Assembly: GCA_000724175.1 (NCBI GenBank)
Contig: JPGV01000025.1
Coordinates: 62,001 to 126,000 of the forward strand
Reading direction: 5' to 3'
DNA: 64,000 bases
Origin: [Candidatus Thermochlorobacteriaceae] bacterium GBChlB
Lineage (GTDB): Bacteria > Bacteroidota > Chlorobiia > Chlorobiales > Thermochlorobacteraceae
This document shows, in pieces, positions 1 to 64,000 of the stretch. The translations under genes and the position numbers were made by a program. Below the pieces are notes generated by a model, which searched no databases, had not been told where the DNA came from, and worked only from the letters and a program-made list of their open reading frames with translations. How positions within the stretch are numbered: position 1 is the first letter of the stretch; the number at the start of each line of letters is the position of its first letter.

Positions 1-1
1 T

Positions 2-709
2 GATAGGTCGGCAGTCGACTTTTTGGAAAAAATCAATGTTCCAGCCTATAAAATTGCCTCTTTTGAGATTGTTGATATACCGTTGATTGAATATGTTGCT
101 TCAAAAGGCAAGCCTGTAATAATTTCTACGGGAATTGCAACACTCGCAGATATAGAAAATGCAGTTCAATCTTGTAAAAAAATGGGTAATCATCAAATAG
201 CGTTGCTAAAATGCACTTCGCAATACCCCGCGCCAGTTGAAGAAGCAAATTTAAATACGATTCCAAATTTGGCTCAGACTTTCAATACAGTTGTCGGGCT
301 TTCGGATCATACAATGGAGATTGCTGTTCCTGTTGCTTCTGTAGCACTTGGAGCTAGGATTATTGAGAAGCATTTCATCCTCGATAGAAGCATTGGCGGT
401 CCTGATGCGGACTTCTCGCTCAACGCTTCCGAATTTAAGGCAATGGTGAACGCTGTTCGTCAAACTGAAAAAGCATTAGGAAGCGTCAGTTATGAATTAA
501 CTGAAAAAACTAAGAAAAGTCGGGTGTTTTCACGTTCATTATTTGCTGTTAAAGATATATCGCCCGGAGAAATTTTAACAGAGGAAAATATTCGCTCTAT
601 TCGTCCAGGTCATGGACTATCTCCATTACATTACAAAGATGTAATTGGTAAAAAAGCAACGATGCCAATAGAAAAGGGAACGCCTCTTAAATGGGAGAAT
701 TTTATTTGA
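2..709 (+). CDS. Nonulosonic (probably pseudaminic) acid synthase, 5' truncated
   Basis: NeuB/PseI/LegI-family enzyme, which condenses phosphoenolpyruvate with a six-carbon acetamido sugar to give a nine-carbon acid in the cytoplasm. The frame is already open at the window edge, so roughly the first third of a ~345-residue protein is missing. Visible are the barrel motifs YKIASFE, STG, GLSDHT and EKHF, then a C-terminal SAF (antifreeze-like) domain with RSIRPGHGLSP. That last wording resembles PseI more than NeuB from memory, so pseudaminate is preferred but not settled. The next gene starts one base after its stop, and the following three genes are the amidotransferase set often found beside such synthases. 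Confidence 0.85.
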   Translation, partial: DRSAVDFLEKINVPAYKIASFEIVDIPLIEYVASKGKPVIISTGIATLADIENAVQSCKKMGNHQIALLKCTSQYPAPVEEANLNTIPNLAQTFNTVVGLSDHTMEIAVPVASVALGARIIEKHFILDRSIGGPDADFSLNASEFKAMVNAVRQTEKALGSVSYELTEKTKKSRVFSRSLFAVKDISPGEILTEENIRSIRPGHGLSPLHYKDVIGKKATMPIEKGTPLKWENFI

Positions 710-710
710 T

Positions 711-1325
711 ATGATTGGAGTTATTGATTATGGAATGAGTAATTTGGCGTCATTATCAAATGCGCTCCTGTTTATTAATGTGCCTTTTGAGGTCACGGAC
801 TCTCCGCCATCACTCAAAAAATATGATAAACTAATTTTACCGGGTGTTGGAGCTTTCGGTTTAGCAATGAAACGGCTAAATGAGTCTGGGTTTTCAGATG
901 CAGTTCTTGAAGAAGTTTGCGTTAAAGGAAAGAAGATTTTAGGTATTTGCTTGGGTATGCAGCTTTTGTATGAAAAAAGTTCAGAACATGGTCAACATAA
1001 AGGACTTGGATTGATAAAAGGTTCGGTTGAGTATTTAGGAGAAAAAGTCTCTTTACCTGTTCCTCATGTTGGTTGGAACTCTGTTTTCTCTCCTAGAGAA
1101 ACAAATTTATTGAGAGCAAGCGAAGCGGAAGACTATTGCTTCTATTTTGTTCATAGTTTTTATTGTCAAGCGAAAAAGAGCGGGATTGTATCGGGAGTGG
1201 TTGAATACGGCGGGTTCAAGTTTGATGCGGTCGTTGAAGATGTAAATGTGATGGCTACTCAATTTCATCCTGAAAAAAGTCAGAAAAATGGATTGGAGTT
1301 ATTGAAAAAATTTGCGTTATGTTGA
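711..1325 (+). CDS. HisH-like glutamine amidotransferase subunit of a sugar-amidation system
   Basis: Class I glutamine amidotransferase of the HisH family, 204 residues. It hydrolyses glutamine and passes ammonia to a synthase partner. The catalytic triad is intact: Cys80 in GICLGMQ, and His186 and Glu188 in QFHPEK. PGVGAFG forms the oxyanion region. Its partner, the HisF-like protein, overlaps it by 7 bases, which implies coupled translation. The setting (sugar synthase before, PseA/WbpG-like enzyme after) and the altered HisF partner argue that it feeds glycan amidation rather than histidine synthesis. Confidence 0.88.
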   Translation: MIGVIDYGMSNLASLSNALLFINVPFEVTDSPPSLKKYDKLILPGVGAFGLAMKRLNESGFSDAVLEEVCVKGKKILGICLGMQLLYEKSSEHGQHKGLGLIKGSVEYLGEKVSLPVPHVGWNSVFSPRETNLLRASEAEDYCFYFVHSFYCQAKKSGIVSGVVEYGGFKFDAVVEDVNVMATQFHPEKSQKNGLELLKKFALC

Positions 1326-2104
1326 AAATAAGGTTAATTCCAGTTCTTTATATCAAAAATGGACTAATTGTTCGTAGTGAGAGTTTTTCATATCACCAGA
1401 ACATTGGAAATGTAATTAACGAAGCGAAGCGATATAATGAGTGGGATGTCGATGAACTCATTTATATTGATATTAGTCGTGATAAGCAATACGACGCGCG
1501 TCGTGACGATCACAAAATAAAATCTTTTCAGTCTATAGAACAAATCATTTCTGCTATTTCATCGGTCTGTTTTATGCCATTAACATTCGGCGGTGGCATT
1601 CGGACAATTGAGCAAGTTGATTTTATAATTAGAAGCGGGTCGGACAAAATTACTCTGAATACAGGAGCATTTAATAATCCTGAATTGGTTAAAGAAACAT
1701 CCCTTCGGTATGGCTCGCAATGTATCGTTTTATCAATTGATTATAGAACAGTAGAAGGGAAACCAATCGTATTTACAGAGTTTGGAGAAAAAAATACCGG
1801 CGTCAAAGTAGTTGATTGGGTAAATGAATGCGAGAAATTGGGTGCAGGAGAGATTTTTCTAAACTCTATTGAGCGCGACGGAACAGCAATGGGCTATGAT
1901 ATAGAGACTATTGGTCAAATTGTAGAATCAACCCGCTTGCCTGTTATTGCATGCGGGGGTGTAGGGGATGCATCTGATTTTGTTGAACTCGCAAAAAAGA
2001 CAAGGGTATCTGCGCTGGCGGCAGGAAATTGGTTTCATTTTGTAGAACGTAGTTATTCAAAAGCCAAACAACTCTTAAAGAAACATGGAATTAATGTCCG
2101 CTGA
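1319..2104 (+). CDS. HisF-like ammonia-channel subunit, catalytic Asp11 replaced
   Basis: (beta-alpha)8 barrel of the HisF family, 261 residues, which would carry ammonia from the HisH-like subunit. It aligns well with true HisF (TFGGGIRT, SIDYR holding the Asp130 equivalent, FTEFGEKNTG, NSIERDGT, ACGGVG). Tyr sits at residue 11, where histidine-pathway HisF has its catalytic Asp11. The phosphate and ammonia-handling parts remain, but cyclisation of the histidine intermediate is not expected. This is the pattern anticipated for a HisF2-type partner of a sugar amidotransferase. It ends just before the PseA/WbpG-like gene. Confidence 0.88.
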   Translation: MLKIRLIPVLYIKNGLIVRSESFSYHQNIGNVINEAKRYNEWDVDELIYIDISRDKQYDARRDDHKIKSFQSIEQIISAISSVCFMPLTFGGGIRTIEQVDFIIRSGSDKITLNTGAFNNPELVKETSLRYGSQCIVLSIDYRTVEGKPIVFTEFGEKNTGVKVVDWVNECEKLGAGEIFLNSIERDGTAMGYDIETIGQIVESTRLPVIACGGVGDASDFVELAKKTRVSALAAGNWFHFVERSYSKAKQLLKKHGINVR

Positions 2105-2138
2105 GGAAAAGAATGTTCATCACAAAAGGAGTGGTAAA

Positions 2139-3329
2139 ATGCGTTACTGTGCTAAGTGTGTCTACCCCGCCAGTTCGGCGGCACCACTAGCCTTTGATGA
2201 GCGCGGGATTTGCTCGGGCTGTCGAACTGCTGAACAGCGAACCTCGATTGATTGGGATGCACGGCGCAAGAGGTTTGAAAAATTAATAGATGAATATCGT
2301 GTCCAAGATGGTTCAAATTATGACTGTATTATTCCTGTCAGCGGAGGCAAGGATAGTTATTTTCAAACACATATCATTAAAACTGTTTACGGCTTAAATC
2401 CATTGTTGGTAACCTATAATGGTAATAATTACACGCCGTCAGGAATGCGTAATCTAGTTAATATGCGCGAGGCTTTTAATGTCGATCATATCTTCTTTAC
2501 TCCTAGTATTCGTGTTGTTAAAGTCATGAACCGTATGGCAATGCGAATGATGGGGGATATGAACTGGCATGCCCATGCAGGCATTTTTACATATCCAATT
2601 CGAGCGTCTGTTCATCATAATGTTCCTCTCATGGTCTGGGGCGAGCACGGTTTTATGGACTTAGGCGGAATGCATTCCTACAATGATCTTGTCGAATTTA
2701 CTTATCGCTTCCGCCATGAGCATGGACTTAGAGGGTATGAATGGTATGATTTTCTCGAGAAAGCTAAACAGTATAATGAAACGCTTACAAAACAAGATTT
2801 AATTCCTTGGATGTATCCAAGCGACAGTGAAATTGATAAGGTTGGCGTGAGAGGGATTTATATCTCGAATTATTTTCATTGGGACGCAAATGAACACGGA
2901 CCTCTGATGGAAAAACTTTATAATTTTCGAGGCTCTGACGAGCCTTTTGAGCGGACATATCGTCGAATGTCAAATTTAGATGATATGCATGAAAACGGAA
3001 TCCACGATTATATGAAGTGGGTAAAATTCGGTTACGGTAGAGCCACCGACCATGTTTGTAAAGATATTCGCGCTGGTTTAATGACCCGAGAGCAAGGCGT
3101 GGAAATTGTGAAGAAAATGGACCATATTAAACCCAAAGATCTTTATCGTTGGCTACCATATGTTGGCTGGTCTGAACAGGAGTTTGACGAAGTTGCTGAT
3201 ACTTTCCGCGACCCGCGAGTCTGGTGGATTGAAAACGGCGAATGGTGGAAAGATAATGTCTGGGGAGAACCATCAAGTTACGGTAGAGTGAACTTGCATA
3301 GAGACATGTGGAAGAAGTATCAAGTTTAA
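2139..3329 (+). CDS. N-acetyl sugar amidotransferase (PseA/WbpG family)
   Basis: ATP-pyrophosphatase-fold enzyme, 396 residues, predicted to convert an acetamido group on an amino sugar into an acetamidino group using ammonia from the HisH/HisF-like pair. An N-terminal Cys4 site (Cys4, Cys7, Cys25, Cys28) precedes the PP-loop SGGKDS at residues 68-73. I start it at ATG 2139 and not at the in-frame ATG 2085: family members begin MRYC-x-x-C, and AAAGGAG lies 7 bases upstream of 2139, whereas 2085 would overlap the previous gene. PseA acts on pseudaminate and WbpG on a mannuronate; the neighbouring synthase favours a nonulosonate here. Confidence 0.9.
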   Translation: MRYCAKCVYPASSAAPLAFDERGICSGCRTAEQRTSIDWDARRKRFEKLIDEYRVQDGSNYDCIIPVSGGKDSYFQTHIIKTVYGLNPLLVTYNGNNYTPSGMRNLVNMREAFNVDHIFFTPSIRVVKVMNRMAMRMMGDMNWHAHAGIFTYPIRASVHHNVPLMVWGEHGFMDLGGMHSYNDLVEFTYRFRHEHGLRGYEWYDFLEKAKQYNETLTKQDLIPWMYPSDSEIDKVGVRGIYISNYFHWDANEHGPLMEKLYNFRGSDEPFERTYRRMSNLDDMHENGIHDYMKWVKFGYGRATDHVCKDIRAGLMTREQGVEIVKKMDHIKPKDLYRWLPYVGWSEQEFDEVADTFRDPRVWWIENGEWWKDNVWGEPSSYGRVNLHRDMWKKYQV

Positions 3330-3381
3330 TGTAAAGATTAGTAAAATAAAATACACATGCAATTATCACTGAAAGTTTAAT

Positions 3382-4386
3382 ATGCAGCAATTAAAAGAAA
3401 CAGAAATTCGTCCTAAGAATTTAATGGATGGTCAGCGTATTGCTATGCTTACAGATGTTGGGCGGCTTTTGGGACGTAGAAAAGAATTTGTTGACGTGGT
3501 ATGTCCTGCCTGTAATTCAAATCAGCGACAAAAGGCATTTGAAAAGTATGGAATGGAATACTACCAATGCAAAAAATGCGATACAATTTATATCACGCCA
3601 AGACCGACTGAGGAAGTTTTGAATTGGTTTTATAAATATTCTGTGAACTACGCATATTGGAATAAGCATATTTTCCCGGCTTCAGAAGAAAAACGAAGAG
3701 AGAGAATTTTTGTGCCACGTGTTGACGCCATCTTGAAGTATTGCGAAAAATATTCAGTGAAAACAGATTCACTCTTAGAAGTCGGAGCTGCATTCGGAAC
3801 GTTTTGCTCCGAGATGAAATCAAGAAATATCTTCAAGAAAGTCATCGGCGTAGAACCAACGCCTGACTTGGCTCAAACTTGCCGAGAAAAAGGTATTGAA
3901 ATCATTGAAAAAACGATTGAACAAATAGAATTTTTAGATGAAGAAAAATTTGATGTGGTTGTTAATTTTGAAGTTATCGAACATTTATTTTCACCCAAAG
4001 ATTTTATTGTTCAGTGCAAGAAAGTGTTGAAAAAAGGCGGTTTGTTTGTAGTTACCTGCCCAAATGGAAAAGGATTTGATATAACCGTTTTAGGACAAGA
4101 AAGTATTGCGATTGATCACGAACATTTGAACTATTTTAATCCGAAATCTCTATCGGATTTAATATCCTCGTGCGGCTTTGAAGTATTGGAAACGGAAACA
4201 CCCGGCAGATTAGATGCAGAATTGGTTAGAAATAAGATTCTCTCAGGGGAATTTGATATTACTTCCCAACCTTTTCTAAAACAAGTTCTAATTGAAAATT
4301 GGGATACTTTACAAATCCCGTTTCAAAAATTTATTGCTGAAAACGGACTTTCGTCCAACATGTGGATAATTGCAAAAAGCGTATGA
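3382..4386 (+). CDS. Class I SAM-dependent methyltransferase with N-terminal zinc ribbon
   Basis: 334 residues. A Cys4 zinc-ribbon (Cys41, Cys44, Cys63, Cys66) with the typical Y-x-Q-C-x-x-C and TPRPTEEVL wording precedes a Rossmann methyltransferase domain with the SAM-binding motif LLEVGAAFGTF at about residue 131 and VVNFEVIEHL further on. Proteins of this build are common in polysaccharide clusters and are thought to methylate sugars or glycan ends, but the acceptor cannot be read from sequence. Its stop overlaps the start of the next gene (ATGA), so the two are probably translated together. Confidence 0.82.
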   Translation: MQQLKETEIRPKNLMDGQRIAMLTDVGRLLGRRKEFVDVVCPACNSNQRQKAFEKYGMEYYQCKKCDTIYITPRPTEEVLNWFYKYSVNYAYWNKHIFPASEEKRRERIFVPRVDAILKYCEKYSVKTDSLLEVGAAFGTFCSEMKSRNIFKKVIGVEPTPDLAQTCREKGIEIIEKTIEQIEFLDEEKFDVVVNFEVIEHLFSPKDFIVQCKKVLKKGGLFVVTCPNGKGFDITVLGQESIAIDHEHLNYFNPKSLSDLISSCGFEVLETETPGRLDAELVRNKILSGEFDITSQPFLKQVLIENWDTLQIPFQKFIAENGLSSNMWIIAKSV

Positions 4387-5360
4387 CAGAGCTTAACCAG
4401 GCAGAACAGATTCTCGGCTTAACAGAGATGGAGATATTAAGGCGATGTGCTAGCGAAAATCTTATCTGTGCTCCGAGACCTGGATATTGGACTGCAGAAA
4501 TTTACAGTTTTGGAAAATATTTGAGGGAATATGGGTACTTTCCGCAATGGCTGCCCCTTCTTGTTTATACCGACCACGGACCTTCTCAAGCAGACTCGCC
4601 TTTGAAGCATGAGTTAGAATCCGACGCCCCTGTACAATTTTATCATTCTTCTCGCATGGTAAAAAAATGGAAAAAAATTACGAAAAAGCCTTGCTACACG
4701 ATATTTTCTCCATTTGTATTTTATAGGAAAACACGTAAAATCGTACAGAATAGAGATGCAAAGGGCACATTAGCATATCCGTCTCATACAACGCCGCTCA
4801 TAGACGACGAGGTAGATTACGAAAAATATATCGAACAATTAATGTCCCTACCCAAAGAATTTCATCCGATTTCAGTGCAGTTACATGTTCACGATGTGAA
4901 TAAAGGTCAGCATAAGCTTTTTATGAAGCATAAAATCCCCGTTTACACAGCAGGTCATTATGCCGACTATCGGTTTGTCGAACGTTTTTACGAGACTTTG
5001 AAGCAATTCAAGTACACAACATCGAATGTTGTCATGTCGTGCTTATTTTATTCTGTTGAAATGGGGATACCGCATTTTCTATATGGCATTGAGCCTGTTT
5101 TTAATAACAAAGGTCAAGAAGGAATTCCTTTAGGAAAAGAATTCAAACCCTTGGAACAATGGGAACAGATGAGGAAGGTTACAGAAATGTTCTCTGGGTT
5201 AAATACAGAAATCACTGACGACCAACGTAAACTTGTTAATTTTGAACTTGGTATAGAACACGGAGCAAGCCGATTCCAAATGGCTGGGATACTTTTTTTT
5301 GCACTTGCTAATGTTTTTTTTAGAAAACTTAAAAATAAAATGCAAAATGGCTTCATTTAA
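4383..5360 (+). CDS. Unrecognised glycan-cluster protein
   Basis: 325 residues, starting at ATG 4383 inside the ATGA overlap with the preceding stop; an in-frame ATG at 4362 would give a longer overlap. I do not recognise the family. No signal peptide or clear membrane segment is visible. Histidine- and tyrosine-rich stretches such as VQLHVHDVNKG and TAGHYADYRFVERFYETL are followed by TTSNVVMSCLFYSVEMG and PHFLYGIEP. That arrangement is reminiscent of the donor-site half of GT-B transferases of the polysialyltransferase kind, where a Ser after the loop binds the nucleotide sugar. A role as a glycosyltransferase or other glycan enzyme is inferred from position only. Confidence 0.6.
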   Translation: MTELNQAEQILGLTEMEILRRCASENLICAPRPGYWTAEIYSFGKYLREYGYFPQWLPLLVYTDHGPSQADSPLKHELESDAPVQFYHSSRMVKKWKKITKKPCYTIFSPFVFYRKTRKIVQNRDAKGTLAYPSHTTPLIDDEVDYEKYIEQLMSLPKEFHPISVQLHVHDVNKGQHKLFMKHKIPVYTAGHYADYRFVERFYETLKQFKYTTSNVVMSCLFYSVEMGIPHFLYGIEPVFNNKGQEGIPLGKEFKPLEQWEQMRKVTEMFSGLNTEITDDQRKLVNFELGIEHGASRFQMAGILFFALANVFFRKLKNKMQNGFI

Positions 5361-6198
5361 TGAAGAACATAATAATCTACCCTGGACCGGAGAGCGAATG
5401 GTTCCTGAAATCTTTAATTTCGGCGCGATAGAACACTTACACCGTTACGCAGTTGCACAAAAATATGTCAAAGATAAAACCATACTTGATATAGCGTCTG
5501 GAGAGGGATATGGTTCGATGCTACTTGCTTTACATGCGAAAAAAGTGAAAGGTGTAGATGTATCAACGGAAGCTGTTAATCATGCCAAGAAAAAGTATCA
5601 AAGGGAAAATTTAGAATTTATGATTGGCTCTGCCGACCATATTCCAATAGAAGATGGCACGATTGATGTGGTAGTAAGTTTTGAGACCATAGAGCATCAT
5701 GATAAACATGTAGAAATGATGAAAGAAATTAAACGTGTTCTAAAGAAAGATGGAATATTAATAATATCCTCTCCTGATAAAAAAAATTATACTGAGGTTA
5801 TGGGATTCAAAATAGATTATCACATAAAAGAGTTATATCAGGACGAGTTCGAGTCTCTCATTTCTGATTTTTTCAAATTTCGAAGAATGCTTTTTCAAAG
5901 AACTGTGTATGGCTCTTTGATTGCTCCGGTAGACGAAAACAATGGTTTTGCTGAGTACACTGGAAATTATCAAGTTATAAATGAATATGATAAGATACAG
6001 GTTCCTTGGTTTAATATATGTATCGCCTCAGATTATCCGGTCGACTTAAGTAAGGTTAGCTATTTCGATGGATACAAGTTATTGAGAGAAATCTCTACGG
6101 ACGCCCAAATGCGCATAAAACAAACTTATGATTACCGCATAGGAAGATTAATACTAAGCCCATTTAGAATTTTAATAAATTTTTTCAGAGCCAGATAA
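5347..6198 (+). CDS. Class I SAM-dependent methyltransferase
   Basis: 283 residues from ATG 5347, overlapping the previous gene by 14 bases; this start puts the family's usual LPWTGERMVPE opening near the N-terminus. The SAM site is ILDIASGEGYGS, followed by GVDVSTEAV, VVSFETIEHH and a VLKKDGILIISSPDK strand. Members with the TGERMVP start are widespread in O-antigen and capsule loci. The methyl acceptor is unknown, and a sugar or a glycosyl lipid is the natural guess. The next gene starts one base after the stop. Confidence 0.82.
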   Translation: MASFNEEHNNLPWTGERMVPEIFNFGAIEHLHRYAVAQKYVKDKTILDIASGEGYGSMLLALHAKKVKGVDVSTEAVNHAKKKYQRENLEFMIGSADHIPIEDGTIDVVVSFETIEHHDKHVEMMKEIKRVLKKDGILIISSPDKKNYTEVMGFKIDYHIKELYQDEFESLISDFFKFRRMLFQRTVYGSLIAPVDENNGFAEYTGNYQVINEYDKIQVPWFNICIASDYPVDLSKVSYFDGYKLLREISTDAQMRIKQTYDYRIGRLILSPFRILINFFRAR

Positions 6199-6199
6199 C

Positions 6200-7234
6200 A
6201 TGAAAATCGCTTTTACGCTATGCTCATTCAACTATATGGCGCAAGCTAAAACGCTAGCAGACTCCTTCCATGAGTATAACCCTGAATGGCATTTCGTCAT
6301 CGGCTTAGTAGACAGAGTTAATGGACGACTACCTGAATCCTATTGGCATCCATATGAACTAATTGAGGTAGAAAAAATTAACATTGAAGGGTTTGAAGAG
6401 ATGTGCAAAATATATGACATTGTGGAGCTTAATACATCTGTCAAGCCGTTTTATATGGAATACTTGTTTAACCGCGATAAAGATGTGGAACTGGTTGCAT
6501 ATTTTGACCCAGACATTATGTTTTTTGGAAAGTTAGATGATTTAGAAAATAAGATGTGTCATCATGATGTATTTCTGACACCCCACTTCTTTAAGCCTGT
6601 TTCAGAGGAGTCCTTCATTGCTCTTGAGCAATTGTGTCTTTGGGTTGGTGTGTATAATCTCGGTTTTATAGCCTTAAAAAGAGGAAATGTGGCGAATAGT
6701 CTTTTGAATTGGTGGATGAAGCGTTTGAGAAAATTTTGTTTTAGGAATTTAGGAAATCAAACACGCTATAGAGGATTTTTCGTTGATCAAGTTTGGATAG
6801 ATTTTGTTCCTGTTTTTTTTGGTAATCCAATTTTGCTACATGAAGGGCATAATGTAGCATACTGGAATTTAATGGAAAGGAAAATAACTCTGCGAGAAGG
6901 AAAGTTTATTGTGAATGACAGTGTGCCGCTCATATTTTTTCATTTCAGCTCTTATAATCCGTTTGAACCGGAGAAAATCGGCAGGTATTGGAGTGAAAAA
7001 TTTTCACTTCAGAACGACGAATGCTTGAAAAAGCTTTTTACAGTATATAGAGAAAAATTTTTGGAGAACGGCCATGAACAAATTTCTAAACAGCCTTGTC
7101 TGTTAATTAAGCATAAAAAGGCACAGAAGTATCCAAAATACGAAACAGGTCTATTTGGTGAGGTAAAATACAGGGTTAAGATACTGCTGACTATGATTCA
7201 TAGATTAACTGAACGTTATGCATATCCAAAATGA
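6200..7234 (+). CDS. GT-A fold glycosyltransferase
   Basis: 344 residues. The opening IAFTLCSFNYMAQAKTLADS and the metal-binding DPD motif (Asp103, Asp105 in YFDPDIMFF) place it with GT-A enzymes related to family 8, which move a sugar from a nucleotide donor onto a growing glycan on the inner face of the membrane. Later blocks (YNLGFIALKRGN, FFVDQVWIDF, HEGHNVAYWNL, FFHFSSYNP) are typical of this uncharacterised group. Donor and acceptor are unknown. It sits one base after the preceding methyltransferase and overlaps any longer form of the next gene. Confidence 0.82.
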   Translation: MKIAFTLCSFNYMAQAKTLADSFHEYNPEWHFVIGLVDRVNGRLPESYWHPYELIEVEKINIEGFEEMCKIYDIVELNTSVKPFYMEYLFNRDKDVELVAYFDPDIMFFGKLDDLENKMCHHDVFLTPHFFKPVSEESFIALEQLCLWVGVYNLGFIALKRGNVANSLLNWWMKRLRKFCFRNLGNQTRYRGFFVDQVWIDFVPVFFGNPILLHEGHNVAYWNLMERKITLREGKFIVNDSVPLIFFHFSSYNPFEPEKIGRYWSEKFSLQNDECLKKLFTVYREKFLENGHEQISKQPCLLIKHKKAQKYPKYETGLFGEVKYRVKILLTMIHRLTERYAYPK

Positions 7235-7238
7235 TACA

Positions 7239-8417
7239 ATGAAAGCCGGAATATACATCTCAGAAATGTCAGTAAGTAATACGCACGGAGGCGGGATTAC
7301 GCTTCAGAGAATTCTTGCTGAAGACCTCTATAATTTCGAGAAATTCATCCACTTGTCAACTTTTGCAGAGCAGTATCCAATTATTTCAAATTTAAAAGAA
7401 AAAGCGTGGAACGCAGCAGAAAAACATCTTCCGCTGCACAGGCCTGCAAGAAAAGACGTGATATCATATTCCACATACCTCTTTAAGCGGTTCTTGCTCA
7501 GAGAAAAACCTACTTTTTTATATGGAGCAAAAAAAATTTCCCAAGAAATTATTAAATTAATATCAATTGACAAGTTCAGAGTGTTAGTTGTACCACAGCA
7601 TCATACTTCAATCTATGTATCAAACTTACTCTTTAAACATCAGCCGTTCAGCTATTGGACATGGATGATGGATGACCACCCGTTACATTACGATAGGGAA
7701 AGAGGATTTTTCTATGAAGATGGGTTCGAGCAAGAAATGAATTTTCATTTGAAGCACGCAAAAGGTGTATTTGTAATCAGTTATCAAATGAGGGAGTTTT
7801 ACAAGGAGCGTTTTGGTGTAATTTCTGAAGTGTTATTCGGACCTGCCGACCCGTATGATTCTCCTGTGTATGAACTAACTGAAAGTGAAGAAATTAAACT
7901 GTGCTATTTTGGAGCTCTTTGGGGATGGCAGTCTGATGCGATTGAGAGAATGGTTCCCCATCTGAAAAAAAATGCTGCAAAGCTTGATATTTATTCCTTC
8001 CAAAAGATTTCAGAGAAAATGCGGTGTGAGGAAGTATCACAAAAGTCCCCCGTTGAAGCAACGCAGGTTCAAAGGCTAATGCGAACATATGACGCAGTAA
8101 TTATTCCCATCAGCTTTGATGACAGCTGTCGTAATTTATCGGAACTTAACTACTCAACAAAAATGAGCGAATGTCTTGCGGCAGGTGTGCCTGTACTTGC
8201 GATTGGGCCACCTTACGCAGGTATGATTCGCTTCTTACGTGAACGAGACTGCGCGATTATTATTGATGACCCCAGTAATGAAAGTCAGTGGGAGAGCTTG
8301 AAAAAAATAAAGGAATACTCATTCCGAAAAAAAATACTTGATAATGCTCTATTAGTCTCACAGAGAGAAACATCTGTCTCTGCAATGCGAATGAAATGGA
8401 AAAATTTTTGGAATTAG
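7239..8417 (+). CDS. GT-B fold glycosyltransferase
   Basis: 392 residues. The N-terminal NTHGGGITLQRI and the C-terminal donor-site block MSECLAAGVPVLAIGPP resemble family 1/4-like GT-B transferases, though the central catalytic Glu motif is not obvious. I chose ATG 7239 because MKAGIYISEM looks like a real N-terminus; ATG 7218 in the same frame would overlap the previous gene by 17 bases. Neither start has a good ribosome-binding site, as expected inside a coupled operon. Substrates cannot be told. Confidence 0.75.
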   Translation: MKAGIYISEMSVSNTHGGGITLQRILAEDLYNFEKFIHLSTFAEQYPIISNLKEKAWNAAEKHLPLHRPARKDVISYSTYLFKRFLLREKPTFLYGAKKISQEIIKLISIDKFRVLVVPQHHTSIYVSNLLFKHQPFSYWTWMMDDHPLHYDRERGFFYEDGFEQEMNFHLKHAKGVFVISYQMREFYKERFGVISEVLFGPADPYDSPVYELTESEEIKLCYFGALWGWQSDAIERMVPHLKKNAAKLDIYSFQKISEKMRCEEVSQKSPVEATQVQRLMRTYDAVIIPISFDDSCRNLSELNYSTKMSECLAAGVPVLAIGPPYAGMIRFLRERDCAIIIDDPSNESQWESLKKIKEYSFRKKILDNALLVSQRETSVSAMRMKWKNFWN

Positions 8418-8431
8418 CAACATGATAAAAA

Positions 8432-9487
8432 ATGAAAAAACTACTAGTAACAGGTTCGTCGGGTTTAATCGGCTCGGAAGTTTGCGTATACTTCTCGCAA
8501 GAAAATTTTGAAATTCATGGAGTAGATAATAATCAGCGCGCCGTCTTTTTTGGAGCGCAAGGCGATACGCGGTGGAACCAAAAACGATTACAAGAAACGC
8601 TCAAGCATTTTCATCATCATGAGTTAGATATCCGAGATAGGCAGGGCGTATTAAATCTCGTAAAAGAAATCAAACCCGATGTGATTGTTCATACCGCCGC
8701 GCAACCCTCGCACGACCGCGCCGCCGCTATTCCGTTTGACGATTTTGATACCAATGCCGTCGGCACATTAAATGTTCTTGAAGCCGCGCGTCAATTCTGT
8801 CCTGAGACGCCGTTTATCCATATGTCAACCAACAAAGTCTATGGTGACGCACCCAATGGCATTAAATTAAAAGAATTAGAAACCCGCTGGGACTATGACG
8901 ATGCAAATTATGAATACGGCATCGCCGAAACTTTTACGATTGACCAATCTAAGCATTCATTATTTGGAGCATCTAAGGTCGCTGCGGATATTATGGTTCA
9001 AGAGTATGGACGATATTTTAATATGCCAACCTGTGCGCTCCGTGGTGGCTGTTTGACTGGACCAAACCACAGCGGCGTAGAGTTGCACGGATTTTTAAGT
9101 TATTTAGTGAAATGCAATTTAGAGGGTAAAGAGTATAAAATTTTCGGATATAAAGGCAAACAAGTTAGAGACAACATTCATTCCCTTGACGTGGCTCGGT
9201 TTATGTATGAATTTTACAAAGCCCCGCGCGCGGGCGAAGTCTATAATTTAGGCGGCGGCAAAGAAAACAGCGTTTCTATCATAGAGGCTTTCAAGATTAC
9301 GGAGAAATGCAGCGGTAAGGCTCAGGTGTATAGTTACATTGACCAAAATCGTATCGGGGATCACATTTGCTACTACAGCGACCTGCGCAAAATGAGAGCG
9401 CATTATCCAAATTGGAACATTACAAAAAGCGTAGAGGAAACCATTAAAGAAATTGTAGAGAGTTGGAAATTAAGAAAAACAGCATAA
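8432..9487 (+). CDS. NAD-dependent sugar epimerase/dehydratase (CDP-tyvelose epimerase-like)
   Basis: Extended short-chain dehydrogenase, 351 residues, with the Rossmann motif GSSGLIG at residues 8-14 and the [11 protein letters not shown] and [11 protein letters not shown] blocks seen in CDP-paratose 2-epimerase-like proteins. It would change a sugar nucleotide for the glycan made by this cluster. The active-site YxxxK reads F178-G-A-S-K182, so the catalytic Tyr is Phe. Some relatives may share this, and I cannot check. GC-rich words are noticeably more frequent here than in the flanking glycosyltransferase genes, which suggests a different history. Confidence 0.8.
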
Positions 9488-10644
9488 TTGCGGTTGTGGA
9501 CGTCGGTTGGATAGGACATCATCCGACTTACTTCAAAATAGTTGTAAGAGCGTTGCTCAAGAGAGGACTGAATGTTTGGGCATTCTGTCCAAAGCCTGAT
9601 GAAGTGAGGTGTTGGGTATATGAAAATTGCGACGAATCAGAATGCAAACGCTTTCTAGCTTTTCTATTTTCGTCTGTTTCAACATCTGGTTCAGCGTTTC
9701 CAAGCTATGCGCCATCAGCTACATTATTGACAGCTTATTTATGGATACATACTGCAATTCACCTTGAGCAAGCTGCAAGGCAAGAAAGAAAAACGATAGA
9801 TTTTGTGTTTTTCCCTACGCTCGACAGTTGGATGGGCGGTGCGATGCATGGCTACATAGTTGATAAAATTTTCCCTTATCAATGGTCTGGAGTTTACTTT
9901 AACCCAAAAGGAATACGAACGCCTGATAAAAAATATCTGAATCGTCTGTTGAAAAGTCCCCATGCTGTATTGATGTCAAGACGACTTGCTTCTGTTGCAA
10001 CGCTCGATGAAAACAGCATGAAGGGCTTAATGAAAGCATTAAAAAAGCAAGTTATTCATTTCCCTGATATAACTGATGAAGCAGAGGTAAATCTAGAATT
10101 GCCGCTGGTTAGAAACGTGTTAGAAAAAGCAAAAAAAAGAAAAATCATCGCTCTGCTTGGAAATTTGAGTTTGAGAAAAGGCGCATCTCTTTTTATGCAA
10201 GCGGCTAAAAAGTTAAAAGGGGAGTCATTCTTTTTTTTAATGGCGGGAGAGTTGGGGGATATCCCGTCCTCTCATATTCAAGAACTGGATGGCTTGGAAA
10301 ACACGTTTATTCACTGTGAGCGTCTTCAAGATGGAGTAGAGTTTAATAGTTTGATGAAAATATGCGACATAATCCACGCAGCCTATATAAATTTTCCATT
10401 CAGTAGTAATACGCTTACAAAAGCAGCATTGCTTCATAAGCCCGTAATCGTTTCATCGGGCGGTTTAATGGAGGAACGGATATTAAAATTTAAAACAGGC
10501 ACGGTTATAAGGGAAAATAACGAAGATGATTACTTAAACGCGCTTCGAGCGCCATTTTTGAAAGATGCAAATTATGAAGCTTACTTTGCGGATCATTCTA
10601 TCAGGCGCGCAGAAGAAGTTATTGGAATGCTAATAAGGTGCTAA
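9463..10644 (+). CDS. Probable GT-B glycosyltransferase (TTG start)
   Basis: 393 residues. No in-frame ATG exists near the beginning, so the best start is TTG 9463, giving a 25-base overlap with the epimerase and a weak GAGAG just upstream. The first strand [18 protein letters not shown] and the later [28 protein letters not shown] and [18 protein letters not shown] blocks look like a GT4-like donor-binding half. This would be a sugar transferase in glycan assembly. The next gene follows after a short gap. Confidence 0.72.
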
Positions 10645-10667
10645 GAAAACGAGAAATAGTTGTGAAT

Positions 10668-11867
10668 ATGAACCGCATTATCCTGTTTGTTCTGAATAGA
10701 AGTAGACGCCGAGAGCGACCGAGTTACAGCGACATAAAGAGAATTTTAGTGATACGAGAGCTTTCCATTGGAGATATTGTGAACCTCACGCCATTTTTGA
10801 GGGTAATAAAAAAACGATTTCCAAAGGCAGAAGTAGAGTGTTTAGTGGCGAACTTTGCCAGAGAAATTTTACTTTATAACCCAAACGTAGATAAATTGCA
10901 TATCAATGATTTTTATGAATGGTATGTAAAAGGTGAAACGAAGTTTAAGTGGAGTGAGTTATGGAAAAGGCTTAAATATATGAAATCAATTTCAAGAAAA
11001 AAATATGATGTAGCGTTCCACTTATATGCAGGGCTTAGAATATCCTTAAAATTGGAAATGTTATTCTTCCAAGAAGTATTTAAGATTGGATATTCTTACG
11101 ATTCTCCTGAACGCATGACAAAAGATAACTTTATGTATGATGGTGTTGTAGTGGTCAAGCGAGATAAACCTATGTCTATTCCATACGCTGATTTCTTTTT
11201 GAAATCCTTAGAAAATCTAACAGGAGAAAACGAAAAAGATAATTTAGGGACAGAAGTTTTTACATCTGAAAAAGAAAAACTGAAAGTAGAAGCGCTGATT
11301 TTATCTCGTCAATGGAACAGAGCTTACAGTTGGATTGCTATTGCGCCAACCGCAGGGAATGCAACAAAAGCAGGGGCCATGCTGAAGACCTATCCGCAAG
11401 AAAAAATGAAGACAGTAGCTCAGAAATTAATCCAAAATGATGCTGAGCGTCTTATCTTTCTTCTGGGGGCCTCATCGGAACGCGAGTATGCGGAAGTAAT
11501 TCGGGCAGAAAATTCCAGAATAATAAATTTATGTGGAGAGTTATCGTTGCTGGAATCAACAGAGCTGTTAAAAAATTGCAAACTGTTAATCTCAAATGAT
11601 ACTGGAATATCGCACATCGGAGGCGCCCTACAAATTAACCAAATCGTTATTTTTGGTCCAACTGATGACATGCAATTTACGCCATATCGAAACCCGAATG
11701 CGGTGATAGTAAAAGCCGCATTACCTTGTATGCCGTGTGATGATATTATATGCAGGGCAGAGCAAACTGAAAAACTAAAAAAAATAGAGCGTCCTTTTTG
11801 CATGCACCTTGTTGATGAAGCGATGATTGTAGAACAAGCGGAAAATTTTCTGAAAAGTCAATCGTGA
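10668..11867 (+). CDS. Family 9 glycosyltransferase (heptosyltransferase-like)
   Basis: 399 residues from ATG 10668; a GTG at 10638 in the same frame would overlap the previous gene. The N-terminal ILVIRELSIGDIVNLTPFL and the C-terminal NDTGISH block (Asn310 to Gly313) followed by VIFGPTD are the two hallmark regions of WaaF/WaaC-type heptosyltransferases, which build the LPS inner core from ADP-heptose. Whether this one uses heptose is not certain. It overlaps the following FkbM gene by four bases (GTGA). Confidence 0.88.
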   Translation: MNRIILFVLNRSRRRERPSYSDIKRILVIRELSIGDIVNLTPFLRVIKKRFPKAEVECLVANFAREILLYNPNVDKLHINDFYEWYVKGETKFKWSELWKRLKYMKSISRKKYDVAFHLYAGLRISLKLEMLFFQEVFKIGYSYDSPERMTKDNFMYDGVVVVKRDKPMSIPYADFFLKSLENLTGENEKDNLGTEVFTSEKEKLKVEALILSRQWNRAYSWIAIAPTAGNATKAGAMLKTYPQEKMKTVAQKLIQNDAERLIFLLGASSEREYAEVIRAENSRIINLCGELSLLESTELLKNCKLLISNDTGISHIGGALQINQIVIFGPTDDMQFTPYRNPNAVIVKAALPCMPCDDIICRAEQTEKLKKIERPFCMHLVDEAMIVEQAENFLKSQS

Positions 11868-12829
11868 GAGAAATGACAGAATGGAGTGCAATGATGAAGC
11901 AACCGCTCCGCGTCGTCGATGTCGGCGCACGATACGGCGTTCATCCAAGATGGAAAAAACTAATGCGCGAATTGCCGCTCGATGTGATTGCTTTTGAGCC
12001 CGACGAAACTGAATGTAAAAGATTGAACACCATCAGTGAAGAAAATGTGCGATATCTTCCTTTTGCATTAGGCGAGAAAGACGAATCTGCAATGCTTCAT
12101 TTACTCGTCGGAGAAGCCAGTAGCTCCATTTACAAGCCGAACTATGACTTAATGAACCGAACCCATAAAGCAGGATATTTTGAAATCGCGAAAAGCATCC
12201 CGCTTCAAACGCGCTCGCTCGATGCAGTGATGGCTGAGGAAAAAATTGACGATATAGATTACCTTAAAATCGACACGGAAGGATACGAGATCAAGATTCT
12301 AAATGGAGCAACCACCGTTCTGAAAAATGTCTTCGCCGTAGAACTGGAAGTGTGGTTTAATAGAATGTTTGAGGGCGCGCCACTTTTTCGCGATGTTGAC
12401 GCATATATGGAAGAAAAAGGGTTTGTTTTGTTCGACGTGGCGCGCAGTAATTGGTCGCTCAAACGAAAAACCGGAAAGGAGTTAGGCGGTCCAAGAGGCC
12501 AATTGGTCTGCGGCGATGCGATTTATTTTAGAGACCTAGCGACAACACCTGAAATAAACATTTTTTTTCAGCGCGATAAATTTATTCGCTGTATCATCTT
12601 GTTATTACAATATCACTACTACGATTGCGCACTTGAAGCTCTCGAGAAGGCAATATCAATTCAAGCATTAGAGAAAAACGAAATACAAACAATTGAGTCA
12701 GTAATTAGAAAGAGTGGTCAGCGTTGGAGGCCCGAATTTATGGGAATTCGCCATGTTCGACGGTTTATACGATATCTGGATCGGTTTTTTACGCGTTTCG
12801 ATGAGGGAGAACAATTAGGAAATTGGTAA
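11864..12829 (+). CDS. FkbM-family methyltransferase
   Basis: 321 residues. Start is GTG 11864 in a GTGA overlap with the previous stop; ATG 11873 is an alternative three codons in. The FkbM domain spans about residues 15-210: VVDVGARYGVHPRW (SAM loop), IAFEPDETEC, and the diagnostic DYLKIDTEGYEIKILNGA. Such enzymes usually O-methylate sugars. About 100 residues of helical, charged C-terminal sequence follow, which I cannot assign. Like the epimerase gene, it has more GC-rich words than its neighbours. Confidence 0.85.
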   Translation: MREMTEWSAMMKQPLRVVDVGARYGVHPRWKKLMRELPLDVIAFEPDETECKRLNTISEENVRYLPFALGEKDESAMLHLLVGEASSSIYKPNYDLMNRTHKAGYFEIAKSIPLQTRSLDAVMAEEKIDDIDYLKIDTEGYEIKILNGATTVLKNVFAVELEVWFNRMFEGAPLFRDVDAYMEEKGFVLFDVARSNWSLKRKTGKELGGPRGQLVCGDAIYFRDLATTPEINIFFQRDKFIRCIILLLQYHYYDCALEALEKAISIQALEKNEIQTIESVIRKSGQRWRPEFMGIRHVRRFIRYLDRFFTRFDEGEQLGNW

Positions 12830-12894
12830 AAAGGTGAGAAAATTGTGAAAAAATATATATCAGCATTTTTTGATTTAATTAAAGTTACTCTGAT

Positions 12895-13668
12895 ATGTTG
12901 GAAATAATAAAAAATTCACCGTTTTGGAGCCCGTTTAGCTGGATTTACCGCAAAAGCGGGCTGAAATCAAAAGTGTATTCGCGCTCGTTGAAGCCTCCTG
13001 TGCAGACTATCACAACGCAATCATTGATTTATCTTATTAACAGGAGCAATAAAAAAATACGCCAAGAAAAGTATGTCGACATCAAGCCCGATGTCGCTTT
13101 TGATGCAGGACCGATGCCTCCCGAAGACATTGCTGCGTTGACGATGATATTGTGCCACATAGACTTTAATACAATTTTTGAATTCGGAACCAATTGGGGA
13201 TATACAACTGCATCGTTGGCATTAAACTCTCCAACCGCTGCGCAAATCTGGACGCTCGATATCTGTAAAGAAATGTATCAAGATAGCTACCTGCAAGAAG
13301 ATAAAGAGTTAGCAGAGATGGTGTTGAATCAAACGCAGACAGGTTGGGCATACAAGCAAACATCAGAAGTTCATAAAGTGAGACAAATTTTTCAAGATTC
13401 TCTGAAATTCAACTGGGATACAAATGGCTTGCCAGAAGCATTCGATTTTATTTTAGTCGATGCTTGCCACAAATACGATTTCGTAAAAAACGATACGATT
13501 AAAGCCTGCAATCGTTTGAAGAGCGGAGGATTACTTTTATGGCATGATTACTACTATGATGTGTCTGCATGGACAGATGTCTTCAAGTATGTAAACGAAT
13601 TTGCCAAAATACACCCGCGCGTCTATCACTTGGCAGGAACACACTTGGCTGCATGGATAAAGCCATAA
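12895..13668 (+). CDS. Class I SAM methyltransferase (Methyltransf_24 type)
   Basis: 257 residues. After about 65 residues of N-terminal extension comes a small-molecule-type methyltransferase domain: FEFGTNWGYTTASLA (SAM loop), WTLDI, FDFILVDACHKYDFVKND and GGLLLWHDYYYD. This D-x-x-H-x-Y layout is typical of the group related to cephalosporin hydroxylase-type and RfbU-adjacent methyltransferases in surface-polysaccharide loci. The acceptor is unknown. It is the last gene of the A+T-rich cluster, and no clear terminator follows. Confidence 0.78.
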   Translation: MLEIIKNSPFWSPFSWIYRKSGLKSKVYSRSLKPPVQTITTQSLIYLINRSNKKIRQEKYVDIKPDVAFDAGPMPPEDIAALTMILCHIDFNTIFEFGTNWGYTTASLALNSPTAAQIWTLDICKEMYQDSYLQEDKELAEMVLNQTQTGWAYKQTSEVHKVRQIFQDSLKFNWDTNGLPEAFDFILVDACHKYDFVKNDTIKACNRLKSGGLLLWHDYYYDVSAWTDVFKYVNEFAKIHPRVYHLAGTHLAAWIKP

Positions 13669-13759
13669 TGCCCTCCAAAATTTTACACACTTTTAACACC
13701 CGAAAAGTGCTGTAATTCTTAATTTTGCCTGTCACATCCTAAACTTAACGAATGCAGCG

Positions 13760-15928
13760 ATGAAAAAAGCAACTCTCCTGTTACTGCTTGTCGTTACGGC
13801 AGCCGCCCAAGGACAGGTTACCGTTACGCACGGTCCGATTGTTGGGGCGGTAACGCCAACTTCTGCACGAATCACAGCGCGAACCAGCGCGGCAGCAACG
13901 CTTTCCTTTCAAGTCAGCACATCAACAACATTTGCAACACTCGTCGGTGTAGTTGAATCTGCGCCCGTTGACTCCAACTTCTTTGGCACCCGAGAGGTGC
14001 TTAGGCTTTCTGCCAACACGGAATACTTTTACCGTCCAGTCATTAACGGTGTAGCGATTACGACTCCATCAGAGGTTCGGCGATTTAGGACGGCGCCCGA
14101 CAATAGTTCAACTGTGCCGTTTGCGTTTGCCTTTGGTTCGTGTCAGCAAGACGGGAATGCGCCAGCAGGCACATCGAATGTTGGAAATGTGTTTCCGCGC
14201 ATCGCCGCCGATAATACGATTCGGTTTATGCTCCAAATGGGCGATTGGGGATACCCCGACACGACCGACGACCAACCGGGCAGATCGACGAACTATTTTA
14301 ACCTGAACTTTACGAATGTCCGCAATGCGTTCTTAGGGCGCTATAACCGCGCTTACCGTATGGATTCGGTCTTTCGTGTCATGCCCGTTGCTTATACATG
14401 GAGCGACCACGACCATGCCAACAATAATACCGATAGCACGTTCAACGGACCAAACCGGTTCTCGCAGCTCGGTTATCGCGGGATGTTCCCACACTATCCG
14501 CTCGTCGACCAAAGAGGCATTTGGCAAAGTTTCCGCTATGGCAACGCTGAATTTTTCTTGCTGGATACGCGCTCGACCAGAGACCCAAACCTCAATGGAT
14601 TTCCTAACGCAGCGCAGTGGATTGCAAATCCGCTTTCGGTAACCAATCCGACAGGAACGCGCTTGCAATTCAATCCGCCGACTTCGCACAAGATTATCAG
14701 CGACGACCAGATGACGTGGCTCATCAACGGGCTGAGAAACTCGACCGCAACGTGGAAATTCATTGTATCTGCTGAAGCGTTTAACCCTGCGCAGCGCGCG
14801 TCGATGGAAGTGGCGCTCTCACTGCAAGGTGTCAGAGGTGTTGACCCGCTCACGGTTGTGGAAGGCGTTTTCACTGCCGCGCAAATTGCTGTCGACATCT
14901 CCGACGGCTGGTGCGGCTTTTATGAAAGCGTGCGACAGTTGGTGTCGGCAGTCAGCCAAGCCAACATTGCCAATGTAATTGTGCTTAGTGCTGACTCGCA
15001 CAACATCGGCACGGACAACGGCGCAAACTCGCTCTTTCCCGAATTCATGGCAGGCGGCTTAGACCAAAATAACTCGCGCAACGTCAACGCGTTTGAAACG
15101 TTCGGCATCTTTGTCTGGAATCGCGCACGTCAGTCGGCGATTCCCGGGTTCGGTGCAGTGAATAATTTTAACAGCCACTACGGCCGCGTAACCGTGTTCG
15201 GCAACGACTCCGTGCGCGTCGATTACTTTGACGACAGAGGAACGCTGCTGGCGAGCTACACCCAGCCTGCGGGACATCGAGTGGCCACGCGCAATCTCAC
15301 CATTGCGCCGCAAGGTTTTGACTACGGCAACGTAACGGTCGGACGCGACTCGCTCGCCGGCGTGCTGCTCATCAACAATGGGATTGACACCGTAGCCGTG
15401 AACGCTGTAACCAATACCAGAGGGCCTGCGGCAAGAGCGATTGTGCCGCCCATCATTCAATTTCCGATACGCATTCCGCCGCGCGGCTTGGTGCAATTGC
15501 CCGTTGTTTTCCGTCCCAGCGCGACCGGCGTGAATGTCGATACGCTCATTTTTGCAACCAACGACCCTGATAACATCGGTCTTGGCGCAGGCGTCTTTCC
15601 TGCGTTATTCCGCGCAAATGGACAAGCGCCATCAAGCGTAATTGAGCGCGAAAGCACACAGCCAAAGGACTTTAAGCTGGAGCAAAACTATCCTAATCCG
15701 TTCAACCCGACGACGACCATTCGCTACTCCATACCGACGCCGCAGCAAGTTACACTGCGGATTTACGATGCGCTCGGCAGAGTCGTCGTTACACTGGTCA
15801 ATGAACGACAAGGCGCAGGCACCTACAACGTGCGCTTTACGGCTGGCGACCTCGCGAGCGGCGCTTATTTCTATCAACTCCAAGCGGGAACATTCTTGGA
15901 AGCAAAGAAAATGCTGCTGGTGAAATAA
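13760..15928 (+). CDS. Secreted PhoD-like phosphatase with T9SS sorting domain
   Basis: 722 residues. A signal peptide (about residues 1-18) is followed by a fibronectin-like region (20-115) and a PhoD-type metallophosphatase domain. Metal-site motifs are GSC at the domain start, MGDWGYPD (Asp162), WSDHDHANNN (Asp216, His217, Asp218) and SADSHN. A beta-rich linker leads to a type IX secretion sorting tail (about 638-722) that begins FKLEQNYPNPFNP and ends KKMLLVK. It should be exported by Sec, moved across the outer membrane by T9SS and attached or released, cleaving phosphodiesters or phosphomonoesters outside the cell. Base composition switches to G+C-richer DNA here. Confidence 0.9.
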   Translation: MKKATLLLLLVVTAAAQGQVTVTHGPIVGAVTPTSARITARTSAAATLSFQVSTSTTFATLVGVVESAPVDSNFFGTREVLRLSANTEYFYRPVINGVAITTPSEVRRFRTAPDNSSTVPFAFAFGSCQQDGNAPAGTSNVGNVFPRIAADNTIRFMLQMGDWGYPDTTDDQPGRSTNYFNLNFTNVRNAFLGRYNRAYRMDSVFRVMPVAYTWSDHDHANNNTDSTFNGPNRFSQLGYRGMFPHYPLVDQRGIWQSFRYGNAEFFLLDTRSTRDPNLNGFPNAAQWIANPLSVTNPTGTRLQFNPPTSHKIISDDQMTWLINGLRNSTATWKFIVSAEAFNPAQRASMEVALSLQGVRGVDPLTVVEGVFTAAQIAVDISDGWCGFYESVRQLVSAVSQANIANVIVLSADSHNIGTDNGANSLFPEFMAGGLDQNNSRNVNAFETFGIFVWNRARQSAIPGFGAVNNFNSHYGRVTVFGNDSVRVDYFDDRGTLLASYTQPAGHRVATRNLTIAPQGFDYGNVTVGRDSLAGVLLINNGIDTVAVNAVTNTRGPAARAIVPPIIQFPIRIPPRGLVQLPVVFRPSATGVNVDTLIFATNDPDNIGLGAGVFPALFRANGQAPSSVIERESTQPKDFKLEQNYPNPFNPTTTIRYSIPTPQQVTLRIYDALGRVVVTLVNERQGAGTYNVRFTAGDLASGAYFYQLQAGTFLEAKKMLLVK

Positions 15929-15950
15929 GGAAATAGAGCATCTAAACCTC

Positions 15951-15975
15951 AGGCGGCAGAAGTGCCGCCTTTTTT
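15951..15975 (+). terminator. Intrinsic terminator after the PhoD-like gene
   Basis: AGGCGGCA and TGCCGCCT form an 8-bp stem with a four-base loop, directly followed by a run of T. It lies 22 bases after the stop of the phosphatase gene. Confidence 0.9.
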
Positions 15976-16071
15976 ATTTGCGCACGTAGGCATCTAATGT
16001 TGTAAATCGTCGTAGGCTGCCGTATCTTCAATCCCGTCAGAGAAAACTCTAATCAATTTATCCCAATCACT

Positions 16072-17385
16072 ATGGATTCACTTCGCATGTCCGACCCTGA
16101 ACTGTTTTCCGCGATTCAAGGAGAACTGGAACGACAAACCGACACGATTGAACTCATTGCGTCCGAGAATTTTGCCAGCCGCGCCGTAATGGAGGCCTGC
16201 GGCTCGGTGATGACCAACAAATACGCCGAAGGCTATCCGGGCAAACGCTACTACGGTGGGTGTGAATTCGTCGACATAGCAGAAAACCTTGCCCGCGACC
16301 GAGCCAAGAAACTCTTTAACGCCGAGTATGCCAATGTGCAACCGCATTCGGGTTCAAACGCAAACATGGCGGTCTTTTTCGCGGTCATCAAGCCGGGCGA
16401 CAGAACGCTCGGCTTTGACCTCTCGCACGGCGGACACCTGACGCATGGGTCGCCCGTGAACTTTTCGGGCAAGCTCTATGACGCACATTTCTATGGCGTC
16501 GAGAAAGAGACAGGGCGCATCGATATGAACAAAGTCGCCGAGACAGCCAAAGCCGTTAAGCCGAAACTGCTCATCTGCGGCGCAAGTGCGTATTCGCGCG
16601 ATTGGGACTACAAAGCCTTCCGTGAGATTGCCGATAGCGTCGGGGCCTTCTTGCTTGCTGACATCGCTCACCCGGCGGGCTTAATTGCGACAGGACTTCT
16701 GAACAACCCACTTCCGCATTGTCATTTCGTAACGACAACGACGCACAAAACTTTGCGCGGTCCGCGCGGCGGCATGATTCTGATGGGAAAAGACTTCGAG
16801 AATCCGTTTGGAATTAAACTCAAAACCAAAACGGGCGAGCGTCTGAAGCTGATGTCGGAAGTCTTGGACACGGAAGTGATGCCGGGTGTTCAAGGAGGCC
16901 CGTTGATGCATGTGATTGCCGCCAAAGCCGTCGCCTTCGGCGAAGACTTGAAGCCCGATTACAAAGACTACACCGAGCAAGTGCGCCGCAACGCCAAAGC
17001 AATGGCAGAAAAATTCATCTCGCTTGGTTACCACATCATTTCGGGTGGCACGGAAAATCACCTGATGCTAATTGACTTGCGCAACAAACACGTGAGCGGC
17101 AAAGACGCCGAGCATCTCTTGCACGAGGCGGGCATTACGCTCAATAAAAACATGGTGCCGTTTGACGACAAGTCCGCCTTTGTTACAAGCGGCATTCGCA
17201 TTGGCACGCCGGCAATGACGACGCGCGGATTCCGAGAAACGGAGTTTGAACAAACCGCAGAACTCATTGACAAGGTCATTTCAAACGCAGCAAGCGCAGA
17301 CATTGAGCGCATCTGTGCATCGGTCAAGCAAGAGGTGAAAGAACTGACAGCGAAATTCCCGCTCTACGATTTTGAAACGGCGTAA
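16072..17385 (+). CDS. glyA: Serine hydroxymethyltransferase
   Basis: PLP enzyme of 437 residues that interconverts serine and glycine while loading one-carbon units on tetrahydrofolate. Diagnostic blocks: [50 protein letters not shown] and the PLP-lysine block [14 protein letters not shown], with Lys226 as the Schiff-base lysine. Length and motifs are normal for bacterial GlyA. ATG 16072 or ATG 16087 could be the start. It stands after a terminator and 42 bases before a Uma2 gene. Confidence 0.97.
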
Positions 17386-17427
17386 GACGCGTACAGGCGA
17401 CAACTCAACAGAGACAAGGAGACGGTG

Positions 17428-18021
17428 ATGACGACAGACGTGCTGGAGCAACAACAAACTTACTCGGCGGAAGACTATCTCGCAATGGAAGAAGCTGCGC
17501 TGGAAAAACACGAGTATCGCAATGGAAAGATTATCACCATGCCGGGAGGAACAGCAACTCACAATATCATCGCTGTCAACATTACAACGGCGCTAAAAAT
17601 CGCCTTGAAGGAAACGTCGTGCCGAGTGTTTAACGCCGATATGCGGATATGGATAGCGGACGCGAACCGATTTACGTATCCTGACGCAATGGTGGTGTGC
17701 GGCGCGTTGGAGTTTGGGCTGGGTCGTCAAGATTTGATAACGAACCCAACGCTGATTGTCGAGGTGTTGTCGGAGTCAACGAAGAGCGACGACCGAGGCG
17801 AAAAGTTTGATGATTACCGAACATTGAAAAGTTTTCAGGAATACGTGTTGGTGCATCAAAAAGAGAAGCGGGTAGAGAAGTATCACAAGTTGGAAGCAGA
17901 ACGATGGATGCTGGAGATATACACAGACCCGAAGAGGGAGATTGCATTGCGCTCGCTGAACGCGTCGCTCATCTTGAACGACTGTTACGACGGTGTTGAG
18001 TTCGAAGAGAAGGCAATGTGA
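17428..18021 (+). CDS. Uma2-family (DUF820) putative nuclease
   Basis: 197 residues with the PD-(D/E)XK-like core of the Uma2 family: YSAEDYLAME, HEYRNGKIITMPGGTATHN, DMRIWIADANRFTYPDAMVVCG and LIVEVLSESTKSDDRGEKF, ending with the FQEYVLV strand. The acidic residues and Glu-Val-Leu of the predicted active site are present. Members are abundant in some genomes, and their biological role is not established. AAGGAG lies 6 bases before ATG 17428, which decides the start over GTG 17425. A bidirectional terminator follows at once. Confidence 0.85.
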   Translation: MTTDVLEQQQTYSAEDYLAMEEAALEKHEYRNGKIITMPGGTATHNIIAVNITTALKIALKETSCRVFNADMRIWIADANRFTYPDAMVVCGALEFGLGRQDLITNPTLIVEVLSESTKSDDRGEKFDDYRTLKSFQEYVLVHQKEKRVEKYHKLEAERWMLEIYTDPKREIALRSLNASLILNDCYDGVEFEEKAM

Positions 18022-18023
18022 AA

Positions 18024-18056
18024 ACAAAAAAGCGACGGGTGAGCGTCGCTTTTTTA
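18024..18056. terminator. Bidirectional intrinsic terminator
   Basis: AGCGACG and CGTCGCT form a 7-bp stem with the loop GGTGAG, with a run of A before it and a run of T after it. It can end the Uma2 transcript on the plus strand and the tRNA-Leu transcript on the minus strand. Confidence 0.88.
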
Positions 18057-18059
18057 CTG

Positions 18060-18144
18060 TGCCGAAGGAGGGACTCGAACCCACACGTCTTTAAGGGACA
18101 CCGGATTTTGAGTCCGGCGCGTCTGCCAGTTCCGCCACTTCGGC
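18060..18144 (-). tRNA. tRNA-Leu (anticodon CAA)
   Basis: The minus strand folds as a class II tRNA. The acceptor stem pairs GCCGAAG with CTTCGGC and the anticodon arm is CCGGA-CTCAAAA-TCCGG. A variable arm of leucine type is present, and the T arm reads GTGGG-TTCGAGT-CCCTC. Anticodon CAA reads UUG. CCA is not encoded. It is the second tRNA of a two-gene unit. Confidence 0.95.
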
Positions 18145-18164
18145 TGATGAACAGTGATGGTGCG

Positions 18165-18245
18165 TGCGAGAGGAGGGACTTGAACCCACACGCCTTGCGG
18201 CACCGGCTTCTAAGACCGGCGCGTCTGCCATTTCGCCACTCTCGC
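18165..18245 (-). tRNA. tRNA-Leu (anticodon UAG)
   Basis: The minus strand folds as a class II tRNA. The acceptor stem pairs GCGAGAG with CTCTCGC and the anticodon arm is CCGGT-CTTAGAA-GCCGG. A leucine-type variable arm and a standard T arm follow. Anticodon UAG reads CUA and other CUN codons. CCA is not encoded. It lies 20 bases upstream of the CAA tRNA on the same strand. Confidence 0.95.
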
Positions 18246-18260
18246 AAAAACGAGAACGCA

Positions 18261-18288
18261 AATATAACACCCTTTTCTGTTCTTGAAA
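18261..18288 (-). promoter_or_regulatory. Probable promoter of the tRNA-Leu pair
   Basis: On the minus strand TTTCAA (18283-18288) and TATATT (18261-18266) are 16 bases apart, and the -10 box ends 15 bases before the 5' end of tRNA-Leu(UAG). Spacing and position fit a sigma-70-type promoter. Confidence 0.55.
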
Positions 18289-18296
18289 ATCTTTTT

Positions 18297-18921
18297 TTAC
18301 ACATCGTCGGGCGGCTCAAAGTAAGCGCGGTGTCGGGCTTCGTAGATGTCGGTATGACCAAGCAAGACAAGTTCGTCGCTTTGTTTGAGCCGTTGAGAGC
18401 GCGTGGCGGGAAGTCCCGATTGCATACACACGGCTTGGGTTTTGAGAACGCTGTCGGCAATGGCTAAGTAGAAACGGCATCGGACCGAAGGGCTTTCCGC
18501 GATAATCCAAATCAAGGCCGGCGACAATGACGCGCTTGCCGTTGTTAGCGAGCGTGTCGCATACCTCGACAATGCCCTCATCAAAAAACTGGGCTTCATC
18601 AATGCCAATGACATCCGCTTCCTGCGACTGTTCCCATATCTCACGCGAATGCCGCGCGATGCGGGACGAGAGCTTTAGCGAGCTGTGCGAGACGATGTCG
18701 GTCTTGCTGTATCGAGTGTCTATTGCTGGTTTGAAACTAACAACCTTTTGCTTGGCAATCATCGCGCGGCGCAAACGGCGAATCAACTCTTCGCTCTTGC
18801 CGCTGAACATACAGCCAGCAATAACCTCCAACGAGCCGTTGAGTAACTTGATGGATTTATGCTTTTTTCGAGCGCGTAACTTTGGACGAGCGGTTTCGGC
18901 GCGGCTTTGTTCCACCGGCAT
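18297..18921 (-). pseudogene. tdk: Thymidine kinase, frameshifted
   Basis: Type II thymidine kinase (phosphorylates thymidine for salvage). The frame starting at ATG 18921 carries the P-loop GCMFSGKS (Gly36-Ser43), [11 protein letters not shown], the Walker B-like DEAQFF and [15 protein letters not shown], then slips. From about 18478 downward the sequence [23 protein letters not shown] and [14 protein letters not shown] continues in the next frame to the stop at 18297. Removing one base near 18462-18478 restores PFLLAIAD. This is a true one-base insertion or a sequencing error. The zinc-site cysteines are mostly absent (CMQSG where CxxCG is usual, and EARHRAYF at the second pair). Its 5' end overlaps the cytidine deaminase gene by 65 bases. 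Confidence 0.85.
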
Positions 18922-19315
18922 GTTTTTGAAGCGATTTTTCACTGAACGATTCCGGTAAAAGGCTTGAAAGACTGAATGTTTTTTGGCGACCGCGCGCGTT
19001 TGAAAGCACAACGAGAAGGTTTGGCGCGAAGTCCATGAGAACTTGTCGACACGCGCCGCACGGCGGACAGTAGTCGCCAGAACTTGCCGTAATGGCAATT
19101 GCCGAAAAGTCGCGCTCGCCTTCAGAGAGGGCTTTGAACAAGGCAACACGCTCGGCGCAAATCGTTAGACTATACGACGAGGCTTCGATGTTATGTCCAG
19201 AATAAATCTTGCCCGACGCCGTCGCTATTGCCGCGCCGACATGAAACTGTGAATACGGCGCAATCGCGTGGTTCATCGCTTCAGTGGCAGCAGCAGTGAG
19301 CCGCCCGAGCGGCAT
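18857..19315 (-). CDS. cdd: Cytidine deaminase
   Basis: Zinc enzyme that converts cytidine or deoxycytidine to uridine forms. 152 residues from ATG 19315 (a TTG at 19348 would add 11). The active site is complete: Cys53 and Glu55 in TICAERVA, and Cys86 and Cys89 in [15 protein letters not shown] and SGHNIE are also typical. The protein runs about 20-30 residues beyond the usual end at the LLP-x-x-F strand, with a basic tail ([16 protein letters not shown]). The tail overlaps the start of the thymidine kinase gene, so both pyrimidine-salvage genes are coupled. Confidence 0.93.
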
Positions 19316-19374
19316 TGTCTTTTGATTAAATTTTGTAGCGACAGGCAACAGTGTAATTTCCTTAGGCGTTTAGA

Positions 19375-22300
19375 ATGGTTGATGCTCGGAAGAAATATAC
19401 GGGATACCCGACCGATTGCGCAAATACGCAGGCTGTGAGTTGCGCCACGCAGCTAACTGATAATACATCTTACTTTAACGAGAAAAAGTCCAACTTTATC
19501 GATTCGAACTGTATGACGCACACGCCTATAGAGAAGACGACCCGCCTTGCTGCTGCCTATAAATCAGTGCTCGACAATTTGCCGTGCGCCGTCTATCGCT
19601 GCCGAATGGATGAAGAGCGCACAATGGAAGTATTGACGGATAAAATTGAAGAGATAACTGGCTATGCTGCCACCGATTTGATTCAGAACGCGTCGAGATG
19701 CTATGCCGACCTCATCGATAGCGAAGACAAAGACGCTATTCGGAACGAAATTGAGCAAAGCGCCAAGCGCGGCGAGCCGTTTGGCGTTGAGTATCGGCTG
19801 AGGCACAAAGACGGCAAAGTTCGATGGGTGTTTGAAAAAGGTGTCGTTGTAACCAATGAGGCAGGGCAGCCTGCATTTATTGATGGAACAATCACTGAAA
19901 TCACGGAGCGAAAGACAGCCGAACAGTCGCTGCAACGGCGAGAGCGGTATGTGTCGGCATTAGCGGAAGTCGAGCGACGGCTCTTGCGCGGGCGCGGCGT
20001 TGAGGAGAACCTTCATCGGGTGTTAGAAATTTTAGGAAAAGCTGCAAATGCCGACCGTGTGTATGTGTTTGAAAACTTCGTCGACGCAACGGGCGAACTC
20101 TGCACGAGCCAAAAAGCAGAATGGTGCAACGTGGGCATCAAGTCTGAACTAAACAACCCGCAACAGCAAGTTCTGGCATACAAGCCAAACTTTGGTCGAT
20201 GGAAAAAACTCTTTGAGCGCGGACAAGCTGTTACAGGCGCGGTGCGAGAGTTTCCAGAAGAAGAGCGCGCCGTCTTGGAATCGCAAGGAATCCAAACGCT
20301 TGCTGTCTTTCCAATCATCGCACATGAAAAATTGTATGGGTTTATTGGGTTCGATAACTGCACCAGCGAGCGCGAGTGGGGGGAATCAGAATTGGGATTT
20401 TTACGCGGTGCGGCGTCGGCGTTGTCGCTCAGCCTCGAGCGAGAGCGATCGGACAAAGAAATGCGCGAGGCAAAAGAGCAGTTGGAAGCCGTCTTGGAAG
20501 CCATGCCCGGCTATGTATCGTGGATTGATAAAAGTATGCGCTACTTAGGCGTCAATCGTCAACTGGCGCACGCGCTCAACCGCGCGCCGCAAGACTTTAT
20601 CGGTGAGCAAGTCGGCTTTATGAACTCCAAGTTCACGCAGTTCGTCAAGTCATTTATCGAGAGTGAGCGCCAAAATGCAATTGGCGAAGTTAGCCTTGAG
20701 GTAGATGGCTATGCGGCGACGCAACTGGTGGCGGCGCAAAAATATATGCAGGGCAATGCAGCGGTCTTCGTCGGAATTGACATCACCAAACGTAAGCAAG
20801 CTGAAGAAGCCGACCGAAAAAGCCAAGAACAACTCAACGCGCTCTTACAGGGCGCAAATGTGGGCATCTTGCTGCAAGGACCGAACGCCGAAATCTTAAA
20901 GTCCAATCCGGCTGCATGGGAACTTTTGGGACTGACCGAAGACCAACTGCTCGGCAAAACGTCATTTGATCCAGATTGGAATGTGGTAAGAGAAGACGGC
21001 ACGGTGTTCCCAAATCAAGACCTCCCTGTGCCAAAAGCAATTGCAATGAAACAGGCGGTGCGCGGCGTGGTGATGGGTGTCTATCGTCCAACAACGCAGA
21101 ATCGTGTCTGGTTGCTCGTCGATGCCGTGCCACAGATAGACACATCTGGAAATGTTCATCAGGTAGTTTGCACCTTTACAAACATCACAGAGACGATAGC
21201 CGCGCAAGAAAAACTGCGCGAGCAAGCGGCGCTCTTGGACATCACGCGCGACGCTGTTCTGTTGCTTGATGTTGAAAATCGTATTCTCTACCTCAACCGC
21301 AGTGCGGAAAAACTGTATGGCTGGACATCGGAAGAGGTGATTGGCAAACATAAAAAAGACTTGGTGTATCGCGGCAATGAAGCATTTTACTTCGACAAAA
21401 TTCACCGTGAGGCGTTGCAAACAGGCTCATGGCGCGGCGAACTGGTTCAATATGCCAAAGACGGGCGGAAAATTATTGTCGATAGCCGTCGCACCGTTAT
21501 CAAAGGAAAAGATGGTCAGCCGGAAAAAATCCTCGTCGTCAATACCGACATCACCGAGTCGAAACAACTGCAAAGTCAAATGTTGCGCAATCAACGCATG
21601 GACAGCGTCGGCATGCTTGCCTCCGGCATTGCGCACGATATGAACAACATCCTCTCGCCGATTACCGCAAGCCTGATGCTGCTGAAGTCCAAACAGATGG
21701 ATGAAAAGAGTTTAAGGTGGATTGAGATGCTGGAATCCAACACGCAGCGCGGCGCCGAACTGATGCGGCAGGTCTTGAGTTTTGCGCGCGGCGAAAGCAC
21801 GGAGCGCACTGTCTTTAATGTTATGCACCTCATCAAAGATATTGAGATGATGTCGGCGCAAACGTTCCCGAAGAGCATCGAGTTCAAGGTGTCTGCGAAA
21901 AAAGGGCTGTGGTCGCTCTTCGGCGACCCGGTACAACTCCACCAAGTGTTGATGAACCTCGCCGTCAACGCCCGCGACGCCATGCCCAACGGCGGCAGTA
22001 TCAGCATATCGGCGGAGAATGTTGAAATTGATGAAACAAACGTGAAGATACATGTCGATGCGAAAATTGGCGCGTATTTGAAACTCGCCGTGAGCGATAC
22101 AGGAAGCGGCATTGCGCCCGAACATTTGGAACGCGTCTTCGACCCGTTCTTTACAACGAAGCCTGTCGGCAAAGGCACGGGATTGGGATTGGCGATTGTG
22201 TTTTCCATCGTCAGAAGTTTTGGTGGGTTCGTTGGCGTCGAGAGCCGCGTCGGGGAAGGGACGACATTCACGATTTATCTGCCTGCCTTGAAAAATACGG

Positions 22301-22737
22301 AATCGACAAGCGAGAAAGAGCCAATCGACGACGCAAAAGTCCAAACCGGCGGTGAGACGATTTTGCTCGTCGAGGACGAAGAGTTGGTGCGCGAAATTGC
22401 ACACGAAATTTTAAAGAACGCAGGGTATGCCGTTATTCCCGCGCGAAACGGTGTGGAAGCGGTTGAACTCTATGAGCAACGACAAGCGGATGTTCAACTG
22501 TTGCTGACAGATTTGATGATGCCAAAGATGGACGGGCTGGCGTGTATTCGGGAAATCCGAAAAAGAAATCCCGACTTGCCCGTCGTGGCGATGAGCGGCG
22601 TGATGGACGGCGACAAAGTCGCGCGGCTGAAACACATCGGCGTCGATAAAACCGTCGCAAAGCCGTATTCGGGAGAACGGCTGCTGGCGGCTGTGCGCGA
22701 GGCGCTGACGAAAACAAACGGCTATGCTCGATTGTAG
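19375..22737 (+). CDS. Soluble hybrid histidine kinase (PAS-GAF-PAS3-HisKA-HATPase-REC)
   Basis: 1120 residues, no membrane segment seen, so a cytoplasmic sensor. Order: PAS (~61-185, ending DGTITEITERK), GAF (~190-360), three PAS domains (~371-475, ~490-608, ~620-732), the phosphoacceptor helix with His754 in GIAHDMNN, the ATPase with NLAVNARDAMPNGG and DTGSGIAPEHLERVFDPFF, and a receiver with Asp1046 in LLTDLMMPKMDG. The receiver likely acts back on the kinase or relays phosphate to a separate phosphotransfer protein; no output regulator lies beside it. The first 46 residues are unlike a PAS start, so ATG 19513 is a possible alternative. Its 3' end overlaps the convergent SDR gene by 16 bases. 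Confidence 0.92.
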   Translation: MVDARKKYTGYPTDCANTQAVSCATQLTDNTSYFNEKKSNFIDSNCMTHTPIEKTTRLAAAYKSVLDNLPCAVYRCRMDEERTMEVLTDKIEEITGYAATDLIQNASRCYADLIDSEDKDAIRNEIEQSAKRGEPFGVEYRLRHKDGKVRWVFEKGVVVTNEAGQPAFIDGTITEITERKTAEQSLQRRERYVSALAEVERRLLRGRGVEENLHRVLEILGKAANADRVYVFENFVDATGELCTSQKAEWCNVGIKSELNNPQQQVLAYKPNFGRWKKLFERGQAVTGAVREFPEEERAVLESQGIQTLAVFPIIAHEKLYGFIGFDNCTSEREWGESELGFLRGAASALSLSLERERSDKEMREAKEQLEAVLEAMPGYVSWIDKSMRYLGVNRQLAHALNRAPQDFIGEQVGFMNSKFTQFVKSFIESERQNAIGEVSLEVDGYAATQLVAAQKYMQGNAAVFVGIDITKRKQAEEADRKSQEQLNALLQGANVGILLQGPNAEILKSNPAAWELLGLTEDQLLGKTSFDPDWNVVREDGTVFPNQDLPVPKAIAMKQAVRGVVMGVYRPTTQNRVWLLVDAVPQIDTSGNVHQVVCTFTNITETIAAQEKLREQAALLDITRDAVLLLDVENRILYLNRSAEKLYGWTSEEVIGKHKKDLVYRGNEAFYFDKIHREALQTGSWRGELVQYAKDGRKIIVDSRRTVIKGKDGQPEKILVVNTDITESKQLQSQMLRNQRMDSVGMLASGIAHDMNNILSPITASLMLLKSKQMDEKSLRWIEMLESNTQRGAELMRQVLSFARGESTERTVFNVMHLIKDIEMMSAQTFPKSIEFKVSAKKGLWSLFGDPVQLHQVLMNLAVNARDAMPNGGSISISAENVEIDETNVKIHVDAKIGAYLKLAVSDTGSGIAPEHLERVFDPFFTTKPVGKGTGLGLAIVFSIVRSFGGFVGVESRVGEGTTFTIYLPALKNTESTSEKEPIDDAKVQTGGETILLVEDEELVREIAHEILKNAGYAVIPARNGVEAVELYEQRQADVQLLLTDLMMPKMDGLACIREIRKRNPDLPVVAMSGVMDGDKVARLKHIGVDKTVAKPYSGERLLAAVREALTKTNGYARL

Positions 22738-23420
22738 ACTTTCAAAACGGTTTCGCGCCACTTCATGCCGGTGTCGGAACAGACAAAGTAAATCGTCTCC
22801 GCCAAGTCTTCGGGTTTAATCCATGTGGCAAAATCGGCTGTCGGCATAGAGGCACGATTTATCGGCGTGTCAATCACGCTCGGCACAATCACGGTGGAGT
22901 TGACATTTTTCGCCTGACCTTCCGCGTTGAGCATCTCTGCCAGCCGAAACAAGAGCGACTTTGAGAGCGCATAAGCGACCGTAAGGCGACCGGCTTTTGG
23001 TTCGAGGGCGGGACGGGCGCCGATGAAAATCAAATTGCCCGATTCCTGCAAGAGCATCTGCTTGAAAATCGGTCGCGCGATGAAATACGCCGATTTGAAG
23101 TTTAACCGAATCATTTTATCGAGCGCGTCTTCATTGGTGTCATCAATGCCGCCCATAGCGAACCCGCCGACGAGCAAGACCGCCGAATCAATGCGCTCGT
23201 AAGTTTTAATCGTGTGATGAACAAATCTCTCTGCGTCATTTTCGTGGGTAACATCGACCTCATGTCGCTCAACTTCGGGAAAATCGTTGAGGAACGCCTT
23301 GTCGAGTTTCTGACCGGGTTCCTGAGACATCACGATGCGGTAGCCTGATTCGTAAAATTTTTTGACAACTGCTCGACCCAAATTGCCCGCGCCGCCCGTG
23401 ATGAGTGCTAATTTTGACAT
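22722..23420 (-). CDS. Short-chain dehydrogenase/reductase
   Basis: 232 residues from ATG 23420, where MSKLALITGGAGNLG gives the normal SDR opening; an upstream in-frame start would only add unrelated residues. It has the cofactor motif TGGAGNLG, VDVTHENDAERF, VLLVGGFAMGG in place of NNAG, and the active-site YALSK. The Ser before it is not obvious (IFIGARPAL), so the reaction is uncertain. It starts within the last 13 bases of the M20 hydrolase gene, indicating one transcript. Confidence 0.85.
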   Translation of the reverse strand: MSKLALITGGAGNLGRAVVKKFYESGYRIVMSQEPGQKLDKAFLNDFPEVERHEVDVTHENDAERFVHHTIKTYERIDSAVLLVGGFAMGGIDDTNEDALDKMIRLNFKSAYFIARPIFKQMLLQESGNLIFIGARPALEPKAGRLTVAYALSKSLLFRLAEMLNAEGQAKNVNSTVIVPSVIDTPINRASMPTADFATWIKPEDLAETIYFVCSDTGMKWRETVLKVYNRA

Positions 23421-24652
23421 GGTGATGACGATAAAGAGGTTTCGTGTAAAAACTTCCATGCAAGATAACTGGTAAAGCCTGTGCCGACACGCAATGCGTC
23501 TTCATCGATGTCAAAAAGCGTCGAGTGAATGTTATGCGTGATGCCGCGCGCAGCGTTGCCAACGCCGAGTTGCCAAAACGACCCAGGACAGGCTTGCAGA
23601 AAATAGGCGAAGTCTTCCGCGCCCATAATTGGCTCGGCTTGAATGGCGTTCTCGTCGCCGAGAAATTCCTTAGCGGCGTTCCATGCAAAGTCGGTCATAG
23701 ATTTGTCGTTGATGAGAACCGGGTAGCCTCTGCGAATCTCAATCTCCGCCTGAACGCCCAGGGCTTTGCCTGTGAAGTGAACAATCTCTTCAAGACGCTG
23801 ATGTGCAAGTGTGCGAAGCGACTCGTCCATCGTGCGCAGTGTTCCCATCATCTTGACTTCATTAGGAATGATGTTCGTCGCGCTGCCGCCGTTGATGGCG
23901 GCGATGGTAACGACGCCCGGCGCACCCGGCGGAAAGTTCCGGCTGATGATGGTTTGAAGCGACGTAACAAGTTGCACGGCGGCGACAATCGGGTCGGCAG
24001 TGCGATGCGGTGCGGAGCCATGTCCGCCTTTGCCGCGCACTGTGATGTAGAGTTCATCTGCCGCCGCCATCATTGCGCCCGAATAGAATCCAATTTTACC
24101 CACAGGCACTTGCGGAATGCAGTGTTGACCGAACACCGCGTCGGGTTTGCGTCGCTCAAAAATGCCCTCGTCGAGCATGGGTTTGGCGCCGCCCGGAATT
24201 TTCTCTTCTGAGGGCTGAAAAATAAACTTCACCGTTCCCGAAAGCTCGTCTTGAATCGACGACAAAACTTTGGCGACGCCGAGTAGCGATGCGGTGTGTG
24301 CGTCGTGTCCGCAAGCGTGCATTTTTCCCTCAATGGTCGATTTGAAATGGTGAGCTGTTTCTTCAGGCATCGGCAGCGCGTCTAAATCAGCTCGGAGCGC
24401 AATGACTTTCGAGGACGGCGTCGCTTTTTTACCGACGAGATGCGCTACAACGCCTGTCTGTGCAACATGACGCTCAATGTCAATCTCAGCATCTAAACGA
24501 GTAAGATACTCTATGACAAGGTTACCCGTGCGATGTTCTTCATAGGCAAGTTCTGGGTGGCGGTGAATGTCGCGCCGCAGCTCGACCAGCTCGGAAAAAG
24601 TTTTGTCGGTCTCGGTGGCAATGTGCGATTTGATGTGCGTAGCGTCAGTCAT
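23408..24652 (-). CDS. M20 family amidohydrolase (N-acyl amino acid/hippurate hydrolase-like)
   Basis: 414 residues. Metal-dependent peptidase-like hydrolase that removes the acyl group from N-acyl amino acids or similar amides. Motifs: RRDIHRHPELAYEE, LRADLDALPM, MHACGHDAHTA, FIFQPSEE, the dimerisation-domain GKGGHGSAPHRTADPI, and EPIMGAEDFAYF. No signal peptide. The enzyme group includes Ilv-type conjugate hydrolases, so the physiological substrate is open. It is transcribed ahead of the SDR and is separated from the divergent SDR at 24814 by about 160 bases. Confidence 0.92.
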   Translation of the reverse strand: MTDATHIKSHIATETDKTFSELVELRRDIHRHPELAYEEHRTGNLVIEYLTRLDAEIDIERHVAQTGVVAHLVGKKATPSSKVIALRADLDALPMPEETAHHFKSTIEGKMHACGHDAHTASLLGVAKVLSSIQDELSGTVKFIFQPSEEKIPGGAKPMLDEGIFERRKPDAVFGQHCIPQVPVGKIGFYSGAMMAAADELYITVRGKGGHGSAPHRTADPIVAAVQLVTSLQTIISRNFPPGAPGVVTIAAINGGSATNIIPNEVKMMGTLRTMDESLRTLAHQRLEEIVHFTGKALGVQAEIEIRRGYPVLINDKSMTDFAWNAAKEFLGDENAIQAEPIMGAEDFAYFLQACPGSFWQLGVGNAARGITHNIHSTLFDIDEDALRVGTGFTSYLAWKFLHETSLSSSPCQN

Positions 24653-24813
24653 AAAAAATAAGCCAATTAAGCCAAAAGCGCGCGCGGATTGGGCGGCTCA
24701 CAAGGTTACAGGCGCATATATCCGCATACGAAATTTTATTTGAAATATACGATGAAACGATGTGAGATGTGTTCAGGGTTAAAGGAGCAATCTATCGAAA
24801 GGAAAAACACATC

Positions 24814-25533
24814 ATGAAGCTGCAAGATAAAGTTGTTTTTATCACAGGGGCGGGGCGCGGCATTGGGCGTGAATCCGCAAAACGCTTTGCCAAAGAAGGC
24901 GCGAAACTCGTCTTGATGAGCCGCACGAAACATCAGTTGGACGAGCTTGCCAGAGAACTCTTTGAACTCTATGACACCGATTCGCTGGTCGAGCCGTGCG
25001 ATGTAACCAATGCTGCACAGGTCAAAGCGGCTGTCGAGAACGCGCTTGCGACATTTGCAAAAATCGACATCCTGCTCAACGCGGCTGGCGTCGGGCATTT
25101 GAAACCCGTAACTGAACTGTCGGTCGAGGAATTCGACCAAATGATTGATGTGAATCTCAAAGGCGTGTTTTATGCGTCAAAGTTTGTGACGGAGGCCATG
25201 GCAAAACAAAAGAGCGGGCTGGTCATCAATCTGCCGGGCATCTTGGGCAAGGCGGTTATGAGAATGTCGTCGGGATATTCTGCGTCGAAATATGGCGTAA
25301 CGGGCTTGACGAGAGCGATGATGCAAGACTTTGCGCGAGATGGGGTGAAATTTACACTATTGCATTTTGGCGGCGTCGATACGCCCTTTTGGGACAACAT
25401 CACCATGAAAGTACAGCGCGAAAAAATGATTTCTGTGCATCACGCTGCCGAGATGATATTGCTGGCGGCAACCCAGCCTGCTCAATTTGTCTTGAACGAA
25501 CTCGTCTTGCAGCCCGAAAGTCATCAATTGTAG
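24814..25533 (+). CDS. SDR oxidoreductase (FabG-like)
   Basis: 239 residues from ATG 24814, preceded by GAAAGGAAAAACACATC; an in-frame ATG at 24769 gives an extension that does not look like SDR. Classical motifs are all present: TGAGRGIGRE, LLNAAGVG (NNAG equivalent), the YSASK active site and LHFGGVDTPFW. It is probably a cytoplasmic NADP-dependent 3-oxoacyl or alcohol reductase. It ends 124 bases before the radical-SAM gene, with a weak hairpin between them. Confidence 0.9.
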   Translation: MKLQDKVVFITGAGRGIGRESAKRFAKEGAKLVLMSRTKHQLDELARELFELYDTDSLVEPCDVTNAAQVKAAVENALATFAKIDILLNAAGVGHLKPVTELSVEEFDQMIDVNLKGVFYASKFVTEAMAKQKSGLVINLPGILGKAVMRMSSGYSASKYGVTGLTRAMMQDFARDGVKFTLLHFGGVDTPFWDNITMKVQREKMISVHHAAEMILLAATQPAQFVLNELVLQPESHQL

Positions 25534-25576
25534 GGCATTGGGCGTGCGTCTATGCAACGGCGCAGAAACGGCTGAT

Positions 25577-25596
25577 GTGAAACATGGTTTCTTTTT
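25577..25596 (+). terminator. Possible weak terminator after the SDR gene
   Basis: GAAAC-ATG-GTTTC is followed by five T (25579-25595). The stem is short and A/T-rich, so termination may be partial. Confidence 0.4.
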
Positions 25597-25657
25597 GCGG
25601 TCGTAAAGGCTTAAATTGGGGCAAATTAAATGAACGACCATTTAAAGGAGTAAAAAA

Positions 25658-27052
25658 ATGAACGCGCCCAACGGATTTGTCTCTTCCGATGCACTCGCCG
25701 TTTCGGCAACGTCTGTCTCGCCTTCCGCTTCAACAGGTCGACGAAAAAAGTGGCTTTTAGTTCAGCCGAAGAGCAAAACAAACTTAATGGTCGATTCAGG
25801 CAAAGTCAGCATTCCGCTCAACTTGATGATGGTCGGCACGCTTGCCAAAAAAGAATTCGATGTCGAGTTCGTCGATGAGCGCATTGGCGATAAAGTCCCC
25901 GACGACCTTTCAGCCTACGATGTCGTCGCCATTACCGCTCGAACCTTGAACGTGTCGAAAGCGTATGACATCGCCGACCGTGCTCGCGCGCACGGCGCGA
26001 AAGTCATTATGGGCGGCACACACCCAACGATGCTCTTCGACGAAGCCAAAGAACATGCCGACTCAGTCGTGTTCGGCGAAGTCGAATCGGTTTGGGATGC
26101 GCTCGCCGCCGACATCAAGAACAACACCATGAAACCGCAATACAAGGCGGGCGCGTTCAAATCCATGACCGAAATGGGCATGCCCGATTTCAGCATCGTC
26201 TTGTCCTCCCCCAACGCGAAAAACTACAGCTTCCGCGTGCCGATTCTCGCCACCAAAGGCTGTCCCGTCGGATGCAATTTCTGCACAACGCCGACGATTT
26301 ACGGCAAATCGTTCCGCACGCGCGACTCTCAGAAAGTCGTCGATGAGCTTGCCGTTCACCAAAACCGCTTGGGCAAAAAAGGTATTCACATTTCGTTTAT
26401 GGACGACAACATCAGTTTCAAGCCCGCGTTCATGGAAGAACTGCTCAGCGCAATGATTGGCACGGGCGTCAAATGGAACGCAAACATCTCGATGAACTTT
26501 TTGGAAAAGCCCGAAATCGCCGCGCTGGCAAAGGAATCGGGCTGCGAACTCCTGAACATCGGCTTCGAATCTGTAACGCCTGAAACGATTCAATATGTCC
26601 ATAAAGGCTCGAACCGCGTTGGCAGATATGAAGACGTCGTCGCGAATGTGCATAAACAAGGCATCGGCATACAAGGCTATTTCATTTTTGGATTCGATAC
26701 CGACACCCAGAGAAGTTTTCAAGGCACGTTTGATTTTATTATGCAGAACCGAATCGAGTTTCCAGTGTTCACTATTGCAACGCCGTTTCCCGGAACGCCT
26801 TGGTTCGAAGAGATGAAGCCGCGCATTGAGCATTTCAACTGGGACAAATACGACACCTATCACTATACCTACAAGCCCGCAAAAATGGAGCGTGAAGAAT
26901 TTTTGAACGCCTTCATCAAAGTGCAACGCGAAGTTTATTCGTGGAAAAGCATTTGGCATCGAATGGCCGGCAAGCCGCTCAATTGGGTGTGGGCGGTTAA
27001 TGTCGCCATGCACTACTTCACGCGCCGCCTGACGCCGCAAATGTTTATGTGA
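25658..27052 (+). CDS. B12-binding domain radical SAM protein
   Basis: 464 residues. A low-complexity Ser/Ala-rich N-terminus (~1-28) is followed by a cobalamin-binding domain (~30-165, with VAITARTLNVSKAYDIADRA and VIMGGTHPTML). The radical SAM core follows, with its [4Fe-4S] cysteines Cys202, Cys206 and Cys209 in KGCPVGCNFC. The C-terminus has GYFIFGFDTDT and PFPGTPWF, like DUF4070-type members. This class includes BchE, the BchQ/BchR methylases of chlorosome pigments and hopanoid HpnP. If the host is a green sulfur bacterium, a pigment methylase is a good guess, but nothing in the window proves it. AAAGGAG stands 7 bases before the ATG. Confidence 0.88.
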   Translation: MNAPNGFVSSDALAVSATSVSPSASTGRRKKWLLVQPKSKTNLMVDSGKVSIPLNLMMVGTLAKKEFDVEFVDERIGDKVPDDLSAYDVVAITARTLNVSKAYDIADRARAHGAKVIMGGTHPTMLFDEAKEHADSVVFGEVESVWDALAADIKNNTMKPQYKAGAFKSMTEMGMPDFSIVLSSPNAKNYSFRVPILATKGCPVGCNFCTTPTIYGKSFRTRDSQKVVDELAVHQNRLGKKGIHISFMDDNISFKPAFMEELLSAMIGTGVKWNANISMNFLEKPEIAALAKESGCELLNIGFESVTPETIQYVHKGSNRVGRYEDVVANVHKQGIGIQGYFIFGFDTDTQRSFQGTFDFIMQNRIEFPVFTIATPFPGTPWFEEMKPRIEHFNWDKYDTYHYTYKPAKMEREEFLNAFIKVQREVYSWKSIWHRMAGKPLNWVWAVNVAMHYFTRRLTPQMFM

Positions 27053-27064
27053 AAAAACAAGTAA

Positions 27065-27424
27065 ATGGGGCTGACATACAAAAAAATACTCGTCAAGGCG
27101 ACGCGCAAATCTCGGAAGCAAAAAGAGATTGAGTTTCTGATCGATTCAGGCGCCGTGTATAGCTTGGTTCCGTCAGCGATTCTGAAAACGCTGGGCATCA
27201 CCGCGCACCGCGAGATGAATTTTATTTTAGCGGACGGCACGAAAATTAAACGTGGCATCGGCGATGCTTATTTCGAAACCGATGGTGTTGGCGGCGTGGC
27301 ACCCGTCATTTTCGGCATCGAGGGCGACAAACCGCTTTTAGGTATAACGACGCTCGAGAGTTTAGGACTTGTCCTTAACCCGTTTAATCGGGAAGTCTCA
27401 CCGATGCGTCAGTTGAGAATGTAA
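27065..27424 (+). CDS. Retropepsin-like aspartyl protease family protein
   Basis: 119 residues, a single-domain clan AA protein. The active-site block EIEFLIDSGAVYSLVP carries the D-S-G triad, where Thr is the more common third residue. ILADGTKI and the second hydrophobic block LLGITTLESLGL complete the fold. Retropepsins work as homodimers. Stand-alone bacterial copies of this size are common and mostly unstudied. It begins 12 bases after the radical-SAM stop and ends 11 bases before the SecA-like gene, so the three are likely co-transcribed. Confidence 0.8.
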   Translation: MGLTYKKILVKATRKSRKQKEIEFLIDSGAVYSLVPSAILKTLGITAHREMNFILADGTKIKRGIGDAYFETDGVGGVAPVIFGIEGDKPLLGITTLESLGLVLNPFNREVSPMRQLRM

Positions 27425-27435
27425 ATCAATTCGCA

Positions 27436-28071
27436 ATGGGACTGTTTGGCAAAAAGAAACCAGAGCGCCCGCCCGTAACGGTTTGGATGAAAGCAGACTA
27501 TAAACTTAAAGCACTCGCCGACGTTGCTGGGACAGGCACTCGAGCGACCCTTGTCGTCGCCCACTTTCCAGAAACGCTGCGCCGAATAGAACAGGCGTTT
27601 GCCGAAAAAAACATCGCCGCCGAGGTAATGTCGTTGGGCAAAATTTTCGGCTTATCGACGTTTTTGAAAGAAGCAACGGCGCGAAAGGCAACGCTGGCTC
27701 TGTCCGACGTGTTTCCGACGACAGCGTCTGCTGCATTGCCCGAAAAATTCTCCATCAATGTTGCAGTCGCAGAACTCTATCCCGTGCCGGAGCGCGACCT
27801 TGCGCTTCAAGACTTGTTCAGTTCGTTTGGCGTATCATTGCGTTATTATGTTGCACTCGACGATGCCTTGATGAAACGCTTCGGCAGCGACCAACTGATT
27901 GAAATGCTCAAACAACTCGGCGGCAGCGAAACTGACCCGATTGAACATGAGTTGCTAACAAACAGCCTTTTCAAGGCGCAGGAAAAAATAAAATCGTCTG
28001 CAACAAGCGACCTGAAATCGGAATCTGCTGACGAGTGGTTCAAGAAAAATGTGGTCGAGCAAGTAAAGTGA
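27436..28071 (+). CDS. SecA-derived protein lacking the N-terminal motor
   Basis: 211 residues. Residues 136-185 (RYYVALDDALMKRFGSD, then DPIEHELLTNSLFKAQEKI) align closely with the part of SecA just after NBD2 (in E. coli FYLSMEDALMRIFASD and EAIEHPWVTKAIANAQRKV). Residues ~37-130 follow the general course of NBD2 (TLVVAHFPETLRRIEQAF like the strand-helix that opens it), but motif VI and its arginine fingers are absent. So I see a degenerate helicase-C domain plus the following helix, without NBD1, the preprotein cross-linking domain or the zinc tail. It cannot be a translocation motor by itself. A regulatory or structural role is unknown. No signal peptide. Confidence 0.75.
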   Translation: MGLFGKKKPERPPVTVWMKADYKLKALADVAGTGTRATLVVAHFPETLRRIEQAFAEKNIAAEVMSLGKIFGLSTFLKEATARKATLALSDVFPTTASAALPEKFSINVAVAELYPVPERDLALQDLFSSFGVSLRYYVALDDALMKRFGSDQLIEMLKQLGGSETDPIEHELLTNSLFKAQEKIKSSATSDLKSESADEWFKKNVVEQVK

Positions 28072-28110
28072 TACGGAAGCAGCGTGAGCATGAGTAGATG
28101 TTACAACGGT

Positions 28111-28243
28111 GTCATCCCGAGCGAAAGTGCGGTAAGTCCTGCTTTCGCGGGAAGGAATCGCCGCCGGTCAGTAGCGACGCCGAACTGCCGGCGCACACTG
28201 CAAGTGTGGATGCTTCACTGCGCTACGCTCCGTTCAGAATGAC
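28111..28243. repeat. REP-like imperfect palindromic repeat
   Basis: The ends GTCATCCCGAGCG and CGTTCAGAATGAC are imperfect inverted copies of each other (GTCATTCTGAACG on the other strand). Inside are GCCGCCGG and GCCGGCG blocks that can pair. The end wording is that of dispersed intergenic repeats known from many bacteria. It sits in the 3' untranslated region of the SecA-like gene, before the terminator, and contains no gene. Confidence 0.7.
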
Positions 28244-28274
28244 GAACCTTGTCTTCTTCAAATTATAGCAAAAC

Positions 28275-28302
28275 AAAAAAGGCGAGTGGTTCTCGCCCTT
28301 TT
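28275..28302. terminator. Bidirectional intrinsic terminator
   Basis: AAAAAAGGCGAG-TGGTT-CTCGCCCTTTT: a 6-bp G/C stem (28281-28286 with 28292-28297) extended by A/T pairs. It separates the plus-strand SecA-like gene from the minus-strand arginine decarboxylase gene and can serve both. Confidence 0.85.
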
Positions 28303-28322
28303 GATTTTAAAGCAACGCACGC

Positions 28323-28874
28323 TTACGGGAGCAAGATGCCGCAGGAAATAACAGTCGTCCATAAGCCGTCCTTATGTCCTTCGGCGGACTGCGTGATATT
28401 GAAGGTCTTAACGATTTTGCCCGACATTTTGTAGATGTCCTCGCGCTCGTCCCAAGCCGTGTTCGGGTCGAAGTCGACGCCGAGCGTGGTGGCGAGCATG
28501 GTTGCCGCAAGGTCTTCGGCGTATTCGCCGGCTTTCTTTTCGTTCTCGCCAAACGGATGATGTTCAGAAAGGTAACCATATTGCGTGGTCAAGTCTTGTG
28601 GCAGGGCAACGCCGATAGACGATGCGATAAGCCGATTTGGCTCGTTGGTCGCCGTGCGTGCCATCACGCAGAATGTAACTTGGCCGGGCGCAAGCAACTT
28701 CAAGCCCTCTTCGGGAGGAATGCGTTTGCAGCCTGCTGGGAAAATGCTCGACACCGTAACAAGGTTGCACTTTTCGATTTTGGCGTCGCGCAAGGCAAGC
28801 TCAAACGAAGAAAGGTATTCTTTGTGGACGCCTTTGCCTTTGGTAAAAAAAATCTTGGTTGGAACGAATGACAA
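28323..28874 (-). CDS. pdaD: Pyruvoyl-dependent arginine decarboxylase
   Basis: Makes agmatine from arginine as the first step to polyamines; 183 residues. The proenzyme cuts itself between Ser42 and Ser43 in [12 protein letters not shown], leaving a pyruvoyl group on the new alpha chain. Other family blocks are [12 protein letters not shown] and [11 protein letters not shown]. The start is TTG 28874: no ATG is available, the protein begins exactly at the family's usual N-terminus, and AGGAG (28881-28885) stands 6 bases upstream. This enzyme class is mainly archaeal but is also found in Chlorobi and some other bacteria. Confidence 0.92.
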
Positions 28875-28971
28875 GTTTGGCTCCTAATCGTTTTTGTTGA
28901 CTGCGAAATTGATAGCGATAAACGCGGCAAAAATAAACAAACCGTGAAAATTTTGTCTACTCTCAAAAAAA

Positions 28972-30198
28972 TTATTTGCGCTTTAATCTGAAAAACTTGC
29001 GCTTGCCGACCTTCACCACGCGCGCCGCGCTGCCCGTAAGCGTTACGATAGCTTTGGCGTCTGTAACCTTTTCATCATCAACCGAGACGCCGCCTTGCTC
29101 GACCAGCCGACGCGCGTCGCTCTTCGACGTCGCCGTTTTGGCTTTGACCAGCGCATCGATAAGGGCGACGGAATTTTCCTCAATGAAAATTTCATCGATG
29201 TCCTCCGGCACGCCGCCTTGTGCAATGTTTTCTGCCGCCTCGCGCTCGCGCGTCGCCGATTCTGCGTCGTGAAAAAACGCGACGGTTTTTTCGCTCAAAA
29301 AGTGCTTCGCCTCGCGCGGATTCTCTTTTTCCAAACGAGAAAAGTGAGCAAAATCACTGGGCGACAGAACGCCCGTGTATGAGGCGTATTTCATCATCAA
29401 GCTATCGGGAACATTGAGCATACGTTGATACATCTCGCGCGGCGGGTCGTTAAAGCCGATATAGTTATCGAGCGACTTCGACATTTTCTGCACACCGTCT
29501 GTGCCTTCCAACAGCGGCAGCGTGATGCAGACTTGCGGCGTCGTGTCGGCGCTGGTGCCAATGCCGTATTCGCGCTGAATGTCGCGTCCGACAAGCAGGT
29601 TGAACTTTTGGTCAGTGCCGCCGAGTTCCACGTCGTTCTCGAGCGCGACAGAGTCCATTGCTTGCGCCAGCGGGTAGAGCAGTTCGTGAATGGAAATCGG
29701 TTCGCCGGCTTTGTAACGATTGGTGAAGTCGTCGCGCTCCAACATTCTGGCCACGGTGTATTTACTCGCCAAGCGAATGACATCGGCAAACGACATATTG
29801 CCGAGCCATTCGGAATTGTATCGCACGACCATCTTTTGTCCGTCCAATACTTTCGAGGCTTGGTCAAGATAGCTTTGTCCGTTCTTGCGTGTTTCTTCAA
29901 ATGTCAATTGCGGGCGCGTTTTGCTCTTGCCGCTTGGGTCGCCAATCATTGCCGTAAAATCGCCGATGATGAGAATGGCGGTGTGTCCCAACTCTTGAAA
30001 GTCGCGCAGTTTGCGAAGCACGACGGTGTGTCCGAGATGCAAGTCTGGCCTCGAGGGGTCTGCGCCGAGTTTGATTTTAAGCGGCGTCTTGGTCGCGATG
30101 CTGCGTGCGAGTTTGCGCTCCAAATCGTCAATCGGGATAATCTCGACCGTGTGGCGCGTAATCAAGTCGAGCTGTTCGTTGAGCGGCGGAAAATTCAT
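28972..30198 (-). CDS. tyrS: Tyrosyl-tRNA synthetase
   Basis: Class I synthetase charging tRNA-Tyr; 408 residues from ATG 30198 (an upstream in-frame start adds nine unrelated residues). Motifs: [19 protein letters not shown] (HIGH signature as HLGH), [23 protein letters not shown] and, in the last 60 residues, an S4 RNA-binding domain. The wording and size fit the TyrZ-like bacterial branch rather than the TyrS branch, judged from memory. It lies between the arginine decarboxylase and smpB genes on the same strand. Confidence 0.95.
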
Positions 30199-30254
30199 TC
30201 GGCGTAATGATGCAATTTTAAACACAAGTAAATCTAAAACAAGCCAGAGCGATG

Positions 30255-30734
30255 TTAGTCGCCACGTCGCATGGCGCGTTCTTCGTCGCGCTTTTTGATA
30301 GACTCGCGCTTGTCGTAAAGTTGTTTGCCGCGCGCCAATGCCAATTCCAATTTCGCTTTGCCTTTCGAATTAAAGTAAAGTTTAAGCGGCACAAGCGTCA
30401 GACCTTTTTCGGACACGCGGTATTTGAGCTTTAAAATCTCGTCTTTGTGCAAGAGAAGTTTGCGGCTGCGTTTGGCGTCGTGGTTGTCAATCGTGCCGAG
30501 TTCGTATGGCGTGATTTGCATATTCTCCAAGGTGATTTCATCGCCGCGCACAAGCCCGAAACTGTCGTCGAGCGTGGCTTTGCCCAATCGAATGGATTTG
30601 ACTTCTGTGCCTTGCAGCGCAATGCCCGCCTCGAGCGTTTCCAAAATGTCATACTCGAACCGCGCTTTGCGATTGTGAATTGTTTTTGCGTAATCCGTTT
30701 TTGCCGACGATTTAGACTTCACTTTTTCCGCCAC
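30255..30734 (-). CDS. smpB: SsrA-binding protein SmpB
   Basis: 159 residues. Binds tmRNA and brings it to stalled ribosomes in trans-translation. Family blocks are [48 protein letters not shown] and the basic C-terminal tail. The start is GTG 30734, which gives MAEKVKSK; a longer frame upstream is not conserved-looking. The tmRNA gene itself was not found in the window. Confidence 0.95.
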
Positions 30735-30920
30735 TGTGCAAAATTCTTGTTGAAAAATCTCCGAAATTACCCGCGCCTGCTTGCAATGCAAGTGCACGTT
30801 GGGCGCAAATATGATAAGAAAAACGCAGAGCAAGAAACGATTGCGCAGTTAAAAACAGTTTGGCACAACGTTTGAAGCAGTTAGACATCAGTGTTCCAAT
30901 CTTACTTCTATCCAGCCGCA

Positions 30921-30958
30921 GCGGGCTACCTAGTTAGGGGGGTAGCCCGCTTTTTTTT
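30921..30958 (+). terminator. Strong orphan intrinsic terminator
   Basis: GCGGGCTACC and GGTAGCCCGC form a perfect 10-bp stem with a 10-base loop, followed by eight T. The only gene upstream (smpB) is on the other strand, so it must end an unannotated transcript or act as an attenuator. Confidence 0.9.
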
Positions 30959-30981
30959 AGAGAAAGCGTCTTTACAACGGC

Positions 30982-31010
30982 TTGACGACGGCAAAAAAAT
31001 CGCGTAACTT
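30982..31010 (+). promoter_or_regulatory. Probable promoter of the GWxTD gene
   Basis: TTGACG (30982-30987) and TAACTT (31005-31010) are 17 bases apart, after the terminator and 34 bases before ATG 31045. Confidence 0.45.
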
Positions 31011-31044
31011 GTGCGCGCTTTTTTAAGTGCGCTTCACAACAGTT

Positions 31045-32394
31045 ATGGTAAAGAAAAATTTGCTCGTCGTTTGCGTGATGCTGCTGATTCACGCTCAGGG
31101 GACTGCGCAAGATCGATACATCGAGATTGTCCAGCGTTACGGTCGCCCGCAATTTTATCTGGAAGTCGAGACCTTTCCTGCGCAAAGTCTGGATTCCACT
31201 CGTGTGATTGCCAGCATGAGAATCTCTTACGACAACATCGTCTTCTCGCGTCGTCCCGACGGAAAGTTCTCATCAGAATTGGTTTTCTCGACGGAGTTTC
31301 TGAATGCAGCGACAAAAACAGGCATCGGGCGCAGCATTGCTCGGCGCATCGCTGTCGTCGATAGTTTTTCCGAAACCAAAGACCGCAAACGCTTTCTCGA
31401 AGCCACATTTGATTTCACCGTCAAAGCCGATGACTATGAAGCGATTTCGGAAGTCTACAGCGAAGATTTGCAAAAGCAAATGCGAGGCGACCGCCGACGC
31501 CTGATGCTCAAATCCAGAGCCATGCAATCGCCTGCGCTCTCCGACCCGGTGCTGGTCTATAAGCCGCAGATAAACGGCGAGACCGTCGGCATGAAATTTC
31601 TCGGTGTATCAGGCAACGGTGTTTTCGGCAGAGAGTTTATGGCGGTTGCTGAAATTAACTCGCCTAATGCGCCGCTCGACGACGTCAGCTACGAGCTATA
31701 CGAAAAGCAAAACAGCCAAGAAAAACTCGTCGAGAAAAAAACCTTGACGAAGGAACAACTCATACCAATTCACGGCGTTGAAATCAGTTCAAGTGAGAAA
31801 GCCGAGTTTCCGCTCTTTGCCAAAAAAGCATCGACCTCGACTCGATATTTGGCGTTGGTTGATTTTCGCGGCGAGCGTTTGGCCAACACGCGCTACCTCT
31901 TGAAAGTCTCTGCAAAAGCGGGCGGCAAAACATCAGAGTCGCGCAAAGAGTTCGACAATGCATGGACAGATATGCCCTACGCGCTTTACGACATCGACAT
32001 TGCCATTCGCTTGATGGAATACCTTTTAAAACCCGAAGAGTTGAACGCAATGCTCAGCGGCTCAAATGAGGAGCGACAAAAGAAATTCCTCGAGTATTGG
32101 AAACAGCGCGACCCAAGTCCGCAAACCGAATACAACGAGATGATGGCAGAGTATTATCGACGCGTCGATTACGCCTTCTTCAATTTTTATACCAACCGCG
32201 AGTTTGGCTGGCGCACCGACCGAGGCAAAACCTATATTCTTTTCGGAGAGCCAAGTAAAATCTCGCGTGAATTTCCCATCAACCGCCCGACGCAAGAGGT
32301 ATGGGTGTATGATGAAATCAAAACCAAATTTGTCTTCGCCGACCGAACGAATACGGGCAACTATGAGCGCATCGCTGTCGAAAAGTTGCCTTAG
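31045..32394 (+). CDS. GWxTD-domain secreted protein
   Basis: 449 residues from ATG 31045, which starts a clear signal peptide (VKKNLLVVCVMLLIHAQG, cut near residue 22); a GTG at 31027 would spoil it. A beta-rich N-terminal two-thirds is followed by the GWxTD domain (~390-445) with EFGWRTDRGKTYILFGEP and the EVWVYDE strand. Such proteins are found in Bacteroidota, Chlorobiota and Acidobacteriota. Their function is not known, and an envelope location is likely. The next gene starts 50 bases on. Confidence 0.88.
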   Translation: MVKKNLLVVCVMLLIHAQGTAQDRYIEIVQRYGRPQFYLEVETFPAQSLDSTRVIASMRISYDNIVFSRRPDGKFSSELVFSTEFLNAATKTGIGRSIARRIAVVDSFSETKDRKRFLEATFDFTVKADDYEAISEVYSEDLQKQMRGDRRRLMLKSRAMQSPALSDPVLVYKPQINGETVGMKFLGVSGNGVFGREFMAVAEINSPNAPLDDVSYELYEKQNSQEKLVEKKTLTKEQLIPIHGVEISSSEKAEFPLFAKKASTSTRYLALVDFRGERLANTRYLLKVSAKAGGKTSESRKEFDNAWTDMPYALYDIDIAIRLMEYLLKPEELNAMLSGSNEERQKKFLEYWKQRDPSPQTEYNEMMAEYYRRVDYAFFNFYTNREFGWRTDRGKTYILFGEPSKISREFPINRPTQEVWVYDEIKTKFVFADRTNTGNYERIAVEKLP

Positions 32395-32444
32395 TTTCTA
32401 AAAGAAATTTTTGAAGTAAAATCAACCTTTGTAAGTGCAGTAGA

Positions 32445-32957
32445 ATGAACGAGGTATTTTCCTATCCGATGACACAGTCGGAATTGCTCCTCAACCACTA
32501 TGCGACGATTTCTTGGACGGTCGGCATGCTCGCGCTTGGCACAGTCTGGGGAATTTTTTTTAGATACGGCAATTTTAAATACGGCATTGATTTAGGATGC
32601 CTGTTCAAGACCGCGCTCATTATTATCTCGACGACGCTCGCGCTCGGCTTGCCGCTGATGTATAACACCAAATTTTTCGCGCAGCACGGACACGAGGGCG
32701 ACAAACTCACGCTCTCAAACGATGCGCTGCTCTACGAATCGCGGCAAGGCAAACAAAAGACCATCAAGTATGCTGAAATTCAGCGCATCTACAAAGAGCC
32801 TGTTACGTTCAATCCGCCGAAAACGTATTACATCGTCGCGCTGGTCGATTCGCTTCGCGTCGATTCACTGGGCGTCAAAGAAACATTGCCGAACTTCGAC
32901 CAATTCCTGCAAAAGCTCTCCGAAAAAAGCAACCGCAAAATCGAGCGCGCGCTCTAA
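32445..32957 (+). CDS. Membrane protein with PH-like cytoplasmic domain
   Basis: 170 residues. Two membrane segments (about residues 22-40 and 52-73) are followed by a soluble part resembling bacterial PH domains (KLTLSNDALLYESRQGKQ, TIKYAEIQRIY). I do not recognise a named family. It is placed five bases before birA, so it probably shares its transcript. A similar layout occurs in the protein at 42600-43205. Confidence 0.7.
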   Translation: MNEVFSYPMTQSELLLNHYATISWTVGMLALGTVWGIFFRYGNFKYGIDLGCLFKTALIIISTTLALGLPLMYNTKFFAQHGHEGDKLTLSNDALLYESRQGKQKTIKYAEIQRIYKEPVTFNPPKTYYIVALVDSLRVDSLGVKETLPNFDQFLQKLSEKSNRKIERAL

Positions 32958-32962
32958 CCGCC

Positions 32963-33766
32963 ATGCTCAACCCAGATAACCTTACCGCGATGCTGCAGGC
33001 AACGAAACGGTTAGGAAAATCCGTCTTGTGCTACGACGAAGTGGGCTCCACAAATACTCTTGCATATCGTTTGGCAAAGGAGGGCGCTCCCGAAGGACTG
33101 CTCATCACGGCAGAACGTCAAACCAACGGCAAAGGCAGAGGCGGAAAAGCATGGCAATCCTCCAAAGGAGATAACCTGATGTTCTCGCTAATTTTACGCC
33201 CCAAAATAGAGGTACAGCGTGCGCAGCTATTGCCGCTGTTGGCAGCCGACGCCGTCGCTCAAACTGCGACCGAATTGCTTAGTAAAATCAACGGTCTACG
33301 GGCGATGATAAAATATCCTAACGACATCATGGTCGATGAAAAAAAAATCTCTGGTGTCTTATTGGAATCGCGTGTCGGCGAGTCGGTCGAGTTCGTCGTG
33401 CTTGGCATCGGACTCAATGTCAATCAAACCGAGTTCAATGCGGGCGTGCAAGAAACCGCAACATCGCTTAGGCAACTAACCGCTCGAACATTCGACCGCG
33501 CTGCCGTGCTGGAAAAAATGATTAAAATGATAGATGAAAAATATGATGCGTTTTTGCGCGACGACAATGACAAACTGCTCCTTCAGGGGTGGAAAGAAAA
33601 ATGCACGACGCTGGGTCGCGAAATTCGTTTTGAATGGAATGGACAAGCAATGGAGGGCAAAGCTATTAACATTGACCGCTTCGGCAGGCTTGAAATCGAG
33701 ACCGTCGATGAGCGCATCGTCGCCGCGCCTTCGGAGATTCTGTATATTCGCCCGAAACACACTTAA
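32963..33766 (+). CDS. birA: Biotin--[acetyl-CoA-carboxylase] ligase
   Basis: 267 residues. Attaches biotin to carboxylase carrier domains. The catalytic domain carries VGSTNTLA, the biotinyl-AMP loop GKGRGGKAWQSS, KYPNDIMVDEKKISGVLLES and VLGIGLNVNQ, then a C-terminal SH3-like domain. There is no N-terminal DNA-binding domain, so it should not act as a repressor. It precedes coaX by 14 bases. Confidence 0.94.
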   Translation: MLNPDNLTAMLQATKRLGKSVLCYDEVGSTNTLAYRLAKEGAPEGLLITAERQTNGKGRGGKAWQSSKGDNLMFSLILRPKIEVQRAQLLPLLAADAVAQTATELLSKINGLRAMIKYPNDIMVDEKKISGVLLESRVGESVEFVVLGIGLNVNQTEFNAGVQETATSLRQLTARTFDRAAVLEKMIKMIDEKYDAFLRDDNDKLLLQGWKEKCTTLGREIRFEWNGQAMEGKAINIDRFGRLEIETVDERIVAAPSEILYIRPKHT

Positions 33767-33780
33767 AAACAACGTTTGTT

Positions 33781-34599
33781 TTGAACATTCTGGCCGTTGA
33801 TATTGGAAACACCTTCACAAAAGTTGCGCTGTTCAAAGGGCGGCGCGTGCGGTGGCACGCAAGCCGCGCAACCCATGCGCTCTTAAACAAAACCGCTGCG
33901 CGAGAGTTCATCAATGACATTCAAGCAGCTTCAACCGACATCGGTTCAATCGATGCACTTGGCGCAAGCAGCGTTGTTCCCAACGCAGCAAAGGTGATTG
34001 TCGCCTCAATAGAGCGCGCCTATCGTCAAAAAGCCGTTGAGGTGTCGGCAACCCTCACGCTGCCATTTCGAGTTGATTACAAAACGCCGACGACGTTAGG
34101 CGCAGACCGCTTAGCGGTGGTGGCACGAGCATCGGAGCGCTATAAAAATGCTGTTATTGCAATAAACATCGGCACCGCCATTACTTACGACGTTTTGATG
34201 TCGAGCAGCAAGACCGTAGGCGGAGAAGCGACACGACGATATTTGGGAGGACTGATTGTTACGGGGGTTGGGCTTCGCGCGGCGGCGTTGCATCGGAATA
34301 CGGCGCAGTTGCCAATGACACATTTTCAAACGATGCGCTCGCTGATTGGCACGTCGACGGAAGCGTGTTTGGCCGCAGGACTTTACTTCGGCGTGATTGC
34401 TGAAATAAGCGGCATTGTTACGCGGCTCAAAGCCGATTTGGAAAAACGCGGCGAAAAAAGCATTACGGTGTTTGCAGCGGGCGGCGATGCGCTGCACGTG
34501 GCCAAAGCGGTGAACGCAAGCCAAAAAATCATTGACGCAACTGAACCCGATGCTGTGCTGCGCGGTGTGCGGCGATTGACAGAATTGCAGGTCATATAA
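33781..34599 (+). CDS. coaX: Type III pantothenate kinase
   Basis: 272 residues. First step of coenzyme A synthesis. ASKHA-fold motifs: VDIGNTFTKVALF near the N-terminus, TTLGADRLA (the GADR block), INIGTAITYDV and GGLIVTGVGLR. The start is TTG 33781: the protein begins directly with the first strand, and no ATG is available. Its last eight bases overlap the convergent metallo-hydrolase gene. Confidence 0.93.
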   Translation: MNILAVDIGNTFTKVALFKGRRVRWHASRATHALLNKTAAREFINDIQAASTDIGSIDALGASSVVPNAAKVIVASIERAYRQKAVEVSATLTLPFRVDYKTPTTLGADRLAVVARASERYKNAVIAINIGTAITYDVLMSSSKTVGGEATRRYLGGLIVTGVGLRAAALHRNTAQLPMTHFQTMRSLIGTSTEACLAAGLYFGVIAEISGIVTRLKADLEKRGEKSITVFAAGGDALHVAKAVNASQKIIDATEPDAVLRGVRRLTELQVI

Positions 34600-35989
34600 G
34601 TTCAAACGATTCGCCGCGTTTCGGCACAACGATGCGGGAAAATCCTTTTTCCATCAAGCCATCGCGAAAACTTGTAAATGCCTCGCCTTCGCCGTGAACC
34701 AAGAAAATCGTTTTCATCTCGGTGGTGCTGAACTGCGAGATATACGCGAGCAGCTCGTTGCGGTCGGCGTGCGCGGAAAAGTTGTTCATCACAACGACGG
34801 TCGCCCGAACGTCTTTGGCTTCGCCGAAGATGTTGACGGTCGGTTGCCTCTCTAAAATTTTTCTGCCCAACGTGTTTTCTGCCATGTAGCCGACGATGAG
34901 AACCGTCGTCGACGGGTTTGAAATGTGGTTGTAAAGGTGATGCACGATGCGCCCGCCTTCGCACATACCCGAGCCTGCCAAAATGATGCACGGCGATGTC
35001 AAATCGTTCAGCCGCTTAGATTCCTCTGCTGTTCTGACAAAGACGACGTTCGGGAGTTTCAACGGGTTGTCGTTTTCTGCCATATAGCGTCGCATCTCGG
35101 CATCGAAACATTCTGGGTGAAGCCTGTAGACATTGGTCGCGTCAATGGCGAGCGGGCTATCGACGAAAATCGGAATGTCGGGCAAATTGTCTTGCTCGCG
35201 CAGTTGAAAGAAAAAGTAGAGCAGCTCTTGCGTGCGCCCGACGCTAAAAGCAGGTATAAGAATTTTCCCGTTACGGTTCATTGCGCCGTCAATCACGCTT
35301 TTGAGCGTTTCAATTGCTTTGTCTTTTGGCTTGTGCAAACGGTTGCCGTAGGTGCTTTCGGTGATGAGATAATTGACATTTCCGGGAAATTCAGGGTCGC
35401 GCAGAATCGGCGTGTGCGGTCTGCCTAAATCGCCTGTAAATGCCAAGCGAATTTTTCGAGACCCTTCGTGCAAGTCTAACACCACGACCGCCGACCCGAT
35501 GATGTGTCCTGAGTCGTAGAAGGTTACATCAACGCCGTTGGAAATCGTCAGCGTTTTGTGATATGGCATAGAAATGAAATGTTCCAACGAGGCTTGTGCA
35601 TCTTCAACGGTGTAGAGCGGCTCGACGGGCGGCAAGCCTTTTTTGCGATGGCGTTTTGTAATGAACTCGGCGTCTTTTTCCTGCAAGAACGCAGAGTCTT
35701 GAAGCATAATGCTGGCGAGGTCGCGTGTGGCTTGGGTGCAAAAGATGTTGCCGCGAAAGCCTTGTTTGACGAGGTTCGGAATGTTGCCCGAGTGGTCGGT
35801 ATGTGCGTGCGAGAGAACAAGCGTATCAATGTGTTGGGGTTGAAATAAAAATCGTCGATTGCGCTCGATAGATTCCTCTCGCCTGCCTTGATACAAGCCG
35901 CAATCCATCAAGATTTTTTGGCCGTTGATGTCCAAGAGATGCGACGAGCCCGTAACGCCTTCCGCAGCGCCGATAAAGGTGAGTTTCAT
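34592..35989 (-). CDS. Metallo-beta-lactamase/beta-CASP RNA-processing-type hydrolase
   Basis: 465 residues. Zinc-binding HAHTDH (His61, His63, Asp65, His66), the metal ligand in DSGHIIGSAVV, TFTGDLG-like FTGDLGR, the beta-CASP STYGNR and SAHADR motifs, and a C-terminal KH-less RMMBL strand. This is the YsgA/CPSF-like bacterial group acting on RNA 5' or 3' ends. No secretion signal. The gene ends against coaX in a convergent overlap. Confidence 0.92.
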   Translation of the reverse strand: MKLTFIGAAEGVTGSSHLLDINGQKILMDCGLYQGRREESIERNRRFLFQPQHIDTLVLSHAHTDHSGNIPNLVKQGFRGNIFCTQATRDLASIMLQDSAFLQEKDAEFITKRHRKKGLPPVEPLYTVEDAQASLEHFISMPYHKTLTISNGVDVTFYDSGHIIGSAVVVLDLHEGSRKIRLAFTGDLGRPHTPILRDPEFPGNVNYLITESTYGNRLHKPKDKAIETLKSVIDGAMNRNGKILIPAFSVGRTQELLYFFFQLREQDNLPDIPIFVDSPLAIDATNVYRLHPECFDAEMRRYMAENDNPLKLPNVVFVRTAEESKRLNDLTSPCIILAGSGMCEGGRIVHHLYNHISNPSTTVLIVGYMAENTLGRKILERQPTVNIFGEAKDVRATVVVMNNFSAHADRNELLAYISQFSTTEMKTIFLVHGEGEAFTSFRDGLMEKGFSRIVVPKRGESFELI

Positions 35990-36050
35990 ACGAGTGGTTT
36001 TTTCTTGATGGTCGAGCTATACCGCTTTGGAGAGACAAGGAAAGGCCGTG

Positions 36051-36869
36051 TCATTCCTTGCGGCGATAGATGCGCACATAGTCGATTTCCATGCGTTGCG
36101 GAAAAACGGTGGTATCGACGCCGCGCAAGCCGCCCCAGGTTCCGCCGACAGCGATGTTGAGAATCAGTTGGAATGGTTTATCAAATGGATATGCACTTGC
36201 GCGCCGCCCTTCGCGATAAAAGGAAAAATACTTGGTGTCGTTGATGAAGAAGTGAAGGCTGTCATTGGCCCACTCGAGCGCATAGACATTGAACGACGTG
36301 CTGACGCCGCGCCAACGAATTTTCTCGCCGACCTGTGTGCCGCGCAAATGGTTGAAGTCCTGCGTGTGAATCGTGGCGTGAATCATATCTTGGTCGAATC
36401 CCACGTGTTCCATAATGTCCATTTCGCCGCTGGCGGGCCAGCCACCGTAGGCGCCCGGCGGCGCATAGAGCATCCAAATCGCAGGCCATGTGCCAACGCC
36501 CGTCGGCAGTTTCGCGGAAATCTCGAAACGCCCAAAGGTAAAACTCGGCACGGTTTTCAGCCGCGCAGAGGTGTAAGCATTTCCTTGAAGGGCTTCGCGG
36601 CGAGCTTCAATCAGAAGTCGCCCGTTCTCGATGCGGGCATTCTCAGGGCGATTGGTGTAACGCTGCAACTCTTGATTTCCCCAGCCGTTTCCGCCAAGGT
36701 CGTATTGCCATTTCTCGCGGTCGGGCGTATTGCCTGTGTCGAACTCGTCGCCCCAGACAAACGTCCAGCCGGGCTTATCAAATGTGGTCGCTGCTGACTC
36801 AACAGACTGGGTTGATGAATTGCAGCTAAACAGAAACAGGGACAACAAAAAAACAAACCAGTATCGCAT
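36051..36869 (-). CDS. GH16 beta-glucanase (laminarinase-type) lipoprotein
   Basis: 272 residues from ATG 36869 (ATG 36884 adds five residues). A lipoprotein signal ends at LFSC with Cys16 as the lipid-bearing residue, so it is anchored in a membrane facing the periplasm or surface. The GH16 catalytic block is GEMDIMEHVG with Glu149 as nucleophile, Asp151, and Glu154 as acid/base. WGDEFDTGNTPDREKWQYD, GRFEISAKLP and FQLILNIAVGGTWGG are the other blocks. It should cut beta-1,3- or mixed-linked glucans. Confidence 0.94.
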   Translation of the reverse strand: MRYWFVFLLSLFLFSCNSSTQSVESAATTFDKPGWTFVWGDEFDTGNTPDREKWQYDLGGNGWGNQELQRYTNRPENARIENGRLLIEARREALQGNAYTSARLKTVPSFTFGRFEISAKLPTGVGTWPAIWMLYAPPGAYGGWPASGEMDIMEHVGFDQDMIHATIHTQDFNHLRGTQVGEKIRWRGVSTSFNVYALEWANDSLHFFINDTKYFSFYREGRRASAYPFDKPFQLILNIAVGGTWGGLRGVDTTVFPQRMEIDYVRIYRRKE

Positions 36870-37084
36870 GCCTTGATGCCTCATTTAAGCGATTAAAAAA
36901 AGAGCGGAGACCGCACTTGGGTTGAAGATAGAAGATTTGCAATACTGAAACAACGGTGAGTCCAAAGGGCATTGAGCGCTTGGTGCTTTTAAATCTATTG
37001 CAGTAAGTTGATGGAAACAAAACCAAAAGAACGACAGTAAGCGTAACTGTGTTGGCTTGTTCTGAATACTCAAACCAGTGACCA

Positions 37085-38995
37085 ATGGCGACAACCGTTT
37101 TCCTAACTCGGTGTCTTCTGCTGAACTTAATTTTTTCATTTGGGTTTGCCTTGCCTGCACAGGCGCAAGCCGTGCAGAGCGACAAGCGTCCAGCGTGGGT
37201 GAAAGCCAAACCAAAACGTAAAACGCATTACATCGGCGTTGGCGCGGCGTCAAAGTCTATGCTTTCTTATCAAAGCGCGGCGCGTAAAAACGCGCTCTTA
37301 GATTTGCTCGGCGAGATAAAAATCAGTGTCAGCAGTGCATCGGTGCTGAGCCAGATGGAAAAAAACGGCAGCATCAAAGAAGAGTATGAATCGGTCATCA
37401 GAGCCAGCGTTGCCGATGAGCTTCAGGAGTTCGAGCAAGTTGATGCGTTTGAGACCGACAGCCTGTATTGGGTGTGTTATCAACTCTCGAAAAAAGATTA
37501 TGCCGCGCAGAAAGGTAAAGGCATGAGCGCGGCAACGAGAATCGCCGTGCAGTTTTACGAAAAAGCCTTAGACGCGGAAAAGTCGGACGCTTATCCCACT
37601 GCGATTGACTTTTATATCAAAACCTTGTTGGCGTTAAAAGAGTATTGGGCGGAAGCCGTCGAGACGCAGGTTGCCGGAAAAGTGGTGTCGCTGCCGGTCG
37701 AGAGTTACGCGCGCTTGCAGCAATTGCTCGATAAACTCAGTTTGCACGCCGAAACGCCCGTTGTGAAACTGACGCTCCAACAGCAGGGTAGCGTGCCGCT
37801 CAAGTGGAAAGCCGTTGCGAGAAATCGACCGATTGAAAAACTCCCCTTGTTGATTTCCGTAACGCCGCAAGGACCGTCGGGCGTTTATTTGACCGACCAA
37901 AAAGGCGAAGCTATGCTGCTGCTCACGGCGGCAATGATGCGCCCGTCGCTCAAAGAAGCGCGTGCGATGCTCGATTTGAATAGCTTTTCAAAAAGCAGCG
38001 CGGACGATAAGTTCTACGCCTACATCGTTGGAAACCTGCGCGCGCCGTCGAGCGCCATAAGTTTCGATATTCAATCCCCATCGCTACGCCGCGTTGCCAA
38101 CGACCTGTATCCGTTCAACGCCGAGCATCTCTTCGTTGATTTTGCCAATGAAAAAAGATACACCTTCAAAAATCTCAGGCTGGTGCCGATTCGCGGCAAC
38201 CTTTTTTTCCGAGAAGCTGCTGGCAACGTCGGCTACTATGTGCCGCTTCAAGCCGCGATTGACTCTGGCAAGATTATCATTCGTGAAGAAAGCGCAAGCG
38301 GTCGGGTCAATACATTACTCATTCGGAATCTATCGCAGGATACGATTTTCGTCATGGCAGGAGAAGTTCTTCAGGGGGGCAAACAAGACCGCGTGATTGC
38401 GTCCGATATGCTCATTGCGCCGCAGAGCGGACAAGTCAAGCTGCCTGTCTTTTGCGTCGAGAAAGGGCGATGGAAATACAAAGGCGGCGAGACCGACACG
38501 AAGTTCAAAGAATACTACGGCATGGCGAATGAGCATTTGCGAAACCTCATCGACCACCGCGCCAATCAAACTCAAATTTGGGACGAGGTCAAAAAGAGCA
38601 ACGAGCGCGACCACATCGACAGCGAAACCGACGCTTACACCGCACACGAAAAAAACATGGAGTTTCGGCGCGAAGAAGCAGCCTACTTGAACTTTTTTCA
38701 AAACGTGTTTGAGCAGCAAGCCGACGTGGTGGGCGTCGTTGCGGTGAGCGGAAACCAAATCGAGAGCTGCGACTTGTTCATTTCAAACCAACTCTTTCGC
38801 CGAGAATTTCCAAAACTCATTTACTCCTACATCGACGATGCGATTACCTACGGCGGCGCGATTTCCATCTCTCAGGCTGAAATCGAGCGCTATGTGGCAA
38901 CGCTGCTCAATCCCGACACGCAACGCGCGTTTGTCGATGAAAAAGGAAAAGTCTTCCAACGAGGCAATCAGATAATTCATATTGCGATTTATTGA
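37085..38995 (+). CDS. Exported LPP20-like plus ARPP-1 domain protein
   Basis: 636 residues. A signal peptide (to about residue 28) is followed by an LPP20-like domain (~34-140: RPAWVKAKP, THYIGVGAASKS, ARKNALLDLLGEI), a middle region (~165-330) with helical then beta-rich parts, and a C-terminal ARPP-1 domain (~345-600) with GEVLQGGKQDRVIASDML and PVFCVEKGRWKYKGG. ARPP-1 takes its name from being found next to ADP-ribosylglycohydrolase and rhodanese-phosphatase genes; its activity is unknown. Here it is exported and joined to an envelope-type domain, which suggests another role. It ends 18 bases from the convergent lysS. Confidence 0.82.
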   Translation: MATTVFLTRCLLLNLIFSFGFALPAQAQAVQSDKRPAWVKAKPKRKTHYIGVGAASKSMLSYQSAARKNALLDLLGEIKISVSSASVLSQMEKNGSIKEEYESVIRASVADELQEFEQVDAFETDSLYWVCYQLSKKDYAAQKGKGMSAATRIAVQFYEKALDAEKSDAYPTAIDFYIKTLLALKEYWAEAVETQVAGKVVSLPVESYARLQQLLDKLSLHAETPVVKLTLQQQGSVPLKWKAVARNRPIEKLPLLISVTPQGPSGVYLTDQKGEAMLLLTAAMMRPSLKEARAMLDLNSFSKSSADDKFYAYIVGNLRAPSSAISFDIQSPSLRRVANDLYPFNAEHLFVDFANEKRYTFKNLRLVPIRGNLFFREAAGNVGYYVPLQAAIDSGKIIIREESASGRVNTLLIRNLSQDTIFVMAGEVLQGGKQDRVIASDMLIAPQSGQVKLPVFCVEKGRWKYKGGETDTKFKEYYGMANEHLRNLIDHRANQTQIWDEVKKSNERDHIDSETDAYTAHEKNMEFRREEAAYLNFFQNVFEQQADVVGVVAVSGNQIESCDLFISNQLFRREFPKLIYSYIDDAITYGGAISISQAEIERYVATLLNPDTQRAFVDEKGKVFQRGNQIIHIAIY

Positions 38996-39013
38996 GCCGC
39001 GCAGGAGTTGTGC

Positions 39014-40531
39014 TTACTCTGGCTTCATTTGCGGGAAGAACAGCACATCTCTGATGCTGTCTTGTCCGAGCAAGAGCATCGCCAAGCGGTCGATGCCGAT
39101 GCCGATGCCCGCTGTCGGCGGCATGCCGTATTCCAACGCGCGCAAGAAATCTTCATCGAGCGACATAGCTTCGTCGTCGCCGCGCGCGCGCAGTTTGGCT
39201 TGCTCTTCGAGCCGCTCGCGCTGGTCGAGCGCGTCGTTGAGTTCGGAATAGGCATTGCACAGTTCTTTGCCAGCGACGATAAGTTCAAAGCGCTCGACCA
39301 ACCCGGCTTTGCTGCGATGCTTCTTCGTGAGCGGCGACATTTCAATGGGATAATCGGTGATGAACGTCGGCTGAATGAGCCTGGCTTCGACGAACTCGCC
39401 GAAAATTTCATCGATGATTTTCCCGCTTCCAATGTTGGCGTCAAGATGCAACGACAATTCGCGCGCAATCTGGCGCAACTCGGCTTCTGATTTTCCCTCG
39501 ATGTCTTTGCCCGTGTGTTCTTTAATTGCCTCTGCCATGCTGAGCCGGCGATACGGCGGCGCAAGGTCAATCTCGTGGTCGCCGACCCTGACGGTGGTGC
39601 TGCCGTTGACGGCTGTCGCCACTGTCGAAAGCAGCTGTTCCGTCGTCTCCATCATCCAGATGTAATCTTTGTAGGCGACGTAGAACTCGAGCATCGTGAA
39701 TTCAGGATTGTGAAATCGGCTCATGCCTTCGTTACGAAAATTCTTGGCAAATTCATAGACGCCGTCGAAGCCGCCGACGATAAGGCGCTTTAAATACAGT
39801 TCGTTGGCGATGCGCAAAAAGAACGTGGCGTCAAGCGCGTTGTAATGCGTGGTAAAGGGGCGTGCCGAGGCGCCGCCGTAGATGGGTTGTAGAATCGGCG
39901 TTTCAACTTCCAAGTAGCCGCGCGCGTCGAGAAAAGCGCGAATCGATGAAATCATTTTCGAGCGTTTGCGAAAGACATCGCGCACATCGGGATTGACAAA
40001 CAAATCGACATAGCGTTGGCGATAACGCATTTCTCTGTCCGAGAAGGCATCGTAGACCACTTTCTTCCCGTCCACTTCCTGTTCTTTGGCAACGGGAATC
40101 GGGCGCAGCGATTTGGCGAGCAGTTCCAGCGATTGGGCGTGGACGGAAATCTCCCCCATCTTGGTTCGAAAGGTAAAGCCTTTGACGCCAACAATGTCGC
40201 CGATGTCGTAAAGTTTGAACGCTTGGTAAGCGGCGTCTCCAAGGTCGTCCTTACGAACATAGACCTGAATGCGTCCCGACGAATCTTGTAAGTGAAAGAA
40301 GCTGGCTTTGCCCATGTTGCGAATTGTCATCACGCGACCAGCAATAGCGACTGTGTCTGACATGCCGTCTTGAAACGCATCGAGAATCGGTTGAGCAAAG
40401 TGCGTTACATCGAAGCTGTATGGATATGGGTTGATGTTCGCGTCGCGCAGTTTTTGAAGTTTCTCGCGCCTCTGACGCATCTGGTCGTTAAGGTCTTCGG
40501 CGTGTGTTGGTCGCTGTTCAAGGTCGGACAT
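39014..40531 (-). CDS. lysS: Lysyl-tRNA synthetase (class II)
   Basis: 505 residues. An N-terminal OB anticodon-binding domain (~60-150, with [20 protein letters not shown]) precedes the class II core: [52 protein letters not shown] (motif 2) and the C-terminal [13 protein letters not shown] (motif 3). Length and order are standard. It charges tRNA-Lys. Confidence 0.97.
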
Positions 40532-40679
40532 AACAAAGATATTGATGTTTGTAAATAACGAAGGTTCGGTCTAAAACGAATTGATGGTGTCTCTAAGGCG
40601 TGAATTGAAGCATCGTTGTTTGAAAGTCGTTCGACATGCCAGTTAAGAGAAACGGGGGAAAGATTCAAGATGGCGGTGT

Positions 40680-41270
40680 TCAATTCATCTTTGCCGAGCC
40701 GCTATTGGTTGATGAGACCAGCGCGCATTGAAAATCCTGTTTGATGCTGTCGAGCATTTTGCGCGAGACATGCTGCATGCCGAAGCTCATTGCGGTCTCT
40801 GCCATGACCTTAATGACCGGTTCAGGAAAGGCGCGAAGCAGGACGGGAACATCGAAATCGACTAGGACGCGCATGGTAACATCGACGACAGTGTCGCCAG
40901 TTGGCGTCGGTTTCAATTCCATTTTGCCAGATGCTTTGCCGATGAACGTGTGGTCGTCAGGCATGTCGCCTTCGACAACGACGGGATAATCTTGCCAAAA
41001 AATTTTATCGGTTACAACATCGTCTGTTGCCTTCGCCGATGTGGCACGTTCTTCGAGTTGCTCGACGAAAAAAATGATGTGAATCGGGTGCGAGCGCGGG
41101 TCGGTGATTTCAAAGTCCCAACGCATAACGCCGCCCAGTTCGGTCTCGACGACTTGCTTGCAGAACGGGTTAAACGACAGCAGTTTTTTTTGGTCGGCGA
41201 AGTATGGAAAGACCTGTTGCAAGTCGGCGTGTAGCAGAACTTGACCGTGAGATATTCCAACGACTTCCAT
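40680..41270 (-). CDS. SRPBCC-like protein (DUF1997 type)
   Basis: 196 residues with a START/Bet v1-type fold pattern: a strand VVGISHGQVLLHADLQQVF, a central beta sheet with MRWDFEITDPRSHPIHI, and a long C-terminal helix from PEPVIKVMAETAMS. DUF1997 proteins are typical of phototrophs, and their ligand is unknown. A strong AAAGGAG lies before ATG 41270. It begins 12 bases after the phytoene synthase stop, so the two form an operon, which suggests a link to carotenoids or pigment membranes. Confidence 0.75.
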   Translation of the reverse strand: MEVVGISHGQVLLHADLQQVFPYFADQKKLLSFNPFCKQVVETELGGVMRWDFEITDPRSHPIHIIFFVEQLEERATSAKATDDVVTDKIFWQDYPVVVEGDMPDDHTFIGKASGKMELKPTPTGDTVVDVTMRVLVDFDVPVLLRAFPEPVIKVMAETAMSFGMQHVSRKMLDSIKQDFQCALVSSTNSGSAKMN

Positions 41271-41282
41271 AGTATTCTCCTT

Positions 41283-42278
41283 TCAAGAAAGCGTGGTGCG
41301 TAGCCAAAGATACGGCAAGTTAATCAGTTTACCGGTTAAAGACACATACGCGCGACGCGAGAAGACATCGTAGCCGTTTTTTTCGATGCTGTCTAAAATT
41401 TTGCTGTAATTGACGCGGCTGAGCCTGACGGCAAGTCGGCTGTCTTTGGTGAGCATCGGAATGCCTTTGTCCGATTCAGCGTAGAATCGGCGCGCCCGCT
41501 CGATTTGAAATTGCATCAACTTGGCGAAGTTCTTGTTGATGACGCCTTGCTGCAACTCCGCTTCGCTGTATCCAAATCGCACAAGGTCTTCTTTCGGCAA
41601 ATAGACTCTGCCTTTCTGAGCGTCCTCGCCGACGTCGCGCAAGATGTTCGTCAGTTGCATAGCGATGCCGAGTTTGACGGCGTAATCGAGCGCGGCTTGC
41701 GACTCGTAGCCGAAAATTTCGGCGGTCATCAAGCCAACAACCGAGGCGACTTTGTAGCAATAGACGTAAAGTTGGTCAAAAGACTCATACCGCGAGGTGG
41801 TTAAATCCATGCAGACGCCGTCGATGAGTTCCATGGGCAGCGACTTCGGAATCGTATAGCGTTTGAGCATATCGTGCCACGCCAGCATAATTGGGTTATC
41901 GAGAACCTCGCCCGTGTAGCAGACATCAAGGTCAGCGCGCCACTGCGAGAGCAGCGAGACGATATTTTCTTTTGTGAGCGAGCTACGTGCAAATTTGTCT
42001 TCGGAGCGGTCAACGAGGTCATCGACATAACGGCAGAGCGCATAGACGGCATAGACCGATGTGCGTTTTTGCTTCGGAAGAAAATGTGTGGCGAAGTAGA
42101 ACGTCTTGGCGTGTTTCCACGAGACGAGGCGGCAGTATTCGTAGGCATAAGCGAGCTTTTCGGGGGTGAGTAAATCGGCACGGCTTGAACGAACAGCGGA
42201 CGACTCAACAAGCGGAGACGGAACATCGGAAACACCTTGCTTTGCGCCGTCGTCCAAAATGTGTTGTTCGGGATGCAT
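41283..42278 (-). CDS. crtB: Phytoene/squalene synthase family (CrtB-like)
   Basis: 331 residues. Head-to-head prenyl synthase that joins two geranylgeranyl diphosphates into phytoene at the membrane surface. Both Asp-rich metal sites are present: YALCRYVDDLVDRSED and QLTNILRDVGEDAQKGRVYLP; FYFATHFLP and YCYKVASVVGLM are also typical. It has about 35 extra residues at the N-terminus. The motif wording is of CrtB rather than the HpnC/D pair, but squalene synthesis cannot be fully excluded. It is the first gene of a two-gene unit with the DUF1997 protein. Confidence 0.9.
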   Translation of the reverse strand: MHPEQHILDDGAKQGVSDVPSPLVESSAVRSSRADLLTPEKLAYAYEYCRLVSWKHAKTFYFATHFLPKQKRTSVYAVYALCRYVDDLVDRSEDKFARSSLTKENIVSLLSQWRADLDVCYTGEVLDNPIMLAWHDMLKRYTIPKSLPMELIDGVCMDLTTSRYESFDQLYVYCYKVASVVGLMTAEIFGYESQAALDYAVKLGIAMQLTNILRDVGEDAQKGRVYLPKEDLVRFGYSEAELQQGVINKNFAKLMQFQIERARRFYAESDKGIPMLTKDSRLAVRLSRVNYSKILDSIEKNGYDVFSRRAYVSLTGKLINLPYLWLRTTLS

Positions 42279-42599
42279 AACGTTGCGTTGTAGTTAGCTG
42301 ACCAATTGTTCAGAGAAAGTCAGGCGTCGCGTCGCGACCAAACACTGGAAACTTCTGAAAGAAATTTAGCGATAATCGCGTGGAAAAAAAATAAGTGCGG
42401 GCGTCGCCCCGTTTAAATCGTGGAACAGAGCCAATGAACTCAATTTCCACCGCACTCTCAAACGCGCAGCAGCGCAAAAAATTTCTGAACAGCGAAACGA
42501 ATTAGGGCGCAGAATCTTTTTTACTTTTGCTTGAAAGTTTAAAGACGTTCCAATATCTTCACAACATCGCCGTATCAACGCAAATAAAAGGAAGTAACT
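42279..42599. other. Divergent intergenic region crtB / membrane protein
   Basis: 321 bases with no coding frame I can support. A 6-1-6 palindrome GTCGCG-T-CGCGAC lies at 42326-42338, about 50 bases upstream of crtB, and could bind a regulator. AAAAGGAAG before ATG 42600 is the ribosome-binding site of the next gene. Otherwise nothing recognisable. Confidence 0.5.
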
Positions 42600-43205
42600 A
42601 TGGGAATGGAGCTGAAAAACGTGGTGGTCACGATTGAAGGATACTTTTTCTACGTCGTCGTGTTAGTCATGCCCATCTTTGCCACCATCTCTGTTGCCAA
42701 TCGGCTTCGCATCAAAAACGTCCGCCTGAGCGTGCGACATGGAATGCTGGCGGGCTACCCGCTCTTTCCAACCATCTACGCAGCCGTTCAGTTGGCGTGC
42801 ATCGTGGTTGCCTACGCTATAGGCGACGGCGAGTCCATCTTGAAATTTTTGTTCTATCTGCTGGCCAGCGCGTTTTGGTTTGTGGGCGCAGCAGCGGCAG
42901 AACAGCGTCCCGTTACCAACGAGGGCATCGTTCTCAGCGTTAATTCGCGAAAGAACGCGCTGCTCAAGTGGGGAAGCATTACCGACTACTTCCACAAAGT
43001 CAAACAGCACTACACCGAATACCACTTCTTCTACAACACCGCCAAAACGCAGCCCAACGGCAAAAAAACGCTCATCCGAAATGTCGCTGTGGTGCGCGTG
43101 CAGAACGACCAGAAAGACGCCTTCGACGCCATCTTAAAAACCGAACTCGAACCGCGCTTCGAGGTCGATCCCGTCAAAATTTTTCGCGGCGAATTTAAGC
43201 CCTAA
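42600..43205 (+). CDS. Membrane protein with PH-like cytoplasmic domain
   Basis: 201 residues. Three predicted membrane segments (about 10-32, 48-72, 80-98) precede a soluble part beginning NEGIVLSVNSRKNALLKW with a conserved-looking SITDYF strand, similar in layout to bacterial PH domains. No family name recognised. A good ribosome-binding site (AAGGAAG) supports ATG 42600. It stands alone between divergent crtB and the PASTA gene. Confidence 0.68.
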   Translation: MGMELKNVVVTIEGYFFYVVVLVMPIFATISVANRLRIKNVRLSVRHGMLAGYPLFPTIYAAVQLACIVVAYAIGDGESILKFLFYLLASAFWFVGAAAAEQRPVTNEGIVLSVNSRKNALLKWGSITDYFHKVKQHYTEYHFFYNTAKTQPNGKKTLIRNVAVVRVQNDQKDAFDAILKTELEPRFEVDPVKIFRGEFKP

Positions 43206-43342
43206 GCTATCCCATTGAACATGTGGGATGAACAAATCCCCGTAACTACAATTTACTCGCCAGTGTGTCTCATAATCGGCTTTGTTTGAACGACCGCCGT
43301 GCCTAACTTTGCCGCCTCAACGAATTGACTATTGGTACCATC

Positions 43343-44161
43343 ATGAATGCGACGCTCGGAAAAATACTGGTTGCGCTGCGCACGCCATTTGCATTGAAAA
43401 TTTATGCAACACTGGGTGTGGCGCTTGTATTGCTCTTGCTCTTCGATAAAGTCCTGATGCCGTTCTATGTCAAGGGCGGCGGCATTGTGGCTGTGCCTGA
43501 TGTGTCTGGAAAAACATTCGAAGAAGCAGAACGCCGATTGAGAGATGTTGGGCTTCATGCGAAAAAAGGCTATGAGGTCTCCGATAACAAACGCGCGGCA
43601 GGCATTGTCTTGTCGCAGAACCCAGCGCCGCGCTCGCAGGTCAAGGAAGGTCGGTCGGTGTATCTGTCTGTCAATGCGCCGCGCAAAACCACTGCGCCCT
43701 TGCCCGATTTCAAAGGCAGAACATTGAGCGACGCAAAATTGACGCTGGAACGCTTAGGCTTAAAAGTCGGCGCAATTAAAGAAACCCCAGCTGCGCGCAA
43801 AGAAGACGAAGGCGTGATCCTCTCACAGTCGCCCTCGGCGGGAACGTCGGTGGCGACGGAGTCGGCGGTCTCGTTCACAATTGGAAAAATTCCGCCTGAT
43901 GAAAGTGGCGTTCAACAGGGCATTGTGCCGGATGTCGGCGGCAAAACGCTTGCTGAAGCCGAAGCAATGGTGGTCGAGGCAGGATTTACCGTCGGCGAGA
44001 TTTTTTATCGATACTCAACGTCGCTTGTGCCGAACACCGTTGTGGCGCAAACGCCCAGGAAGAACGAACTTGCGCCGCTCGGCAAACCCATCGCGCTGAC
44101 CGTCTCGACCAACGACAAAGAAAAGGAAAAAGAAAAACCTGTTGAAACGGACGACAATTAA
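43343..44161 (+). CDS. PASTA-domain membrane protein without kinase
   Basis: 272 residues from ATG 43343. A short cytoplasmic start, one membrane segment (about 22-42), then three PASTA repeats (~50-115, ~118-183, ~195-260), each with the D-x-x-G-x-x-x-x-x-A pattern, for example PDVSGKTFEEAERRL and PDVGGKTLAEAEAMV. PASTA repeats bind muropeptides or the penicillin-binding site of PBPs. The Ser/Thr kinase or transpeptidase domain usually joined to them is absent. A charged Lys/Glu tail ends the protein. It is convergent with the next gene. Confidence 0.88.
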   Translation: MNATLGKILVALRTPFALKIYATLGVALVLLLLFDKVLMPFYVKGGGIVAVPDVSGKTFEEAERRLRDVGLHAKKGYEVSDNKRAAGIVLSQNPAPRSQVKEGRSVYLSVNAPRKTTAPLPDFKGRTLSDAKLTLERLGLKVGAIKETPAARKEDEGVILSQSPSAGTSVATESAVSFTIGKIPPDESGVQQGIVPDVGGKTLAEAEAMVVEAGFTVGEIFYRYSTSLVPNTVVAQTPRKNELAPLGKPIALTVSTNDKEKEKEKPVETDDN

Positions 44162-44176
44162 CGCGATAAAAAGGTG

Positions 44177-45118
44177 TTACACGTCGGTTTCTTCGGAATC
44201 GTCGTCGGGCGAGGCGGGCGGTTCATCGAGCGGCATTGGCGCATCGCCGCGAAACTCTCGGATGATATTCAAATAGCGTTCAATCACGCGCAGTTTTGGT
44301 GTATTGCCGAGTTCGCTGTAGCTGTTGCGAAGGTTGTTGAGCATGCGCTCGACGATTTCAATCGTTGAAGCCCTCGAGAGATATTGCTCCACGTAGCCAT
44401 AGCCTGAATTTTGCAAAAATCGAATGCAGTCTTGCTTATCTAAAACGCGCCCTTGATTGAACGGGTCAATAAAAAGCTCGAGGTTGTATTTTTCATATTT
44501 GAGCATAAAATGAGCGGGCATATTGACGCCATAGATGGGCAGCCCAAGCCGCTCGGCAAGCATTAAATAGACTGCGCCGAGTGTAATCGGAATGCCGAGC
44601 TTGCGTTCCATCACGCGATTGATGTAGCTGTTGTCCGGCTCGTAGTAATTGGCAGAGTTGCCGCGGTAGCCCTCGCGCTCGAAGACCAGAACGCTCATCA
44701 TAAAGACCTTATCGACTTCGGTCATGGACGAATTAAAATACTCGACGCGCAGGGCGCTTTCAAGGCGGGAGAGGTCTCGCTTGTAAATCGTCGGGTTGGC
44801 GTCTGGGTAGCCAATTTGCATAATCAAAAAAACAAACGACTCGAGCGAGGCGCCATCGAGCAAGCCGCGCAAGAACTGCGGCGAGAGCTTTTGAAACTGA
44901 ACTTCATCGATGAAATCCTCAATGCGAGCCGAGACGGAAAACGGCGCGGCGTTTTTTTTCTCGATGATGCGTTTCATGACTTCGGCGGCTTCGGGTCGGT
45001 CGGACTTAACAATGTCAAGAAGTTCTTTGCTGACGGATTTGAAGACCGCTTCGTCGTCGTCGTCAATTAGCGAAATCATAGCAGAAAGTTTTGGGTCGAG
45101 TGAAATCAAGTCAGACAT
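44177..45118 (-). CDS. SirB1/transglutaminase-like family protein
   Basis: 313 residues. The central part (~95-250) has the SirB1 family blocks: YYEPDNSYINRVMERKLG, IPITLGAVYLMLAERLGL, GVNMPAHFMLKY and LFIDPFNQGRVL. These belong to a transglutaminase-related fold, though the catalytic Cys is not evident. An acidic Pro/Asp/Glu-rich tail follows. The function of the family is unsettled. No signal peptide. Confidence 0.82.
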   Translation of the reverse strand: MSDLISLDPKLSAMISLIDDDDEAVFKSVSKELLDIVKSDRPEAAEVMKRIIEKKNAAPFSVSARIEDFIDEVQFQKLSPQFLRGLLDGASLESFVFLIMQIGYPDANPTIYKRDLSRLESALRVEYFNSSMTEVDKVFMMSVLVFEREGYRGNSANYYEPDNSYINRVMERKLGIPITLGAVYLMLAERLGLPIYGVNMPAHFMLKYEKYNLELFIDPFNQGRVLDKQDCIRFLQNSGYGYVEQYLSRASTIEIVERMLNNLRNSYSELGNTPKLRVIERYLNIIREFRGDAPMPLDEPPASPDDDSEETDV

Positions 45119-45188
45119 TGGCGTAATAGATTGATGTTGTCAGTGTCGCCGCGCGCGTTTCAAAAGTTGAAAAAGCACTCTCAAATCT

Positions 45189-46016
45189 TCAACTCGATGC
45201 GCTCTCGTAGCGGCGAAGCGCAAAGTAAAAAAAATTTATTGCGCCAAACAAGGTTGCCGAGGCGACCGCAGCGCAGGCGAGAAAAATCTCCCACTGAAAG
45301 CCGCGCAGAATCATCAGCGAGGGCAGCGCAGAAATGACAATCATCGGCAAAAAATATAACAGCAAAAACCGCACGACGCCTTTGTAAATCGCTTCGGGCT
45401 TCATCGCCAGTTGATACAAGTGATGAAATCCCATTTGCAATCCTGTCGACGCATTGACGAAAATAAATCCAATCGATGCAAAAAAAAGCTGCATTGAATA
45501 CATCACCACGAGACCGCAGCCCATCAGAAATAAATACGCGGCAATATCGAGCGCCGTTGGCGATGCGCCTAAGTTCAGGAACGCTACCACAAGCAGCCCG
45601 ATGGCGAAACACAAATCGAGCAGCGAGCCAAACGACACATACCGCATCGAGGCATACATCAGCGGAGAGACGGGCTTAGAGAGAATCATATCAAAGTCGC
45701 CTTTGCGGATAAATTCGTTCAGCATCCATAAGCCTGAGGCGAAGAAGGTCATATCGACGGCGTCAATGACAAAGGTCGTCGCCATGAAGAAAAACACGTC
45801 GGCTTTGGTGTAGCCCGCAATGGTGTCGGTGTTGAAATAAATGACTTGAAAGAACGCCAAGTGAACCGCATACCAAATGATGTCCATAAGGAAGACCAGC
45901 AGGAAGTTGCCGCGATATTGAAGGTCGCGCACGAGGCAGTTGCGGAAAAATGCCGCTTCAAGCCGAAAGAATCGGAGCAACGGATAGAAAAAACGGGCGC
46001 GCGATGCAGATGTCAA
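45189..46016 (-). CDS. ABC-2 type transporter permease
   Basis: 275 residues with about six membrane segments. The opening FFRLEAAFFRNCLVRDLQYRGNF and the block RKGDFDMILSKPVSPLMYAS are characteristic of the ABC2_membrane_6 group, exporters of unknown substrate. Such permeases normally come as a pair beside their ATPase; neither the second permease nor a matching ATPase is next to it. Start and strand are supported by the clear hydrophobic pattern. Confidence 0.85.
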   Translation of the reverse strand: MTSASRARFFYPLLRFFRLEAAFFRNCLVRDLQYRGNFLLVFLMDIIWYAVHLAFFQVIYFNTDTIAGYTKADVFFFMATTFVIDAVDMTFFASGLWMLNEFIRKGDFDMILSKPVSPLMYASMRYVSFGSLLDLCFAIGLLVVAFLNLGASPTALDIAAYLFLMGCGLVVMYSMQLFFASIGFIFVNASTGLQMGFHHLYQLAMKPEAIYKGVVRFLLLYFLPMIVISALPSLMILRGFQWEIFLACAAVASATLFGAINFFYFALRRYESASS

Positions 46017-46101
46017 TTTGTGTTAGGCGTTTGATTATATTTTAAAACCTGTAACCTAAAACTCAAATTAACACGATTGCAAAAAATTCGGAGGCATTGA
46101 A

Positions 46102-46983
46102 ATGAAAATCGTTCACCTGTCAAAACTTCTTGCGGCAAGCGCGCTGATTGTTACTGTCGTCGGTTGTTCCAATAAGGAAATGGAAGATAAAGTCACCCGT
46201 TTGGAAAAAGAGAAAGCTGAAATTCAAGCGGAGGCAGACGCCAAACAAAAGCAGGTAGAAGAGGTCTTGGCGGCAATTAACGAAATTCAGATGGGGCTGA
46301 ACGCCGTGCGCGAAAAGCAGGCGATTGTAACGAAAGTTTCCAGCGACGTCGAGTCGAAGCAAAAAGAAAATTCTCAATCAGTGAAAGACGACATCTTGCG
46401 CAACATCTCCGACATCGACGCGGCAATGGCGGAGAACAAAAAGAAAATGGACGGCTTGCAACAGAAAATCAAAGGCTACAAAGGCAAAATCGCTGGCTTG
46501 GAGAAAACTGTAAAGACATTACAAGAAAGCATCGCGCAAAAGGAAAAGGAAATCGTTGCGCTCAAGGAAGAGGTAACGAAACTCAATGTGCAAGTGGCCA
46601 CGCTCACGACGGCGGTGCAAGAAAAAGAAACGATGATTAAAGAGCAAGATAAGTCGCTCAAAACGGCCTACTACGTGGTCGATACCGAAAACAGCCTGCG
46701 CGAAAAAGGCATCTTGGAATATCGCGGCGGCGTCATTGGCGTCGGCTCAACCAAGAGCGTCAATCAGGATTTTGACCCAACAAAGTTCAACAAGATCGAC
46801 ATCACGGAAATGAAAGAAATCAAAATCGACCGCAACATCAACAATATGGAAATCTTGACGACGCACAGCAAAGCCTCTTACGAGCTTTCTGCGCTGGGTG
46901 AAAAGCAAGCGGTGTTGAAAATCAAAGACCCGCAGGTCTTTTGGCAAAAGTCAAAATACCTTGTCGTGATGATGTGGAATTAG
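46102..46983 (+). CDS. Coiled-coil lipoprotein
   Basis: 293 residues. A lipoprotein signal ends VVGC with Cys22; GGAGG stands a few bases before ATG 46102. Residues ~25-195 are a long heptad-rich coiled coil (many Lys/Glu, for example MEDKVTRLEKEKAEIQAEA), followed by a small beta-rich C-terminal domain (~200-293) with LREKGILEYRGGVIGVG. Similar proteins are frequent in Bacteroidota with unknown roles, likely spacers in the periplasm. It is followed by the ABC ATPase gene. Confidence 0.82.
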   Translation: MKIVHLSKLLAASALIVTVVGCSNKEMEDKVTRLEKEKAEIQAEADAKQKQVEEVLAAINEIQMGLNAVREKQAIVTKVSSDVESKQKENSQSVKDDILRNISDIDAAMAENKKKMDGLQQKIKGYKGKIAGLEKTVKTLQESIAQKEKEIVALKEEVTKLNVQVATLTTAVQEKETMIKEQDKSLKTAYYVVDTENSLREKGILEYRGGVIGVGSTKSVNQDFDPTKFNKIDITEMKEIKIDRNINNMEILTTHSKASYELSALGEKQAVLKIKDPQVFWQKSKYLVVMMWN

Positions 46984-47040
46984 GTGGCGTTGGTATAAAG
47001 TTTTTATGAACAATGTATTTCGTCCGAAAGAAAATCGATT

Positions 47041-47814
47041 ATGATTAAAGTCGAGAGCATTTCAAAATACTACGGCAAGAACACGCCGAATGAAGTCGTC
47101 GCGCTTGATCGAGTGTCAATGACGATTGAAGAAGGCGAATTTGTCGTGGTCATCGGCGTCAATGGCAGCGGCAAATCGACACTGCTCAACGCGCTTGCAG
47201 GCACGTTCATTTGCGACTCGGGACGCATCATGGTCGATAATGCCGATGTAACCAAAGAGCCCGATTTCAAGCGGGCGAAATACATTGGGCGTGTCTTTCA
47301 AAATCCGTATAGCGGCACAGCGCCAACGATGACAATTGCTGAAAACCTGCAAATGGCGTCGCTGCGTGGCGAGCGGAAGGGACTGAAAATTGGTCTGACC
47401 AAAGAGCGGCGCGCGTATCTGCAAGAGCAACTCAAAGCCTTGCAAATGGGATTGGAAAACCGCATGGACACGCCGATTGGGTTGCTCTCTGGCGGACAGC
47501 GACAAGCCGTTACGCTGCTCATGGCAGCGATGCAAAAGCCGAAAATTTTATTGCTCGACGAACACACAGCCGCACTCGACCCGATTTCCGCCGAACAGGT
47601 GCTTTACATTACCAATGATTTAATTCAACGCTTCAACCTGACGGCGCTGATGGTAACGCACTCTATGTCTTACGCCGCCCGCTTCGGCACGCGCGTCATT
47701 ATGATGAATCTCGGCGACATCGTCTGCGACATTCGAGGCGAAGAAAAGCGTAACCTCAACGAAGAAGCCCTGATGCAACGTTTCAACGAGCGACATATTC
47801 ACATCATTTACTAA
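47041..47814 (+). CDS. ABC transporter ATP-binding protein
   Basis: 257 residues. Walker A GVNGSGKST (39-47), Q-loop in VFQNPYSG, signature LLSGGQRQA and Walker B ILLLDEHTAALDP, with the switch His in VTHSMS. The wording is that of the COG1101 ATPases, which usually serve a substrate-binding protein and permease for tryptophan/tyrosine-like compounds. Neither partner is visible here, so its permease lies elsewhere or is another type. Confidence 0.9.
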   Translation: MIKVESISKYYGKNTPNEVVALDRVSMTIEEGEFVVVIGVNGSGKSTLLNALAGTFICDSGRIMVDNADVTKEPDFKRAKYIGRVFQNPYSGTAPTMTIAENLQMASLRGERKGLKIGLTKERRAYLQEQLKALQMGLENRMDTPIGLLSGGQRQAVTLLMAAMQKPKILLLDEHTAALDPISAEQVLYITNDLIQRFNLTALMVTHSMSYAARFGTRVIMMNLGDIVCDIRGEEKRNLNEEALMQRFNERHIHIIY

Positions 47815-47850
47815 CGACGACTTTCCTAACGATAACTTCTACGCGCGCCC

Positions 47851-49287
47851 GTGAACCGCATCATTGTTTGGCATCGCCGTGATTTACGGCTTGACGACAA
47901 CACGGCGCTGCACCACGCGCTGCGGGACGCCGACGAAATTGTGCCGCTGTTTATTTTGGCAGACGATATTCTCAAAGAGCGCGACGACTTTTCGCCCGCC
48001 TGTGTGCGCTTCATGCTCGACTCCCTCGAAGAACTCTGTGAGAGCTACAAGTGCCTCGGCGGAAAATTTATTTTGCGCAGAGGAAGATTTTTAGACGTGC
48101 TACGCAGCGTCGTGCGCGAGAGCGATGCGCGCGGCATTTACTTCAACGAAGACTACGAACCCGCCGCAAAATTGCGCGACGCGTGCGTCAAAAAAGAATT
48201 CTCGTCGCTCAGCGTAAAGTCGTTTAAAGACCAAGTGTGTTTTGCGGGACGCGAAATCTTGACAGGGCAGGGAAATCCTTACACCGTCTTTACGCCCTAC
48301 AAAAAAAATTGGCTGTCGCAAACAGGCAACATCTCAACGCCCGTCGCCGCCCCCAACTGCCTGAAAACCCTTGATATGCCAAGCATCGAGACGCCCACGC
48401 TCAAAGACCTTGAATTGGACGCAGCCATTAAACCGCTAACGAGCGGCGGCGAATCCGTTGGAAAAAAAACGCTTGAGACATTCATTGAGAGAAAAATCGA
48501 GCGCTACAAAGAGCAGCGCGACCAGCCGAGCATCGACGGAACAAGTTTGCTCTCGGCGCATTTGCGCTTCGGCACGGTCTCGGTGCGCCGCGTGTTTTTT
48601 GAGGCGATGAAAAAATTGGGCGGTGCAACAGCGTCAGCAAAGACAAGCATTGAAACATTTGTCTCTGAACTCATCTGGCGCGATTTCTATTTTCAAATTC
48701 TCGATAATTTTCCGCATGTCGAAAGAGAAAGCTTTAAGCCTGACACCCGCGCTTTGAAATGGGAGAATCGAGACGATTATTTTGAGGCATGGAAAGCGGG
48801 CAAGACGGGATTCCCGATTGTCGATGCTGCGATGCGCCAACTTCATCAAACGGGCTGGATGCACAACCGCTTGCGAATGGTTGTCGCCAGTTTTCTCACG
48901 AAGGATTTGCTCATTGATTGGCGCTGGGGCGAGAAGTATTTCATGCAGACACTCATCGACGGCGACATGGCAGCCAACAACGGCGGCTGGCAATGGTCAG
49001 CATCGACCGGCACAGACGCGCAACCTTATTTTAGAATTTTCAACCCAACGTCGCAATCGGAAAAATTCGACCCGAAGGGCGCGTTTATTAAAGCCTACCT
49101 GCCTGAACTGAGAGCGGTGCCGGAAAAATACATTCACGACCCGACGGAGCTCTTGCAATCATCCCCGCTCTTACAAGCGGACTTGAAAATCACGTTAGGT
49201 AAAGACTATCCAGCGCCAATCGTAGACCACAAAGTTCAGCGCGAAAAGGCGTTGCAGATGTTCAAAGAGCTAAAGGCTTCCGAATAA
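47851..49287 (+). CDS. phrB: Deoxyribodipyrimidine photolyase (CPD class I)
   Basis: 478 residues. Uses FAD and blue light to split cyclobutane pyrimidine dimers. The N-terminal antenna domain starts VWHRRDLRLDDNTALHHAL. The FAD domain has SAHLRFGTVSVR, ELIWRDFYFQIL, FPIVDAAMRQLHQTGWMHNR and NGGWQWSASTGTDAQPYFR, the last marking a photolyase rather than a cryptochrome. The start codon is GTG 47851. It is 36 bases after the ABC ATPase gene, and a convergent T9SS gene follows. Confidence 0.95.
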   Translation: MNRIIVWHRRDLRLDDNTALHHALRDADEIVPLFILADDILKERDDFSPACVRFMLDSLEELCESYKCLGGKFILRRGRFLDVLRSVVRESDARGIYFNEDYEPAAKLRDACVKKEFSSLSVKSFKDQVCFAGREILTGQGNPYTVFTPYKKNWLSQTGNISTPVAAPNCLKTLDMPSIETPTLKDLELDAAIKPLTSGGESVGKKTLETFIERKIERYKEQRDQPSIDGTSLLSAHLRFGTVSVRRVFFEAMKKLGGATASAKTSIETFVSELIWRDFYFQILDNFPHVERESFKPDTRALKWENRDDYFEAWKAGKTGFPIVDAAMRQLHQTGWMHNRLRMVVASFLTKDLLIDWRWGEKYFMQTLIDGDMAANNGGWQWSASTGTDAQPYFRIFNPTSQSEKFDPKGAFIKAYLPELRAVPEKYIHDPTELLQSSPLLQADLKITLGKDYPAPIVDHKVQREKALQMFKELKASE

Positions 49288-49354
49288 GCGCGTAAATGCA
49301 AAATCCCCTTGATGCAACAGCGTCTGCCGACCGAGACGCCTTCGCTATCACTTA

Positions 49355-50488
49355 TTACTTGACCAGCATCATTTTGCGCGTTTGGCTGAACGAACCGGCT
49401 TCCAAGCGATAGATGTAAATGCCGCTCGTTAGGGCTGTGGCATTGAAGGTGGCTTCGTAACTGCCGGCGGCTTTGCGCTCGTTGCTCAAAAGGGAAGCGA
49501 CTTCCCGACCAAGCAGGTCGTAGATTTTAAGCGAAACGGTCTGCGCGGTTGGCAGCGAGAAGCGAATCGTCGTCGATGGGTTAAACGGGTTGGGATAGTT
49601 TTGCTCCAAGCTGAAATCAGTCGGGCGCGGCGCGGCAAGTTCACGAACCGACAATGCGCCGTAGGTTGAATAGCTCGCTGAAAAGGGAGGTGGCGTTTGA
49701 ATCGGAAGTCCGGGCGGAAGACCGAGCCGTGTTTCCATAATCGAGGCAAGCGCTTGTCCGCTCTGATTGATGAACAGATAATTGAAGGCAGTGGTAGAAA
49801 TCGGAATTCCGGCAAGGCTGATGGTTGCCGATGCGGTCTGGCGCAGCCTCAACACCTGAGAGGTGCCAGCTGGCGTAACGACTGAACCGAAGCCGTCGAC
49901 GCGAAAATCGTATGTAAAGAGAACAGGCGTTGTAATTCCTGCGGAGACAAGCTCGGATATCAGCGTTTGCGAGGTTTGCGTCCATGCGCTGGTGTTGTTG
50001 AGCGGAAAGCGGAGCCCATCAAGCCCGGGATTGAACGCGAATACGCTATTTGTAAAGGCTGTATTGGTCGAGAGCTGTCCAACAACCGAGCCTAACGAGG
50101 TAAAACGGTCGGCAGCCGTGTTGCTGAACGACCAAACGGCGGTATCCTGTCCTGTAATCACGCGGCTGACGAGGTTCGCCGTTGGAAAGTTTGACGCACC
50201 GGGTGCGCCTGTGGGCGCGGAGTAGCGAACATTCGTTGGAACGCCTGCGCCGTATTGCAATCCAGTCAGCGTCCAAGTTTGGTTCGCGCCCGTTTGGTTA
50301 ATAATGTTGCGAAGGAGTGTGGTGTCTGCAACGCCAGAGCGGATGTTTGCATTGAACGTTTGAACAAGTTGCGTTTGCCCGTAGAGCGGCGTCGGGTTCG
50401 CAAGCGGGTTTGTTGCAATACTGATTTGTCCATTCGAGTAAGCAGGCAAAATCAACAGCATCAGGAACAGTGTAGCAAGTTGTCTCAT
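49355..50488 (-). CDS. Secreted protein with T9SS sorting domain
   Basis: 377 residues from ATG 50488, which opens a clean signal peptide (RQLATLFLMLLILPAYSNG); a longer frame upstream is not natural. The main part (~25-285) is a beta-rich, Thr/Asn/Ala-rich domain of unknown function. The last 86 residues form a type IX sorting tail, from FSLEQNYPNPFNP to RKMMLVK. It should be sent to the cell surface or outside. The tail is nearly the same type as in the phosphatase at 13760. Confidence 0.85.
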   Translation of the reverse strand: MRQLATLFLMLLILPAYSNGQISIATNPLANPTPLYGQTQLVQTFNANIRSGVADTTLLRNIINQTGANQTWTLTGLQYGAGVPTNVRYSAPTGAPGASNFPTANLVSRVITGQDTAVWSFSNTAADRFTSLGSVVGQLSTNTAFTNSVFAFNPGLDGLRFPLNNTSAWTQTSQTLISELVSAGITTPVLFTYDFRVDGFGSVVTPAGTSQVLRLRQTASATISLAGIPISTTAFNYLFINQSGQALASIMETRLGLPPGLPIQTPPPFSASYSTYGALSVRELAAPRPTDFSLEQNYPNPFNPSTTIRFSLPTAQTVSLKIYDLLGREVASLLSNERKAAGSYEATFNATALTSGIYIYRLEAGSFSQTRKMMLVK

Positions 50489-50568
50489 AACGATAATGAT
50501 GTTTGGTTTATACGGCGAATTTATGATGCGATAAATTACGACATTTTCCACGAATGCGTTAGCCAGTA

Positions 50569-50979
50569 TTATTTTGGTTTTGCTTTGAATAAGACGCTCC
50601 AGAGTTCCGTTGGCAGAAATTTCTGAAACCACACGGCGAAAAAAGCGATGTAAAGCAAGACTAAAAAAAAGACGAAGATAAGGTTAACCGCACGCTTTCG
50701 ATCGACGATGTTGGACGTGAATCCAATCGTTGCCTCGAGCACCCAATTTGTCATGCGGTTCAAAAACTCCAGCGCGGGATAAAAGAGAATTACGACAATG
50801 ATCATGCCGATAGCCGTTAAAAGGTAAGGACTGATGAACCGCGACAGGCTGGTAATGAAGGCGTTGATGGACGCCGCAACAAGATCGACGACGAGAACGG
50901 TCAGAATAATGATGAACATTCTAATCCGTGCTTTGGTGCGTGCGGCTTTTTGCTGCGGCGTTAGTTCCTCCGTCGGCAT
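50569..50979 (-). CDS. Small membrane protein
   Basis: 136 residues with three or four hydrophobic segments (about 20-42, 48-70, 100-120) and charged ends. No family recognised. It begins 15 bases after the stop of the SPFH gene upstream on the same strand, so the two are probably made together; a membrane partner for an SPFH scaffold is a reasonable guess only. Confidence 0.62.
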   Translation of the reverse strand: MPTEELTPQQKAARTKARIRMFIIILTVLVVDLVAASINAFITSLSRFISPYLLTAIGMIIVVILFYPALEFLNRMTNWVLEATIGFTSNIVDRKRAVNLIFVFFLVLLYIAFFAVWFQKFLPTELWSVLFKAKPK

Positions 50980-50994
50980 GCGAGAGCAGGTGCG

Positions 50995-51966
50995 TTAAGA
51001 TTTCTGCATCGGTGGCGGGTTGCTTGTAACGCCTTTACTGGTGTGCTTTTCCGGCATATTCCCTTTGGTCAAGCCGACGAGTTCTTGCATTGTGCGCGTC
51101 ATGCCGTCGACCGAGCCATCAAGGAAAATCATGTTGCCTTTTCCATTTTCGGCGAAGTGTTTAATCGATTCTGTCCACATAGAAAACAAAATTACGGACG
51201 CATCGAGGTCGGCGTCGCGCATCTCTTGGGCGGCGTTGCGCATACCCTTGGCGACTTCTTCGCGGAAGAGCGCGACGCCTTGTCCGCGCAACTGCGCCGC
51301 TTGTCGCTCGGCTTCGGCGGCAATTTTAATCGCGTTGCCTTCGGCTTCGGCTTGTTTGGTTTTGGTAATCAAAAGCGCTTGACCTTCGTTTTCCGCCGCC
51401 GCTTTGAGATTCTTCGAGGCAACGACCTGCGACATCGAGCGCATAATTGCTTCGTCAAACGAAATGTCGTTGATTTGCAAATCAATCAAGTGGTAGCCCC
51501 AGTCCTCGAGCGTTTTATCGATTTGCTCTTTGACATAGAGAACAATGTCGCGCCGCGAGCCGAGAATTTCCGCTTGACGCTTCGTTGCTACAAAGCCGCG
51601 CACTGAGCCTTCCACCGTGCGAACTAATGCCTGCATAAAGTTCTGCTCATTGACGAATTTAAACGCGACATTTTTAATGGTCTCCTCATCTTGATTGAGA
51701 ACGGCATAGACAAGCAACGCTTTGAAGTTCACGTTGGCTTGGTCTTCGGTGATGGCTTGAAATTCCAACTCGGCAGAACGATTTTGAATCGAGATGCGCC
51801 GCTCGACTTTTTCTAAGATGGGCAGTTTGAAATTTAGTCCCGGACGCATCACGCGCTTGTATTCGCCGAACTGCGTGATGACCGCAACCGTCGCTTGCGG
51901 CACGGTAACGAAGCTCGAGAGCAAGATAAACACAAAAAGAACCAGCAGAATGATGAACCACGTCAT
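50995..51966 (-). CDS. SPFH/band 7 membrane-scaffold protein
   Basis: 323 residues. One N-terminal membrane helix (residues ~3-20) and the SPFH domain (VPQATVAVITQFGEYKRVMRPGLNFKLP, RSAELEFQAITEDQANVNFKA). A helical Ala/Glu-rich stretch follows (EGNAIKIAAEAERQAAQLRG), then a low-complexity end. Such stomatin/QmcA-like proteins form rings in the membrane and often work with proteases or nucleate microdomains. No NfeD protein lies beside it. Confidence 0.92.
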   Translation of the reverse strand: MTWFIILLVLFVFILLSSFVTVPQATVAVITQFGEYKRVMRPGLNFKLPILEKVERRISIQNRSAELEFQAITEDQANVNFKALLVYAVLNQDEETIKNVAFKFVNEQNFMQALVRTVEGSVRGFVATKRQAEILGSRRDIVLYVKEQIDKTLEDWGYHLIDLQINDISFDEAIMRSMSQVVASKNLKAAAENEGQALLITKTKQAEAEGNAIKIAAEAERQAAQLRGQGVALFREEVAKGMRNAAQEMRDADLDASVILFSMWTESIKHFAENGKGNMIFLDGSVDGMTRTMQELVGLTKGNMPEKHTSKGVTSNPPPMQKS

Positions 51967-51996
51967 AGAGACTCTTTTTTTGATTTTGAAAGCGAA

Positions 51997-52413
51997 TTAA
52001 GTCGGCGATTGAAGCCGTGCAGCATGCTCAACCGCAATGAAAAGAAATCCAATCAAGAGCGCAGCATGAACGGCAAGGTCGAGTTGAACAACCCTAACGA
52101 CATTGGTTACTCTCAACGCAACGACGAAGGCGATAACGCGCCAAAAGAGTTCGGCGAAAAGCCCTGTAAACACAGGCAAACTCAGCGCATTGCGTCGATG
52201 CTCGCGCGCAAGGTCGCCGACGGTTAGGCGCTCAAAGTCCCGCGTCATTCCGCAAAAGACGCACGGCTTGCCCGTCGCCGAGTAATACGCGCATCGCCAC
52301 ACGTCGGGAAACGCCCGCGACAGCATGGGCGAAAAAACGGGAAGCGTTAAAGCGTAGATGCACAGCCCGAAAATCGTCAGATTGACCGCGCGATAGGTTG
52401 ATGACGATGTCAT
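51997..52413 (-). CDS. DUF2752 membrane protein
   Basis: 138 residues with three hydrophobic segments and the DUF2752 signature GKPCVFCGMTRDFERL, whose paired Cys residues could bind a metal or form a disulfide. Function of the family unknown. Its start overlaps the stop of the DUF4190-type gene by four bases (ATGA), so they are translated together. Confidence 0.8.
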   Translation of the reverse strand: MTSSSTYRAVNLTIFGLCIYALTLPVFSPMLSRAFPDVWRCAYYSATGKPCVFCGMTRDFERLTVGDLAREHRRNALSLPVFTGLFAELFWRVIAFVVALRVTNVVRVVQLDLAVHAALLIGFLFIAVEHAARLQSPT

Positions 52414-52973
52414 TCTAAACCGAATTGGCTCAGGTCGCTCACTTTGCCGTCGACGAAGACGACGGTGACAACCTTAAGGCCGCTGCCTTTCCAGATGTAT
52501 GCTTCGCCCGTCTTGTTATCTTCTTCGCCCGTCGCGTTGAACTTGGTTTTGCCAATGATGGATTCAACTTCGGCGAGCGTCATGCCTTTTTTGAGTTTGT
52601 CGAAATTCGCCCGCGTCAGTTTTTCGGGTTCAAGAGCGGTCTCGGCAGTTTTCAAGCTGTCGAGCGCGTTGCCGAGTTGCTTCATTGCATCTTTGAACTC
52701 TGGGTCGTTGGCGGCTTCTTGGATGACTTTCGCGAAAAATATCGTGTAGACGCCGATGATTACAACGGCGACGCCGTTGAGCACTGCTCCGACGATGCCC
52801 ATCATGGGCGACTCTGTCGTTGTGCCTGATTCTTTGGCTTTGTTTTTTTGCATCATGTCCGCAACGCCAAGCCCAATGCCGACGAGCGCAGGAAGCAAAG
52901 CAAGGTATCCGCAAAAAGGAATGAATCCAAGAATAAGTGCGAGGATTCCGATGACAAGCGAGGCGATTCCCAT
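52410..52973 (-). CDS. DUF4190-type membrane protein with BamE-like tail
   Basis: 187 residues from ATG 52973. This start is fixed by AGGAG (52979-52983) five bases upstream; a frame reaching 53039 has no such site. The N-terminus has the DUF4190 pair of helices (GIASLVIGILALILGF and MMGIVGAVLNGVAVVIIGVY). The C-terminus (~120-187), with LTRANFDKLKKGMTLAEVE and a VVFVDGKVSDL strand, resembles the small BamE/SmpA-like fold. Role unknown. Coupled to the DUF2752 gene. Confidence 0.72.
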   Translation of the reverse strand: MGIASLVIGILALILGFIPFCGYLALLPALVGIGLGVADMMQKNKAKESGTTTESPMMGIVGAVLNGVAVVIIGVYTIFFAKVIQEAANDPEFKDAMKQLGNALDSLKTAETALEPEKLTRANFDKLKKGMTLAEVESIIGKTKFNATGEEDNKTGEAYIWKGSGLKVVTVVFVDGKVSDLSQFGLE

Positions 52974-53045
52974 ACGAACTCCTGATGGTTTTGTTTTTGA
53001 GACGGGAAAATTTAAATCTTTTTCGCCGAAATGTCGCATGGGCGG

Positions 53046-54527
53046 TTATGTTTTTCGTCGCCACAGAAAAAACACGGGAATCCCAAGCAAGACGATGCCC
53101 AAGCCCGGATACGTGTAGTTCGGTTTGTAAATGAGCAAGTCGATGCAAATCAGGGCGGCAAGAAAAATATAAAGCGCGGGCAAAAACGGATAGCCAACGG
53201 CTTTATACGGACGCTCGGCGTCGGGTTTGGTTCGACGCAAAATGAAAATCCCTGCAATCGTCAAGATGTAAAAAATCAAAACGGCAAAGATGACATAATC
53301 GAGCAAATCGCCGTAACTGCCCGTCAAACAAAGCAAACTCGCCCAGAGGCTTTGAACAATGAGCGCCCACGACGGCACCGATTTCTCGTTCAAGGTTCCG
53401 GCTTGCTTGAAGAAGAGTCCATCGAGCGACATCGCGTAATAGACGCGCGCGCCCGCGAGTATCAACCCGTTGTTGCAACCAAAAGTGGAAATCATAATCA
53501 GCGCTGCCATCAGGTAAAGCGCGACGTCGCCAAAAACAACGCTCATGGCTGCGGTGCCAACGCGGTCGCTGGTTGCAAATTGAATGCCGCGCGAAAGCGC
53601 ATCCGCGCCGTCGGGCGTTCCTTGAATCGGGAGGATTAAAATGTAGGCAAGGTTCGCCAAAAGGTAAATTGCGGTAACAATGCCTGTGCCGAGCGCAAGC
53701 GAAAGCGGAATGTTGCGTTTGGGATGAACGACCTCGCCCGCCGTGAAAGTGATGTTGTTCCATGCGTCCGACGAGAAGAGCGAGCCGACCATGGCTACGC
53801 CGATTGCCGCAAGCAAAGCCAATCCCGAGAGCGTGTCGCGCGTGAGAATGTTGCCGTCCTGAACTTTTGTCCAACTCGCCGACCAGAAATCTCCGAAGTT
53901 CGCCGTCCGTGCGGCATCAGTTCTTCCAAGAAGAATGCCGATGAGAATAAGCGCAAAGAGCGCGACGATTTTCGACATGCCGAACACATCTTGCACAAAT
54001 TTTGCCTCTCGAATGCCGCGCAAATTGACTGCCGTTAAAATGACGATGGAGAAAATGGCAAAAAGCTGTGCTGCCGAAATGTGAAACGAGCCGATCGAGA
54101 GCAGCACATTGTTTTCGCTCAATGTCGGAATGAACACCGCGGTAAATTTTGCAAACGCGACGGCAACGGCAGCAATCGTGCCGGTTTGTATGACGAGAAA
54201 GAGCGTCCAGCCGTAGAGAAATCCAACGAGCGGGTTGTATGCTTCGCGCAGATAGACATACTGTCCGCCGGCTTCGGGCATCATGCCAGCAAGTTCGCCG
54301 TAGCTCAGGGCGGCGATGAGCGTAACGACGCCAGTGATAATCCAAACAAGCATCAGCATGCCGGGCGAGCCGACCGTGCGTGCAATGTCGGCGCTGACGA
54401 TGAAAATGCCCGACCCAATCATTGAGCCGATGACAATCATGGTCGAGGAGAGCAGTCCGAGTTCGCGTTTAAATTCTTTGGCGGGTTGTAAGGTCTCTTT
54501 GACGGGCGTATCCGATGGCATTGACAT
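53046..54527 (-). CDS. APC-family amino acid permease
   Basis: 493 residues with about twelve membrane segments. The APC signature is at the start of helix 1 (STMIVIGSMIGSGIFIVSADIA), with ALSYGELAGMMPEAGGQYVYLREAY following and FSSDAWNNITFTAGEVVHPKRN in the middle. The wording is of the LAT/YfnA-like branch of amino acid transporters or exchangers. The substrate cannot be told. It lies in the minus-strand run between the DUF72 and DUF4190 genes. Confidence 0.9.
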   Translation of the reverse strand: MSMPSDTPVKETLQPAKEFKRELGLLSSTMIVIGSMIGSGIFIVSADIARTVGSPGMLMLVWIITGVVTLIAALSYGELAGMMPEAGGQYVYLREAYNPLVGFLYGWTLFLVIQTGTIAAVAVAFAKFTAVFIPTLSENNVLLSIGSFHISAAQLFAIFSIVILTAVNLRGIREAKFVQDVFGMSKIVALFALILIGILLGRTDAARTANFGDFWSASWTKVQDGNILTRDTLSGLALLAAIGVAMVGSLFSSDAWNNITFTAGEVVHPKRNIPLSLALGTGIVTAIYLLANLAYILILPIQGTPDGADALSRGIQFATSDRVGTAAMSVVFGDVALYLMAALIMISTFGCNNGLILAGARVYYAMSLDGLFFKQAGTLNEKSVPSWALIVQSLWASLLCLTGSYGDLLDYVIFAVLIFYILTIAGIFILRRTKPDAERPYKAVGYPFLPALYIFLAALICIDLLIYKPNYTYPGLGIVLLGIPVFFLWRRKT

Positions 54528-54611
54528 GATGTTGTGTGTTGACCGAGACGAGGGAATCTAAAACATCTGTGTGCATTTTCAAGCGAGCGACGGGGTCATT
54601 GAGAAAAGGCT

Positions 54612-55370
54612 CTATGGTGGCACAAGTCGGTTGAAAATGTTGTTGAATGTTTCGACCGATGTTGGCGAGTGTCCCGCATAGTGATTGTTGAAATACCCAA
54701 ATACAGTGTCCGCTTTGAACGACCGAATGCGCTCCGCCCACGCGGTCATCTCCGCCGTTTTGTCGAGTTTCAATTCTGTGAACGGTTCGCTCAACAGTTT
54801 CCGATTGCCGAGCCAACGAATGTAGCCGAAGGTCGCTGTCGCGACAAAAACGCCGTGCATCGCAGGTTGGTCAGTCAAAACTAACGCGACGTTGTGCTTT
54901 CGCAAGCGCTCGAAAAAGCCCTCTTTGAGCCATGAGCGGTGGCGCACTTCCAATGCGACGCGAAACTCCGCCGTTGGCAGCGTTGCCAAATACGCCTTCA
55001 TCGCTTCGACGGTTTCCAAGGTCGCCTCAAACGTGTAGGGAAATTGCAGCACAAGGCAGCCCAATTTTTCTTTGAGCGCGGACATCGTATTGAGAAAAAG
55101 CGTGGTCTCATCGGCGGCGTTGAGCAATTTTTTGTCGTGCGTGATGGCTTGTGGAAACTTCGCGCTGAAAATAAATGCGTCGGGCGTTTTGTCGTGCCAG
55201 CTTTGAACCAGCTCCTTGCGCGGAATCGCATAAAAGGTGGAATCAATTTCAACGGTGGGAAGCCGCTTTGCATACTCCATAAGAAAGGTGGCAGGTTTGG
55301 CATGCGGCGGATAAAAGTTGCCGACCCAATCTTTCTGGCTCCAAGTCGATGTGCCGATGTAGAGCTTCAC
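54612..55370 (-). CDS. DUF72 family protein
   Basis: 252 residues, TIM-barrel-like DUF72 (YecE) protein: the start LYIGTSTWSQKDWVGNFYPP, VEIDSTFYAIPR, FSAKFPQAITHDKKL, LEVRHRSW and YFNNHYAGHSPTSVETFN are all diagnostic. The fold resembles xylose isomerase-type barrels, but the activity of the family is not established. It starts seven bases after the preceding gene's stop, so an operon is likely. Confidence 0.92.
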   Translation of the reverse strand: MKLYIGTSTWSQKDWVGNFYPPHAKPATFLMEYAKRLPTVEIDSTFYAIPRKELVQSWHDKTPDAFIFSAKFPQAITHDKKLLNAADETTLFLNTMSALKEKLGCLVLQFPYTFEATLETVEAMKAYLATLPTAEFRVALEVRHRSWLKEGFFERLRKHNVALVLTDQPAMHGVFVATATFGYIRWLGNRKLLSEPFTELKLDKTAEMTAWAERIRSFKADTVFGYFNNHYAGHSPTSVETFNNIFNRLVPP

Positions 55371-55377
55371 AAGTAGA

Positions 55378-55782
55378 TTAAAAATTTCCGTTTGGAAACG
55401 ATTTGCCTAAGGCTTCCAAGACGACCGCGATGGCTTCGTCGAGTGTGAGGTCAAAGACGCCCGCCTCGCCTGCGAAGAACGCCTCGCGCCAAATGTGGTA
55501 GCCGTCCAATTCGGTGGTGTCAACATCTTGAAAGCCGATGAACACGCAGCCCGATTTTTCAACGCCGTCTTTCATAATCGGCAAATGCCCGATGAACGGC
55601 TTGGCGTCTTGAATGTAAGCCGCGTTGGGCGGAAAAAGATTTCGCAAGCCATAGATGAGAAAATGATAAACGGGCTGCGGCACGGGCAGGTCGGCGTGTG
55701 TATCGATACGCAAGAGTTTCGCCATTCCAAACGTGGCGTCTTTGGCGACAAAAGACACAATATCTCCAGCTTTCAACTCCAT
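55378..55782 (-). CDS. Unrecognised small protein
   Basis: 134 residues, no signal peptide or membrane segment. It starts with GDIVSFVAKDATFGMAKLLRID, a small beta-barrel-like opening that recalls Imm26-type or SH3-like folds, and ends with an acidic helix LTLDEAIAVVLEALGKSF. I cannot assign a function. It lies seven bases before the DUF72 gene and 24 bases after PfkB on the same strand. Confidence 0.65.
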   Translation of the reverse strand: MELKAGDIVSFVAKDATFGMAKLLRIDTHADLPVPQPVYHFLIYGLRNLFPPNAAYIQDAKPFIGHLPIMKDGVEKSGCVFIGFQDVDTTELDGYHIWREAFFAGEAGVFDLTLDEAIAVVLEALGKSFPNGNF

Positions 55783-55806
55783 TGACAGCAGCTTTTTTCC
55801 AAACGG

Positions 55807-56718
55807 TTAGTCATCGATTTTTGACAAGTCTAAAAAGCTCTGAAAGCGGTCTCCGACTTCAAGCGGCGTAAGGTCGAGCAATCGCTCAACGCCGAACTTC
55901 TCGACGCAGAAACTTGCCATCGTGCTGCCGTAGAGAACAGCGCGGCGCAAGGTTTGGTCATTGACTTCGCCTGCTTTAGCAAGGTAGCCAATGAACCCGC
56001 CTGCGAAACAATCGCCCGCGCCTGTCGGGTCGAAGACCGTTTCAAGCGGATACGCCGGAGCAGAGAAGATGCCGCTATCCGTAAAGAGCAACGCGCCGTG
56101 TTCGCCCTTTTTGATGATGAGAATTTTTGGTCCCATGGCGCGAATAATGCGCGCCGATTTGATGAGGTTCGGGTCTTTGGAAAGCTGCCGCGCCTCGCTG
56201 TCATTGATGATGAGCGCATCGACAAGCGCCAGCGTCTCTTGGAGCTCTTTTGGCTTGCCTTCAATCCAGAAGTTCATGGTGTCGCAGACAACGAGCTTGG
56301 GACGCGAGATTTGACCCAACACATTTTTTTGCAGCACAGGGTCGATGTTGCCCAAACAGACAAACTTCGCCTGTTGATACGCGTGGGGAATGACGGGATT
56401 GAAATCGGCAAGCACGTTGAGCTGCGTATCGAGCGTGTCGCGGCTGTTCATATCGTAGTGATAGCGTCCCGACCAGCGAAAGGTCTTGCCGCCCGCAACA
56501 ACCTGTACGCCAGAGATGTCAATGCCGCGCTCTCTGTAAAGATTGAGATTTTTTTCGCCGAAGTCCTCGCCGACGACGCCGACAAGCTGAATGTTCTCCG
56601 CGAAAAATCCTGCCGAAATGGAAATAAATGTGCCGGAGCCAGCAAGGATGTTTTGTTGCTTGGCAAACGGCGTTTCAACGTCGTCAAACGCAAGTGAACC
56701 AATAACGAGTAAAGACAT
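55807..56718 (-). CDS. PfkB-family sugar/nucleoside kinase
   Basis: 303 residues from ATG 56718, which gives the family opening LLVIGSLAFDDVETPF; a longer frame overlapping the amylase gene is not natural. The C-terminal catalytic block DPTGAGDCFAGGF holds the base Asp and the anion hole, and INDSEARQLS is the usual middle block. The closest general wording is of adenosine/ribokinase-like kinases, but the substrate is unknown. It lies 40 bases after the GH13 gene, so both are likely co-transcribed. Confidence 0.9.
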   Translation of the reverse strand: MSLLVIGSLAFDDVETPFAKQQNILAGSGTFISISAGFFAENIQLVGVVGEDFGEKNLNLYRERGIDISGVQVVAGGKTFRWSGRYHYDMNSRDTLDTQLNVLADFNPVIPHAYQQAKFVCLGNIDPVLQKNVLGQISRPKLVVCDTMNFWIEGKPKELQETLALVDALIINDSEARQLSKDPNLIKSARIIRAMGPKILIIKKGEHGALLFTDSGIFSAPAYPLETVFDPTGAGDCFAGGFIGYLAKAGEVNDQTLRRAVLYGSTMASFCVEKFGVERLLDLTPLEVGDRFQSFLDLSKIDD

Positions 56719-56758
56719 TCGAGATAAAAATTTAATTAAGAAAAAATAAATCCGAACG

Positions 56759-58666
56759 TTAGGAAATATCAAATAGCGCGCTTTCGCCCGGCGCGAGCGT
56801 AAGCCTGAGCGTTTGGCTTTCGACCGCAAAACGCTGTTCCGAGTAGAGTTCCAAGAGCGACTCAGCCGAAACGCTCAATGGAATTTTCACGGATTCCGAT
56901 GCAATAGGATTGGCATTTCCAACGAACAAGAGTTGCGTCGAGCCGCTTTGCCGCGTCAGTATGATCAAATTCGTCTGCTCGTCGGAAAGCAGTGTGGTCG
57001 AGCCGTGATGATAATTGGCAATGACATCGAGATACTTGGCGCGAACCGACATGACCTTTGAAATATACGCGGTTATCGGCTCAACACCGTTGTCGCCTGT
57101 CCAATTAAATGCGCGCGCGCTGAAAAGCGGCAACTGTTCCGACGGGAAAAATTTTAAATCATCTGGCGAAAATCCTAAGCCGGTGTTAATCGGATACCAC
57201 TCGCAAAGTTCAACGCCGTTGTGAAGGAAAGGAATAGCGGGCAACACCGAGGCAAGCGCAATAAAAAACTTAGAGAAATTTTTTCCCGCAGCGCCGCCGC
57301 CGAATCGCGCCGCCGCGCGCGGCGTGTTGTGGCTTTCCGCGGTCGCAAAACTTGAAATGGCAATGCTGCCCAAGAGGTCGCGAATGAACTTTTTTAAGTC
57401 TTTCAACTCGTGCGCCACAAACGGCATGCTGCCAATGACGGCGTTATAGCCTTGTTCGCGGCTCTTCCGACTCGCGTTGAAGTTTTCATCCCAAAATGCG
57501 AAGTCAGGATTTTTACGTCGCGCGGTTTGAATGATGGATTTTTTGAGGTCGGCAGGCAGCGAGTGTCCCATGTCAATCATCACGCCATCAATGTCAAAGG
57601 CATCTTGATAGTAGGGAATGATGCCGATGATTTTCTCCCACAGCGGCTGATTGATATACTCTGGCTTTGCTAAGTTGGCTTCATACATCCTGACGGTGTT
57701 GTAGGCAATGTAATTGTAGTGCGGATGCGTGTAGAGCTTCAGGTATGTTACATCGTTCCAAGGTGGCTGGGTGTCCTGTGGGGGCCAATCGGCAAAGGCG
57801 CCCGGAATCCGACACACGCGCTGGTCGTTGGTCAGCCCGATGTATCGACCGTCGTGATACTCAACGGTGTGCGGCGGCGAGACATACATCGACTTGTAAA
57901 TCGCATGTGGTTCGGGCAAATCCAAAAAATCGCCGCGCTCGACTTTGGCAAGAATCTGTTGCAACTCTGCGTCGGTGAAAATCGGATTACCGTATCGCCC
58001 TTCGTCGGTCGCTCCCTGCGGACGATTTTGAACGCGCTCATCAATCCAGTAAAACCAATCGGGGTGTTCTTTTACCCAATCGGAATCTTTGGCGGCGGTG
58101 CGAAAGACAAACTCAACAACCACCCGCAAACCCAAGTGATGACATGCCTCGACGAATGCCTTGAACTCTGTTTCGGCGTCTAAGTTCAACGCAGGCTCGG
58201 CAAGACGCTCATCGAGCTTATACGGATTTTTGATGGCATAAGGAGACCCAAGTGTGCCTTTGTTCCCGTCGCTGCCAATGGCGGTAATGGGCAATAGGTG
58301 AACAACGGTCGCGCCTAAGCGCTTGATGTGCGGCAAGAGCGCGATGGATTTTAAGAACGTGCCAGTTTCTCGAAAGCCGCTTGTCGTGTCAAGGTCGAGT
58401 TTGCCGTTGGCGTTGTGGTCGAAGGCGGTCGCAGTGCGGACGAAAAGGTTGTAAATTACCGAACTCGATGACCACTCGCCGTTGCCGACGACGGGCAATG
58501 CGCTGTTGGGCTGGGCAAGAATGCGGTCGATAGCCTGAGCGTAATACTCGCGCGGATTAACGGCGACGACCGACACACGGTCGCTGTGCCAAAGCGTCGG
58601 AATGTGATAGGTCTCGTGGATGTTAGGAAGCGATTGGAGAGCCGAAAGAAGCTGTTGTAACGACAT
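56759..58666 (-). CDS. Divergent GH13 alpha-amylase-family protein
   Basis: 635 residues, no signal peptide, so cytoplasmic. The barrel blocks can be followed: VVHLLPITAIGS, a region I-like VVVEFVFRTAAKDSDWVKEHPDWF, region II FDIDGVMIDMGHS with Asp365 as expected nucleophile, region III FWDENF with Glu394, and region IV AESHNTPR. Compared with standard GH13, the invariant Arg of region II is Met363 and the Asp of region IV reads Asn447. The EHPDWF and GlgE-like features recall maltosyltransferases. Activity may be altered or lost. Glycogen or maltoside metabolism is the best guess. Confidence 0.8.
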   Translation of the reverse strand: MSLQQLLSALQSLPNIHETYHIPTLWHSDRVSVVAVNPREYYAQAIDRILAQPNSALPVVGNGEWSSSSVIYNLFVRTATAFDHNANGKLDLDTTSGFRETGTFLKSIALLPHIKRLGATVVHLLPITAIGSDGNKGTLGSPYAIKNPYKLDERLAEPALNLDAETEFKAFVEACHHLGLRVVVEFVFRTAAKDSDWVKEHPDWFYWIDERVQNRPQGATDEGRYGNPIFTDAELQQILAKVERGDFLDLPEPHAIYKSMYVSPPHTVEYHDGRYIGLTNDQRVCRIPGAFADWPPQDTQPPWNDVTYLKLYTHPHYNYIAYNTVRMYEANLAKPEYINQPLWEKIIGIIPYYQDAFDIDGVMIDMGHSLPADLKKSIIQTARRKNPDFAFWDENFNASRKSREQGYNAVIGSMPFVAHELKDLKKFIRDLLGSIAISSFATAESHNTPRAAARFGGGAAGKNFSKFFIALASVLPAIPFLHNGVELCEWYPINTGLGFSPDDLKFFPSEQLPLFSARAFNWTGDNGVEPITAYISKVMSVRAKYLDVIANYHHGSTTLLSDEQTNLIILTRQSGSTQLLFVGNANPIASESVKIPLSVSAESLLELYSEQRFAVESQTLRLTLAPGESALFDIS

Positions 58667-58711
58667 TCAAAACTAATTTAACAAATTAAGCGGGCGAATA
58701 TACGCCCTTGT

Positions 58712-59506
58712 ATGCGAAATCTGAAACTGGTGCTTCAATACGACGGAACGCCGTTTGCGGGTTGGCAGCGTCAGCCGCAGAACAAACATCAACGCACGAT
58801 TCAGGGCGACCTCGAAGCGGTGCTAAAAAAAGTCTTGCAAGAGCCAATTGACGTGCATTGCGCAGGACGCACCGACACTGGCGTTCATGCCCGAGAGCAA
58901 ATCGCACACTTTAAGACGACCTCGAGCATCAACGCGGAGCAACTTCGTTATGTTTTGAACCGTATGCTCCCAAAAGAAATTTCAGTGATGAAAATCACCG
59001 ATGCTCCCGAAGACTTCCATGCGCGGCACAGCGCGACCGCGCGCACCTATCGATATTTCATCATCACCGAGCGCATCGCCTTGAAACATCGCTTTTCGGC
59101 ATTTTATCCCTTGAAAAACCTTGACTTGAACGCAATGCAGCAATGCGCCGATGTCATCGTAGGGGAGCATGACTTTCGCTCCTTCTGCAAAGTTGGCAAT
59201 AAAAAACGCACCTATCTGTGCAACGTGCGCCGTGCTGTTTGGCGGAGCATCGGGAAGAGCGAATTGGTGTTCGAGATTACAGCAAATCGATTTTTGCATA
59301 GCATGGTGCGGTTGCTGGTCGGCACAATGCTCGACGTCGGCGCGGGAGAACGGTCGGTCAAAGACTTCCGAGAGGTGCTGCTCGCCAGAGATGTGCGCCG
59401 CGCGGGAACTGCTGCGAAACCATGCGGTCTGTTTTTCTGGAAGGCGCATTACGAAAAACGCCGAAAACACATCGTGCCTGAACAGGAACTTGAAACAGAC
59501 GAATAA
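58712..59506 (+). CDS. truA: tRNA pseudouridine synthase A
   Basis: 264 residues. Makes pseudouridine at positions 38-40 of the anticodon stem. The catalytic Asp55 lies in AGRTDTGVHA; LVLQYDGTPFAGWQRQP and FHARHSATARTYRYFI are the other diagnostic blocks. Standard length. Divergent from the GH13 gene by 45 bases. Confidence 0.96.
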   Translation: MRNLKLVLQYDGTPFAGWQRQPQNKHQRTIQGDLEAVLKKVLQEPIDVHCAGRTDTGVHAREQIAHFKTTSSINAEQLRYVLNRMLPKEISVMKITDAPEDFHARHSATARTYRYFIITERIALKHRFSAFYPLKNLDLNAMQQCADVIVGEHDFRSFCKVGNKKRTYLCNVRRAVWRSIGKSELVFEITANRFLHSMVRLLVGTMLDVGAGERSVKDFREVLLARDVRRAGTAAKPCGLFFWKAHYEKRRKHIVPEQELETDE

Positions 59507-59544
59507 AGCGATGTATCTTGAAAAAAGTTGACACAAAAACAACA

Positions 59545-60048
59545 ATGAAAAAAATACTCTGCTGCGCGCTCGTCTTCGTCGCTGTGGCTGGTTGCGACCG
59601 ATTGAAAAACAACAGCAACCCGCCGCCGATGAGTGGCCCGACGACAGCTACAAAAAAAACGGAAATGCGCGGCTTGAAACGCAAACTCAAAATCGATACG
59701 GCAATCGTCTGGGTCGATATCGCCGATAAAGACCAAACGCGGGCGCAAGGGCTAATGTATCGGCGTGAAATGCCCGACGACGAGGGCATGCTCTTTGTCT
59801 TCCCGCAGCCCGATAAACAGTCGTTTTGGATGAAGAACACGTATCTGCCGCTCGACATTGCCTTCGTCGATGAACAACTGCGCATCACCGACATTCACCA
59901 GATGAAACCGATGGGAGACTCAAACGAGCCAGATGATAAACTTCCGCGCTACGAATCGTCAAAACCGGTGCCGTATGCGATTGAACTCAATCAAGGCTGG
60001 TTCAAGAAAAAAGGCATCGCGGTCGGCGCAAAAATCTCGTTTGAGTAA
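59545..60048 (+). CDS. DUF192 lipoprotein
   Basis: 167 residues from ATG 59545, which starts a lipoprotein signal ending VAGC (Cys17); an in-frame TTG at 59518 would add nine residues before it. The DUF192 domain (~58-160) shows QGLMYRREMPDDEGMLFVF, SFWMKNTYLPLDIAFVD and YAIELNQGWF. The family is an envelope beta-barrel domain of unknown job. It is convergent with the RidA gene, 23 bases apart. Confidence 0.92.
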   Translation: MKKILCCALVFVAVAGCDRLKNNSNPPPMSGPTTATKKTEMRGLKRKLKIDTAIVWVDIADKDQTRAQGLMYRREMPDDEGMLFVFPQPDKQSFWMKNTYLPLDIAFVDEQLRITDIHQMKPMGDSNEPDDKLPRYESSKPVPYAIELNQGWFKKKGIAVGAKISFE

Positions 60049-60071
60049 TGTCGTGATTTGCCCAGCGCTGT

Positions 60072-60668
60072 TTATGGTTTAAGAGACACAACGACTTCAA
60101 CTTCGACGCTGGCGCCGAGCGGCAATTCGGCGACACCAACCGCGCTACGAGCATGCCGGCCGTTTTCGCCGAAGACATCGTTGAAAAAATCTGATGCGCC
60201 GTTGCCGACAAACGGCTGTTCGGTAAATCCCGATTCGCTGGCAACAAACACCGTTAGCTTTACCACGCGCTCGATTTTATCCAAATCGCCGATGAGCTGA
60301 CGAATAGCCGCCAGCGCGTTAATGGCACAAACTCTCGCCGCCGCCTTTGCTTCCTCTTTACCGACAATCATGCCCACTTTGCCTTTGCCGCCCTGAATCA
60401 ACTGCCCATCGACGAGTGGCAGCTGCCCAGATGTAAAAACCAAGTTTCCCGTTTGAACGGCAGGAATGTAGGCGGCAAGCGGCTTTGAAGGCACCGGCAG
60501 CGTAACGCCGAGCGAGAGTAATCGTTGTTCAACAGTCGACATGGGTTTAGTTGGTTTGGTTTGAGAAACGCCTTGAACGGCAAACAACATTGGCAATGCA
60601 AGATACAGCAGCGCTGTCAAAACGGCGAAACGGACACGCCGGAATTGAGCGAAGAAAATGTGACGCAT
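60072..60668 (-). CDS. RidA-family protein with apparent signal peptide
   Basis: 198 residues. The RidA/YjgF-like domain (~43-198) has YIPAVQTGNLVFTSGQLP, AAARVCAINALAAIRQL and GVAELPLGASVEVEVVV; this trimeric family in the YjgH-like branch often deaminates reactive enamines/imines or has no known substrate. Residues 1-42 form a basic start plus hydrophobic helix (FAVLTALLYLALPMLFAVQG), so export is predicted from ATG 60668. If the true start is the internal ATG 60542, the protein is cytoplasmic as usual. No partner gene nearby. Confidence 0.85.
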   Translation of the reverse strand: MRHIFFAQFRRVRFAVLTALLYLALPMLFAVQGVSQTKPTKPMSTVEQRLLSLGVTLPVPSKPLAAYIPAVQTGNLVFTSGQLPLVDGQLIQGGKGKVGMIVGKEEAKAAARVCAINALAAIRQLIGDLDKIERVVKLTVFVASESGFTEQPFVGNGASDFFNDVFGENGRHARSAVGVAELPLGASVEVEVVVSLKP

Positions 60669-60717
60669 ACATTAAAAAGTTAAAGGTTATGTATCAAGGG
60701 TGAGTTGACGGTGAAAC

Positions 60718-60769
60718 GCCGTCAGCACAGCCGAACAATGGATTGCGTCGCTACGCTCGCAATGACGGC
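60718..60769. repeat. REP-like palindromic element
   Basis: Outer arms GCCGTCA (60718-60724) and TGACGGC (60763-60769), inner arms ATTGCG and CGCAAT around TCGCTACGCT. The inner wording is typical of dispersed intergenic repeats in many bacteria. It sits between the start of the RidA gene and the small-RNA candidate. Confidence 0.65.
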
Positions 60770-60897
60770 TTGTCATAACGAAGAGGCGCGCCGCGACTGA
60801 CACCACCACCAGACAGGCTAAAGAGCGCAACACACGTTGAATCCACGACCAAGTTAAACGAAAATAATTGTGATGTGGCGCAAGATAACCGCTAAAC

Positions 60898-60929
60898 TTG
60901 TAACCGCTTGTCTCGAATGTTCGTATAAT
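60898..60929 (+). promoter_or_regulatory. Promoter of the small-RNA candidate
   Basis: A perfect TATAAT at 60924-60929, seven bases before the proposed 5' end at 60936. The only upstream match to a -35 box is TTGTAA (60898-60903) at the wide spacing of 20, so the -35 part is uncertain. Confidence 0.55.
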
Positions 60930-60935
60930 TCAGGC

Positions 60936-61032
60936 GAGAAGGAAAAAACCTTCTCCGTAGTCATGGTTACGCGATGATATACGATGATTGAGCAAGCGCG
61001 GCGGTTGAAACTCAACCGCCGCTTTGTTTTTC
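60936..61032 (+). ncRNA. Predicted small RNA
   Basis: About 97 nt. A 5' hairpin GAGAAGG-AAAAAA-CCTTCTC (60936-60955) is followed by a ~40-base open linker rich in A and U, and a 3' intrinsic terminator of 11 base pairs with U-tract (60998-61032). A -10 box TATAAT ends seven bases before the hairpin. No protein gene on the plus strand precedes it, since the RidA gene is transcribed away. This build is typical of trans-acting sRNAs, but it could also be the leader of the response-regulator gene with an attenuator. No known RNA family was recognised. Confidence 0.55.
60998..61032 (+). terminator. Strong intrinsic terminator
   Basis: GCGGCGGTTGA and TCAACCGCCGC pair over 11 bases with a three-base loop, followed by TTTGTTTTT. 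It ends the small-RNA candidate. Confidence 0.92.
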
Positions 61033-61043
61033 TGAACTGCCCT

Positions 61044-61088
61044 GCAATTTTTTTCTGCTTTCTTCAATACGCCGCAATTTTTTTCTGC
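61044..61088. repeat. Two 15-base direct repeats, 30 bases apart
   Basis: GCAATTTTTTTCTGC occurs at 61044-61058 and again at 61074-61088, exact copies with a period of 30 bases, about three helical turns. They lie 89-133 bases upstream of the response-regulator start and could be a pair of protein-binding sites. Confidence 0.7.
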
Positions 61089-61176
61089 GCCTGTGGTTAT
61101 ATTGCCTGCCGTGCGTGGCAATGCTGTTCCGCCGCGCTAAGTTGCCGAGGTCGCTCCAAATCAAGTTCACAGAGTT

Positions 61177-61899
61177 ATGACGAATTTTGCCCTAAAAACA
61201 TCGTCGGCGGAAAAGCCACAAAAAGTTTTGTTGGTCGATGATGACGACGCGATTCTACGTGCCACGTCGCACCAACTCACGCTCAACGGCTACGACGTCG
61301 TAACTGCAATGGACGCCGAAGAAGCCGAACAGGTCATTCTGGAAGATGGTATCGAAATCGTCATTTGCGACTTTGCCATGCCGGGCTTGAACGGTTTGGA
61401 GTTCTGCCAAAAATTGCGCAATCGGCCAGAGACGCGCTCGATTTACTTCATCATGTTCACTGGCTACGGCAAAAACGACGAGAAAATTCAGGCGCTCAAG
61501 TCGGGCGTTGATGACTACATTACCAAATCCTTCGACCCAGCTGAATTGGTCGCCCGTGTTCATGTGGCGCAGCGCATTGTGGAATTGCAGCGTCAAGTCG
61601 TGCGGCTCGAGCGCATGCAAACCTATTCGGAACTCATCACAACATTGGCGCACGAAATCAACAATCCGCTCACAGGGCTTTTGGGCTTTCTCGAGCTGGC
61701 AAAAATCAAACTCAAACGTGTGCCGCTCAGCGAGGCGGACGTCGAGAAAATCGTTCAGATGTTGGAACGCACACATGAGCAAGGCAAGCGCATTGGCGTT
61801 GTCGTCGAAAGGCTCTTAAACCTGAAAGACTACAAAACCAAGACCTATTTGGAAACCGTGCGTATGATTGACATTGACACGCCGTCTCCTGAAAATTAA
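61177..61899 (+). CDS. Response regulator fused to a histidine-kinase DHp domain (no ATPase)
   Basis: 240 residues. A REC domain (~15-130) with the acidic pair VDDDD, phospho-acceptor Asp65 in VICDFAMPG, and Lys in DDYITKSF. A helical linker (QRIVELQRQVVRLERMQTYS) leads to a HisKA-like dimerisation helix with His159 in LAHEINNPLTGLLGFLEL, then a second helix to residue ~220. No HATPase domain follows, so it cannot phosphorylate itself. It could act as a phosphotransfer partner or dimer for another kinase, perhaps the hybrid kinase at 19375. The prenyltransferase gene starts 31 bases later. Confidence 0.88.
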   Translation: MTNFALKTSSAEKPQKVLLVDDDDAILRATSHQLTLNGYDVVTAMDAEEAEQVILEDGIEIVICDFAMPGLNGLEFCQKLRNRPETRSIYFIMFTGYGKNDEKIQALKSGVDDYITKSFDPAELVARVHVAQRIVELQRQVVRLERMQTYSELITTLAHEINNPLTGLLGFLELAKIKLKRVPLSEADVEKIVQMLERTHEQGKRIGVVVERLLNLKDYKTKTYLETVRMIDIDTPSPEN

Positions 61900-61930
61900 C
61901 GCGGCACAGGCAAAAGGGGAGAGAAGCGTT

Positions 61931-62791
61931 ATGCCGTCCGAAACGCCGTCGTTCAACCTTGCGGCATATCTGAAAATCACGCGCCCGTCGAATGTTGTGT
62001 TATTTTTTCTCGGCATTTTGTTGGGCGGCGTTGCTGCGCAGGGGATAGCGGTTTTAAGCAACGTGAAGCTCTGGATTGCCGCGCTGTCTGGCACACTGAT
62101 TGGCGCGGCGGCGAATGTCATCAACGATGTCAAAGATGTGGACATTGACCGCATCAATAAACCGCGGCGTCCGCTCATCGCAGGCGAATTGACGTCGGAG
62201 CATGCCACGCGCTTTTGGCTGCTGCTTAATCTCACGGGAGCATCGCTCAGCACATTGATTTCCCTTGAAAATACTGTTATTGCAATAACCTTTATTGCCA
62301 TTTTTTATGCATACAGCCAGTGGTTTAAGCGAATGTTGCTGTTAGGAAACCTTGTTGTGGCATCGGGCGTGAGTGCGGGACTTTTCTACGGCGCATCGGC
62401 AACAGGCGGGTGTAGCGCAATTTGGTTTCCGGCGATATTTTGCTTCACTCTCAACTTCGGGCGTGAAATTCTCAAAGACTTGGAAGATGTTGAGGGCGAC
62501 ACACAGGGCGGAGCATCAACGCTCCCGATTAAACTGGGCGCAACGAAAACACTCGTCGTTGTCTCGGCGATTTTCATCGCGCTGATGGGGTTATCTACGC
62601 TGCCTTATTGGACGGGCGATTACGGCGCGTGGTATTTGCTTTCGGTAATGCTCCTAACGAACAGCATTTTCGCCATCGTGGTTTGGAGAATTTGGCAAGT
62701 GCAAACAAAAGAAAATTTTTATCGGATGAACACGCTGCTCAAAGCAGCGATGCTGACAGGCATCATTTCTATTGCGCTGGCAAAAGCGTAA
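61931..62791 (+). CDS. UbiA-family prenyltransferase (geranylgeranylglycerol-phosphate transferase-like)
   Basis: 286 residues with about nine membrane helices, from ATG 61931 with GGGGAG upstream. The two Asp-rich metal sites are NDVKDVDIDRINKPRRP and the second REILKDLEDVEGD. The wording is of the group annotated as digeranylgeranylglyceryl phosphate synthase-like, also used for menaquinone and chlorophyll tails. The acceptor is open; in a phototroph a pigment tail is possible, but BchG/BchK wording is not obvious. Confidence 0.85.
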   Translation: MPSETPSFNLAAYLKITRPSNVVLFFLGILLGGVAAQGIAVLSNVKLWIAALSGTLIGAAANVINDVKDVDIDRINKPRRPLIAGELTSEHATRFWLLLNLTGASLSTLISLENTVIAITFIAIFYAYSQWFKRMLLLGNLVVASGVSAGLFYGASATGGCSAIWFPAIFCFTLNFGREILKDLEDVEGDTQGGASTLPIKLGATKTLVVVSAIFIALMGLSTLPYWTGDYGAWYLLSVMLLTNSIFAIVVWRIWQVQTKENFYRMNTLLKAAMLTGIISIALAKA

Positions 62792-62812
62792 TTCACACAA
62801 CCTGAAAAAAAC

Positions 62813-63646
62813 GTGCTGAATAATCGACTTTCGAGAGTAGTGGCTTCGGGCGAAAAATTGTATGTGCCGTATGTAATGCCTGAATTTCCGACGGCGGGCA
62901 GCACGGTTCAAACGGTGCTGGCATTGCAGCGAAGCGGCGCATCGCTGATTGAGTTGGGATTTCCACACAGCGACCCGCTTGCCGACGGTGTCGTAATTCA
63001 AAATGCTGCACAAACTGCCATTCGGAACGGCGCGACGCTGCAACGAATTTTTAACCTCGTGAAAAACGCCCGACAAGGTGAGGGCGGAGAAGCGCTTACC
63101 GTGCCGCTTGTCCTGATGGGCTATATCAATCCTGTGTTGGCTTACGGCGTTGAGAAATTTTTAGACGATGCGGCGGCGGCGGGCGTCGATGGATTTATCA
63201 TTCCCGATTTGCCGCCCGAAGAAGCGGCGTGGTTCAGAGCTGAATGCGTGGAGCGAAACTTGTCGCTGATATTTCTCATCTCGCCTGTATCGTCCGACGA
63301 GCGCATCAGAAAAATCGATGACCTCTCAACGGATTTTTCGTATTGCGTAGCGGTCAATGCGACCACGGGAACAGCGAAACTTGTGCAGAACAGCGACAAC
63401 GCCGTTGAAGCCTATTTGGAGCGAGTGCGCCGACAGGTGAAAAAGAAATTTGTGGTTGGGTTCGGTGTTCAAACGGCGGCGCAGGCGGAACGACTGTTGG
63501 AAAAAGCGGACGGCGTAGTGGTTGGCACAGCGTTGCTAAGAGCAATCGCTGCAGCGACCTCGCCCGATGAAACGGCAAAACGGGCAGAACAGTTTTGGAG
63601 GGCGCTGCAAGTCAGGACGGGCGCATCAGAGTTGGAGAAAGCCTGA
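62813..63646 (+). CDS. trpA: Tryptophan synthase alpha subunit
   Basis: 277 residues. Splits indole-glycerol phosphate to indole. Catalytic residues Glu47 (SLIELGFPHSDPLADG) and Asp58 are both present, and the phosphate-site VVVGTALLRAI is normal. In place of the usual YITAGDP the loop reads YVMPEFPTAG, as I recall from Chlorobium. Start is GTG 62813. No other trp gene lies beside it, so the pathway genes are dispersed. Confidence 0.95.
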   Translation: MLNNRLSRVVASGEKLYVPYVMPEFPTAGSTVQTVLALQRSGASLIELGFPHSDPLADGVVIQNAAQTAIRNGATLQRIFNLVKNARQGEGGEALTVPLVLMGYINPVLAYGVEKFLDDAAAAGVDGFIIPDLPPEEAAWFRAECVERNLSLIFLISPVSSDERIRKIDDLSTDFSYCVAVNATTGTAKLVQNSDNAVEAYLERVRRQVKKKFVVGFGVQTAAQAERLLEKADGVVVGTALLRAIAAATSPDETAKRAEQFWRALQVRTGASELEKA

Positions 63647-63706
63647 ACTTTTTTGCTATATTTGTAATCTTTTACGAACACCATCGAAAACAGCCTGCAA
63701 AGTCCT

Positions 63707-64000
63707 GTGCAAGAAACCGTTGAGAGCGGTAGTTTGACGACCACACATATCCAAACTGCGCTGCCGTCGGCGGGCTATCCGTCAGTCGATGTGATTATTC
63801 CGCATTTCAACGGCGTCGAGATTCTCGACAAGTGCCTTGCCGCTTTGGAACGGACGACTTACCCAAACTTCACCATCACGATTGTCGATAACGGCACGAT
63901 TGATGAGAGCCTGAAATTGGCGTCAGAAAAATATAAACGCATTCGCATTATTGAGGCGGGGAAAAATTTAGGCTATGCAGGTGGCTGCAACTTCGGCTTT
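63707..64000 (+). CDS. Family 2 glycosyltransferase, 3' truncated
   Basis: N-terminal ~98 residues of a GT2 enzyme; it runs off the window. DVIIPHFNGVEILDKCLAAL, ITIVDNGTIDES (nucleotide-binding DNG) and GKNLGYAGGCNFGF are diagnostic of the rhamnosyl/WcaA-like group that builds surface polysaccharides. No ATG fits; GTG 63707 is the best start, with TTG 63734 as alternative. Confidence 0.82.
   Translation, partial: MQETVESGSLTTTHIQTALPSAGYPSVDVIIPHFNGVEILDKCLAALERTTYPNFTITIVDNGTIDESLKLASEKYKRIRIIEAGKNLGYAGGCNFGF

Follow-up and report, generated by a model that had tools for sequence, protein, structure and literature searches.

A candidate structured small RNA with an orphan terminator in an intergenic gap of a Chlorobiales genome

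Between two genes of a Chlorobiales genome (3.05 Mb), whose relatives comprise one order with four families, lies a gap in which hairpins are followed by a strong intrinsic terminator. The question is what this gap encodes. It is part of a stretch of 64,000 nt, called the window here, and is flanked by the following genes:

60072 to 60668, minus strand: gene of a RidA/YjgF family protein, divergent, upstream (Pfam PF14588/PF01042)
61177 to 61899, plus strand: gene of a response regulator receiver + HisKA domain protein, downstream (Pfam PF00072, PF00512)

The gap probably encodes a non-coding RNA of about 95–125 bases. Our best reading, to which we give roughly an even chance, is a stand-alone intergenic structured small RNA (sRNA) of ~95 nt (start at 60936) or ~125 nt (start at ~60905), ending at the terminator at 60998–61031. 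This reading is preferred because the fold is strong, the strong terminator is of a rare kind with no same-strand gene upstream, and no Rfam family is matched. On these grounds a terminator-ended, stand-alone sRNA, as proposed by a sequence-only reading of this DNA, still stands, while the promoter and open-linker arguments then brought forward for it do not. The plus strand is free of coding genes from 60048 to 60998, in agreement with the earlier statement that no coding gene precedes the candidate on its strand. The small open reading frames of the candidate region are either of only 4–5 codons or, in one case, read through the terminator.

The gap also holds repeated sequences. Positions 60685–60850, intergenic and upstream of ridA on ridA's strand, carry one copy of a repeat that is dispersed in this genome (core CATTGCGAGCGTAGCGACGCAATCCATTG...CACCGTCAAC). 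This copy stops short of the RNA candidate; other copies or parts of the repeat occur in L148, L154, L146, L139, L152, L141, L150, and L159, at ~8 per 450 kb. Between the candidate's terminator and the response-regulator gene, the 15-nt sequence GCAATTTTTTTCTGC is found as identical direct repeats at 61044–61058 and 61074–61088, 30 nt apart, and GCAATTTTTTT, which resembles it, lies upstream of the response-regulator orthologue in L040.

From position 60936 onward, the candidate consists of the following elements:

60936 to 60955, plus strand: stem-loop 1, 7 bp with an A6 loop (folding, −8.9 kcal/mol alone)
60956 to 60983, plus strand: stem-loop 2 (folding, −8.8 kcal/mol alone)
60984 to 60997, plus strand: short connector AUGAUUGAGCAAGC (pair probabilities, folds)
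60998 to 61031, plus strand: intrinsic terminator, perfect 11-bp stem, AAC loop, TTTGTTTTT (−19.9 kcal/mol alone)

The terminator is as first described, an 11-bp hairpin with a U-tract: the perfect stem GCGGCGGTTGA/TCAACCGCCGC occupies 60998–61022 and is followed by TTTGTTTTT. A simple scan of 464 kb (20 genome stretches plus the window) looked for perfectly paired stems, ≥8 bp long, with a T-tract; the resulting background rates are estimates from ~15% of the genome (a 400-kb sample of stretches and the window). The scan returned 15 strong terminators, of which about half lie 20–50 nt past the end of a same-strand gene and another follows a tRNA. For the candidate's terminator (61008), the nearest same-strand gene end is 959 nt away. 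Terminators of this strength are rare in the genome, and no same-strand gene ends in the 950 nt upstream of this one, so the element is best read as giving a short transcript of its own. When the genome sample was screened with the orphan-terminator criterion, L150:15401 was flagged too; this is a known Chlorobi-1 sRNA and serves as a positive control. On its own, the criterion lacks specificity, since there are other orphans, L148:11609 and L148:14076 (minus strand). These are strong terminator-like hairpins with no same-strand gene end nearby, which could belong to further small RNAs or to small genes missing from the annotation. Given such orphan hairpins with T-tracts in the sample, the candidate element is not unique in kind.

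Upstream of the terminator, reading and folding both recover the claimed 7-bp hairpin with its A6 loop (GAGAAGG-AAAAAA-CCTTCTC, 60936–60955). The region behind it had been taken for an open, A/U-rich linker; its measured G+C content is 45%, and it is mostly a second hairpin that had been missed, the first 28 nt (60956–60983) forming stem-loop 2, most stem bases of which are paired with a probability >0.9. In the short form, the first 6 nt of the connector are single-stranded; the remainder is paired, either to the U-tract or (long form) to 60906–60916. The short unit (105 nt) folds with an MFE of −45.7 kcal/mol and a z-score of −7.95, a value equalled by none of 200 shuffles.

Where the RNA begins depends on which of the following upstream elements is used:

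60868 to 60900, plus strand: candidate promoter of the Bacteroidota/Chlorobiota type, TTGTGATG ... TAAACTTG (score 3.3)
60906 to 60916, plus strand: putative closing stem P1, 5′ strand GCUUG.CUCGA, complementary to 60988–60997
60924 to 60929, plus strand: TATAAT, the −10 box of the sequence-only reading, with a start at 60936 if used (poor match to the genome's promoters)

The 17 tRNA promoters of this genome are of the Bacteroidota type and all have in common TTG-N19/20-TAnnTTTGC(AGCCC) or near variants of it. A count over 36.5 kb of sequence upstream of genes gave 22 occurrences of TAnnTTTGC and 10 of the spaced pair TTG-N19/20-TAnnTTTG; the reversed control gave 6 and 0, respectively. The corresponding counts for TATAAT are 2 and 4, i.e., this box is not enriched upstream of genes. 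When sites were ranked by a two-box score, the tRNA promoters obtained 10.5–27.9, the site at 60893 obtained 3.3 (~0.4 such sites are expected by chance in the gap), the Chlorobi-1 promoter 2.6, and the TATAAT site −4.4. The TATAAT sequence is indeed present at 60924–60929, but it is not credible as a housekeeping promoter. The argument built on it was unsound because it relied on an E. coli-type consensus that the tRNA promoters of this lineage do not use, and start sites in this lineage should not be called from TATAAT boxes of the E. coli type. Consequently, although a stem begins at 60936, the 5′ end at this position is uncertain and ~60905 rivals it. The latter start is predicted from TAAACTTG (60893–60900), the −7 box of the candidate promoter, since the −7 box spans −12 to −5 in a Bacteroidota species (PMC9723704). 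Both predicted starts, 60905 and 60936, fall at the beginning of a stem. As for a promoter of its own, the candidate has the weak site at 60893 and a TATAAT that is not of the genome's type, and the strong consensus is unmatched.

A start near 60905 would yield a structured RNA of ~125 nt, in which both stem-loops sit inside P1, with the terminator immediately behind. This longer RNA, which we regard as possible and still short of probable, is a variant of our preferred reading with another start site and another working part: it would act like the Chlorobi-1 RNA, as a compact structured sRNA, and not through an open linker. P1 (GCUUG.CUCGA/UUGAGCAAGC) exists only if transcription begins near 60905. 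Its complementarity is matched by 31 of 50000 shuffles when measured by alignment (p ~6e-4) and by 191 of 20000 when measured by duplex energy (p ~0.01), but by as many as 235 of 2000 when the 5′ part is shuffled and the MFE of the whole fold is compared (p ~0.12). The long form folds at −54.0 vs. −45.1 kcal/mol, and the z-score of its fold (127 nt) is −6.28. The Chlorobi-1 RNA of the same genome has the same fold topology, with a closing stem that likewise begins at the inferred +1, and the score of the promoter candidate at 60893 is no lower than that of the Chlorobi-1 promoter. On the other hand, P1 was read post hoc, a score like that at 60893 is expected ~0.4 times by chance in the gap, and the relatives are without a match to the covariance model of the long form (R2).

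The terminator could also end plus-strand transcription of another origin. Such transcripts could come from the DUF192 gene by read-through, running antisense to ridA, or could be spurious antisense products; hairpin 1 would then be incidental. We consider this unlikely. The DUF192 gene (59518–60048) is convergent with ridA and has no strong terminator of its own, but its read-through would require a 950-nt untranslated antisense extension across ridA and a repeat. Furthermore, the whole 95-nt unit is structured and not the terminator alone: when the latter is left out, 60936–60997 has a z-score of −3.77, equalled by 1 of 200 shuffles.

Another function for the same elements, offered as an alternative in the sequence-only reading, is that of a leader or attenuator of the response-regulator gene, in which the terminator would halt transcription unless a signal permits read-through. 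Leader terminators are common, the gene lies on the same strand, and ~150 nt separate the terminator from its start codon. Nevertheless, we find this distinctly improbable. Folding reveals no antiterminator, the 5′ arm pairing weakly once the 3′ arm of the terminator is removed, and the element is upstream of the response-regulator orthologue in 0 of 11 relatives, in several of which a thyX-like gene (named from sequence) abuts the orthologue. The best Rfam match, to L20_leader, is a chance one (17.2 bits against a cut-off of 58.7). Moreover, the response-regulator gene may have a promoter of its own past the terminator:

61098 to 61105, plus strand: TATATTGC, possible separate promoter box of the response-regulator gene, of the TAnnTTGY type

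A motif of this type has been described as SM5 (PMC9723704).

The earlier remark that no known family was recognised is borne out, as Rfam searches at gathering and at permissive thresholds gave chance matches only. Homologues were sought in several ways. BLAST of the locus against 60 relatives (same family and order, none of the same genus) gave no homologue; the best match, a 30-nt one in G027 (E 2.4e-4) that covers TATAATTCAGGC and the A-rich start, stops before the hairpins and was rejected. No homologue was found by DNA similarity search in the genome itself and in plasmids, no match to the exact linker pattern in viral contigs, and a search of genome contigs with the response-regulator protein led to no homologue of the element. 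The RidA and response-regulator neighbourhoods of the relatives do not contain it. Covariance models of the short form (R1) and the long form (R2) gave chance matches only, the best in relatives reaching 21.2 and 17.7 bits (E 0.2–0.7 per genome over 40–61 genomes). With no homologue in the 60 relatives, covariation speaks neither for nor against any of the stems. The lack of a conserved stem and linker in these genomes, named in the sequence-only reading as an observation that would refute the candidate, refutes an order-wide family and not the RNA itself, which appears to be confined to this genome or shared only with close relatives outside the 60 compared. Judged from its sequence, the element is plausibly an ordinary, genome-specific small-RNA candidate that is probably transcribed.

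The closest parallel in the genome is the Chlorobi-1 RNA. The locus L150:15401 is conserved in the family and matches the Rfam model with 36.7 bits (E 5e-7; gathering score 50), and a family search found Chlorobi-1 at E <1e-3 in 14 of 15 genomes. Searching the whole genome with RF01696 gave one match, at C7:35405-35471, elsewhere than the candidate; there was none in the window at the gathering score and none in 60600–61250 at E up to 10. Upstream of the candidate, 60896–60930 resembles the region upstream of the genome's Chlorobi-1 gene (35-nt alignment, equalled by 11 of 20000 shuffles), and the string common to both occurs at only two places in the genome, the search pattern having been written from these two. 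That the candidate is a divergent Chlorobi-1 paralogue is barely credible: despite the similar topology (two hairpins, closing stem, terminator) and upstream sequences, the conserved Chlorobi-1 loops ACGCC and UGGGGG are both absent from 60896–61035, so the candidate is not a member, and the single RF01696 match lies elsewhere.

Some observations concern Chlorobi-1 itself. L150:15375-15640 (G000:C7:35375-35640, minus strand) is a Chlorobi-1 RNA below the Rfam gathering score. Copies occur in most relatives of the order, some in tandem, and several have a closing stem and a terminator outside the Rfam model; the Rfam cut-off seems too strict in families f1–f3. Arrays of short, weak Chlorobi-1 matches ~60 nt apart, at G014:C22:50768-52552 and G013:C44:6411-6837, probably represent CRISPR repeats whose small hairpin is similar. 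A SAM-Chlorobi RNA (RF01724) is present at L139:19546-19627 with 48.2 bits, above its cut-off. That Chlorobi-1 and SAM-Chlorobi RNAs occur throughout the family agrees with the order being Chlorobiales.

What could the stand-alone sRNA do? Transcribed from 60936 or ~60905 and released at the terminator, it would be a trans-acting RNA whose pairing segment, the connector together with the 3′ side of stem-loop 2 (60970–60992), presumably binds the translation start regions of mRNAs without Hfq, as GibS does in Bacteroides. Hfq-independent antisense regulation would be the likeliest function. A search that responds in 5 of 14 control genomes did not find Hfq in this one. Titration of CsrA was rejected on sequence grounds, there being one GGA only, half of it inside a stem. 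In a target search around gene starts, the linker's strongest antisense match was to the start region of the NAD-isocitrate dehydrogenase gene (TIGR00175 above cut-off), with a predicted pairing of −37.4 kcal/mol over about codons 2–9. Shuffled linkers reach this energy in 3 of 34,110 pairs, which corresponds to 0.24 expected over ~2,700 genes (gene number estimated). The pairing is not significant and is a lead, not a result; in the predicted folds, stem-loop 2, the extended terminator or P1 already takes up the greater part of the segment that would pair. The most specific proposal, a genus-specific Chlorobiales sRNA with Chlorobi-1-like topology, and perhaps promoter control, that represses NAD-isocitrate dehydrogenase over its start codon without Hfq, is in our view highly doubtful; if true, it would link an sRNA to the TCA cycle in Chlorobiales. 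If transcribed at all, the candidate would add one more sRNA to a phylum with very few known, and the genome would have a second hairpin-hairpin-terminator RNA beside Chlorobi-1.

Compared with known systems, the candidate has features of three. Bacteroides has no obvious Hfq or ProQ and yet possesses trans-acting sRNAs, among them GibS, which regulates by pairing with start-codon regions (PMC7366714). Like such sRNAs, the candidate is intergenic, has its own terminator, and belongs to a lineage apparently without Hfq; its pairing with start-codon regions is a proposal. GibS has a long, unstructured 5′ seed that is conserved in the genus and has been tested, whereas the candidate is highly structured, unconserved, and predicted only. 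With attenuators based on intrinsic terminators, such as the L20 leader (RF00558), it shares hairpins and a terminator upstream of a same-strand gene, but it lacks an antiterminator and conservation upstream of orthologues, and its Rfam score is far below the cut-off. Finally, the Chlorobi-1 RNA (RF01696), an sRNA of Chlorobi, is likewise intergenic and consists of two adjacent hairpins followed by an intrinsic terminator; the long form of the candidate would gain a closing stem as well, and similar sequence lies upstream of both in the same genome. The candidate differs in its loops, and whereas Chlorobi-1 spans the order, the candidate is found in one genome only.
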